A DNA stretch of 39,385 nt from Promethearchaeota archaeon (GTDB lineage: Archaea; Asgardarchaeota; Lokiarchaeia; Sigynarchaeales; SOKP01): contig WJKD01000538.1 of the NCBI GenBank assembly GCA_014729315.1, positions 1-39,385 on the forward strand. The letters run 5' to 3'. Numbering within the stretch: the first letter of the stretch is position 1; each line of letters starts with the position of its first letter. A program made the position numbers and the translations under genes. Shown one piece after another: positions 1 through 39,385 of this stretch. The notes beneath the pieces were generated by a model that did not search any database, was not told the DNA's origin, and saw only the letters and a list, made by a program, of their open reading frames with translations.

Positions 1-2
1 AT

Positions 3-422
3 GTACCCCATCTTAAATTAATATCAGAGACTATACCTGAAATGCCTAAATCGATTCTCGACATTAATGTGATTCCTCAAGATCTTGGGGAATTTATTCG
101 TCCAATCAAACCTTCTCCTAAATCAATCACGATCAAATACAAAAATGTTAATCTTTTGTCCGAAAAAGCTTGTTCTGCTTGTATATCTACGGTATTTAAT
201 CTGATTAAAAACAATGAGGAATATATAAACTCTCATTTCACTCCCCAAAAACCATTGAATTTAGCAATTGGAAAGGGATTAAAAGAATCAGATCTTTATT
301 CAGACACGTATATAATTGGAAATTGCACTTTCGATCATAAAAGTAAAGGGAGATTCATAAAAGGTTGTCCGCCCGTTGAGTCTAAAATTTTAAGTACGAT
401 TAAGGAACATATCGATTCTTAA
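3..422 (+). CDS. C-terminal part of a DUF362-like iron-sulfur protein (truncated by window edge)
   Basis: The reading frame is open from the left edge (first full codon at base 3), so this is the tail of a longer protein and the ATG at 42 is probably internal. Four cysteines stand out: a CSAC pair near the middle, then GNC and a GCPPVE motif close to the end. That arrangement, with an 'IGKGL' strand between them, resembles the C-terminal part of DUF362-type proteins as I remember them, and could bind an Fe-S cluster. The N-terminal domain that would settle the family lies outside the window. Function is unknown. It ends about 90 bases before the convergent zinc-ribbon gene, with an A/T-rich stretch between. 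Confidence 0.5.
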   Translation, partial: VPHLKLISETIPEMPKSILDINVIPQDLGEFIRPIKPSPKSITIKYKNVNLLSEKACSACISTVFNLIKNNEEYINSHFTPQKPLNLAIGKGLKESDLYSDTYIIGNCTFDHKSKGRFIKGCPPVESKILSTIKEHIDS

Positions 423-511
423 TATAATTTTAACAAATTTCTGAACTTAGCTAAACTTACATCTTGCTTTAAATATTGAGTTGAAATAGAAAAAAGAGTA
501 AAAAAAATATT

Positions 512-880
512 TTATTCAATTACATTTCCGCAATAAGCACAGAAAATTCCCTCTCTCCCGTTGATGGAGACACCACAGCTGGGACAAAAGGTAGCCTCTA
601 AATTCTCTTCCAGCGAAGGAAGCATATTTTGCTGTTCCTCTCTGGGAGCGGGCAATTGTTCTTTTGGAATCGTCTTACTTGTTTTGTCTTCTAATTTCTT
701 CTTAACTTCGCACTTCGTATAACAATGAAGGCAACGATCTGGTCTTTTATCTACATAATATAGGATATAAATAACTAAACCTATACCAGTAAACGCTAAA
801 AGAAACGCTAAAAGAAAACTAAAATTCTCGCGCCTTGTTAGGACATTTTGCTGACAATTAGGGCAATACATTTTTGACAT
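512..880 (-). CDS. Membrane-anchored LITAF-like zinc-ribbon protein, paralog 1
   Basis: A 122-aa protein. A first CxxC knuckle (C6/C9) and a second (C50/C53) flank one hydrophobic segment (about residues 20-42) with a central GIG. A separate C-terminal zinc ribbon follows a polar linker (C99/C102 and C114/C117). A zinc ribbon split by a membrane-inserted hydrophobic stretch is the architecture of the eukaryotic LITAF domain; the resemblance is architectural and inferred by eye. If the hydrophobic segment dips into the membrane and returns, the two knuckles could form a single zinc site at the surface. The start is ATG at 880, with a GAGG Shine-Dalgarno match at 889-892. Two paralogs follow on the same strand. 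Function unknown. Confidence 0.72.
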   Translation of the reverse strand: MSKMYCPNCQQNVLTRRENFSFLLAFLLAFTGIGLVIYILYYVDKRPDRCLHCYTKCEVKKKLEDKTSKTIPKEQLPAPREEQQNMLPSLEENLEATFCPSCGVSINGREGIFCAYCGNVIE

Positions 881-1027
881 TATTTTATCCTCGCATTAGT
901 ATTATTTCAATTTCTATGAACTTAATTAAAAAAAATTGAAAATGATACTAAAATAATATTTAGTCCGATTTTTGCGTAAAAACACAATTATTACAATAAA
1001 AAATAAGAAAGTAACTTAAAAGTGAAC

Positions 1028-1423
1028 TCAAATTTCGCTTCCGCAATTAGGACAAAATTTTTGATTTCGAGCATCCAATTGAGCTCCACATAAAGGACAA
1101 AATTTTGCTCTTTGACTTTCAATTTTTTCGATAGTTGGTCTAGAAGAAACGCTCGTTTTTTCTTGACTATAGGTTGCTTCGCGTTTGGGTGGAAGGTACT
1201 CAATTGGTTTAATACCTTGGGGAAGAGTTTGAGTTATCTTCGTATTACAGTGAATGCAGCGATCTTCCTTTTTTGAATAGTAGATTATGAGATAAATAAA
1301 TAAACCTACTCCAAATGTACAACATAGCAAGATGATTGCTAAAAAAGTGTCTATTGGTTCCCGAACAAGTAGAACCCTTTCTTGACAATGAGGACAATAC
1401 CCCGTTGGATTACTAGTGGGCAA
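1028..1423 (-). CDS. Membrane-anchored LITAF-like zinc-ribbon protein, paralog 2
   Basis: A 131-aa protein with the same plan as its neighbour. Knuckles at C10/C13 and C56/C59 bracket a hydrophobic stretch (about 26-49) with a central GVG and an IY pair. A serine/threonine-rich linker and a C-terminal zinc ribbon (C109/C112, C124/C127) follow. The start appears to be TTG at 1423, just before the first knuckle; no better ATG lies upstream in frame. The position-by-position match in the core and the tandem placement show a gene duplication, while the linkers have diverged. A membrane-surface adaptor or regulator is possible, but nothing here shows a partner. Confidence 0.7.
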   Translation of the reverse strand: MPTSNPTGYCPHCQERVLLVREPIDTFLAIILLCCTFGVGLFIYLIIYYSKKEDRCIHCNTKITQTLPQGIKPIEYLPPKREATYSQEKTSVSSRPTIEKIESQRAKFCPLCGAQLDARNQKFCPNCGSEI

Positions 1424-1539
1424 AATTTGTTTAAATCTATTTAATTTAAATTGATAATATTTGTAAGGAATAAATAAACTTATTAATATATTATTTTCCT
1501 TTTGTGAATCTGTATTCTCTTAAACAAGCGAGATGCGTT

Positions 1540-1782
1540 TTACAAGCCAATGTCTAAATCTTGGTTTTTAATAACCTTTCCAATTTTCAAAAGACCTTCG
1601 CAATGAGGACAATATTTTTTCTTCTTGAAAGATAAATAAAGTAGTAATGGAATTAATCCGATTCCTATAGTGGATATGATAATTAGAAACCACAAAGATT
1701 TGTACCTACTCTCCATAGGTTTCTTAATGGGTTTTGGAATTGATCTTTCGCATGTTAAACAATAGGCAAAATCCTTTTTCAT
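1540..1782 (-). CDS. Short LITAF-like zinc-ribbon membrane protein, paralog 3
   Basis: An 80-aa protein that is the minimal version of the trio: knuckles C8/C11 and C58/C61 flank a hydrophobic stretch (about 30-51) with a central GIG, and the extra C-terminal zinc ribbon is absent. The sequence after the second knuckle (YCPHC then a short LL-containing strand) resembles the end of animal LITAF domains from memory. ATG start at 1782. It is the upstream-most of the three co-oriented genes and faces the divergent thymidylate kinase gene across about 150 bases of A/T-rich DNA that should hold both promoters. Confidence 0.68.
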   Translation of the reverse strand: MKKDFAYCLTCERSIPKPIKKPMESRYKSLWFLIIISTIGIGLIPLLLYLSFKKKKYCPHCEGLLKIGKVIKNQDLDIGL

Positions 1783-1889
1783 GGTATCATTCTATAAACG
1801 CAACAATAATTTTTAAACAATTTTATTTTAATTTAAAACAAACCTAAACTATACATTAGTAAATATTTTAACTTTCGTTTAAAGGAAAG

Positions 1890-1900
1890 AGAATATAAAT
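1890..1900 (+). promoter_or_regulatory. TATA-box-like promoter of thymidylate kinase
   Basis: An AATATAAAT core (1892-1899) is preceded by a purine-rich, BRE-like stretch (about 1881-1890). It lies about 40 bases before the ATG at 1935, so a transcript would have a short leader. Recognised by eye only. Confidence 0.45.
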
Positions 1901-1934
1901 AGAAAAGATAAATACTTATTCCCATAGAGTAAAT

Positions 1935-2528
1935 ATGAGACCAATTTTTTGCGTAATCGATGGCATAGATGGAGCAGGCACTACTACTCATAGTAAACTT
2001 TTAGTACATTATTTAGAAAACAGAGGTATAAAAACCCATCTTACCCAAGAACCATCTCACAACCCAATAGGTCTTTTAATAAGAAATATTTTGAAAGACG
2101 AAAATGTTCCTCCTGCAACTGATGCCCTTTTATTCGCCGCCGATCGAAATTTACATTACCATAACGAGATAAGGAAGAAACTAGACGAGGGATACACTGT
2201 TATCTCGGACCGATATATTGAATCGTCAATTATTTACCAGTCTCTGCAATCAAAAGATATAACGATAGATTGGGTTAAATCGATCAATAAATTTGTGGGA
2301 GAAGCGGATCTTACAATAATCTTAGACATTGATCCTCGGATCTCTTTGAAAAGAAAGAAAAAACAAGACTTAGAAAAATTTGAAAAAACGGAGTTTTTAG
2401 CTAAAGTAAGAAACCTTTATCTTGAAAGAGCGAAACAAAACGAATACCATGTAATTAGCTCTGACGACGAGATTACAATTGTCCAACAGAAAATTAAAAA
2501 AATTTTTTCTAATATTTTGAAAGAATAA
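1935..2528 (+). CDS. tmk: Thymidylate (dTMP) kinase with altered P-loop
   Basis: A 197-aa nucleoside monophosphate kinase of the usual Tmk length; it phosphorylates dTMP to dTDP in the cytoplasm. Seen: an N-terminal P-loop (residues 10-18, GIDGAGTTT), AADR near residue 69, the DRY motif in VISDRYIESS followed by a YQ pair, and a lysine-rich LID region (about 134-142). The P-loop lysine of the GxxxxGK(S/T) consensus is replaced by threonine; the codons (GGC ACT ACT ACT) are clear. I recall the same GAGTTT variant in some bacterial Tmk proteins, so it is probably active. ATG start, with a TATA-like element about 40 bases upstream. Divergent from the zinc-ribbon trio. Confidence 0.9.
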   Translation: MRPIFCVIDGIDGAGTTTHSKLLVHYLENRGIKTHLTQEPSHNPIGLLIRNILKDENVPPATDALLFAADRNLHYHNEIRKKLDEGYTVISDRYIESSIIYQSLQSKDITIDWVKSINKFVGEADLTIILDIDPRISLKRKKKQDLEKFEKTEFLAKVRNLYLERAKQNEYHVISSDDEITIVQQKIKKIFSNILKE

Positions 2529-2567
2529 GAAATAAATGAATTTATTTATATTTTTTAATCGGAGTAA

Positions 2568-2578
2568 AGGTATAAATC
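2568..2578 (+). promoter_or_regulatory. TATA-box-like promoter of the M28 peptidase / leuCD unit
   Basis: GGTATAAATCA with a GAGTAAAG stretch just upstream (BRE-like). It lies about 42 bases before the TTG at 2615, much like the spacing at the thymidylate kinase gene. Likely drives the peptidase, and possibly leuC and leuD, which follow closely. Confidence 0.45.
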
Positions 2579-2614
2579 AAAAATTAAATTGAATAATATA
2601 CAAATCAAAAGCAA

Positions 2615-3907
2615 TTGAGCGAGACTAACGAACAATCAAATAACAGAATAACAACTCCGAAAAAGTTGTTTGACCATGTGAAAAAATTTAATTTCCCCAG
2701 GTTAGCTGGATCTGAAGGAGAAAAAAAAGCAGTCGATCTTTCGATACAAACCTTCGAAGAACTTGGATATTCGGAGTCTGAGATTCAAACAGAAGAATTT
2801 GAATTTTCCGACTTTTACTCAACAACGCTAATCAAACTAATCATGACCCTAAGCTTAACTTTCACGCTTATATTAATTTTTCTGTTATATATTTATCCTT
2901 GGGTAACCATCGTATTAATTGGAATAATGGCTATCGTGGTATTTCTGATTACTCGAGGATTAAGAACTCCCGAAAAAAAGAACTTTTGGGGCGAATATTT
3001 TGGGAATATCCTCGAAGCGACTAACGTGTTTGTTAAAATTCCCGCTAGTGAGATCAACGAATCAGAAGCAGGAAATATTGTAATCTCTGCTCATTTAGAT
3101 TCCAAATCCCAATCTATTAAAACACTTTGGAGGGTCATAATCTATAGGATTTGGCTTTATAGTGGCGTTTTGTTGGGCGGTGTATTTATTTGGTTTTTGC
3201 TATATCAAATAGGTGTTATACAATTAGAAAGTCGAGTCTTTATGATAGGTAAACTTGAGATCGTAATAATTAATTTAGCTATCTGGCCTTTAACAATATT
3301 AATCGCAATTTCAAATATCGTTTTAATGTTTTTAAATACCCATAATAAATCTCCCGGTGCATTGGATAATGCTTCAGGAATGGCAATTGTCTTTGAGCTT
3401 AGCTCATATTTCAGAGATAAAGGATTAAAAAATTTCAATCTATGGTTTTGTCAATTCTCTGCTGAAGAACTTGGAACCATGGGTTCGAGAATATTTGTAA
3501 ATAATCACGAGGATCAATTTGAAAAAGGAAAAGTCTATCAAATTAATTTTGATATGGTTTCTGCTGCGAAATCAAGAAAAAATCAAGTGGAGTATTTAAA
3601 ATCTTATGGAGTATATCCCCGAAAGAAGATTGCTCCAGAATTAAGCGGATATTTAAATAAAGCTGCTTCAAAAAATAATATCAAAATTTACGGATTTCAT
3701 TTATCTACGGGGGCACATACCGATTGCGTACCTTTCCATTTGAAAGGATATCATGCTATCGATTTAAGTACGAGAGCCGCTGCCCTTTATTCTCATAGTA
3801 AAGAGGACACTCTAGATAAAGTCGATCCTCAAGTATTAGAACAAGCTTGTATTCTTACTAAAGACGCTCTTTTTATGCTCGATCAAAATTTCAATAACGA
3901 AACTTAA
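2615..3907 (+). CDS. Membrane-embedded M28-family zinc peptidase, paralog A
   Basis: A 430-aa member of the M28 (aminopeptidase Y/S-like) family. The full metal-ligand set can be read: H160 (HLD), D251 (ALDNASG), E284-E285 (AEELGTMG), D313 (NFD) and H394 (SHSKEDTLD). Unusually, hydrophobic helices lie inside the catalytic domain: about 75-113 before the first ligand, and about 173-200 and 214-241 between H160 and D251. A substrate peptide would be cut near the membrane; which side is not clear. The start is TTG at 2615 and no ATG gives a full N-terminus. leuC starts 20 bases after the stop, suggesting co-transcription. Paralog B lies at 23796-25001. Confidence 0.85.
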   Translation: MSETNEQSNNRITTPKKLFDHVKKFNFPRLAGSEGEKKAVDLSIQTFEELGYSESEIQTEEFEFSDFYSTTLIKLIMTLSLTFTLILIFLLYIYPWVTIVLIGIMAIVVFLITRGLRTPEKKNFWGEYFGNILEATNVFVKIPASEINESEAGNIVISAHLDSKSQSIKTLWRVIIYRIWLYSGVLLGGVFIWFLLYQIGVIQLESRVFMIGKLEIVIINLAIWPLTILIAISNIVLMFLNTHNKSPGALDNASGMAIVFELSSYFRDKGLKNFNLWFCQFSAEELGTMGSRIFVNNHEDQFEKGKVYQINFDMVSAAKSRKNQVEYLKSYGVYPRKKIAPELSGYLNKAASKNNIKIYGFHLSTGAHTDCVPFHLKGYHAIDLSTRAAALYSHSKEDTLDKVDPQVLEQACILTKDALFMLDQNFNNET

Positions 3908-3927
3908 TTATAAGAGGAAATGTAAAA

Positions 3928-5187
3928 ATGGGTAAAACTATTGCCGAAAAGATTTTATCTTCTCATACTACTCAAAAATCAATTTCTTCAGGTCAGTTTA
4001 TTGAATGTGAGATAGATTTGATAATGGTTCACGAACAATTAGGTGGTCGAATTAATAAAGAATATGAAAAGTTAGAGCTTGATCATGTCAATGACCCGGA
4101 AAAGATTTTCTTTATCCTTGATCACTGGGTTCCTGCGCCTACTATATCAGCAGCTCAAATGCACCAAGAATGTCGATCATTCGCAAAAAAATATAACTTT
4201 ATCCATAATATGGGAATTAATGAAGGAATATGCCATCAGGTACTACCTGAAATGGGCTTTGCTCGGCCTGGTATGCTTATTGTCGGGTCAGACAGCCATA
4301 CTACAACATATGGGGCGTTTAATTGTTTATCAACAGGAATTGGAGCAACTGATGTTTCTGTTGTTTTTGCAACCGGGAAGTTATGGTTTAAAGTTCCCGA
4401 GACCCATAGAATCACTTTATCAAATAGATTAAATAAAGGCGTAATGTCAAAAGATTTTATTCTTAAATTTATTGGAGACGTGTCAACTAAAGGTGCCTTG
4501 TATAAGGCTCTTGAGTTTCACGGAGAAGGAACAAAATTCTTTTCTATTGACGGGAGAATGACCGTTTCGAATATGGTTGTTGAAGCAGGTGCAAAATTCG
4601 GCACTTTCCTAGCTGATAAAAAGCTTGAGCGCTGGTTAAGAAAGCGGACGAAAAAGCCATATAAATCAGTTGAGCCCGATGTAAAAGCGGAATACGAGAA
4701 GGAATATTATTACGATTTGTCCACGATCGGCCCTGGCGTAGCAAAACCCTCAAGTCCGGGAAATTTTGCAACGATTGAAGAAGTAGAAGGGTTTGAAATC
4801 GATCAAGCGTTTCTTGGAAGTTGTACTAATGGTAGAATGGAGGATTTAAGAATTGCTGCCCAAATCTTGAAAGGAAATAAAATTAATCCCCAAACTCGTT
4901 TAATAGTTATTCCCGCGTCCAAAGAAATTCAAATAAAAGCGCTTAAGGAAGGATTAATCGATATATTTATAAATGCAGGTGCTGTTTTTAGTCATCCTAC
5001 CTGCGGAGCGTGTATTGGTGGACACATGGGGGTTCTTGGACCAAATGAGGTATGTATAAGTTCGACTAATAGGAATTTTGTGGGAAGAATGGGCGATCCA
5101 AGCTCGCAGGTGTATTTAGCCTCTCCCGCAACTGTTGCAGCCTCGGCATTAAAAGGAAAGATTACTGATCCTAGGGAGATTTTGTAA
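3928..5187 (+). CDS. leuC: LeuC/aconitase-family hydro-lyase, large subunit
   Basis: A 419-aa large subunit of the isopropylmalate isomerase/homoaconitase family, at the usual length for the archaeal type. The three [4Fe-4S] cysteines are present: C299 in LGSCTNG, and C359/C362 in PTCGACIGG. The SDSHTTTYG segment (about 121-129) and the IGATD motif also match. It pairs with the small subunit 3 bases downstream to isomerise 2-isopropylmalate or a homologous tricarboxylate. The ATG is preceded by an AGAGG element (3913-3917). No leuA or leuB is nearby, so leucine synthesis is the default reading and not proven. It follows an M28 peptidase on the same strand. Confidence 0.85.
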   Translation: MGKTIAEKILSSHTTQKSISSGQFIECEIDLIMVHEQLGGRINKEYEKLELDHVNDPEKIFFILDHWVPAPTISAAQMHQECRSFAKKYNFIHNMGINEGICHQVLPEMGFARPGMLIVGSDSHTTTYGAFNCLSTGIGATDVSVVFATGKLWFKVPETHRITLSNRLNKGVMSKDFILKFIGDVSTKGALYKALEFHGEGTKFFSIDGRMTVSNMVVEAGAKFGTFLADKKLERWLRKRTKKPYKSVEPDVKAEYEKEYYYDLSTIGPGVAKPSSPGNFATIEEVEGFEIDQAFLGSCTNGRMEDLRIAAQILKGNKINPQTRLIVIPASKEIQIKALKEGLIDIFINAGAVFSHPTCGACIGGHMGVLGPNEVCISSTNRNFVGRMGDPSSQVYLASPATVAASALKGKITDPREIL

Positions 5188-5190
5188 AAA

Positions 5191-5688
5191 ATGAAAAATA
5201 TTAAAGGTCTAGTTTATCTTATGGGTGATAATATTAATACGGACGATATAGTTCCTAGTCACACCCTAACGATGAGAAATTGCGAAGATATGGCGCAATG
5301 CGCTTGCGAAACAATAGATTCTAACTTTGCAAAGGTGTCAAAGACCAAAAATATAATTGTCGCTGGGGAAAATTTTGGTTGCGGAAGTTCAAGAGAAGAA
5401 GCGGTTACAGTATTCCAAATATTAGGAATTAAAGCAATAATCGCTAAGTCTTTTTCTCGAATTTATTTCCGTAATTTAATTAATCTTGGGATACCAGGAA
5501 TAACCATGAATTGGAATTCTGAATCCTTTTCTGACGGTGATGAGATTGAAATTAGTATAAACGATGGATTTATAAAAAATAAGTCAAAGAATGAAATAAT
5601 TTTCTTCCAAAAATTACCAGATTTCTTGACAGAAATTCTTGAGGAAGGAGGTATTCTAAATAAACTAAAGAAAACCTTAAAGACCTAA
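5191..5688 (+). CDS. leuD: LeuD-family hydro-lyase, small subunit
   Basis: A 165-aa swivel-domain subunit that partners LeuC. Seen: GDNINTDDIVPS near the N-terminus, the AGENFGCGSSREEA loop, and KSFSRIYFRN further on, all diagnostic for LeuD/homoaconitase small subunits. The substrate loop that usually reads YLRT, YLRM or similar is HTLTMRN here, so the specificity (isopropylmalate, homoaconitate or another) cannot be read from it. The start ATG is 3 bases after the leuC stop, so the two are almost certainly co-translated. Its last four bases overlap the end of the convergent HD-domain gene. Confidence 0.85.
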   Translation: MKNIKGLVYLMGDNINTDDIVPSHTLTMRNCEDMAQCACETIDSNFAKVSKTKNIIVAGENFGCGSSREEAVTVFQILGIKAIIAKSFSRIYFRNLINLGIPGITMNWNSESFSDGDEIEISINDGFIKNKSKNEIIFFQKLPDFLTEILEEGGILNKLKKTLKT

Positions 5689-6233
5689 TCGTTAATTAAG
5701 CTGCGAATCTCCTTTTGAATCGCTTTTATTCTTTTGCGCGATTTCAAAAGAATGTTGCTCCGACCGTATTTTTCAAACCATTTTTCAAATCTTTCGTCAA
5801 TACTTACTTCTTGGCTTCCTGACATGTGTTTATCTGCTAAACATACAATTTTTTCTTCGATTGTTGTTGGAAGATAATCTTTATCAGGTAAACCAACTTC
5901 CTTAGCATCCGATTTGTCTAAACCTCCAAGAATATGTGTTTCGCAAATTCTTGCTAATTCCTCGCAAAATCCGAGTTTTCTAAGTATTTTACCACCCCAA
6001 AGAGCGTGCCGAAACCCATGGGTTTTTGCGCGACCAATATCGTGTAATAGGGCTCCAGCCAGTACCAAATTTTGATCAATATCTGCAGAATTTATTTTTT
6101 TTGCGATTTCTAACGCTTTTTGAGCTACTCTAATAGAATGACGTCGAACTGAATAAGGAACTTTCAGTTCTTTTAGTAATTGAATGCAATATCTTTTTCC
6201 GGGTAGATTGGCTGAAAGATTTTTGTTTACCAT
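5685..6233 (-). CDS. HD-domain phosphohydrolase-like protein (TIGR00295 type)
   Basis: About 182 aa. The HD signature is clear: H in SVRRHSIRVA, then GALLHDIGR, H in GFRHALWGG, ETHI, and a later ADKH. This matches the archaeal HDIG family I know as TIGR00295, whose substrate is unknown; related HD enzymes hydrolyse nucleotides or phosphate esters. The frame can begin at TTG 6245 or ATG 6233. The first four residues (MVNK) are repeated exactly between these two starts, and I prefer the ATG. The gene is convergent with leuD and overlaps its stop by 4 bases, so it is not part of that operon. Confidence 0.75.
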   Translation of the reverse strand: MVNKNLSANLPGKRYCIQLLKELKVPYSVRRHSIRVAQKALEIAKKINSADIDQNLVLAGALLHDIGRAKTHGFRHALWGGKILRKLGFCEELARICETHILGGLDKSDAKEVGLPDKDYLPTTIEEKIVCLADKHMSGSQEVSIDERFEKWFEKYGRSNILLKSRKRIKAIQKEIRSLIND

Positions 6234-6245
6234 TTTGTTTACCAA

Positions 6246-6663
6246 TCGAGAGTTTCAGATGAAATATTTAAGGTTTTCAAGATTAAATAATGTTGCAATG
6301 CTTAGATCTAATGAGTGGGCTAAATTTATTCAGTTATATTCTCAATTAGAAATTTTATTTATTAAAAAAAACTATTATACAATTTTAAGTTTTGTTAAGT
6401 TAATAATCATCCTAAATATCCCTATTTATTTTGACATTCTTAATTCTAAATTTTCTTGTCTCGTTGAATATTTAGATTCTAATAATCAGCGTGAAATCCT
6501 TGCATGCTTTTTATTAATAACTCAAGATCTTTAATGTTTATCAGAAGATAAATAATCAAGGATGAGATCGAACTCCAAGATTAAAAAATTAACAAGCAGG
6601 GATGTTCTCAAGAAAGAAGTATAATAATGATGAAAAATAAATTTAATAGTAGAATTAAACGAA
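6246..6663. other. A/T-rich intergenic region without a convincing gene
   Basis: About 420 bases between the start of the HD gene and the stop of the membrane-protein gene, both on the minus strand. A plus-strand frame runs through 6259-6534, but it has no recognisable motif or ribosome binding site and resembles chance coding in A/T-rich DNA. The promoter of the HD gene should lie near its left end. No RNA gene was recognised. Confidence 0.5.
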
Positions 6664-7161
6664 TCAATAAAAGCCTTCCTTTGAACTAGTTACAAATCCT
6701 CCTAAAGCACCGCCGCCCGCAGCTCCGATTAAAGAAGTAAAAATTCCTCCTACTGTAGATATTAATTGATTACCTTGGAACATTGACATTAAATCTTGCC
6801 CCGCGATTATGCTCAAGAGTATCCATATTAGTAGAATTATAACAAACGATAAAACTGAAGAGATTAACCCATTTCTAATTTCTCTGGTAATAGTACCACA
6901 TATATATCCCGTAAAAAGCCAAGCTAATAAAGAGGGACCCAACAACAATGAAATTTTAAATTCTGAAGCAAGAAAAACTGCAAACATATTAGAGCTGAAT
7001 TGCGAAGCAAGCATCATAACAATAATCATTAAAATGTCGTTGCTGAAATTATCTAGAATTACTTGAAGGCTTTCCCACATAGTAAATAGCGCTACAGAAA
7101 TAAAGCTCAGTGCCGTACCAACAATGATAGCAATTATTAGACGATTCATACATTTACTCAC
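6664..7161 (-). CDS. Four-helix membrane protein of unknown function
   Basis: A 165-aa hydrophobic protein with about four membrane helices (approximately residues 7-27, 42-66, 71-90 and 101-121) and a glycine/alanine-rich C-terminal segment (LIGAAGGGALGGF) that may form a tightly packed fifth helix or a re-entrant loop. I do not recognise the family. The start is GTG at 7161 or the internal ATG at 7149; neither has a strong ribosome binding site. It stands alone, with uS2 divergent from it about 360 bases away. Confidence 0.6.
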   Translation of the reverse strand: MSKCMNRLIIAIIVGTALSFISVALFTMWESLQVILDNFSNDILMIIVMMLASQFSSNMFAVFLASEFKISLLLGPSLLAWLFTGYICGTITREIRNGLISSVLSFVIILLIWILLSIIAGQDLMSMFQGNQLISTVGGIFTSLIGAAGGGALGGFVTSSKEGFY

Positions 7162-7522
7162 GAAAAAATTATTGATATTCTTAAATAATATGATAATTTC
7201 GATTATTTAAATAATTCATCAATATAGGAAAATTTAAACTTTTTTTATCTAACTTCATTTTTTTCAAATTATTCCATACTTGCTATGATGATGGAGAGAC
7301 TATACAGATTCAAAAAATACGATATCAATTTTATTTCTATAATTGGTATAGAAAAATGAACGGATATAAAGTAATATTATTAAGGAAATGATGATAGTTT
7401 TATTAGTTCGAACCTAGAAACGCCTATTATGACAAAATTTCGAAAAAATATTAAATTATCATAAATTTAAGAAACTATATCATAATTAATTACGAATCAC
7501 AATAGATTTAGGTAAATATAGA
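7162..7522. other. A/T-rich divergent intergenic region
   Basis: About 360 bases between the membrane-protein gene (minus strand) and the uS2 gene (plus strand). It must hold both promoters; several TATA-like stretches occur, such as ATAAATTT near 7461-7468, but none stands out. A GTTCGAACC near 7406-7414 looks like a tRNA T-loop, but no acceptor or anticodon arm accompanies it. No small gene is supported. Confidence 0.45.
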
Positions 7523-8344
7523 TTGGCTAAAAAGAAAAAAAACCCTAAAAAATCCGAAGTTGACGATCTTGACGAGGATGATCTTCTTGAGGATGATCTC
7601 TTAGTGGACTTAGATTTTGACGAGGATTTCGAGGACGATCTGGATCTTGAAGAAGAGTTGGACCTTTTAAGTCCAGAGGATTTAGAAGCCGAGATCGAGA
7701 AGGAAGAAAAGTTCATCGACAAAGACGAGGAACAAAAGAACTTGTTTCTAAGCTGTGGAATTCATATTGGGACTAAATTATTAACTGGTGATGCTCGTAG
7801 ATTCATTTATCGACAGACTAATTACGGTTTGTTTGTAATTGATTTAACTCAAACGGAAGAACGGTTGAAGATCGCTGCTCGATTCTTAAGTAAATATGTT
7901 GAAGAGGGAAGCGATAGAGTTATTGTTTCTTCCGTAAGAAGGTATGGAAAGGAACCAGTAAAAAAATTCTGTGAAGTACTCGGATGTAGGGCGATTACGG
8001 ATCGTTTTATTCCAGGTAGTTTGACAAATCCCCTAATCGATGATTATATTAAAGATGCTTCCGTAATTGTCATCGTAGATCCTCACGCAGACAAGGTAAT
8101 TCTAAGAGAAGCTCAACTTGCACGCATTCCCGTAGTTAGCCTATTTGACACCGATGATACGCTTGCGGGAATTGATCTGGCTATACCTGCCAATAATCGT
8201 GGTAAAAAAGCATTGGGTCTCGCATTCTGGTTATTAGCGAGAACTATAATGCTTGAACTCGGCAAGATCTCGAGCGAGGACGAATTTCCGTTCACTGTGG
8301 AAGAATTTACCTCAAAGATTACACCTGTCTACAGAGAAACTTAA
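7523..8344 (+). CDS. rpsB: Small-subunit ribosomal protein uS2 with long acidic N-terminal extension
   Basis: A 273-aa protein. The uS2 core runs from about residue 72 to the end: SCGIHIGTKL, RFIYRQTNYGLFVIDL, RFIPGSLTNP, VIVDPHADK, ARIPVVSLFDTDD and IPANNRGKKA are textbook archaeal S2 motifs. Before it come a basic tail (residues 2-10) and about 60 residues very rich in Asp, Glu and Leu (12-70), which archaeal S2 proteins usually lack. The start appears to be TTG at 7523, since no in-frame ATG precedes the core. The gene stands alone here, without the RNA polymerase subunit, enolase or mevalonate kinase genes that often accompany archaeal rpsB. Confidence 0.93.
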   Translation: MAKKKKNPKKSEVDDLDEDDLLEDDLLVDLDFDEDFEDDLDLEEELDLLSPEDLEAEIEKEEKFIDKDEEQKNLFLSCGIHIGTKLLTGDARRFIYRQTNYGLFVIDLTQTEERLKIAARFLSKYVEEGSDRVIVSSVRRYGKEPVKKFCEVLGCRAITDRFIPGSLTNPLIDDYIKDASVIVIVDPHADKVILREAQLARIPVVSLFDTDDTLAGIDLAIPANNRGKKALGLAFWLLARTIMLELGKISSEDEFPFTVEEFTSKITPVYRET

Positions 8345-8373
8345 GTTTTCTTTCACTTATTAAAAAATAAGCC

Positions 8374-8406
8374 TCTCTCCTATCTATCATATTAATTAGG
8401 AGGAGA
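8374..8406 (+). terminator. Imperfect hairpin downstream of uS2
   Basis: TCTCTCCTA (8374-8382) can pair with TAGGAGGAGA (8397-8406), giving nine base pairs with one bulged G around a 14-base A/T-rich loop, 30 bases after the uS2 stop. No long T-run follows directly. It may stabilise or process the mRNA end. The right arm looks like a strong Shine-Dalgarno site but has no gene behind it. Confidence 0.35.
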
Positions 8407-8597
8407 AACGATTTAACTTCTAAATAACAAATGACATTATTTATAACACTCATCTTATTAATTATTACTTTTCATTACCTATAGATTTTGGATTTTTGCT
8501 TAAGTTTTGTCAATTCTTTTAAATTATCGATAGAAAATTTTTAATCTTGTTTCAATTTCCAATATATAATTATAAGAAAAAACAATGTGAGGAAGAA

Positions 8598-9374
8598 ATG
8601 AATAAGATCGTAGCATTTACGGGAAAAGGAGGTGTCGGGAAGACCACTTCTTTAGTCTTATTTTTAAAATATGCGACTGAAAGTAAAAAAGCAGAAGATA
8701 TTCTCGTTATTGATTCCGATCCTGATGCTAATGTCGCAGATGTTATTGGAGAGAAAGTTGAATTTTGTGATACTTTAGGAGGAAAAATGAAAGTATTAAA
8801 GGATAAAATTCAAGGCTTCAAGTTATCCCCAAATCAACCCAAAAATCAGCTAATCGAATCTGATGTTTATAGTTGTTTAATAGAAATGGATGAATTTGAT
8901 CTGCTTGAGATGGGTCGCCAAGAAGGCGAAGGTTGCTATTGCTTTATCAATGATGTACTCAAAAAAGTGATTGACACATTGTCTCAGAATTATGATCTTA
9001 CTTTATTGGATTCTCCTGCGGGTTTGGAACATTTTGCTCGAAAAACCGGGCGTAATGTGTCTGATTTGGTAGTTGTTACTGATCCAAGCAAAATGGGTAT
9101 CCACACTATGAAGCGTATCCTTGAAATTACCGACGAGCTTCAATTAAAATTTGAAAACATTTGGATTTTGGGAAATCGTTTTGCTGATGGATTGAAAAAT
9201 GTTCTAAAAAAAGAGGTTGAAAAACTAAATCGATCCAACGTACAACTCTTAGGTTTTATTCCGAACAGCGACGAAATAAGTAAAATTAACTTAATGGAAG
9301 GGAATTTATTGGAAATTGCGAGCGAACTCCCTCCATATCAAGAAGCTAAAAAGATTTTTGCCAAAATCCTTTAA
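8598..9374 (+). CDS. CooC-like nickel-insertion/MinD-family ATPase
   Basis: A 258-aa deviant-Walker P-loop ATPase. Seen: KGGVGKTT (residues 10-17), DSDPDAN (39-45), a CxC motif (C113/C115) inside EGEGCYCFIND, and LLDSPAGLEHFARKT for the second nucleotide-binding segment. The EMGRxEGxGCYC block with a CxC near residue 113 is typical of CooC, the dimeric ATPase that matures the nickel cluster of CO dehydrogenase. No CODH gene lies in the window. I chose ATG 8598 because GAGGAAG sits just upstream and KGGVGKTT then falls at the usual distance; a longer frame from TTG 8547 adds an unlike 17 residues. Confidence 0.8.
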   Translation: MNKIVAFTGKGGVGKTTSLVLFLKYATESKKAEDILVIDSDPDANVADVIGEKVEFCDTLGGKMKVLKDKIQGFKLSPNQPKNQLIESDVYSCLIEMDEFDLLEMGRQEGEGCYCFINDVLKKVIDTLSQNYDLTLLDSPAGLEHFARKTGRNVSDLVVVTDPSKMGIHTMKRILEITDELQLKFENIWILGNRFADGLKNVLKKEVEKLNRSNVQLLGFIPNSDEISKINLMEGNLLEIASELPPYQEAKKIFAKIL

Positions 9375-9558
9375 AAATTAAGAAGAAATTTTCAAACCTC
9401 TTTGTTTTTCATCAGCACATTTTCTTTTATAAATTTGAAAGAATGTTCTGCATTTTTTACAAAAGTGTAATATCTATAGAAAATATTTAAAAACCGAATT
9501 CTACTATTTATTCACTATACAAAATTGTAGTTTTTAATAAAAAATTGAAGGGTGAAAA

Positions 9559-10011
9559 ATGAAAAAAGAAACTCTTTTAAAGGTTAGTTCTTTTTTAGCG
9601 CTCGTATTTTCATTTCTGGCTGCGATTTTTCTATTAATAACGCCATGGAGTTATTGGTGGTATTCTTATAGAGCTGGAGGGTGGCATTATTATGGATCTG
9701 GGACTGTAGGGGTTTGGACAGTAGGTGTTGGACCTTTTATAATCTTAACTTCTCTACTTCTCTTTATTTGTGCAATTATATCGATTTTAACTTTGATACC
9801 TGGAAAAATTAGGTCTAAAACGCCTCTATTGATTAGCTTAATTCTAGCCTTAGTCGCTTTAATATTAATAGTTATTGGTGCTATAATTACCGCTGCAATG
9901 ATGGCAGGGGAAGATCTTTATTGGTCATTTGGTTCGGGTTTTTATGGAAGTATTTCAGGCACGATCTTAACGGTAATATTTACTGCAATCATGATTGTTT
10001 CTAAAGAATAA
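9559..10011 (+). CDS. Four-helix membrane protein with aromatic-rich loop
   Basis: 150 aa with about four membrane helices (approximately 10-30, 50-74, 84-113 and 127-147). The loop between the first two is rich in tryptophan, tyrosine and glycine (for example SYWWYSYRAGGWHYY), suggesting an interfacial or ligand-facing loop. The topology is tetraspan-like, but I do not recognise a family. ATG start, with a GAAGGGTGA stretch a few bases upstream that may serve as ribosome binding site. It is monocistronic, with about 180 bases upstream and 130 downstream free of genes. Confidence 0.65.
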   Translation: MKKETLLKVSSFLALVFSFLAAIFLLITPWSYWWYSYRAGGWHYYGSGTVGVWTVGVGPFIILTSLLLFICAIISILTLIPGKIRSKTPLLISLILALVALILIVIGAIITAAMMAGEDLYWSFGSGFYGSISGTILTVIFTAIMIVSKE

Positions 10012-10147
10012 AACAGCAAGTTAATAATATAATAAAAGAGAAGAAAAAATTATAAGAATAAGATAATATACTTAACAGAAATATTACAATGATGTTTTTC
10101 AATAAAATATAGTTGAAAAGAAAAAATAGAATATTTTTTTTAATTTG

Positions 10148-10660
10148 TTATTCTTCCCATTTAATATCGAAAGTAGCTACTTTATCTCCGTCGATTGTTT
10201 CAATTTCTCTAGATATATGTACTCTGAGAATTTTGAACATATCAAACGCACCCCGAATAATTCCTTCGTTGAAATCATCTGGATAAGGAGCTTTGACTGA
10301 CATTTTAATGTGATGATCGTTTTCCTCAAGAATCTTTATTTCGGGAACATCAGGTCCTCGCACATTAGCCTTATATTGGGCGTCCATAACTTTAAGAAGT
10401 CCCAATGGGGTTTCGATACCATCTAAGTCGTTAGTAGTATTTTTTACTGTAGGAAAGCATTTTTTTCCTATTACCATTTGTGCATCGGGGCTAAGCTTCT
10501 CTAAAAATGCAAGAAATTCGCTTCTGGGATAAAATCCTTCTAAATCAATTTTTTTAATCTCAACGGTCAATTCCTTTGAAGCTTCTTCAACAACTTCGGG
10601 ATTATAAGCTTCTAGTAACTTATATACCATAAGAATAAATTTTCCTTTTTGTTCGTTCAT
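10148..10660 (-). CDS. Hypothetical protein, possibly HNOB/V4R-like fold
   Basis: About 170 aa, soluble, acidic. The order of elements resembles heme-NO-binding (HNOB)/V4R-type sensor domains: an N-terminal helix-rich start (KGKFILMVYKLLEAY), a YPRSEFLAFLEKL helix, and a C-terminal beta segment with APYPDDFNEGIIRGAF before a final strand. I see no clear heme-ligating histidine, so heme binding is not supported. The fold call is tentative. The frame extends to TTG 10711, but those 17 extra residues are lysine-rich and unlike a domain start, so ATG 10660 is preferred. No operon partner. Confidence 0.5.
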   Translation of the reverse strand: MNEQKGKFILMVYKLLEAYNPEVVEEASKELTVEIKKIDLEGFYPRSEFLAFLEKLSPDAQMVIGKKCFPTVKNTTNDLDGIETPLGLLKVMDAQYKANVRGPDVPEIKILEENDHHIKMSVKAPYPDDFNEGIIRGAFDMFKILRVHISREIETIDGDKVATFDIKWEE

Positions 10661-10912
10661 TTTTCGTAACACATATGCTTTTTTTTTTGTTTTTGAATAA
10701 AATTGCTTCAAAAATTTTATCTTTAACCTTATTTATAAAGATAATTTTTCGAAAATTCAACTATTTAAAGTTTAGGTAAAGCTATGATATCAAGCTAAGA
10801 AATTGCATTTAATTTCTTTAATCAATTGAACCTATACATTTTAGAATTATTCAACATAATACCTAGTGAAAAGATTATTTAATTATCCCTTCTTTAAAGA
10901 CATGGTTTGTTA

Positions 10913-11713
10913 ATGGAGAATTACTTTGTAATATTTGCGATTTTGGCTCTTGCGGTGCTTGTTGGTAGTACGACGGGTTTTGGAGATTCGCTAATTTTTA
11001 TCCCCCTCGCTGCTATTTTTTTAGACCTTTATGTTGCAATTGTGTTGATGGGTTTCTGGACATTTGCGCTTTCTTTTTTCAATTCTATTAAATATAGAAA
11101 ATTTTTTGATAAATCTCTGTTCAAGAGATATTTGATTCCGGGGATTTTAGGTGTCATAATTGGCTCGCTCCTGCTGGTTATAGCTCCTGTGCGCATCGTT
11201 GAATTTTGTTTAGGTGTGTTCATTATAATATTTGTCGTAGCTAAATCCAGAGAATATTATAAAATCCAAATAGGCCAAGGAAGTGAAAATAGAATTATTC
11301 TTAGTTCACCCGAGTTAAGAGATATTCCAAATAAAATTTTATATCCCGGAGCATTTACTTATGGCTTCGTTGGCGGATTAATTGGAACGCCAGGACCTAT
11401 TAATATTGTGGTGCTTGAACGAAGAGGTCACGAAAGAGAAAGTCTAATAGGGAATTTTTCCATAATAAGTATTTTCATCACTTCTTTTCGCTTGGTTATT
11501 TATGTGTGTTATTCTTTATTCCCCGTTGATTTTATTTTGATGTTCATAATAGGGATTGCTATAACCTACGGAGTGTCTAAATTTGGACATTGGTTAACGC
11601 CCAAAATTCCGAAGAATAAGTTTAAACTATTAATTCTTCTCCTTCTTACGATTATCGGAATTAGAACAACCATAGGATCCACATTAGCTATTTTAACAAA
11701 TGGTATGTTTTAA
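10913..11713 (+). CDS. TauE/SafE-family membrane permease
   Basis: A 266-aa protein with about eight membrane helices. The N-terminal repeat GSTTGFGDSLIFIPL and the second-half repeat GLIGTPGPINIVVL are the two glycine-rich signature stretches of the TauE/SafE (DUF81) family, whose members move sulfite, sulfoacetate or other organosulfur and C2 anions. The substrate cannot be read from the sequence. The chosen start is ATG 10913; an in-frame TTG at 10907 adds two residues. A GPH transporter gene follows about 110 bases later on the same strand, apparently with its own promoter. Confidence 0.82.
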   Translation: MENYFVIFAILALAVLVGSTTGFGDSLIFIPLAAIFLDLYVAIVLMGFWTFALSFFNSIKYRKFFDKSLFKRYLIPGILGVIIGSLLLVIAPVRIVEFCLGVFIIIFVVAKSREYYKIQIGQGSENRIILSSPELRDIPNKILYPGAFTYGFVGGLIGTPGPINIVVLERRGHERESLIGNFSIISIFITSFRLVIYVCYSLFPVDFILMFIIGIAITYGVSKFGHWLTPKIPKNKFKLLILLLLTIIGIRTTIGSTLAILTNGMF

Positions 11714-11784
11714 AACTATATCTTAGCGATAGGTTATTATCACAAAAACTATTTATTCATTTAAAGCAAAGTATATTCATTCTA

Positions 11785-11794
11785 CTTTATAAAA
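11785..11794 (+). promoter_or_regulatory. TATA-box-like promoter of GPH transporter 1
   Basis: CTTTATAAAA about 35 bases before the ATG at 11825, in the gap after the permease gene. The spacing suits a short leader. Recognised by eye only. Confidence 0.4.
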
Positions 11795-11824
11795 CCATTA
11801 GTTTTTAGAACGAAAAATAGAACT

Positions 11825-13231
11825 ATGTTGAACGAAAAGAACAAAAAAGACACTACTTTAAAAGATAAAGTTTTATTTGGTTTAAATGGTATTCCCGATC
11901 AGCTTACTTACCAATCTTTTACCTTTTTGGTATTTACTTTCTATTTTGCTGTAGTAGGGTTAAATATCATTCATTTATGGATTAGTTATACGATCTGGGG
12001 TTTATGGAACGCTATTAACGATCCATTATTAGGAGCACTTTCAGATAGAACAAAACAGAAAGGAATTAAACGAAAACTGTATGTCACATTGACCATTTTA
12101 CCGTTGAGTTTAATTATGATATTTCTTTTCACTCCTCCCTTGAACAACGATCTTTTAGCTTTTATATATTTTATTTTAATCATCATGCTATTTGAAACCA
12201 TTTATACTACCTATCAAATAAATGTTAAATCTCTTTTCCCTGAAATGTTCCTCTCTGAAAAAGAAAGAGCGCTTACCAATTTATTTGTTAAGATATTTAC
12301 GATTATAGCATTAATCTTTGCGTTCATCGTTCCAACTGTCATAATCTCTCCCATGGTGCCTTTACCAGATAGCCCCCCAGAGGAAATTGCTCAGATTCCT
12401 ATTATGTATGTATTAAACGGCATACTAATTGGTATAATTACTTTTGTGGCTGGTTTTTTATTTATTAAATTTGGGATTAAGGAAAAAGAGTTGATTCCAG
12501 AAGAACTTGAGAATCAAATTTCTTTTATTGAATCCTTAAAAACTACTTTCAAAAACAGGAATTTCTTAAAATTAGTCCTGGCAAACCTTTTTATCTGGTA
12601 TGTCTTTGGAATTTTACCTACAATATTTCCGCTCTACAGTATTTATGTGCTTGGAGTGGAGGAAAATTCATTAATAATCGGTATTTCGCTGATTTCTGCA
12701 TTTTTATTAGCTGGATTTGTAATGCCATTACATAGAAAATTAGGTCACAAAATTGGGATGAGAAATGCGCTTATCGTTACATCCTTTATTTGGATTGTAT
12801 TACTTTTGCCTTATCTCTTTTTAAACGAAGAAGTGCAATTATTAGTGATTTTGGTAACAGCTACGCAGGGATTTGCCATATCTGGAGCGATTTATTATTT
12901 CGATGTTTTAATTGGAGATATCATCGATGAAGACGAATTAAGAACCGGTGTTAGAAAATCGGGAAGTTATTATGGAGTTAGCGCGTTTATCCATCGATTT
13001 TCAACTATTTTAACTATTACTAGTATCGCAATAGTCTTTACAGGGACGGGATGGTCCCAATATACCCCAGTCACAGAAGATCCCGCGCTAATCTTTTTCG
13101 GACTGAGAATTCTTTTAGTTTTGTTCCCCTCTCTTGCTTTATTGATAGCGATAATACTTATGAAGTCTTATGACTTACATGGGCAAAAACTAGAAGATAT
13201 AAGGAAAGATTTGCATCATTCTCGAGGATGA
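11825..13231 (+). CDS. GPH-family (MelB-like) MFS transporter, paralog 1
   Basis: A 468-aa, twelve-helix transporter of the glycoside-pentoside-hexuronide:cation symporter family. It matches MelB in order: helix II WNAINDPLLGALSDRT (about 61-75), the YTTYQINVKSLFPE segment in helix IV, and DIIDEDELRTGVR late in the protein. Measured against E. coli MelB, the first cation-site aspartate (D55) is Asn62 and D124 is Gln131, while D59 is kept as D66. The sodium site is therefore unlike MelB, and proton coupling or facilitated transport is possible. The substrate is unknown. A close paralog sits at 37817-39241. ATG start with a TATA-like element upstream. Confidence 0.82.
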   Translation: MLNEKNKKDTTLKDKVLFGLNGIPDQLTYQSFTFLVFTFYFAVVGLNIIHLWISYTIWGLWNAINDPLLGALSDRTKQKGIKRKLYVTLTILPLSLIMIFLFTPPLNNDLLAFIYFILIIMLFETIYTTYQINVKSLFPEMFLSEKERALTNLFVKIFTIIALIFAFIVPTVIISPMVPLPDSPPEEIAQIPIMYVLNGILIGIITFVAGFLFIKFGIKEKELIPEELENQISFIESLKTTFKNRNFLKLVLANLFIWYVFGILPTIFPLYSIYVLGVEENSLIIGISLISAFLLAGFVMPLHRKLGHKIGMRNALIVTSFIWIVLLLPYLFLNEEVQLLVILVTATQGFAISGAIYYFDVLIGDIIDEDELRTGVRKSGSYYGVSAFIHRFSTILTITSIAIVFTGTGWSQYTPVTEDPALIFFGLRILLVLFPSLALLIAIILMKSYDLHGQKLEDIRKDLHHSRG

Positions 13232-13253
13232 ATCAACCATAAAGTATGAAATT

Positions 13254-13274
13254 CTATTTTTATTTTTTTACTTT
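13254..13274 (+). terminator. T-rich terminator after GPH transporter 1
   Basis: A run of mostly T (TATTTTTATTTTTTTACTTTT) begins about 20 bases after the stop codon at 13231. T-runs terminate archaeal RNA polymerase. There is no hairpin. Confidence 0.4.
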
Positions 13275-13312
13275 TAAAAGATAAATTAATGATGTCCCAT
13301 TTACTAATTACT

Positions 13313-13323
13313 AGTATAAATAG
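13313..13323 (+). promoter_or_regulatory. TATA-box-like promoter of coaD
   Basis: AGTATAAATAG (TATA core 13315-13322). Its centre is only about 17 bases before TTG 13335 and about 26 before TTG 13344, which is the distance expected for a leaderless transcript starting at 13344. Confidence 0.45.
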
Positions 13324-13334
13324 GTGATACAAAG

Positions 13335-13775
13335 TTGCTTAATTTGGTTGGTATGGGAGGAACTTTTGACCATCTCCATGATGGACATAAATTTTTAATC
13401 AAAACGGCATTATCTATTTCACAAAAAGTTGTAATAGGCTTAACAACGAGGGAAATGCTAAAAAATAAAAAATACGCTTCAAAAATCGAAAATTTCCAAA
13501 CAAGAAAGATAAATTTAGAAAATTATATTAAAACTATTACAGATCTTTCTCGGGTTGAGATAATTGCTTTAACTGATCCCTATGGGCCCCCAATTAGAGA
13601 ATCAGAATACCAAGGGCTAATCGTCAGTCAAGAGACATATCCAAGCGCTCTCAAGCTAAATCAAAAGCGAGAAGAAAACAATTTAAAACCGTTAATCCTC
13701 ATTGTCATCCCGATGATTAAAGGTGAAAATTACGAAAGATTCAGCTCTACAGCAATAAGAAAAAATCTTAACTAG
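13335..13775 (+). CDS. coaD: Archaeal phosphopantetheine adenylyltransferase
   Basis: A nucleotidyltransferase of about 146 aa in the archaeal/eukaryotic-type PPAT family; it transfers AMP from ATP to 4'-phosphopantetheine in coenzyme A synthesis. Seen: GGTFDHLHDGHK near the N-terminus (the HxGH motif is HDGH), then VIGLTTREML, a GLIVSQETYPSA segment, and SSTAIRK near the C-terminus for phosphate binding. The start is uncertain: TTG 13335 gives the longest frame, but the upstream TATA box sits so close that TTG 13344 as a leaderless start fits better. Monocistronic. Confidence 0.9.
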   Translation: MLNLVGMGGTFDHLHDGHKFLIKTALSISQKVVIGLTTREMLKNKKYASKIENFQTRKINLENYIKTITDLSRVEIIALTDPYGPPIRESEYQGLIVSQETYPSALKLNQKREENNLKPLILIVIPMIKGENYERFSSTAIRKNLN

Positions 13776-13920
13776 ATCATTCCAATTAAAAATAAGCTTA
13801 ATTTTTTCTAATAAATTAGAATTTTAAACATACTTAACAAAAACCTTAATTTTTCTGCTTTCATATTTCTTATTTAATCAAATAATACAGATTCGAATTA
13901 TATTATAATTGGTTATTGTT

Positions 13921-15744
13921 ATGGCTAAATATACTGGTGGAGAGATAATTTCTCAATACCTTATAAAAGAAGGCATTAAATATGTTATTGGCATTCCTGG
14001 ACATGGCTGCCTCGCTTTAGTTGATGCTTTCTATAAAAATAAAGATAAACTAATGCTTATTCAACCTAAGCAAGAAATGGCTGGTGTTCATTTAGCTGTT
14101 GGTTATTATCGTGTTACCGGAAAACCCTTATGCGTTTTTACTTCAATAGGGCCAGGAGCAATAAACACGGCCATAGGTATGGCAGACGCCTTCGTTGATT
14201 CGATGGCTGTACTTGTTATTACTGGCGATACTCATGTGCACATGCGTGGAAAAGGCGTGTTACAAGAAATAGAACGAAGAAGAGATTCCGACATGCCACG
14301 TATCTTAGAACCGATTAGTAAAAGATCTTGGCAAGTAAGTTCGGTAGAACAACTACCTACTATTATGCAACGAGCGTTTAACCAAATGCTTACGGGACGC
14401 CCAGGACCGGTACATATAGATCTTCCTATGGACGTACAAGCAGCTGCAGAGGAAATTGAGATTCCAGATCCCTTAAAAAGACGAACTACGGGGCGATCTC
14501 TAGGCGATCCTCAATTAATCAACGAGGCAGCTGATCTATTAAAGAATGCGAAAAGACCAACTATATTCGTTGGAGGAGGCGTATTAACCGCAGACGCAAC
14601 TGAAGAACTAGAAATGTTGGCAGAAAAAATCGGAGCTGCTGTCGTTGCCACAATGATGGGAAAGGATGCGTTTCCAAACGACCATCCATTATTTTGTTGG
14701 GCCAGCGGTTCTAAAGGTACTACGGTAGGATTGAAAATGACATCTGAGGCAGATGTTTTGTTAGCTGTAGGATGTAGATTTGCTGACGAAAGCTCTAGTT
14801 CCTATAAGGAAGGTGTAAGTTTTTCTATTCCACCTACAAAATTAATACATATTGATATAGATCCCCATGAGATTGGAAAAAATTATCCTGTAAGCGTTGG
14901 TATCGTAGGCGATGCAAAATCTTGCTTGAAACAGCTTGTTGAAAAACTAAACAAAGATGGTTTTACAAAAGATTACGAGAATACAGACTATTTTAAAGAG
15001 ATGCAAACGGAAAAGGAAAAGTGGTTTAAATTTCTAGAGGAAAATACAGATCATTCGAAAGATCCGGTGATGATTTCTACCGTCTTAAAAGAAATACGAA
15101 AATTCTTCGATCGAGACGCTATAATTGTTACGAGTTCGGGTAATGTTCAAGCTCAAATGCTCCAGGAATTACCTTTCTACGAGCCGAAAACTTGTTTAAC
15201 CGCAGGAGGCTTCTCTACTATGGGTTATTCGGTTCCTGCAGCAATTGGAGCAAAATTGGGCGCGATAGATATGGGTAAACCAGATAGACAAGTTGCTGCG
15301 TTAGTTGGTGACGGTGATCTAATGATGACAATCTCTGAGCTTTCTGTCGCCGTACAACTCGGATTATCGAACCTCTTCTTCGTCCTTATTAATAATCACG
15401 GTTGGATTGCCATTAAAGATCTCCAACAAGCCGCTTTTGGAGAAGATAGAGGACATGGTACAGCTTTTGAAGATTCTAAAGGAAATACATATTCTCCCGA
15501 TTTTGCGAAAATAGGCAAAGCATTTGGATGTTACGCTGAATCTGTCTCGAAAAAAGAAGAAATAATACCTGCTTTAGAAAGAGCGGCAAATTCGGGCAAA
15601 CCTGCTCTCATAAATATCGAGGCCCAAAGAGAGTATCCCCATACTGGTTCTCCCGCTGTCGGATGGTGGGATGTCCCAATCCCAGAATATTTAAAAGAGA
15701 AACGAGAGAAATACGAGAAGGAAATAGAAGAAGAAAAACTCTAA
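13921..15744 (+). CDS. TPP-dependent enzyme of the acetolactate synthase superfamily, IolD-like
   Basis: A 607-aa protein with the three-domain plan of TPP enzymes. The catalytic glutamate is E52 (PKQEMAG). The central domain includes FVGGG, and the TPP/Mg motif GDGDLMMTISEL ends in LINN. Besides acetolactate synthase features, several stretches resemble IolD (trihydroxycyclohexanedione hydrolase of inositol breakdown): GIPGHGCLA, the GDTxxxxRGKGVLQEIE segment, DFAKIGKAFG and the C-terminal GWWDVPIPE. The length is also near IolD. Either reading is possible; no regulatory ilvN subunit is adjacent. I prefer ATG 13921 over the in-frame TTG at 13909. Confidence 0.75.
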   Translation: MAKYTGGEIISQYLIKEGIKYVIGIPGHGCLALVDAFYKNKDKLMLIQPKQEMAGVHLAVGYYRVTGKPLCVFTSIGPGAINTAIGMADAFVDSMAVLVITGDTHVHMRGKGVLQEIERRRDSDMPRILEPISKRSWQVSSVEQLPTIMQRAFNQMLTGRPGPVHIDLPMDVQAAAEEIEIPDPLKRRTTGRSLGDPQLINEAADLLKNAKRPTIFVGGGVLTADATEELEMLAEKIGAAVVATMMGKDAFPNDHPLFCWASGSKGTTVGLKMTSEADVLLAVGCRFADESSSSYKEGVSFSIPPTKLIHIDIDPHEIGKNYPVSVGIVGDAKSCLKQLVEKLNKDGFTKDYENTDYFKEMQTEKEKWFKFLEENTDHSKDPVMISTVLKEIRKFFDRDAIIVTSSGNVQAQMLQELPFYEPKTCLTAGGFSTMGYSVPAAIGAKLGAIDMGKPDRQVAALVGDGDLMMTISELSVAVQLGLSNLFFVLINNHGWIAIKDLQQAAFGEDRGHGTAFEDSKGNTYSPDFAKIGKAFGCYAESVSKKEEIIPALERAANSGKPALINIEAQREYPHTGSPAVGWWDVPIPEYLKEKREKYEKEIEEEKL

Positions 15745-15762
15745 TTTTTCTCTAAGTCGATA

Positions 15763-15781
15763 TTTATTTTTTCAATTTTTT
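15763..15781 (+). terminator. T-rich terminator after the TPP enzyme
   Basis: TTTATTTTTTCAATTTTTT, about 20 bases after the stop codon at 15744, the kind of T-run that ends archaeal transcripts. Confidence 0.4.
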
Positions 15782-15870
15782 ATATTAAAATTAACCCAAT
15801 ATCATTGATAATCGATTGATAATCACAAATTTGTTATAGGCTTAATTTCGAATAATATCTTAACAAAAGA

Positions 15871-16944
15871 TTAAAGTAAACGAGAGAAGATCTTTAATGC
15901 ATTTTTATAAATTTCCATTAATTCTATGTTATTCGAAACAGTCTGTTCGATTATGTTATACCCATAAAGTTGGTTTAGCCCCTGTTCTCTTTCTTTCAGA
16001 TCTTCAGCTATAGCTTTAAATTTGTTCTCCCATTTAACCATTTGTTTAAGAGAATTAATTCCAGCTACAAAAAAAGATTCTTTTACCGATATCATTGCGT
16101 ATATTTTCTGTCTCATTAATTTTTTTGGAATAAAGCTTTTGTATTTTCTCTTGTCAACTTCAGCTATATGTCCTTTTCTTATTAACATATTTACTACTTG
16201 GGAAATCTTACCGACTGATAAATTGGTTAATTTTCTAATCTTTTTTTGAGTGAGTACTTTTCTGGTTAAAAAATAAACAAAAACGATAAGCATAAAGCTT
16301 TTCAAGGTTGAGTAGGCCGATTCATATCTAAAAAAATCAATAATTTCGTTTTCAAATTTCTTTATTTTGGGGTCAAAGTCATTTAAAATCGTTTCAAAAT
16401 CGTCTTGAGTTAATTTATCGGATGAAGATAATTTATAGTCATCGCTCACTATTTTTGTGGGATCTTTAATTTTTTTTATTAGTACTTGGTACAACTCAAA
16501 TATTTCTGTTAAATCACTTAATCTCTTCATTAGCATTGTATATCCAAAATGCTTTTCTGAAAACTTTTCTCTTAATTCCCGAATTTTTTGTCTTAAAAAA
16601 TTTATTTCTAATTTTACGCTACCTAAGGCGTCGTCAATAGATTCTTGAGAATCGTACGAAAGAAAATATTTATATTCTCGTTTGCCTGGGATTTTTTCTT
16701 TTTTTACATATTTCACATTAATCAAATTAGATAATCCTGTTGAGATGGTAGATTTTGAAAATTTTGTCAGTTTTTGTAATTGAGATTGAGTCAATGTCCC
16801 GTAGATTGTTAAATACCCTATTATTGAAGCTAAAGTATCAGATTGCCCCGAAAAATTCGCTCTTTCGATGAAATAATCGATTATAACGTTTTGATATTCT
16901 TTAAGCCGGTTATTTATTAATACTTCGTCTTTCTTCGCAGTCAT
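15871..16944 (-). CDS. Internally duplicated winged-helix (GbsR/MarR-like) regulator
   Basis: About 357 aa made of two similar halves. Each has a helical lead (RLKEYQNVIIDYFIER / KKFENEIIDFFRYE), then a winged helix: LTQSQLQKLTKFSKSTISTGLSNLI (about 50-76), and LTQKKIRKLTNLSVGKISQVVNMLI in the second half. After each wing comes a long helical segment that could dimerise. The halves match in order and spacing, so this looks like a fused tandem copy of a GbsR/MarR-type repressor, binding DNA as a pseudo-dimer. ATG 16944 (preceded by an in-frame TTG) lies about 23 bases from a TATA-like ATTTATAC. It is divergent from a small operon with two direct repeats between. Confidence 0.75.
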   Translation of the reverse strand: MTAKKDEVLINNRLKEYQNVIIDYFIERANFSGQSDTLASIIGYLTIYGTLTQSQLQKLTKFSKSTISTGLSNLINVKYVKKEKIPGKREYKYFLSYDSQESIDDALGSVKLEINFLRQKIRELREKFSEKHFGYTMLMKRLSDLTEIFELYQVLIKKIKDPTKIVSDDYKLSSSDKLTQDDFETILNDFDPKIKKFENEIIDFFRYESAYSTLKSFMLIVFVYFLTRKVLTQKKIRKLTNLSVGKISQVVNMLIRKGHIAEVDKRKYKSFIPKKLMRQKIYAMISVKESFFVAGINSLKQMVKWENKFKAIAEDLKEREQGLNQLYGYNIIEQTVSNNIELMEIYKNALKIFSRLL

Positions 16945-16960
16945 CAAGTATGATTAAGTA

Positions 16961-16974
16961 GTATAAATATTTAT
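16961..16974 (-). promoter_or_regulatory. TATA-box-like promoter of the duplicated regulator
   Basis: On the minus strand this reads ATAAATATTTATAC, centred about 23 bases before the regulator ATG at 16944, so its transcript would be nearly leaderless. A candidate operator repeat (16983-17001) lies just upstream, where a bound repressor could affect initiation. Confidence 0.4.
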
Positions 16975-16982
16975 TTTTTTAG

Positions 16983-17001
16983 TTCGAATTTTATGAAAGT
17001 T
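16983..17001 (+). repeat. Candidate operator, direct repeat copy 1
   Basis: TTCGAATTTTATGAAAGTT matches copy 2 (17044-17062) at 15 of 19 positions, exactly 61 bases apart, in the intergenic region between the regulator and the small operon it faces. It may be a binding site for the regulator. Confidence 0.45.
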
Positions 17002-17043
17002 TAAATATGATAAAGAAATATTTAATGTAATAGTTTTTTAAAA

Positions 17044-17062
17044 TTCGAATATCATGAAAACT
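17044..17062 (+). repeat. Candidate operator, direct repeat copy 2
   Basis: TTCGAATATCATGAAAACT, the second copy, 30 bases before the ATG of the 90-aa membrane protein. With the preceding base it includes the palindrome ATTCGAAT. The spacing of 61 bases is close to six helical turns, which would place both copies on the same DNA face. Confidence 0.45.
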
Positions 17063-17091
17063 GAATTATCTCTTAAAGTGGTGATTGACAA

Positions 17092-17364
17092 ATGCAATTA
17101 ATAGAGTGGGCTTTTACGATATTATCTTTTGTCTCATTTTACTTTTTTATAGGTAAAAGGGCGAGCAAAGCTAATTTTCGCTTGATCGGTTTTTTATTAT
17201 CAATTATCATATCGATATTACTCTCGATCTTTTCGTTTTCTATTGGTGTATTAAGTATAGGGATAATTCAATTATGCTATATATTTCTGAGTAGTTATGG
17301 GATGATTAATTGTATACTTGAGATCAGAAAAAATAAAAAATTCGTGAAGGATAAGGAGCTATAA
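17092..17364 (+). CDS. Small three-helix membrane protein
   Basis: 90 aa, about three membrane helices (approximately 5-21, 30-50 and 54-76) followed by a charged C-terminal tail. I do not recognise the family. It is the first gene of a compact plus-strand unit: its TAA stop is followed directly by the TTG start of the next gene, so the two are translationally coupled. It faces the duplicated regulator, and the candidate operator copies lie just upstream, so it may be controlled by that protein. Confidence 0.65.
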   Translation: MQLIEWAFTILSFVSFYFFIGKRASKANFRLIGFLLSIIISILLSIFSFSIGVLSIGIIQLCYIFLSSYGMINCILEIRKNKKFVKDKEL

Positions 17365-17691
17365 TTGAAAATGACTAAATTAACGAAATGCAAAATAACC
17401 ATTTTAAAGAAAACATTAAATAGGAATCTAATTGAAGAATACATATCCAATGAATATAAAGATCTTGGTCAATGCGAGCGATTTGAAGAGGGTCAAGAAT
17501 TTATTATTGATCCGACTACTCCAAAAGTACCGGAAGGATTTTGTGACTGGGCGTGGGCTGATATCCGTAAAGATCTTATCACTATTGCTTCGGGGGGAAA
17601 TATGTTCTGGCTAAAAAACCCGAATATGACCATTGTTGGATGTACTGATTGGTTTAGACCAGTGTATTTTAAAATTGAAAAAATTGAGTAA
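17365..17691 (+). CDS. TIGR04076-family protein
   Basis: A 108-aa soluble protein. The blocks KCKITILKK, GQEFIIDP, PEGFCDWAWADI and ASGGNMFW followed by CTDWFRPVYFKIEKIE match the small family I know as TIGR04076, seen in anaerobes, whose function is not established. Conserved cysteines (in FCDWAW and GCTDW) and tryptophans suggest a metal or cofactor site; that is inference. I chose TTG 17365 because AAGGAG at 17353-17358 is then six bases upstream, whereas ATG 17371 would be 12 away. It starts immediately after the stop of the membrane protein gene. Confidence 0.75.
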   Translation: MKMTKLTKCKITILKKTLNRNLIEEYISNEYKDLGQCERFEEGQEFIIDPTTPKVPEGFCDWAWADIRKDLITIASGGNMFWLKNPNMTIVGCTDWFRPVYFKIEKIE

Positions 17692-17732
17692 CCTCAGTAA
17701 AAAAGCATCTACAATTAAAAAAGAGGTTTAAT

Positions 17733-18398
17733 ATGAAAATCAAACAAATTATCGATGAGCTCCGAGAATCTTTTCTAGAATACACCAGAAAAGCATTTTC
17801 GTTGCTTCCCGAAATGGGAAATCCACGAATATTAGATGTGGGATGTGGGAGGGGTTTACCAACAATAGAATTGGCCAAACTAAGCGGTGGACAGGTTATC
17901 GGTATAGATATCGATTCAGAAGCCTTGGACGAATTTAGAAACGAAATTAAGAACAAACAATTATCAAACAGAATCAAGATTCTTAATAAGTCCCTTTTGA
18001 ATAAACAATTTCAAGAAGATTATTCGGAATGGGCTGATGTGGTATGGGGGGAGGGAGTTTTTCACATGATTGGATACGAAGAAGGATATAAATGTAGTTA
18101 TAAGCTTCTCAAAAGCGGTGGATATCTCGTCATCAACGACCTAGCCGTCGATATCATTGACTCTTTACCTATAATTGAGAAAATAGGATTTCGAGTTTCT
18201 GACTATTTTCAATTGCCTGAAGAAGTATGGTGGACGGAATTCTATAAACCACTCGAAAAGAGGATTGAGCAACTCACTATTGATGATTTAAATCAAGCTA
18301 GTATTGAAGAGATTAATCAATTCGAAACCGAAATAGAAATGGTTAAGGAAAATCCTAAAAATTTTGATTGTGCCTTTTATATTTTCCAAAAGACCTGA
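17733..18398 (+). CDS. Class I SAM-dependent methyltransferase
   Basis: A 221-aa protein. The glycine-rich SAM-binding motif I is ILDVGCGRGLPTIEL (about 33-47), followed by the acidic end of strand 2 (GIDIDSEAL), a WADVVWGEGVFHM stretch at motif IV, and KSGGYLVINDLA at the motif VI region. The type resembles UbiE/small-molecule methyltransferases; the substrate is unknown. An AAGAGG element about 10 bases upstream supports ATG 17733. It follows the TIGR04076 gene by 41 bases on the same strand and probably belongs to the same transcript, which would make it part of the regulator's possible target operon. Confidence 0.8.
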   Translation: MKIKQIIDELRESFLEYTRKAFSLLPEMGNPRILDVGCGRGLPTIELAKLSGGQVIGIDIDSEALDEFRNEIKNKQLSNRIKILNKSLLNKQFQEDYSEWADVVWGEGVFHMIGYEEGYKCSYKLLKSGGYLVINDLAVDIIDSLPIIEKIGFRVSDYFQLPEEVWWTEFYKPLEKRIEQLTIDDLNQASIEEINQFETEIEMVKENPKNFDCAFYIFQKT

Positions 18399-18427
18399 TC
18401 TATGATTTTTTTTCCAATTTCTTAAAT

Positions 18428-18631
18428 CTATACTGGGTTCTCATTGGGTAATTTTTCAGAAGCAGGTTCTCCGCCTATACCCCAATGTGTTTTAGGGATC
18501 TCGTGAACAATTACTTCTACAGCATGCTGAGGAATCCCCATATCAACAAACACTTGAGTTATTTTGGCTATTAACACTTTTACTCTTTCAGTTCCAAAAC
18601 CTTTCCAAACATTCACATGAACAATTGGCAA
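18428..18631 (-). CDS. 4-oxalocrotonate tautomerase-like protein
   Basis: A 67-aa protein beginning Met-Pro-Ile-Val, so removal of the initiator leaves the N-terminal catalytic proline of the tautomerase superfamily. The rest matches the beta-alpha-beta unit (PIVHVNVWKGF, ERVKVLIAKITQVFVDMG, VEVIVHEIPKTHWGIGG), which normally assembles as a hexamer. The substrate is not predictable. The start is TTG 18631, supported by GAGG (complement of 18639-18642) and by the family's need for proline at position 2. The gene is convergent with the methyltransferase gene, 29 bases away. Confidence 0.85.
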   Translation of the reverse strand: MPIVHVNVWKGFGTERVKVLIAKITQVFVDMGIPQHAVEVIVHEIPKTHWGIGGEPASEKLPNENPV

Positions 18632-18768
18632 ATTTTAACCTCTTAAATACAATGATAATAATAATATCCGATCGCGATTTAAATACTTAAGTCAACTTAA
18701 ATAATCTTTAATAAAAATTATAAAGCAGAAAAATAAAAATTTAGGTTTGGATTTTAATAAAATCGACT

Positions 18769-20133
18769 TTAGTCCTTTTTTGGAGAATAAGTATATTGTT
18801 TGAGCAAGATATCCCGCACGGTTTCATTGAGCTTTTTTCTATCTTTAAAGGTTTGCATCATGCCATACATCGCAGCTTGTCCTTCCACCTTTTCGCTCTT
18901 ATCTATGACCTTTATCTGCTTTATCGCCCAATTTAAATCTTTTAAAAAGTCGTCCACAACGCTCATATGAACCCGACTGGTCATATGATGAGCTGCTGCG
19001 GGATTCTGCATCCTATTGATCATCCACCCTCCCTTGTTCTCCACTAAGTCAATCAGCTTGAAGAAATCTAAGTTAATGTCCTCGTCAAAAGTATATGCGT
19101 AAATCGCCATTTCTGGCTCACCAATTACGTGCAAACCACCTATAGAGTTTATACCTTGAATAAATTTTTGGGCAATTTCCATTACATCCTTGCAAGCCTG
19201 TTTATAGCCATCTTGTCCTAAAACCTTCATCGCTGCCCAAGCCGCAGCAATAGCGCCTCCTGGTCGAGATCCCGCAGCACTAGGAGAAGCATAGACTCCT
19301 CCCACCCAATCCGTATGTACATAAAATTGGTATTTACGGAAATTGTCGCTTTTATACATTACTGTCGACGCGGGCTTTGGTGCATATCCATATTTATGCA
19401 GATCTAAAGAAATTGAGGAAACTCCGGGCACTCTAAAATCCCATTTATTAGAAATAGGATATCCGAGTTTTTCGATCCAAGGTAGGAAATAACCTCCTAA
19501 ACAAGCGTCTACATGGCATCCGAAATCGTTTTCTGCTGCTAAAGACGCTAATTTTTCAATCGGGTCTATAACGCCGTAAGGATAACAGGGAGCAGAACCC
19601 ACTAAAAGAATTGTCTTTTCGTTAATTTTTTCTTTTATTTTGTCTAAGTCAACTCGATAATCTTTTCCTATGGGGGTTTGTACAATCTTTACATCGAAAT
19701 AATGAGCTGCCTTATGAAACGCCGGATGCGCAGTGTCTGGAACTATCATCTCGGGGGCATTAATCCCCTTCGTGTCTTTTGCCCAGTCCCTGTGGGTTTT
19801 TACCGCCATTAGTATACTTTCCGTTCCCCCTGAAGTTAAAGTCCCCGTAGTTTTTCGATCACCATTTAACATCCATGCCGTCATCGCAACGACTTCTGAT
19901 TCCATTTCCACTAATGAAGGATAGGCCATTGGATTTAGAGCGTTTGCGGTCATAAAGGATGAGTATACCTTTTTAACAAACTCGGAATGTTCCTTACTCT
20001 CCAAATAGCATAAACCAAAAGCTTTACCGCTGTAAGGATCGATGTCGTCTTTTGCAATCTCGGTATTAATTATACTAAGTAATCTCTCGTGTGGAATTCC
20101 GTTTTCTGGAATTTCAAGAATATTTCTCGTCAA
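18769..20133 (-). CDS. Sphingosine-1-phosphate-lyase-like PLP enzyme
   Basis: A 454-aa group II PLP decarboxylase-fold enzyme. Seen: TSGGTES (100-106), HVDACLGGY (207-215, with the PLP-pairing D209), the PLP lysine K247 in SLDLHKYGYAPK, and GVYASPSAAGSRPGG (about 279-293). The HKYGYAPK and YASPxxAGSRPGG blocks are characteristic of sphingosine-1-phosphate lyase rather than MfnA or glutamate decarboxylase. S1P lyase cleaves phosphorylated long-chain bases to an aldehyde and phosphoethanolamine; whether this enzyme does so is unknown. No N-terminal membrane helix is visible. TTG start at 20133, with a GGTGA element just upstream. A radical SAM gene precedes it by 123 bases on the same strand. 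Confidence 0.85.
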   Translation of the reverse strand: MTRNILEIPENGIPHERLLSIINTEIAKDDIDPYSGKAFGLCYLESKEHSEFVKKVYSSFMTANALNPMAYPSLVEMESEVVAMTAWMLNGDRKTTGTLTSGGTESILMAVKTHRDWAKDTKGINAPEMIVPDTAHPAFHKAAHYFDVKIVQTPIGKDYRVDLDKIKEKINEKTILLVGSAPCYPYGVIDPIEKLASLAAENDFGCHVDACLGGYFLPWIEKLGYPISNKWDFRVPGVSSISLDLHKYGYAPKPASTVMYKSDNFRKYQFYVHTDWVGGVYASPSAAGSRPGGAIAAAWAAMKVLGQDGYKQACKDVMEIAQKFIQGINSIGGLHVIGEPEMAIYAYTFDEDINLDFFKLIDLVENKGGWMINRMQNPAAAHHMTSRVHMSVVDDFLKDLNWAIKQIKVIDKSEKVEGQAAMYGMMQTFKDRKKLNETVRDILLKQYTYSPKKD

Positions 20134-20256
20134 GTTTTCACCATTTAATTAAATAAATTAAAATCTTTTTATAATCATATTTACGTTTTTGAGTTTATAA
20201 GAATTTAAGGAAGTACAATTAACGCGAATTAGTAGGTTTTTTGGAAGTTCCTTTCT

Positions 20257-21528
20257 CTAAAGATCCTGTTGATAGTTTACTCCTGGAACTACACCAGCAA
20301 TTTTGAAGAGATCGTCGTTATTTATTAATTTTTTAATCGTTTTTAAAGAATAATGATTGTAAAAAATAGGTTCAAGAAATTTTTCACCTTCCACCAGCTT
20401 TCGCGAAAGTTTATCGTGGTACGAGGAATTATTTTTAATTAAAGCCGTTAATTCGGTGTTTTCAAATAAGCGATAGTAAAAATTCACCCCAACGGTTGAG
20501 GGTTTTTTTTTACTAAAAAAGGAAAATACTTTTTTAATCGATTCTATTGGCTCGTCCGGGTAGCCTGTTAGAAGATCTATTGCAAGCTTAATGTCGTATT
20601 TTTTACAATAAGATATAAATTTACTCATATCGTCGTAAGTGTAATTATTGGATTGCTGAATTCTCTCATCGCTGTCTACTGAGAGCGTAATAAGGTAAGC
20701 TTTTGATTCGCTTAATAATTTGATTAAGTTTTTTGTATAAGGTTGAGGTCTCATATAGAGTGCCCATTTCATATCTAAATTTTCCTCTATTAAAGCCTGA
20801 CAAAATTCTAAAGAAAATTGTAGATCTTCGTTAAATTCACAATCGCATAAATGAAAGTGATGGTATCCTTTTCTTACAAGATATTTTAACTCTCCGATTA
20901 TATTCGGAATTTTTCTAAACCATGTTTTTTTCTTCGCCTCTACGCAATAAGGACAGTTACCTGAACACCCTCTATGAGTTTCAAACCCCACAATCCCATT
21001 CTCGTCAAGATAAGATCTATAATCAACTAATATGCCCCTTTCGTGTAGTAAAGTCGTGTCTATTCCTTCACGATTTCCATCAACTATTTTTTCTTTCACT
21101 TTCTTTTCTTTCCATAGATCCAGAAAACGCGGAAGCATAATTTCTGCTGAACCGACTATTCCGTAATCTGCCTCGAAATAATCTAAAATTTGTTTAGGCA
21201 TAGCTGAAAATCCAGCTCCTCCCAATATCACAGGAATATCTCTTGATTTAACTAACCTTATTAATTCCTTTATTTTAGGTAAATAGAACTCGTTGTGAAA
21301 AAATACGGTCGAATCAATATTTCTTATCGTAAAACCCACAAGATCGTAATTATTATTATCAAGATGTTCGTTTAAATCACCCAAGGGATCAGAACTAAAA
21401 CACAAATCTATAATTTTAAAACAATATCCATTATTCTCCAAGGCGGTAGCTAAATATTCTAAGCCAATTGGAATTACAGGTGGAGTATGCATCGAGTTAG
21501 GATTTATAAACAAAAGATTAGGATACAT
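20257..21528 (-). CDS. Radical SAM protein with B12-binding-like N-terminal domain
   Basis: A 423-aa protein. The N-terminal Rossmann-like domain (residues about 1-150: LLFINPNSMHTPPVIPIGL, VGFTIRN, PVILGGAGFSA, GIVGSAE) has the cobalamin-binding domain layout, but the DxHxxG histidine motif is absent. The radical SAM cluster motif is CSGNCPYC (C188, C192, C195). Members carry out radical methylations, ring contractions and other reactions; the substrate here is unknown. ATG start. It lies 123 bases upstream of the S1P-lyase-like gene on the same strand and may be co-transcribed. Confidence 0.82.
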   Translation of the reverse strand: MYPNLLFINPNSMHTPPVIPIGLEYLATALENNGYCFKIIDLCFSSDPLGDLNEHLDNNNYDLVGFTIRNIDSTVFFHNEFYLPKIKELIRLVKSRDIPVILGGAGFSAMPKQILDYFEADYGIVGSAEIMLPRFLDLWKEKKVKEKIVDGNREGIDTTLLHERGILVDYRSYLDENGIVGFETHRGCSGNCPYCVEAKKKTWFRKIPNIIGELKYLVRKGYHHFHLCDCEFNEDLQFSLEFCQALIEENLDMKWALYMRPQPYTKNLIKLLSESKAYLITLSVDSDERIQQSNNYTYDDMSKFISYCKKYDIKLAIDLLTGYPDEPIESIKKVFSFFSKKKPSTVGVNFYYRLFENTELTALIKNNSSYHDKLSRKLVEGEKFLEPIFYNHYSLKTIKKLINNDDLFKIAGVVPGVNYQQDL

Positions 21529-21598
21529 ATTATCAATCGGAACAAATTTTATTATTTCTAAAGATTTTAATTTTTTTTCTGATTAGATAGTAATCATT

Positions 21599-22153
21599 AT
21601 GAGAAAAATTTTAGGGATTATGGGTAGCCCTCGTAAAAACGGAAATACTCACACTCTTATTTCAAAAGTTTTTGAGGGAGCGATTCAACAGGGCGCCGAA
21701 ACCGAGATGGTGCTATTAAGTTATATGAATATAAACGAGTGCGATGGCTGTCATGTTTGCTGGAAGGGGGAGAAATGTAATAAAAACGACGACATGAATT
21801 TGATATATCCTAAAATCATTGACAGCGATATTGTCATTTTTGGGACCCCTGTTTACTGGTATGCTCCAACTGGTTTGATGAAATTATTAATTGATCGGCT
21901 TGTCTTTTTTAACTCTTCCAAGAACAGAGCAAAAATTAAAGGAAAGAAAGGAGTTCTGGTTGTTCCATTTGAAGAAGAGGGTATAGACACAGCCGAGCTT
22001 ACCGTAAAAATGTTTGAAAAAAGCCTAAATTATTTGGAAATGCCCTTAATTGAGGTTTTATTAGTGCCAGGGGTTACAAAACGTGGAGAAGTATCAGAAA
22101 GGAAAGATATTATGGAAAAATGTTATAATCTTGGAAAAGCATTAGTTAATTAA
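21599..22153 (+). CDS. Iron-sulfur flavoprotein (NADPH-dependent FMN reductase family)
   Basis: A 184-aa flavodoxin-fold protein. Seen: GSPRKNGNTH (about 9-18) for the FMN phosphate, a CX2CX2CX5C cluster motif (C48, C51, C54, C60), and FGTPVYWYAPTGLMKLLIDR (81-100) with the TPVYW loop. The cysteine pattern is that of archaeal/clostridial iron-sulfur flavoproteins, which move electrons between ferredoxin and other acceptors. ATG start. It is divergent from the radical SAM gene and convergent with the DNA methyltransferase, with only 7 bases between stops. A disrupted relative lies at 29856-30647. Confidence 0.85.
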   Translation: MRKILGIMGSPRKNGNTHTLISKVFEGAIQQGAETEMVLLSYMNINECDGCHVCWKGEKCNKNDDMNLIYPKIIDSDIVIFGTPVYWYAPTGLMKLLIDRLVFFNSSKNRAKIKGKKGVLVVPFEEEGIDTAELTVKMFEKSLNYLEMPLIEVLLVPGVTKRGEVSERKDIMEKCYNLGKALVN

Positions 22154-22160
22154 AAAGATT

Positions 22161-23696
22161 TTAATCTTTAGAAGCGTAAATAGAAAATTTTTCGTCTAAT
22201 TTCTTTTTAACCTTGTCAGATAAGTTGTAAGTAGTCGCATAAAATTGAAATATTGCAGAATCTATCGCTCGTTGGTCTTTTTTGAAATCGTAATTGAAAT
22301 TGACTTTTTTACGCTCTATAATGGTTTTAACCAGCTCTTCTACTTGTTTTTTGGTATTCTCGTCGGGTAAAATAAATGGAAGGGCACGAATTCCCGTCAA
22401 TTGGATGCTACTTGTATTGTTAATAATACCCTTTGCTAAATAGTTGTAAAGGGAACTATTTAACACTCCCAGTACATAAGGAATTGAAAGGTTCTTATTT
22501 TTAATGAAAAATCCAATAGCTTTATTTGAATCCCAATAACATCCAGGAGGCATGTATCTCGCTGCTAATCTCGAACTTACGCCGCTTATCACAATACCCT
22601 CTTTTTCGAAAGGAACTTTTTGGGGAATATCGTAGATTTCAATTGAATTGTTAGTCCATTCTAATGCTTCCATTATCGGTCGAAAATATTGATCCGCTCC
22701 TCCTCGCTTTAAATAGGGTTTCCAATTCTCTGATTTTAAATCCTCTGTAGAAATTATGTTATATTTTCTTTCTGGATTCGTTATTTTTTTATTTCTTTTT
22801 TCAAATATCTCTGCTAATTCCGACCCCTCAATAGCGGCAATAAATTTTCGATTATTATGGGTGTGCATCCCGATATAGCCTTTAATAAACTGATTTAATC
22901 TTGGTGCTTTTTTAAATAAATTAATGATTTCTCTTTCTACATCGATATGAAAAACATTAAAAGGTAAAAGATTAAATTGCTTTTGATATACTTCTAAACA
23001 TCTTCGTGGTTTTGAATATTCTCGTTCAGAGTTTACTCGTGGAATTAGCTTCATTAAGTTATTTTTTCTTAATTCCTGAAATTTTTCTCCTTCGCATTTT
23101 GTTAGAATAACGATCGCTGAATGGATGTTTACATTTTGATCGTTAAATAAATTATCGGGCGCTAAAAGTATTTCGTCAATAAGACACTTATTTAACATAA
23201 AAGATCGTAATTTTCGATGAGTGCGAAGCGTTAAAAACGAATCAGAAGTGATAAATCCTAATTTTCCCCCGTTTTTCAACCTCCATATACTATTCACTAT
23301 AAACATCGAGTAAGTTTCGTGAGCGTTTATTTTTCCGTATATTGATTTTAATTCCTTTCTATTTTGCTTTACATATTCGCTGGATTTATTTAAATATGGG
23401 GGATTACCTAAAATAATGTCAAATTGATTGTAAGAATCTGGATATATCGATAAGAGAGTATCAAGGCATTCAAAACGAATTCCTAACGATTTGTAAATCC
23501 CGGTATAATTTTCGTTAATATCGTAAGCATATATCTGCCTTCTTTTTACTCCATGTTTTAACAATTTTTTAACAAAGATTCCTGGTCCCGCACAAGGCTC
23601 TAATATTTTGTGATTTGGCCTCAAAGGTCCTAACTTAGAGATTATATATTCTACTGTTTTTTCTGGAGTCGTTACTAATCCATATTCTTTACTCAT
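22161..23696 (-). CDS. N6-adenine DNA methyltransferase (TaqI/Eco57I-like), orphan
   Basis: A 511-aa gamma-class amino-methyltransferase. Motif I is ILEPCAGPGIFVKKLL (about 31-46), the acidic strand-2 end is AYDINENY, and the catalytic motif IV is GNPPY (about 97-101). The C-terminal half (from about residue 250) resembles the TaqI-type target recognition domain, with a late NSSLYNYLAKGI stretch. No N-terminal nuclease motif precedes the methyltransferase domain, and no restriction gene is adjacent, so it is either an orphan methylase (regulation or protection) or the remnant of a restriction system. ATG start. M28 peptidase paralog B lies upstream on the same strand, 99 bases away. Confidence 0.88.
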   Translation of the reverse strand: MSKEYGLVTTPEKTVEYIISKLGPLRPNHKILEPCAGPGIFVKKLLKHGVKRRQIYAYDINENYTGIYKSLGIRFECLDTLLSIYPDSYNQFDIILGNPPYLNKSSEYVKQNRKELKSIYGKINAHETYSMFIVNSIWRLKNGGKLGFITSDSFLTLRTHRKLRSFMLNKCLIDEILLAPDNLFNDQNVNIHSAIVILTKCEGEKFQELRKNNLMKLIPRVNSEREYSKPRRCLEVYQKQFNLLPFNVFHIDVEREIINLFKKAPRLNQFIKGYIGMHTHNNRKFIAAIEGSELAEIFEKRNKKITNPERKYNIISTEDLKSENWKPYLKRGGADQYFRPIMEALEWTNNSIEIYDIPQKVPFEKEGIVISGVSSRLAARYMPPGCYWDSNKAIGFFIKNKNLSIPYVLGVLNSSLYNYLAKGIINNTSSIQLTGIRALPFILPDENTKKQVEELVKTIIERKKVNFNYDFKKDQRAIDSAIFQFYATTYNLSDKVKKKLDEKFSIYASKD

Positions 23697-23795
23697 TATT
23701 TCAATAGGTTATTTGCACTATAGTAATGTTATTGCTTATTGGAAATATTCATAAATAGAGATTAGAATTAACTTCTTATTATTTTTCTTATTAGG

Positions 23796-25001
23796 CTAAG
23801 GATAATTTGAATTCTTATCGATTTTCGTGAGTAAGTTCACTATAAACTCGCAAAGTTTTTGTAAAGTTGATGTATTTACTTTGTCGATTGTATCTTGAGT
23901 GGAATGAATATATTTATAAACACTTTCGTCTCCAAAACCCGCACCTACATAATTTTTATTTCCAAGAAGAAATACCCCGTCTGAATGGATACCAATGGAA
24001 ATCCTGCTCAATTGATAGGTGATGTCCGCCTTAAGAGCTTCTTGTCTAAAAAGTTTGTTAAATTTTTTATGAGAGTAAGAATTGCTTAATTTTCCAAATG
24101 CATCAATGTTTCTTCCAATAGAATCAAAATTGAAAACTAGGCTAGATTTTTTGTCAAAGGAATTATTGGAATTGTAAAAATTACGAATACCCATTGTTCC
24201 CGTTTCTTCCGCTCCCGTAAACACAAACCATAAATTATACTTTTTTGGTCGAGTTTCTCGATTAAAATAATAGTTCAAGAGTCCAAAAACAATTGCTATA
24301 CCCGACGCATTGTCGATCGCGCCATTCGATTTATTACCACTAAAATTAATTATTATTAAAAAAGTTGCGATAGCTAGTATAACAATACAGATTAAACCCA
24401 AAAGATTAATTAAGAACACAAGCTCCCTGACTATAATAGTTCTTATTATTATAAGTGTAGTCAATGCTATTAGAGAATAAGAATACGCTTTAACGCTTAA
24501 CACTCGCAGGTTAATTGTTAGTTTTTGACTTTTGGAATCTAAGTGACATAAAAAAAGCACATCTCCCCTTCCATTATCATTGAAAGACTCTTTAGTAAAT
24601 TGCTTATCAGATTTGTATTTCTCATCGTTATTAGGCTTTAATTTTAGATATATATTATGAGATTTGAATGTTTTTCCAAACTTTATTTTTTCTGGATTTC
24701 TCGTGATTATTAAAAGCGGGATAAATATTCCTACAATCACTAAAGAATTAAGGATCGTTATTAGAACACTGATATTTAAAAAGATAATAAACATCAACCA
24801 AAAGAGAAGAAAGGCACTTAGTTTCGAATACACTCTCGAATAAAAAGTGGAGAAAGTAAACTCTTGTATTTGAGGGAACAAACCTAAATCCTCAATCTTT
24901 TCTTTTGCAGCTTGAAACGCACCCATCTCGGACTTTGTCCCGGATAATCTAGGGAACGAGAATTCCTTGAGAGTTTGTTCGATTTTTTCTTTATCAATCA
25001 T
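23796..25001 (-). CDS. Membrane-embedded M28-family zinc peptidase, paralog B
   Basis: A 401-aa paralog of the protein at 2615-3907. The metal-ligand set is intact: H153 (HLD), D230 (GAIDNASG), E265-E266 (GAEETGTMG), D293 (NFDSIG) and H366 (IHSTQDTID). Hydrophobic helices occupy about 57-100, and again about 171-189 and 192-219 between H153 and D230, exactly where paralog A has them, so the insertion predates the duplication. ATG start. It follows the IlvD-family gene by 76 bases on the same strand and may share its transcript. The substrate is unknown; amino-terminal peptide trimming at the membrane is plausible. Confidence 0.85.
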   Translation of the reverse strand: MIDKEKIEQTLKEFSFPRLSGTKSEMGAFQAAKEKIEDLGLFPQIQEFTFSTFYSRVYSKLSAFLLFWLMFIIFLNISVLITILNSLVIVGIFIPLLIITRNPEKIKFGKTFKSHNIYLKLKPNNDEKYKSDKQFTKESFNDNGRGDVLFLCHLDSKSQKLTINLRVLSVKAYSYSLIALTTLIIIRTIIVRELVFLINLLGLICIVILAIATFLIIINFSGNKSNGAIDNASGIAIVFGLLNYYFNRETRPKKYNLWFVFTGAEETGTMGIRNFYNSNNSFDKKSSLVFNFDSIGRNIDAFGKLSNSYSHKKFNKLFRQEALKADITYQLSRISIGIHSDGVFLLGNKNYVGAGFGDESVYKYIHSTQDTIDKVNTSTLQKLCEFIVNLLTKIDKNSNYP

Positions 25002-25077
25002 ATTAAAATCGGTTTTCTCTTAAATTGTAAGTAAGATTTCTCTCACCGCAAATAATAAAAAGCGATCTAAGCAAAAG

Positions 25078-26751
25078 TTAGCTCAAATAAGCTCCGTATT
25101 TCGCAGAACTGACTATCTTCCTATATATGTTCAAATATCCCGTAATAATTTTGGGTTCTGGTTTCTTCCAGTCTCTTAATCTTTGTTCAATTTGCTCGTC
25201 AGAGACTAACAGATTCAATTTCCGATTTTTAATATCGATTTCTATCATATCTCCGTCTTCAACAATGGCGATTGGCCCCCCTTCGCTAGCTTCTGGGCAA
25301 ACATGTCCTACACAAGGTCCTCGCGTTGCACCAGAGTATCTTCCATCGGTGATCATTGCTACCGATTCTCCTAATCCCATGCCTATCAGTATAGCGGCGG
25401 GAATTGATAATTCTCTCATACCTGGAGATCCTCTAGGCCCTTCGTATCGAATCAATAACACGTCGCCTTCAATCACACCTTTAGATAACAGCGTTTCTTT
25501 GACTTCTTCTTCAGATTCAAAAACTTTCGCTGGTCCTTTGTGATATAACATTTTTGATGAGACAGCACTTTGTTTTACTACTGCTCCCTCAGGCGCTAAG
25601 TTACCCGTTAATACGGCAATGCCGCCTTGATCTGTTATAGGATCATTGAGATTCCTAACGATATGATAATCTGTAATTTTTACATCCTTGAGGATATCTT
25701 GTAGCGTTAGACCTAACACGTTTTTTGTAGATAAGTCTAATAAAGACGACATCTTTTTCATTAATACTTTTACTCCCCCTACTTCGTGAAATTCTGAAAG
25801 ATTATATTCTGATGCTGGTTTAAACTTTGCCAGCAAAGGGACTTTTCGACTCAATCGGTCAAAATCAAAATGGTTAAGGTTTCCATCAATCTCTTGAGAA
25901 AGAGCACACATGTGAAGAATCATATTTGTTGATCCACCAAAAGCTAAGGCTACTTTGCAAGCATTTTCAATGGAAGCCATAGTTATGATATCTAACGCGT
26001 TGATATGGTTATTAACTAACGTCATTATTGATTCGCCCGCTTTTCTGCTTAAAAGATCTCTTTCTTCACTAACAGCGCTTAAAGTAGCTGTTCCAGGTAG
26101 GGATAATCCCATCGCTTCTACGATACAAGCCATCGTATTTGCGGTACCCATCATATTACACGCTCCCGAAGAAGCACAAGTCTCAGATTCGATAAGAAAA
26201 AACTCTTCCTTAGAAAGTTTGTTTGCCTTATACTCACCTATAGCTTCCTTGATGTCGCAAGTTACGTATGTTTTACCCATTAAAGGACCTTCCTCAAAGA
26301 TTTTCGGTTTCATTATTCCCCCCGTAAGAAAAATTGTAGGAATGTTACACCTTGCAGCCGCCAGAAGCATTCCGGGAATAATTTTATCACAAGAACAAAG
26401 CATCACCATCCCATCGAAACCGTACGCTTTTATCGTGCATTCAATCGAGGACGCAATTACATCTCTGGACGGTAAAACATATTTAGAAAAGCTTCCAGAG
26501 TTAGCTATTCCATCACATATCGCAAGAGTATTTAAAGCCTCCATAGGAGTGCCACCTGCCTTTTTAATTCCTTCTTTGACAAAATAACTTAATTTTCGTA
26601 AATGAATGTGCCCAGGATTCACCTCGTTCCACGAATTAACGATGGCAATCCTTGGCTTCGCCAGATCTTCGTATGAATAATCACAGCCTCGAAAAAGCGC
26701 TCTTTCGTAAGCTTTACTTGGATCCAAATCATGATTATTATTAGAAACCAT
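25078..26751 (-). CDS. ilvD: IlvD/Edd-family dehydratase (dihydroxy-acid dehydratase-like)
   Basis: A 557-aa protein of the usual IlvD length. Iron-sulfur cysteine candidates are C79 (ICDGI), C121 ([12 protein letters not shown]) and C198 (SSGAC), and the [10 protein letters not shown] and [14 protein letters not shown] motifs are present. In dihydroxy-acid dehydratase the stretch after CDGIA is normally MGHxGM; here it is [14 protein letters not shown], and the SVE motif is SIE. The protein may make branched-chain keto acids or dehydrate a different sugar acid. ATG start. M28 peptidase paralog B follows on the same strand after 76 bases. The gene symbol denotes the family. Confidence 0.75.
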
Positions 26752-26870
26752 TGTTATTCAGAAGTAATAATCATTAATTTATTCTTTCATAATAAAAAAT
26801 TGAATCAAGCGTTTTATACATTTTTTCAAAACATAAACTTCCTAAATTAAATAAGGTAAGGATATATTTT

Positions 26871-27482
26871 TTAAAACTTTTTTAAGTAAGTGTAGTCTTT
26901 CACTTCTTTAAATTCCTTAAATCCAAGTTCGCTTATAAAGGAATAGGCTGTCTCGTTTCCTTTATATACTTTACATCTCAGTTCTTTAATCCCTCTTTTT
27001 TTAAAGTAGTCCCATATAGCCATACCTATCATGGTTCCTAACCCTTTTTTCTGTAGTTTTGGTTCGACTCCCAATCCTGCAATAACCCCGATGTCCTTCT
27101 TATTGCCTCCAAAATATATTATGGCAAATCCTACATCGATGGAGCCCATCTTAGCAATAAGAAAAACAAAATCCTCGTCTTCAAATAATTTTCTCAATTT
27201 TTTCTTCTTAACTTGTTGATAGGGCATTGGAGTAGTGTGCCAAGCTTTATCGTGCAGTCTTATAATGCTTTCAAGATCTTCCTCTTCGGCTTCCCTTATC
27301 TCACAGCTTGTGCAGGTGTGATGGACTTTTTCTCTTAGTCCTTCCTCGAATTCTGAAGTAATATCTTCTACAAAGAGTCTCATGTGAATGTAATTATCCT
27401 CATTGCTGAAATAAGATTTAATTCTTCGCCAGATTTTTTTGAAAATTCTTTTAATTTTAGATTCTTGGTGGTTTTCTGCCAT
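26871..27482 (-). CDS. GNAT-family N-acetyltransferase with helical N-terminal extension
   Basis: A 203-aa protein. The GNAT core spans about 61-203: IREAEEEDLESIIRLHDKAW, then DVGFAIIYF, and motif A GVEPKLQKKGLGTMIG for acetyl-CoA binding, ending with NETAYSFISELGFK. The first 60 residues are extra: a basic, amphipathic helix (KIKRIFKKIWRRIKSYF) and an acidic helix, followed by a CTSC pair just before the core. The basic helix could bind membrane or nucleic acid. The acceptor is unknown. ATG start. It stands between the IlvD-family gene and the QueG-like gene, each with its own spacing, all on the minus strand. Confidence 0.75.
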   Translation of the reverse strand: MAENHQESKIKRIFKKIWRRIKSYFSNEDNYIHMRLFVEDITSEFEEGLREKVHHTCTSCEIREAEEEDLESIIRLHDKAWHTTPMPYQQVKKKKLRKLFEDEDFVFLIAKMGSIDVGFAIIYFGGNKKDIGVIAGLGVEPKLQKKGLGTMIGMAIWDYFKKRGIKELRCKVYKGNETAYSFISELGFKEFKEVKDYTYLKKF

Positions 27483-27618
27483 AATATCCTTAAAAGTAAT
27501 TTGATTTATTTTGAAATTATAATTTGATCAATATTATCTTACATTTTATATATTAAAAAATTTGATTTGTAAAGAAAATCCTCTTCTTCTCTTCGCTTCA
27601 AATTTTAGATTTCTGAAT

Positions 27619-28539
27619 TTACAGAGTTCCGTCTTCCTGGTAATCCTTCATGGGATTTTTATTCATACATGGAACATTAAATTGACAGAACGCACACCCT
27701 ACGGGGGGTTCTTGCCTTTTGTATTTTCCATCAATTCTACGATAATGCGGTTTTAAAATATTTCCAATTCTGTGATTTACTTTGCGCTCTACCTTTCTGC
27801 CATAGACATAGCATTTTATCTTATCATGACCATTTTCAGTAATCGCGTTAGCGGGGCAATTTTCCTCGCATTTTCTACAAGTTCCTTTAGCGTAATATAG
27901 ACAATTTGCGTATGGATCTTTAATTTTCTTTGGAGTTATTTCTAAAGGTGCGTCAGTAACAAGAGAAGCTAAACGAATATTACAGCCTGCCTCTGTGATT
28001 AATCCTTCGTGTAAACTAAAGGTTCCTAAACCAGCAGCAAAAGCAGTGTGCCTCTCAGACCAGTTTGAATAAAAATCCCCTTCTGTGAGCACTGTGAAAG
28101 CGTTGCTTAACATAGCGCCGACGGCATTATAACCCCTAGATACGAGATTTTTAATAACATATCTCAAAGTTTCTTTTTTAAACTCGTTTGCGTAATTTCT
28201 TCCTACACAATAAATTTCCGCAGGAAGAATTAATCGGGAGAGTTTTATCGTGTTTTTACTTTCTTCTCGTATTTTTGGGACAAACGGGAAAACTATGGAT
28301 AAAACTCTGAGCTTTGAAGAATCAGTTTTACTATTGTTAGCACTGGTCCATAATTCTAACGGAGTCAAATATTCTGGGGTTATAAGATCCTTAAATTTTA
28401 AAAATATCGGATCGGCTCCACTAGCAACTCCAAGCAAGGGATCTGAAAATATCTTTCCGCCTCCATATTTTTCAGGCAAGCGATTTAACTCGCTGTCTTC
28501 AAAAAATTCTTTTAAAAGATCGTTAATTTCTTCAATCAT
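27619..28539 (-). CDS. QueG-like double [4Fe-4S] reductase protein
   Basis: A 306-aa protein. The N-terminal half has the RHTAFAAGLGTFSLHEGLIT block typical of epoxyqueuosine reductase (QueG) and related cobalamin/Fe-S reductases. The C-terminal half carries a ferredoxin-like cysteine cluster (NC, TCRKCEENCP, then KC) and a second set in GCAFCQFNVPC. QueG uses base-off cobalamin and two clusters; related proteins of unknown substrate are common in anaerobes, so I would not assign queuosine to this one. ATG start. Divergent from the Gfo/Idh/MocA gene with about 95 bases between, so the two may share a regulatory region. Confidence 0.75.
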   Translation of the reverse strand: MIEEINDLLKEFFEDSELNRLPEKYGGGKIFSDPLLGVASGADPIFLKFKDLITPEYLTPLELWTSANNSKTDSSKLRVLSIVFPFVPKIREESKNTIKLSRLILPAEIYCVGRNYANEFKKETLRYVIKNLVSRGYNAVGAMLSNAFTVLTEGDFYSNWSERHTAFAAGLGTFSLHEGLITEAGCNIRLASLVTDAPLEITPKKIKDPYANCLYYAKGTCRKCEENCPANAITENGHDKIKCYVYGRKVERKVNHRIGNILKPHYRRIDGKYKRQEPPVGCAFCQFNVPCMNKNPMKDYQEDGTL

Positions 28540-28633
28540 TTTAGTAAAAACATCCTTTAAAAATCAATATTAACAATTATATAAATTTGATTGAGAATTA
28601 TTTTAATTTAATTACTATTTAAAATGAGTCTTT

Positions 28634-29740
28634 ATGCTTAAAGTTGGAATAATTGGCACGGGTGTAATTTTCGATCTTAACATATTGGGTTATTTAAACA
28701 ACGAAGATGTTGAGATTACTGCTTTATGTAATCGCACAGTTGAAAAGGCTGAAGTAAAAAAGGAAAAATTTAATCTTCCTAAAGATATTTCCGTGTATTC
28801 TGATTATAAAAAGATGATGGACGAGGAGAAACTCGACATCGTGGATATTCTTTTGCCTCACCATCTTCACGCCGATGCGACTTTATACGCAGCAAGTAAA
28901 GGAACAAAAGGCATCTCTGTGCAAAAACCGATGGCTCTCTCGTTGGAAGAGGCAGATAAGATGATAAAGGCGTGCGAAGAGGCTGGATCTGTTCTCTCGA
29001 TTTTTGAAAACTTTGTTTTTGACCCCCACATACAAAAAGCTAAAGAACTCCTCTCGGAAGGTTATCTTGGTGATATTGCGTCTTTAAGAATTAAAGTTGC
29101 TATGGGTGCGAAAGGGGGGTGGAAAACTCCCGTAAGCGCAGATAAATGGAGGCAAGATCCCACGCAAGTTGGAGGCTCTTCGAAGGGATCTCCAGTTCTA
29201 TTTGACAACGGTTGGCACGCGTTTACATTAGGCTGGTGGCTTTTCGAAAAAAAGATCGAAAAAGTATACGCTCGAACCGATAATTTTCGGGGAATTGACG
29301 CTCCCGCTTATGTCATGTGGAAATGCGAAAGAGATAAGACAAAGGTTACTCCTCAATATGGAAATATGGAATTTGCGTTAATGCCTAAAATGAAAATTCC
29401 ATCGAAATACTATCCCACAGACGAATTTATTGACATCGTTGCAAGTAGAGGGTTAATGAAAATTAATCAAGCAACTTCTCTAGGAAATTCAATGACGAAT
29501 TCGGAAGTTTTCTCTCCTATCACAGTTGTGAGAGATGGAAAAGTTGAAATAATCGATAATTTCGAATTAGATTGGAAATACAGCTTTATTAATGCGACTA
29601 AACACTTTATTGAAGCTGTAAAGGGTAATGTAGAGCCAATTTTATCCGGGGAACAAGCCAGATATGTTTTAAAGTTCAATCTAGCAGCGATCAAATCTGC
29701 TGAAACTGGAGAGCAAGTTAATCTAAAAGAACTAGAATAA
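28634..29740 (+). CDS. Gfo/Idh/MocA-family oxidoreductase, paralog 1
   Basis: A 368-aa NAD(P)-dependent sugar or cyclitol dehydrogenase-like protein. The N-terminal Rossmann motif is GIIGTGVI (about 5-12); the usual EKP lysine motif reads Q97-K98-P99; the later DNGWHAF gives the DxxxH active-site pair. The lysine and histidine are present; only the glutamate is changed. The substrate is unknown: relatives oxidise inositol, glucose or other polyols. The closest relative in the window is at 33081-34355, and shared blocks such as NLNILGYL/DLNILGYL and ISVQKPMA show common ancestry. ATG start. Confidence 0.85.
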   Translation: MLKVGIIGTGVIFDLNILGYLNNEDVEITALCNRTVEKAEVKKEKFNLPKDISVYSDYKKMMDEEKLDIVDILLPHHLHADATLYAASKGTKGISVQKPMALSLEEADKMIKACEEAGSVLSIFENFVFDPHIQKAKELLSEGYLGDIASLRIKVAMGAKGGWKTPVSADKWRQDPTQVGGSSKGSPVLFDNGWHAFTLGWWLFEKKIEKVYARTDNFRGIDAPAYVMWKCERDKTKVTPQYGNMEFALMPKMKIPSKYYPTDEFIDIVASRGLMKINQATSLGNSMTNSEVFSPITVVRDGKVEIIDNFELDWKYSFINATKHFIEAVKGNVEPILSGEQARYVLKFNLAAIKSAETGEQVNLKELE

Positions 29741-29855
29741 TTGTTTGGATATATAGATTAATTTTTTTTACAAAACAAATTTTACTAGTCCGAAATATTT
29801 TTTAAACAAATTTCAAACCAGATACTAAAAAGAAACCCTTTAAAATTGTGAGAAA

Positions 29856-30647
29856 ATGAAGATTGTAGCCATAAATTGAAGTCCGCATAAGGGAAATACT
29901 GCCGACAAGATAGAAGATATCGAGAATTTCTTTAAAAATTATAACAATCTAGAATTTGAGACTATTCCGCTTAAAGATATGAATATCATGCCTTGTACGG
30001 GATGTTTTACCTGCTTTATCAAAGGGGGAAGATAAATGCCCTTTGAAAGACGATAGAGAAATTATTTCTAAAAAACTGGACGATGCGGATGGAGTAATTT
30101 TTGCCACTCCAGTTTATTCAATGCGCATTTCATATTTATTAAAACCTTGATTGATAGAATGGCTTATATATTTCATAGATCTCAATTTTTTGGAAAATAT
30201 GTAATTAATGTTGCTGTGGCAGGAAATGTTGGATTAAAAGACACACTTAACTATTTAGAAATGGTGGCAAAAACATGGGGATTTGAGGTTGTAGGAGATC
30301 TTGGTTATCTAGCAGCCCCAAAAAATACTCCCATAAAAATCCCGTCTGTTAAAAAAGATGATACTGAGGAAATTATTGATAAATTTTATACTGCAATACA
30401 GGAAAAAGATCCAAGGAAATTAACTTTTGAAGATCATTTGACGTTTAGAATAATGCAGACGGTATATAAAAAAATGGAATCAATGTCACCCTACGATTAC
30501 GATTATTGGAAAAAAAATGGTTGGTTTGAAAAAAATTCGAAATATTTCTACAACAATATTAAAAGAAGCATATTAAAGGATTCTATTGTGCGCTTTATCG
30601 CTTGGATTGGCTGTAAAATGAAAAAAGAATTATCAAATAAAAAGTAA
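29856..30647 (+). pseudogene. Disrupted iron-sulfur flavoprotein gene (stop plus two frameshifts)
   Basis: A flavodoxin-fold gene that cannot make a full protein. The ATG at 29856 reads MKIVAIN, then TGA at 29877-29879 exactly where the GSP glycine belongs (GGA to TGA), then SPHKGNT. A CX2CX2CX6C cluster motif follows, but only if one G is dropped from the GGGGG run at 30024-30028. The TPVYS loop continues to a second shift at the AAAA run at 30141-30144, where one A is missing before TLIDRM. The remainder (to 30647) is one open frame. Three lesions point to a decayed gene; assembly error at homopolymers could explain two. Intact relative at 21599-22153. Confidence 0.8.
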
Positions 30648-30708
30648 ACCTATTTGTTAACATTGAGCTAAAATTTTAAATTTAATAGCTTCATTTTTCT
30701 TTAGATTT

Positions 30709-31476
30709 TTAATCTTTATTCAATTGCTTCTTTATTAGATTCATTAACTCCACTTCGCTATATTCTTCGTCTATTTTAATTTTATAGCCTTTATTAATGT
30801 AGTTTTTTAAACTTTTGGGCATGAGCCAAGAGATTGCGAAGATTACGCTGTATAGCATACCCATAATAGCGAGAGTACCAAAAATGATGAGACTATTAGG
30901 ATTACTCGGATCTCCCCAAGGAACATTTTTGGGTTGAAAAAATTCTGGAAATGTATGAAAACTCATGATAAAAGATGCGATTGCTAACATTTTGTATCTC
31001 GTTTTAATCCACGGCTCGATATCTTGATCCTTCAAACGATTATACGCATTGTAAAATGAATATGCAAACCAATTAAACACTAAAAAGACATATATTAAAT
31101 CCAAGGATATTCTGAAGTAATAGTAGACACCCCTCTTTAAACCAAGGGGACTGAATGTGCAGATTAAGAAAATTTGTATCATACCCAAAATAATTACGGC
31201 AATCAAAACGATATGTGCTTTTTTCATATGACCACGATAAAATGTGATGTTAACGAAAATCACTACTAAAACATAACCGATATATACAAAAATTTCTTGG
31301 AATACGGGTCCCTGCCTGAATAGAAAATTACCAACAAATCCAATTAGAACAGAATTAAATCCGCACCCTAATAGCCCCATATTGAGAAATTTGTTTCTAA
31401 TTGCGTAAATTAAAAACAGTGTCCCCATCAAAAACAAGATCAAAATAAAACCTAATAACATAAAGATAAAAATCAA
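30709..31476 (-). CDS. Seven-helix membrane protein of unknown family
   Basis: A 255-aa protein with about seven membrane helices (approximately 3-26, 34-52, 62-80, 86-108, 122-142, 163-179 and 198-218) and a charged C-terminal tail (about 220-255, KIDEEYSEVELMNLIKKQL). The topology resembles seven-helix sensory or receptor domains, but no signature is visible and no kinase domain follows. The start is TTG 31476, or ATG 31461 if shorter. The 93-aa gene lies 17 bases upstream on the same strand, so the two are probably co-translated and may form a small system. Confidence 0.68.
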   Translation of the reverse strand: MIFIFMLLGFILILFLMGTLFLIYAIRNKFLNMGLLGCGFNSVLIGFVGNFLFRQGPVFQEIFVYIGYVLVVIFVNITFYRGHMKKAHIVLIAVIILGMIQIFLICTFSPLGLKRGVYYYFRISLDLIYVFLVFNWFAYSFYNAYNRLKDQDIEPWIKTRYKMLAIASFIMSFHTFPEFFQPKNVPWGDPSNPNSLIIFGTLAIMGMLYSVIFAISWLMPKSLKNYINKGYKIKIDEEYSEVELMNLIKKQLNKD

Positions 31477-31493
31477 ATAAAAGACGTACGAAT

Positions 31494-31775
31494 CTATAAA
31501 GAAACACCGCCAATCGTAATTAAAGATTGATTTGCATTCAATTCTTCTAACAAATACTTTAGCACTTCCCCATGGTCCGAGATTCCTAAGCCTATTAATC
31601 TTTCCTTTAGTGAGTTGTTGATAATGTTCTCTAATTCTTTATAGCGTATTTGATTTAGCTCTTTAAACGGTCCTAGTTCATCTTTAATGGAGAGTTTTAA
31701 TAATCCCCGACCCGCTGGAGAACTAATATTGATTTTTTCCGCTAATCTCTCTCCCAAATAATTAATAATTTCCAT
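31494..31775 (-). CDS. Small soluble helical protein paired with the 7TM gene
   Basis: A 93-aa protein, mostly helical, with a glycine-containing turn (ISSPAGRGLLKLSI), a central QIRYKELENIINNSLKERL helix, and an NQSLITIGGV end. No family recognised. ATG start. It precedes the seven-helix protein by 17 bases on the same strand, the arrangement of a soluble partner or regulator with its membrane protein. About 280 bases upstream are gene-free and should contain the promoter. Confidence 0.55.
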   Translation of the reverse strand: MEIINYLGERLAEKINISSPAGRGLLKLSIKDELGPFKELNQIRYKELENIINNSLKERLIGLGISDHGEVLKYLLEELNANQSLITIGGVSL

Positions 31776-32057
31776 ATAAGGACCGCTTAACTTATAGATT
31801 ATTTTCCAAAAGTTAGAAAGAAAATTGAATAATCGCGAAACAGATCTCTTATTAATGTATTGAGTTCTGGTTATATAAATTTTATTTACAAAAGTGTCAC
31901 TTGAATAATTTTCTTCCTCAAAAAATAATTAAGAAAAAATTTAATGTATTAATTTAAGATCATATTCGTGAAATTTCTGTTTTACCCTCAAACATACATC
32001 TGTGGATATCACGGCTATCTGATAGATTCAATCCAAAGAAATCTCAAAAACTAAGTA

Positions 32058-32576
32058 CTAGAAAAATTGTTTTGAAAATTGAAGAAGATCCACATATTCG
32101 TCCTTGTCCCTGGACATTCCATCTTTAATTTTCCCACATTTGCGAAAGCTGTATTTTTTTAATAGCTTTACGCTAGCGATGTTATCTTTTGCAACTTCTG
32201 CGATAAAAATTTTGATTCGATTTATTTTAATCGTCCTACTTATTAATTCCTTCATGAGCATCGAGGCTATCCCCTTTTTTCTAAAGTCCTTATGGACGAT
32301 ATAACCAATATTAGCGATGTGGTTTAGTAATTCTTCAAAACGAGGGAGACAAGAAATGTGTCCGACAACCTTATCGTTGTAAATTGCAATTAAATATAAA
32401 GTTCCTGGATAACTTAAATAAGTTTCAAAGAAATCTTCGCTTTCTTCTAATGTTATCTTGTTTTTCCGGGCGAGGAAATGTGACTCCATTATAATTGAGT
32501 TCAATAAATCTAAATTTTCTTGGTAATATTCCTCTGTGATCGGACGAATTAATATATTCTCAGTGTTAAAATCCAT
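32058..32576 (-). CDS. GNAT-family N-acetyltransferase
   Basis: A 172-aa, single-domain GNAT. Seen: ILIRPITEEYYQEN at the N-terminus, VVGHISCLPRF, motif A GYIVHKDFRKKGIASMLM (about 92-109) with the acetyl-CoA pyrophosphate loop, and NIASVKLLKKYSFRKCG. It resembles RimI/RimL-type or amino-acid-tail acetyltransferases; the acceptor is not clear. ATG start. The gene-poor region 32577-33080 lies upstream, so the gene has its own promoter. Confidence 0.85.
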   Translation of the reverse strand: MDFNTENILIRPITEEYYQENLDLLNSIIMESHFLARKNKITLEESEDFFETYLSYPGTLYLIAIYNDKVVGHISCLPRFEELLNHIANIGYIVHKDFRKKGIASMLMKELISRTIKINRIKIFIAEVAKDNIASVKLLKKYSFRKCGKIKDGMSRDKDEYVDLLQFSKQFF

Positions 32577-33080
32577 GTGATCTCATCTAATATTTATTAG
32601 GAGAATAAATCCTTTAATGTGATAGTTTTTAATCTTTAAAACTACATAAATTTATCATATTTTACCAACAATATATGGAAACGATTATTGAGAGTTTATT
32701 TAAACCTTGAGAAGAAATAAAAGATGCCCATTTCAGTTAATACTTGAATAATTACTCTAAATAAAAATGAAGCTTCAGCAATAGGAATATAAGCGAGCTG
32801 GGAAGGGAGTCCATTGTTCTCGATAATTTGTACTCAAAGATTGGTTGGATATTGAGCTATTGATGTTGGGCTTATTCACAATCACGAGTAAGTAATAACT
32901 TTGAGCCCAGAACTATCGAAAAACCATTATTTACTAGCGAAGATTTAATGGAGCTCTAATAAAAAGCCAAACTCAATTAGTTCTCAAGATTAGTATAAAA
33001 GAGAGAGTGAGTTGTGGGAAAGCAGATGAAATACCTTGGTGATGAGAAGTTTATGTACGTATCGTTCTGGCCCTTAATTA
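32577..33080. other. Stop-riddled region, probable gene remnant
   Basis: About 500 bases with no intact frame, but with base use more like coding than the other gaps: stretches such as CTGGGAAGGGAGTCC and long open pieces in shifting frames (for example WAYSQSRVSNNFEPRTIEKP around 32862-32940, and KYLGDEKFMYVSFWP near the right end) broken by stops. That is what a decayed gene looks like. The product cannot be identified; a transposase fragment is one guess, unproven. Confidence 0.4.
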
Positions 33081-34355
33081 TTAACCTTTTTCACTTTCAA
33101 GCTCGTATTGATATTTAAATCTAATGTGATTAAGATCTTTCGCTTTTCTTAAGTCTTTCTTTTGACGACGATTATATTTTGTAAGACCTTTTTCATCACA
33201 TTGCGTTTCTAAAGGACCCTCAACAACGCAAGAGCGATCTCTCTCGCCTTCAGCAGAAATTTCGTCCCATTCTACTAATCGTGATTCTTGATTCGAAATG
33301 TAGGGCATTTTTGCAAAAATACATAAATTTTTACCTTGTTCTCCAGTATAAATTGGGTCTTTCTTGCTTGTTTTCATTACCTCGATAAAATGTTCGGTGG
33401 AGTTTATGAAAGAATATCTCCAATCTCGAGGGAGATCTTCACCATAAGTCTTCACTTCTCCTTCAGTAAATACGACTATTGGGGGATATTGTGGCGTTTT
33501 TGACAAGAAATTTCCTCCCGATGTGCATTGGTTTAGCCACATCATACCTTTAGAACCCGATATTTCTATAAATTCATCACAACCATAATAATTTGAAGGA
33601 TAATACATATTTGGCGCTAAGGCAAATTCCATCGTCCCATATACCGGAGGATCGTCTGGATTTTTGCTCGGATATTTCCATATCATATTTGCAGGACTAT
33701 CCAAAACGCTCGTAAAGTAATCTATCCAGCCGTATAAGTTTTCAACTCTTTCATATCCCATTAGCCAGAGCGCAGTAGAAAATTTGTGTTGTCCGTCATC
33801 GTATACCCATGGTCCCCCTCCACACTTATCTACATTTGTACGCCAGATGTAAGCGTTTACATTTAACGGCATACTCGGCCCTCCCGTACCAATCGAGATT
33901 ATTCGAAAATTTAACCTTTCTCCAATTGTTCCTTGATCTAATAACTCTTTTGCTCTAAGGTACGGAGGATAGAAACGAAAATTTTCAAAAAGTTTTAGCG
34001 TGGACCCTTCGTCCTTACATACTTGAATCATTTGATTACAATCTGAAATTGTGTGTGCCATCGGTTTTTGCACGGAAATGCCTGGAACTCCCGCCTGGGC
34101 ACAATATATTGTCATTGGACAATGAAGATGATGGGGTGTAAGAATTTCGACGATATCAAGATCTTCTTTATCTATCATTTTTTTATAATCGGTGTAAATT
34201 TTCGTTGTACGCAAACCCCAACGCTCTAACTTATTTCCCGCACATTTGACATCTACATCAGATACAGCAACGACTTCGGTATCTTGAGAGTAGAGATATC
34301 CCAATATATTCAGATTAGATATAATACCGCAACCAATTATACCCACACGCAACAT
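33081..34355 (-). CDS. Gfo/Idh/MocA-family oxidoreductase, paralog 2, with C-terminal extension
   Basis: A 424-aa relative of the protein at 28634-29740. Rossmann motif GIIGCGII (5-12), modified EKP motif Q96-K97-P98, and a DDGQHKF segment giving the DxxxH pair. The core ends near residue 370; the last 50 or so residues are an added, charged tail (rich in Lys, Arg, Glu and Asp) with no known motif, absent from paralog 1. The substrate is unknown (sugar or cyclitol dehydrogenase class). ATG start. It is divergent from the lipid operon, with about 280 bases between. Confidence 0.82.
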   Translation of the reverse strand: MLRVGIIGCGIISNLNILGYLYSQDTEVVAVSDVDVKCAGNKLERWGLRTTKIYTDYKKMIDKEDLDIVEILTPHHLHCPMTIYCAQAGVPGISVQKPMAHTISDCNQMIQVCKDEGSTLKLFENFRFYPPYLRAKELLDQGTIGERLNFRIISIGTGGPSMPLNVNAYIWRTNVDKCGGGPWVYDDGQHKFSTALWLMGYERVENLYGWIDYFTSVLDSPANMIWKYPSKNPDDPPVYGTMEFALAPNMYYPSNYYGCDEFIEISGSKGMMWLNQCTSGGNFLSKTPQYPPIVVFTEGEVKTYGEDLPRDWRYSFINSTEHFIEVMKTSKKDPIYTGEQGKNLCIFAKMPYISNQESRLVEWDEISAEGERDRSCVVEGPLETQCDEKGLTKYNRRQKKDLRKAKDLNHIRFKYQYELESEKG

Positions 34356-34633
34356 TTTTTACTTATTCGTCTCGTTTGTTTCTAATTATTTTTTTAAATT
34401 TAATGTTGATTAAAAGGTTTTACTTCTTTTTCGATTAATCTTTGGGATTAAAGTTTAAAACATAGTAAATTCATAATTTTGTGTTCTCAAAAAAGATATA
34501 TTCAATAATAAAACAAAATTAAAATCCTTTTAATTTGAACTTTTATTACCTTTAATACTATAGACGATCTGAAAATTTTTTTTAAAAAATCAAAATTTTC
34601 TGGTCATAATTATAAACACAATTGAATTGAACG

Positions 34634-35398
34634 ATGGAACCGCTATTAGAAAGTATAATCTTAGACTTACTTTTGATGTTAATCGTATTTGGCTATGTAT
34701 TTCTAACTATTATCATACCAGTACAATTAAAAAAGAGAGACATAATTTCCAAGTTTGCTGCTCGAAAAATGGTGCATCTTTTTGCGGGATTAAGCGTATT
34801 AAGTACACCTTTTTTTAGATGGCCATATTTCTCTATTGTAATTGCCGGATCGTTAACAATATTAACCTACTTTAGCTCAAAAAATAGTTCTATTAAAAAA
34901 TTAAAAGAATTATACGACACAATCGGCGAAGAAGCCGAGGAACAATTAAATCGTAAATATCTTCAAGGACCTTTCCATTATTGCTTGTCAATAACGCTTT
35001 TAGTGTCGATATTCGTAATCTTTGCACCGCATCAGCTCTATTTTCCAATTGCAGGTATTTTAATAATGATTATATCTGATACTTTAGCTTCGATTGTTGG
35101 TAAAAGATGGGGAAGAATTAAAATTAAATTTCCTTGGACTGGACATCGAACCCTATTAGGTTCGTCTGCAATGTTTGTTTCAGCGCTAATATTAACTTTT
35201 GGGTCGTTTTTCTATTTCGGCCTATTCAATCCACTTACTCAAGTTCCATTAACATGGAATATAATCATTCTTTATGCGTTTATTACGGCAATTCTGGCAA
35301 CAGTAATAGAACTCTTATCTCCAAGCACTTGGGACGATCTTACAGTTCCTATCGGCTGTACACTTATAATATATCTATTATTTTGTATTTATATTTAG
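34634..35398 (+). CDS. VTE5/SEC59-type lipid kinase (phytol/geranylgeraniol/dolichol kinase-like)
   Basis: A 254-aa polytopic membrane protein (six or seven helices). It carries the CTP-dependent lipid-kinase motifs: RKMVHLFAG (44-52), ISDTLASIVGKRWG (147-160), GHRTLLGS (160-167), and ELLSPSTWDDLTVP (226-239), the counterpart of the E-SP-DNLTVP motif of VTE5/VTE6. These enzymes phosphorylate isoprenoid alcohols such as phytol, geranylgeraniol or dolichol. It is the first gene of a plus-strand unit with geranylgeranyl reductase and GGGP synthase, so a geranylgeraniol or polyprenol substrate is a reasonable inference. CDP-archaeol synthase is a different family. The ATG lies about 20 bases after a TATA-like ATTATAAA. 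Confidence 0.8.
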   Translation: MEPLLESIILDLLLMLIVFGYVFLTIIIPVQLKKRDIISKFAARKMVHLFAGLSVLSTPFFRWPYFSIVIAGSLTILTYFSSKNSSIKKLKELYDTIGEEAEEQLNRKYLQGPFHYCLSITLLVSIFVIFAPHQLYFPIAGILIMIISDTLASIVGKRWGRIKIKFPWTGHRTLLGSSAMFVSALILTFGSFFYFGLFNPLTQVPLTWNIIILYAFITAILATVIELLSPSTWDDLTVPIGCTLIIYLLFCIYI

Positions 35399-35444
35399 TT
35401 AATTATTTTTTTATTTTTAATTTATTAAGGGGTATAGGGTAAAA

Positions 35445-36830
35445 TTGCAAAAGTCCTTTGATGTCATCGTTGTTGGGGCAGGAACGGGTGGTTCTATAGC
35501 AGCTCGTTTTTGTGCAAAACAAGGATTGAAGGTATGCTTAATAGACCGCAAGCCAAGAAGAAGAATTGGCGATAAGATATGTGGAGATGCTGTTGGCTCC
35601 GATATCTTCAATTTTTTAGATATTAAACCTCCTCAAGGTGAAGAATTGTCGACTCACATCAAAGGTGCTAAACTATACGCTCCTAATCGAAAGAAATGTA
35701 TCACTCTTGTAGACCCTAAACAAGTAGGATATATTGTTAATCGATTGGAGTTCGGTCAACGACTATTAAAGGAAGCTCTCGATGAAGATATTAGCGAATT
35801 TATGGATAAGACCATTGCTCTGAATTTACTATATGAAGATGATTCTGTTTCAGGAGTAAAAGTTCGAGATAATAACGGAGAAACATTAGATCTTAAATCT
35901 AAAATTGTTATAGACGCGAGCGGATTTTACTCACCCTTAAGAAAAAAAACTAGAGCAAAGAGCTTAATCGAAAAAGAAATTTCAGACGCTGATGTAATTT
36001 TATGCTATAGAGAAATTATAAAATTCCCTAAAAATGATCAAGAAGTGAAGGATGTTGAATACATATCAATCATTCTAGATCAAGAAAAAGCGCCAGGCGG
36101 ATATATCTGGTATTTTCCAAAAGATGAGCATTCGCTTAACATTGGATTAGGCGTTTTTCCGCATTTTAAAGGAAAAGTTAAAGAATTATATAAGAAACAC
36201 GTGTTTAACAGCTTTATTGAAACTCAAAATTACGAGATCATTTCGTCGGGAGGAGGTGTTGCTCCAGTTAGGAGACCATTATGGTCTTGTGCTGATAATG
36301 GTTTGATGCTTGTAGGAGATTCAGCATGTCAAGTAAATCCTATTCACGGAGGAGGTATCGATTCATCTATGAGAGCAGGATATTATGCTGCGATCAACGC
36401 AAAATCGGCAATTGATGCTGCTGATACGAGCTTAGATTATCTCTGGAAATATAATTGTGATATAATGGCGAGTTTTGGTGCTGAATTCGCCTCTCTTGAC
36501 TTGCTTAGATTAGTATTACAGAACCTAACGAATTCAGACATCAATTTTGGATTAGATCGCGATTTATTATCTGGTGAAGAGATTTTAGAAATAACCTCAA
36601 CGGGTAATCTTAATTTGGATATATTCGATTACGCAATAAAGGCAATTAAAGGAATTTCTAAACCAAATCTCCTTTTAGATTTGAATTTTCTACGAATTAG
36701 GATGGAAGAAATCTCGAAGCTTTATCAAAACTTTCCACAATCGAGAGACCAATTTCCTAAGTGGAGAGAGAAAGTTTTACAAATTTATGAAAAAATTAGG
36801 AAATTAGTAATTAATAGTAAAAATAAATAA
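35445..36830 (+). CDS. Geranylgeranyl reductase-family flavoprotein
   Basis: A 461-aa FAD enzyme that saturates geranylgeranyl chains of archaeal lipids. Seen: the dinucleotide-binding GAGTGG (11-16), C46 in KICGDAV (a conserved cysteine of archaeal geranylgeranyl reductases), the YIWYFPK signature (220-226, matching the YxWxFP motif), and GDSACQVNPIHGGG (291-304) for FAD. Related proteins act on tocopherol/chlorophyll side chains or menaquinone, but the GGGP synthase neighbour favours membrane lipid saturation. TTG start at 35445, with an AAGGGG element at 35428-35433. It follows the kinase gene by 46 bases and precedes GGGP synthase closely. Confidence 0.9.
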   Translation: MQKSFDVIVVGAGTGGSIAARFCAKQGLKVCLIDRKPRRRIGDKICGDAVGSDIFNFLDIKPPQGEELSTHIKGAKLYAPNRKKCITLVDPKQVGYIVNRLEFGQRLLKEALDEDISEFMDKTIALNLLYEDDSVSGVKVRDNNGETLDLKSKIVIDASGFYSPLRKKTRAKSLIEKEISDADVILCYREIIKFPKNDQEVKDVEYISIILDQEKAPGGYIWYFPKDEHSLNIGLGVFPHFKGKVKELYKKHVFNSFIETQNYEIISSGGGVAPVRRPLWSCADNGLMLVGDSACQVNPIHGGGIDSSMRAGYYAAINAKSAIDAADTSLDYLWKYNCDIMASFGAEFASLDLLRLVLQNLTNSDINFGLDRDLLSGEEILEITSTGNLNLDIFDYAIKAIKGISKPNLLLDLNFLRIRMEEISKLYQNFPQSRDQFPKWREKVLQIYEKIRKLVINSKNK

Positions 36831-36854
36831 GTAATTGAATAATTAGTGAAAATT

Positions 36855-37670
36855 ATGGTAAATGTGCTAATGAAAGAATCAGCTGGAAATAGTACATACG
36901 AATATATTATTAAAAAAATCAATAGCGAAGGCGCGCTTCATTTCTCACTGTTAGATCCAGATCCTATAAAACAGAGCCCTTCAAAGGCAGCTAAAATGGC
37001 ATATTATGCCTCAGAAGCTGGAACTGATGCGTTTCTTCTTGGAGGGAGCACGATATTCGATCAAGGTTATGTGGATAAGACGATTGAAGCAATTAAAACT
37101 AAGGTTGAAGAGCCAATAATTATTTTTCCGGGGGGAATTGCCAACGTATCTGAAAAAGCTGACGCCATCTTTTTCATGTCGTTATTAAATTCTTCCGACC
37201 CATATTTCATAATAGGGCAACAAGCTTTAGCGTCGTATATAATTAAACTAGCAAATCTCGAACATATCTCAATGGGATATCTTATCATCGAACCTGGAGC
37301 TTCTGCGGGATGGATTGGCAACGCAAGACTCATGCCAAGGAAAAAACCTAAATTAACCGCTGCCTATTCCTTAGCTGCTGAAATGTTCGGATTTAAAATG
37401 ATATATTTAGAAGCAGGTTCTGGAAGCGAGAAAATACCTCCAGAAATTATTAAATTATGCAGTAAAATAGTATCTATTCCCATTATTGCGGGTGGAGGAG
37501 TGAATAGCAAGGAAGATGCCAAGTTATTTGTCGATGCTGGCGCCGATATTATTGTGATGGGAACATTTATAGAACAAAATGTTTTAAAAGATAAGGGTGC
37601 TTCTTTAAAAGTCATTATAGACGAGATTAAAGAAGTTGGTGGTAAAAAAAAGAAGAATTTTTCATTATGA
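36855..37670 (+). CDS. Geranylgeranylglyceryl phosphate synthase
   Basis: About 271 aa, TIM-barrel, the first committed step of archaeal membrane lipids: it joins geranylgeranyl diphosphate to sn-glycerol-1-phosphate. Motifs: LLDPDP near the N-terminus, LGGSTIF, PGGIANVSEKADAIFFMSLLN, IEPGASAGWIGNARLMPR, MIYLEAGSGSEK and IIAGGGVNSKEDA. The DPDPIKQSP and YLEAGSG blocks are diagnostic for the larger archaeal/bacterial group II enzymes. Starts at ATG 36855, GTG 36846 or ATG 36870 are all possible; none has a clear ribosome binding site, and translation may be coupled to the reductase gene just upstream. No DGGGP synthase is in the window. Confidence 0.92.
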   Translation: MVNVLMKESAGNSTYEYIIKKINSEGALHFSLLDPDPIKQSPSKAAKMAYYASEAGTDAFLLGGSTIFDQGYVDKTIEAIKTKVEEPIIIFPGGIANVSEKADAIFFMSLLNSSDPYFIIGQQALASYIIKLANLEHISMGYLIIEPGASAGWIGNARLMPRKKPKLTAAYSLAAEMFGFKMIYLEAGSGSEKIPPEIIKLCSKIVSIPIIAGGGVNSKEDAKLFVDAGADIIVMGTFIEQNVLKDKGASLKVIIDEIKEVGGKKKKNFSL

Positions 37671-37816
37671 AATCGTATATTTTTAGATATTACCCTATTT
37701 TTGTTTTCACCTGATTAACTCCTCAATTCAGCTTTCTCTTCCTAAAAAAAATTAATTAATTTTATTAAGGTTTCATAAATTCATTACATAATTTATTAAC
37801 GCTCTTTTAAAAAAAT

Positions 37817-39241
37817 ATGCAAGAAAAGTATGCAATGATAAATAAAAAATCAGAAGAGGGTTATTCAAGCAAAAAGGCGGTGGCTTTCAGCTTCGGACAA
37901 GTGGCAGATGTCACGGCTTATCAGAGCTTTGTATTCTTAGTGTTTACTTTCTATTTCACTATAATTGGATTACCCGTTCTTTTTATTTCATTGGGCTTTA
38001 TGATTTGGTCCGTCTGGAACGCTATTAATGACCCCATGCTAGGATATATTTCAGACAGAACACATACTCGGTTCGGGAGACGATTACCATACATAATGGC
38101 AGGATTAATCCCATTAGCGATAGTCATGTTTTTCGTTTTTAGTCCCCCTAAAACATTTGGTATAACGAATTTGATGGTGAATTTGGTATATTTTATAATC
38201 ATTATCATTGTTTTCGAGTTATTCTATACAATGATGAGTATAAACCTTACTTCTTTGTTTCCAGAAGCTTTTATCAGCCTTGAAGAGAGAACAAAAGCAA
38301 ATAATATTCGGCAAACCTTTACGGTAGTTGCTCTTTTATTTGCGTTTATTTTACCGGGATTTATCATATCAGATTATAGCGATCCTCAGTATATTGTTCA
38401 ATATTCCATTTTTGGCGCAGCAGTTACAGTTATCGTTCTAATAACGGGGTTTCTATTCTTAAAATTTGGACCAAAGGAAAAAAAAGAATTTCAAGAGGAT
38501 TACAAGAATGCTCCGAATTTTCTTAATTCAATTAAAATGTGCGTAAAAAGTAAGTCCTTCCGATGGTATATTCCAGCGGAAATAGCAATGTGGTTTATCT
38601 TTAGTATGGTTCCAACGATTATACCGCTTTACGCTAAGTTTGTGTTGGGAATGGAGAACGCGCTATTAATCTCCATAATGCTGGGTCTCACATTTATCTC
38701 TGCTATGATTTTTATTAACATTCTCTGGAGACCGATGGTTCAGAAGGTCGGACCGCGAAAAGCGTGGATATATGCGATGATCATTTGGATTGGAACTAAT
38801 ATTCCTCTTCTCTTTATATCAGATCCTATCAGTGGGTTTATATTTTTCTTTTTTCTGGGAATTGGGTTTGGAGGAGGTCTGTATATTATCGACATCGTTG
38901 TAGCTGACATTGTAGATGAAGACGAGGTTCAGACAGGAATGCGTAGAGAAGCGGGATATTATGGTGTCAACGCGCTTTTTCTTAGATTTACGACAATATT
39001 AGTTTTTCTCGCGATTAGTCTTGTGTTTACTAATGTGGGATGGGCGGTTTATGAACCCGATAAAGTCACTATCCAAGTTCTAATTGGTCTGAGAATATTA
39101 ATCGCGGTGTTTCCCACGATAGCATTGTTAATTGGTATATTTGCGATGTATAAATATCCATTACACGGGGAGCGATTAACTAAAGTTAAGGAGGAGTTAG
39201 AAAAAATTCATACCGAGAAAAAATCAAGAATAATTAAGTAA
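37817..39241 (+). CDS. GPH-family (MelB-like) MFS transporter, paralog 2
   Basis: A 474-aa, twelve-helix relative of the transporter at 11825-13231, with the same landmarks: WNAINDPMLGYISDRT (67-82), the helix IV YTMMSINLTSLFPE, and DIVDEDEVQTGMRR. Relative to E. coli MelB, D55 is Asn68 and D124 is Ser141, while D59 is kept as D72, so the cation site is altered as in paralog 1. The substrate is unknown. ATG start at 37817; a gap of 146 bases separates it from the lipid operon, so an independent transcript is likely. A T-rich terminator follows. Confidence 0.83.
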   Translation: MQEKYAMINKKSEEGYSSKKAVAFSFGQVADVTAYQSFVFLVFTFYFTIIGLPVLFISLGFMIWSVWNAINDPMLGYISDRTHTRFGRRLPYIMAGLIPLAIVMFFVFSPPKTFGITNLMVNLVYFIIIIIVFELFYTMMSINLTSLFPEAFISLEERTKANNIRQTFTVVALLFAFILPGFIISDYSDPQYIVQYSIFGAAVTVIVLITGFLFLKFGPKEKKEFQEDYKNAPNFLNSIKMCVKSKSFRWYIPAEIAMWFIFSMVPTIIPLYAKFVLGMENALLISIMLGLTFISAMIFINILWRPMVQKVGPRKAWIYAMIIWIGTNIPLLFISDPISGFIFFFFLGIGFGGGLYIIDIVVADIVDEDEVQTGMRREAGYYGVNALFLRFTTILVFLAISLVFTNVGWAVYEPDKVTIQVLIGLRILIAVFPTIALLIGIFAMYKYPLHGERLTKVKEELEKIHTEKKSRIIK

Positions 39242-39250
39242 ATAGATCGA

Positions 39251-39275
39251 TTTTTCTTTCTTTTTTTATTTTTTT
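39251..39275 (+). terminator. T-rich terminator after GPH transporter 2
   Basis: A long T-run with two C and two A interruptions begins about 10 bases after the stop at 39241, as expected for archaeal termination. The remaining bases to the window end are A/T-rich with no gene seen. Confidence 0.45.
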
Positions 39276-39385
39276 ACATTTATACTCTGTAAATTGTGTA
39301 TGCGATTTAAATATCTAATTTTCTTAATATCAATAAAAATTCTCAGTAATCTAATACAATAACTTTTTAAGATCATTATGATATC

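What the first reader, a model, noticed from the sequence alone, without database searches (positions are those of the whole stretch)
512..1782. Three tandem LITAF-like membrane zinc ribbons in an archaeon
In all three proteins two CxxC knuckles, 40-46 residues apart, flank one hydrophobic stretch with a conserved G(I/V)G, the layout of the eukaryotic LITAF domain (zinc ribbon split by a membrane-inserted helix). LITAF proteins sit on late endosomes and bind ESCRT-linked partners. If the organism is Asgard, which carries ESCRT genes, a tandem family of this kind would bear on the origin of endomembrane adaptors. The similarity is by layout and a few residues only.
Basis: partly seen in the sequence, partly recalled or inferred. 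Interest (0 to 1): 0.72.

Follow-up and report, generated by a model that had tools for sequence, protein, structure and literature searches.

The report
Lokiarchaeal membrane-anchored split zinc ribbons
Three neighbouring genes in an Asgard archaeon make small proteins whose zinc-binding fold appears to be interrupted by a membrane-inserting stretch, the same build as the LITAF domain of endosomal proteins in animals and plants, but it is not shown that they share ancestry with it.

Summary
Three minus-strand genes encode proteins in which two CxxC knuckles, 40, 42 and 46 residues apart, flank one hydrophobic stretch with G(I/V)G. They belong to a real family: strong matches in 66 of 227 Promethearchaeota genomes, all inside one class of 83 searched genomes, two of them named Lokiarchaeota. 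The cassette lies divergently beside thymidylate kinase in 23 of 23 loci inspected.

Pfam's LITAF model hits P1 above its cut-off, P2 and P3 just below; databases already call some relatives LITAF-like. Controls limit the claim: artificial generic zinc ribbons split by unrelated transmembrane segments score about as well in profile comparison, so homology to eukaryotic LITAF is not separable from shared layout. LITAF's proline-rich, ESCRT-binding N-terminus is absent, recognised neighbours are housekeeping genes, and no strong match was found in 144 other Asgard genomes.

Most likely: monotopic proteins on the cytoplasmic face, one zinc closing a ribbon over a shallow hydrophobic hairpin, with a second ribbon (P1, P2) as binding head. 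AlphaFold2 breaks the helix at GxG at low to moderate confidence; topology and zinc are untested. New variant of a known kind; a link to the origin of endomembrane adaptors is unproven.

The parts
512..880 (-). P1: LITAF-like split zinc ribbon + C-terminal zinc ribbon, 122 aa; 'last' gene of the cassette
   Evidence: ORF; PF10601 26.7 bits (cut-off 23.8) and DZR 28.6 (27.3); 30 further relatives at E<=1e-19
854..865 (-). P1 first CxxC knuckle (C6-C9)
   Evidence: sequence; invariant
752..826 (-). P1 uncharged hydrophobic stretch (residues 19-43) with GIG at 32-34
   Evidence: sequence; AF2 helices 22-30 and 34-44
722..733 (-). P1 second CxxC knuckle (C50-C53)
   Evidence: sequence; invariant
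530..586 (-). P1 C-terminal four-cysteine ribbon (C99-C117)
   Evidence: Pfam DZR; cysteines invariant in 60 of 60
1028..1423 (-). P2: LITAF-like split zinc ribbon + C-terminal zinc ribbon, 131 aa (TTG start); 'middle' gene
   Evidence: ORF; PF10601 21.5 bits (below cut-off), Zn_Ribbon_1 33.3 and DZR 31.7 (over)
1385..1396 (-). P2 first CxxC knuckle (C10-C13)
   Evidence: sequence
1274..1348 (-). P2 uncharged hydrophobic stretch (residues 26-50) with GVG
   Evidence: sequence
1247..1258 (-). P2 second CxxC knuckle (C56-C59)
   Evidence: sequence
1043..1099 (-). P2 C-terminal four-cysteine ribbon (C109-C127)
   Evidence: Pfam
1540..1782 (-). P3: LITAF-like split zinc ribbon only, 80 aa; 'first' gene; lacks the C-terminal ribbon that the other 21 of 22 non-redundant sequences of its type have
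   Evidence: ORF; PF10601 21.0 bits (below cut-off), its best Pfam match; groups with 15 other first genes at 100/100
1750..1761 (-). P3 first CxxC knuckle (C8-C11)
   Evidence: sequence; invariant in 29 of 29
1627..1698 (-). P3 uncharged hydrophobic stretch (residues 29-52), GIGLIP
   Evidence: sequence; AF2 helices 25-38 and 43-51
1600..1611 (-). P3 second CxxC knuckle (C58-C61)
   Evidence: sequence; invariant in 29 of 29
1935..2528 (+). thymidylate kinase, divergent neighbour; not part of the system, marks the conserved locus
   Evidence: PF02223 165 bits; beside the cassette in 23 of 23 loci

Best explanation
A family of small membrane proteins of one Asgard class (Lokiarchaeia by its named members), built like the LITAF domain. 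Shown: two invariant CxxC knuckles interrupted by one hydrophobic stretch with a conserved glycine at a near-fixed distance from the second knuckle; tandem copies; conserved locus. Inferred: both knuckles lie on the cytoplasmic face and share one zinc, closing a ribbon that pins the hydrophobic part as a shallow hairpin (turn at GxG) in the inner leaflet. In P1 and P2 a linker carries a second zinc ribbon that would act as a cytoplasmic binding head; P3 is anchor only. Proposed role (weakest step): peripheral membrane adaptors or curvature-supporting proteins, like LITAF, perhaps mixing as hetero-oligomers since diverged paralogues are kept side by side.
For: Cys4 invariant in 38 of 38 and 60 of 60 rows. 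P3 has only four cysteines in all, as have 4 of 14 single-domain (A-type) relatives, so a one-zinc Cys4 site within one molecule needs both knuckles on the same side. Lys/Arg on both flanks of the hydrophobic stretch in 70 of 71 non-redundant sequences. AF2 of P1 and of P3 each give a beta-hairpin at knuckle 1, then helix, break at GxG, helix, then knuckle 2. A glycine lies 18 residues before knuckle 2 in P1, P2 and P3, in 13 of 14 A-type, 31 of 35 C-type and 5 of 22 B-type sequences, and in 10 of 12 animal and 20 of 20 plant LITAFs. PF10601 at E<=5e-5 in 18 of 38 family members against 1 of 38 artificial chimeras. LITAF is monotopic, binds one zinc and supports curvature (PMC5095921, PMC5142333, PMC8353527; passages read).
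Against: AF2 confidence is low to moderate (mean pLDDT 67.9 and 64.0, pTM 0.36 and 0.33) and I had no coordinates, so a kinked transmembrane helix is not excluded. The uncharged span is 18-30 residues, in most members long enough to cross a membrane. Net charge is zero or positive on both flanks in only 47 of 71. 10 of 14 A-type and 27 of 35 C-type sequences have cysteines beyond those of the knuckles and ribbon, so other metal or disulfide arrangements are possible there. No fold match covers the split domain. No neighbour was recognised as a membrane-traffic gene. Function is by analogy only.
Confidence: 0.6

Rival explanations
1. On ancestry: convergence. A Lokiarchaeal zinc ribbon acquired a hydrophobic insert between its knuckles independently; it resembles LITAF by layout only and shares no special ancestry with it. 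(This and the next rival concern ancestry; the last two concern mechanism, so the odds do not sum to one.)
For: Artificial profiles of generic ribbons with mixed unrelated TM segments reach hhalign scores of 38.8 +/- 3.3 (max 46.0, 40 replicates) against eukaryotic LITAF. The real family scores 41.8 as a whole, P3-type (B) 43.9, but P1/P2-type (C) only 31.3 and A-type 30.9. Permuting the family's inner columns in blocks of 4 leaves 39.7 +/- 3.0. With knuckle neighbourhoods kept and the inner part shuffled in blocks of 4, only 3 of 71 real sequences beat 95% of their own decoys (15 of 71 with blocks of 6, 38 of 71 with free shuffling). Register tests (full permutation) give p of 0.09-0.67 for nine of ten family-LITAF comparisons, 0.02 for one. 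Strong matches are confined to one class.
Against: The same tests are weak even for true relatives: animal against plant LITAF scores 49.5 with 13 of 60 block-4 permutations as high, while B-type against LITAF has 3 of 60 (block 4) and 0 of 60 (block 8). Decoys with one TM family each score only 29.5 +/- 3.4. PF10601 over cut-off in 51 of 227 Asgard genomes, all 51 inside the class, and in 0 of 14 controls, so the layout is not common. P1, P2, P3 share the glycine at -18, and P3 shares LIP with animal LITAF in register.
Confidence: 0.5
2. On ancestry: true LITAF-domain homologues. The domain was present in an Asgard ancestor or moved between Lokiarchaeia and eukaryotes, and the eukaryotic form later gained its proline-rich ESCRT-binding tail.
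For: P1 passes the PF10601 gathering score; 37 of 38 members match at E<=1, best 9.1e-9; profile-profile probability 95% for the whole family and for B-type over 56-58 columns; glycine register shared; one N-side register comparison (C-type with animals) at p 0.02.
Against: Ribbon-plus-TM decoys about match these scores, C- and A-type profiles score below them, and one of 38 chimeras passes E<=5e-5. No strong match in 144 Promethearchaeota genomes outside the class, so if eukaryotes branch near Heimdallarchaeia (recalled) loss or transfer must be assumed. Only animal and plant LITAFs were compared.
Confidence: 0.35
3. On mechanism: single-span membrane proteins, one knuckle in the cytoplasm and one outside, each completing a zinc or disulfide site with another copy or paralogue.
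For: Uncharged spans of 22-28 residues in C-type and 21-30 in B-type would cross a membrane; AF2 output does not fix the angle between the two helices; extra cysteines in many members.
Against: Lys/Arg on both flanks in 70 of 71; glycine pair in mid-span; near-fixed distance to knuckle 2; all four cysteines kept together.
Confidence: 0.2
4. On mechanism: membrane-tethered zinc-ribbon regulators. The C-terminal ribbon binds nucleic acid, ribosome or an enzyme, and the split ribbon is only an anchor; no role in shaping membranes.
For: The C-terminal ribbon is of the generic DZR kind and the family profile matches rubrerythrin and ribosomal-protein ribbons weakly over that part; recognised neighbours are housekeeping genes.
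Against: P3 and all 14 A-type sequences lack that ribbon.
Confidence: 0.25

Closest known systems
LITAF / CDIP1 (SIMPLE-LITAF domain, Pfam PF10601), eukaryotes
   Same: Two CxxC knuckles split by one hydrophobic anchor of about the same length; glycine 18 residues before knuckle 2; Pfam match (P1 over cut-off).
   Different: No N-terminal proline-rich region with PSAP/PPxY; no His two residues before knuckle 2 (0 of 71); usually an extra C-terminal zinc ribbon (56 of 71); tandem paralogues at a fixed locus. Cysteines in the anchor: none in P1 and P3, two in P2; at least one in 28 of 71 family sequences.
Double zinc ribbon DZR (PF12773) and other zinc-ribbon domains
   Same: C-terminal ribbon of P1 and P2 passes the DZR cut-off.
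   Different: The N-terminal half is a ribbon opened by a hydrophobic segment.
Caveolin- and reticulon-type membrane hairpins (named in PMC5095921 passages)
   Same: Proposed hairpin inserted from one side of the membrane.
   Different: Recalled to have no zinc ribbon; not compared by sequence here.

Membership tests
LITAF-domain proteins (PF10601) | Two CxxC pairs flanking a single hydrophobic anchor | tested here: met
LITAF-domain proteins (PF10601) | Pfam gathering score, P1 | tested here: met
   26.7 bits against 23.8
LITAF-domain proteins (PF10601) | Pfam gathering score, P2 and P3 | tested here: not met
   21.5 and 21.0 bits; 18 of 38 family members reach E<=5e-5
LITAF-domain proteins (PF10601) | Profile similarity beyond shared layout | tested here: inconclusive
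   hhalign 41.8 whole family, 43.9 B-type, 31.3 C-type, 30.9 A-type against 38.8 +/- 3.3 for ribbon-plus-mixed-TM decoys and 29.5 +/- 3.4 with one TM family each; Pfam 18 of 38 against 1 of 38; low power shown with animal-plant LITAF
LITAF / CDIP1 family (eukaryotic architecture) | N-terminal proline-rich region with P(S/T)AP and PPxY | tested here: not met
   0 and 1 of 71; median 9 residues before the first knuckle; feature per PMC5142333 section 5 and PMC5095921 passages
LITAF / CDIP1 family | His two residues before knuckle 2 | tested here: not met
   0 of 71; HYCPNC of human LITAF quoted in PMC5095921. My own eukaryotic set was cut with a pattern that requires this His, so it is no independent witness
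LITAF / CDIP1 family | Monotopic, both termini cytosolic | not testable with these tools
   needs a topology assay; sequence hints only
LITAF / CDIP1 family | One zinc per protein, needed for membrane association | not testable with these tools
   known for LITAF (PMC5095921 passages)
LITAF / CDIP1 family | Zinc-ribbon fold of the split domain | tested here: inconclusive
   strand or bridge residues at both knuckles in AF2 models; no fold match over that part
Double zinc ribbon DZR (PF12773) | Pfam gathering score | tested here: met
   P1 28.6 and P2 31.7 bits against 27.3, (C-terminal ribbon)

The most novel reading that the evidence does not exclude
These are prokaryotic LITAF-domain homologues: a class-wide, multi-paralogue set of monotopic, zinc-clamped membrane-curvature proteins in Lokiarchaeia, from whose kind the eukaryotic endosomal LITAF adaptors descend (or to which they were passed), before eukaryotes added the ESCRT- and NEDD4-binding tail.
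Probability: 0.28. Interest if true: 0.8.

Novelty: new variant of a known kind. Interest (0 to 1): 0.45.

Why it matters
If the topology is as inferred, an archaeal lineage studied for the origin of eukaryotic membranes makes several small proteins that enter the membrane from the cytoplasmic side and are locked by zinc, a build that the passages I read describe for eukaryotic LITAF and CDIP1. That is testable in vitro at once. If they are also true homologues, LITAF would gain an archaeal relative; if convergent, it shows the build can arise from zinc ribbons anew, which warns against reading Pfam LITAF hits as eukaryotic signature proteins.

Tried and rejected
Reading the Pfam pass as proof of homology: rejected after decoys. 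Chimeras of family C-terminal ribbons and unrelated TM segments score median 8.7 bits (90th percentile 16.7, max 29.8, n=2000) against a home-made profile of 32 animal and plant LITAF domains; the 71 real sequences have median 14.9, 37% lie above the decoys' 90th percentile and 3% above the 99th. Family knuckles with unrelated TM segments: median 10.7, 90th percentile 19.7, and 21% of real sequences lie above that. Generic knuckles with family inner parts: median 12.5. Most of the signal lies in the residues next to the knuckles (8.8 bits), less in the inner part (1.3, 3.6 or 5.3 bits by kind of shuffle). Further hhalign decoys: generic ribbons with B-type inner part 41.4 +/- 2.0, B-type knuckles with one unrelated TM family 32.8 +/- 3.7.

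ESCRT or traffic neighbours: genes around 23 cassette loci and 32 other loci were clustered; none was recognised, but only seven window proteins were run through Pfam and the rest judged by eye.

A lost C-terminal ribbon of P3: the 116-base gap to P2 holds no CxxC pair in any frame of that strand.

Limits: the eukaryotic set comes from the 120 listed of 1194 hits, animals and plants as far as they are named; 116 were cut by a pattern that requires H.CP.C, 33 kept as non-redundant, one mis-cut row (P0222) dropped, one (P0237) excluded beforehand. Five protein hits are named Thor-, Hod- or Hermodarchaeota (P0072, P0076, P0077, P0088, P0095) although no genome outside the class matched at E<=1e-10; unresolved. 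Sixteen genomes outside the class had weak PF10601 hits (E<=0.01, none over cut-off), as had one control, Sulfolobus acidocaldarius. In the class 79 of 83 match at E<=1e-5, but the weaker of these may be plain ribbons, since the profile includes the C-terminal one. The 20 extra cassette loci were picked from PF10601 hits, not at random.

Full report
WHAT IS THERE. The window's left end carries three minus-strand genes, P3 (1782-1540), P2 (1423-1028) and P1 (880-512) in order of transcription. Each begins with a CxxC knuckle near the N-terminus (C8, C10, C6), then 40-46 residues that hold a single uncharged hydrophobic stretch of 24-25 residues with GIG or GVG in its middle, then a second CxxC. 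P1 and P2 continue through a linker into an ordinary four-cysteine ribbon (Pfam DZR over cut-off in both); P3 stops. Gaps between the genes are 116 and 147 bases, so one transcript is possible but not shown.

A REAL FAMILY. The first protein search found 30 further relatives, those with names being Promethearchaeota or Lokiarchaeia; a genome scan gave two Lokiarchaeota contigs. In an alignment of 38 diverse members, window trio included, the four cysteines are invariant and the glycine nearly so. A profile of that alignment finds strong matches (E<=1e-10) in 66 of 227 genomes of the phylum; all 66 lie in the class of the Lokiarchaeota contig L002, of which 83 genomes were searched, so 66 of 83 inside and 0 of 144 outside.

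A FIXED LOCUS. In 23 of 23 cassette loci inspected (window, L001, L002 and 20 chosen from the hit list) the genes are transcribed away from thymidylate kinase, and M28 peptidase, leuC/leuD, HD-domain and ribosomal-S2-like genes recur beyond it at many of them (Pfam for thymidylate kinase, M28 and HD, the other names by eye). The cassette has 4 genes at 6 loci, 3 at 10, 2 at 6 and 1 at 1. In a tree of its 67 genes, 16 first genes including P3 form one group (100/100), and P2 falls in a group of 27 (100/97) made of 22 middle genes, four first genes and one single gene; the last genes, P1 among them, are less well resolved (midpoint root). This suggests that the types split before these genomes diverged. 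P3 is the longest end branch (1.72) and lacks the C-terminal ribbon that the other 21 of 22 non-redundant sequences of its type have, so it may be drifting. Two further types live elsewhere: a single-domain type and a long P3-like type, each with its own recurring neighbours.

IS IT LITAF? By Pfam, PF10601 hits P1 at 26.7 bits (cut-off 23.8), P2 at 21.5, P3 at 21.0, in each case over most of the model, and the N-terminal piece of P1 alone at 28.2 bits with the next family at 14.6. Among 38 family members 37 match at E<=1 and 18 at E<=5e-5. In genomes, 51 of 227 pass the cut-off, all inside the class, and 0 of 14 controls; 16 genomes outside the class and one control have weak hits below it. 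NCBI already names one relative 'LITAF-like zinc ribbon domain-containing protein' and UniRef another 'LITAF domain-containing' (P0052, P0057), so the resemblance is not new to databases. In print I found nothing on it: searches for LITAF with Asgard and with Lokiarchae gave no paper; for LITAF with archaea 20 of 26 papers were listed and for the domain's database names 20 of 23, none on archaea by title. Listings only, except the four papers named here, of which I saw passages and, for PMC5142333, section 5; the one archaeal mention in PMC5142333 is a reference title.

CONTROLS. A 2010 paper on membrane segments in domain models lists the SMART LITAF model among them (PMC2912341, passage), so I built decoys. 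With only cysteines fixed and other residues shuffled in blocks of 4, 48 of 71 real sequences beat 95% of their own decoys against a profile of 32 animal and plant LITAFs. With the residues beside the knuckles also fixed, 3 of 71 do (15 with blocks of 6, 38 with free shuffling). Chimeras of generic ribbons and unrelated TM segments match PF10601 at E<=5e-5 in 1 of 38 cases and at E<=1 in 20 of 38. Profile against profile, the whole family scores 41.8 and the P3-like part 43.9 (95% probability) against LITAF, but the P1/P2-like part only 31.3 and the single-domain part 30.9; animal against plant LITAF scores 49.5. Generic ribbons with mixed TM segments score 38.8 +/- 3.3 (max 46.0), with one TM family each 29.5 +/- 3.4. 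Permuting inner columns in blocks of 4 gives scores as high as the real one in 13 of 60 cases for animal-plant LITAF and 3 of 60 for the P3-like part, so the membrane part is a poor witness even among true LITAFs. The glycine 18 residues before knuckle 2 occurs in 10 of 12 animal, 20 of 20 plant, 13 of 14 A-type and 31 of 35 C-type sequences but only 5 of 22 B-type (the other B-type ones have a G at 19); register tests give p of 0.09-0.67 in nine of ten family-LITAF comparisons and 0.02 in one. Verdict: built like LITAF, homology undecided.

HOW IT PROBABLY WORKS. LITAF is monotopic, binds one zinc, loses membrane association when a cysteine of either knuckle is mutated, and supports high curvature (PMC5095921, PMC5142333, PMC8353527; passages). 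Here P3 has exactly four cysteines, so a one-zinc site within a molecule needs both knuckles on the same side; Lys/Arg flank the stretch on both sides in 70 of 71 sequences, though net charge is zero or positive on both sides in only 47 of 71; many relatives have further cysteines; and AF2 breaks the helix at GxG in both P1 and P3 (mean pLDDT 67.9 and 64.0). These point to a shallow hairpin entered from the cytoplasm, but no coordinates were available to me and a kinked spanning helix is not excluded. The ESCRT-I and NEDD4 motifs of LITAF are missing (P[ST]AP 0 of 71, PPxY 1 of 71), so whatever the archaeal proteins recruit is recruited otherwise, most simply by the C-terminal ribbon.

BEARING ON EUKARYOTE ORIGINS. 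Weak as it stands: one class only, no recognised traffic genes nearby, no proline-rich tail, homology unproven. The family remains worth a topology and zinc test.

Noticed in passing
window 42-422: This 126-aa ORF clusters with longer genes at other loci (1236 bases in L002), so it is probably the 3' end of a gene cut by the window's edge; no Pfam match.
   Followed up: partly
window 1540-1782: P3 is a long branch without the C-terminal ribbon of its type; possible decay of one cassette member.
   Followed up: partly
L018-L046: Single-domain relatives lie beside genes that look by eye like archaeal AdoMet synthetase and an AN1-finger/M50-type membrane protease; long P3-like relatives beside a MiaB-like gene (names by eye).
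   Followed up: no
window 34634-37670: GGGP-synthase-like gene (PcrB family) next to a geranylgeranyl-reductase-like and a membrane kinase-like gene (by eye; the latter without Pfam match): possible archaeal ether-lipid cluster.
   Followed up: no
P0072, P0076, P0077, P0088, P0095: Hits named Thor-, Hod- or Hermodarchaeota; the four read (all but P0077) are of the P3-like type and close to Lokiarchaeal ones, in conflict with the absence outside the class: mislabelled or mis-binned MAGs, or real spread.
   Followed up: partly
model of P1: An unnamed viral predicted protein, A0A2Z4GYZ6 (106 aa), is the best viral fold match (E 3.7e-3, probability 0.97) but superposes poorly (TM 0.31, rmsd 21.1).
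   Followed up: no
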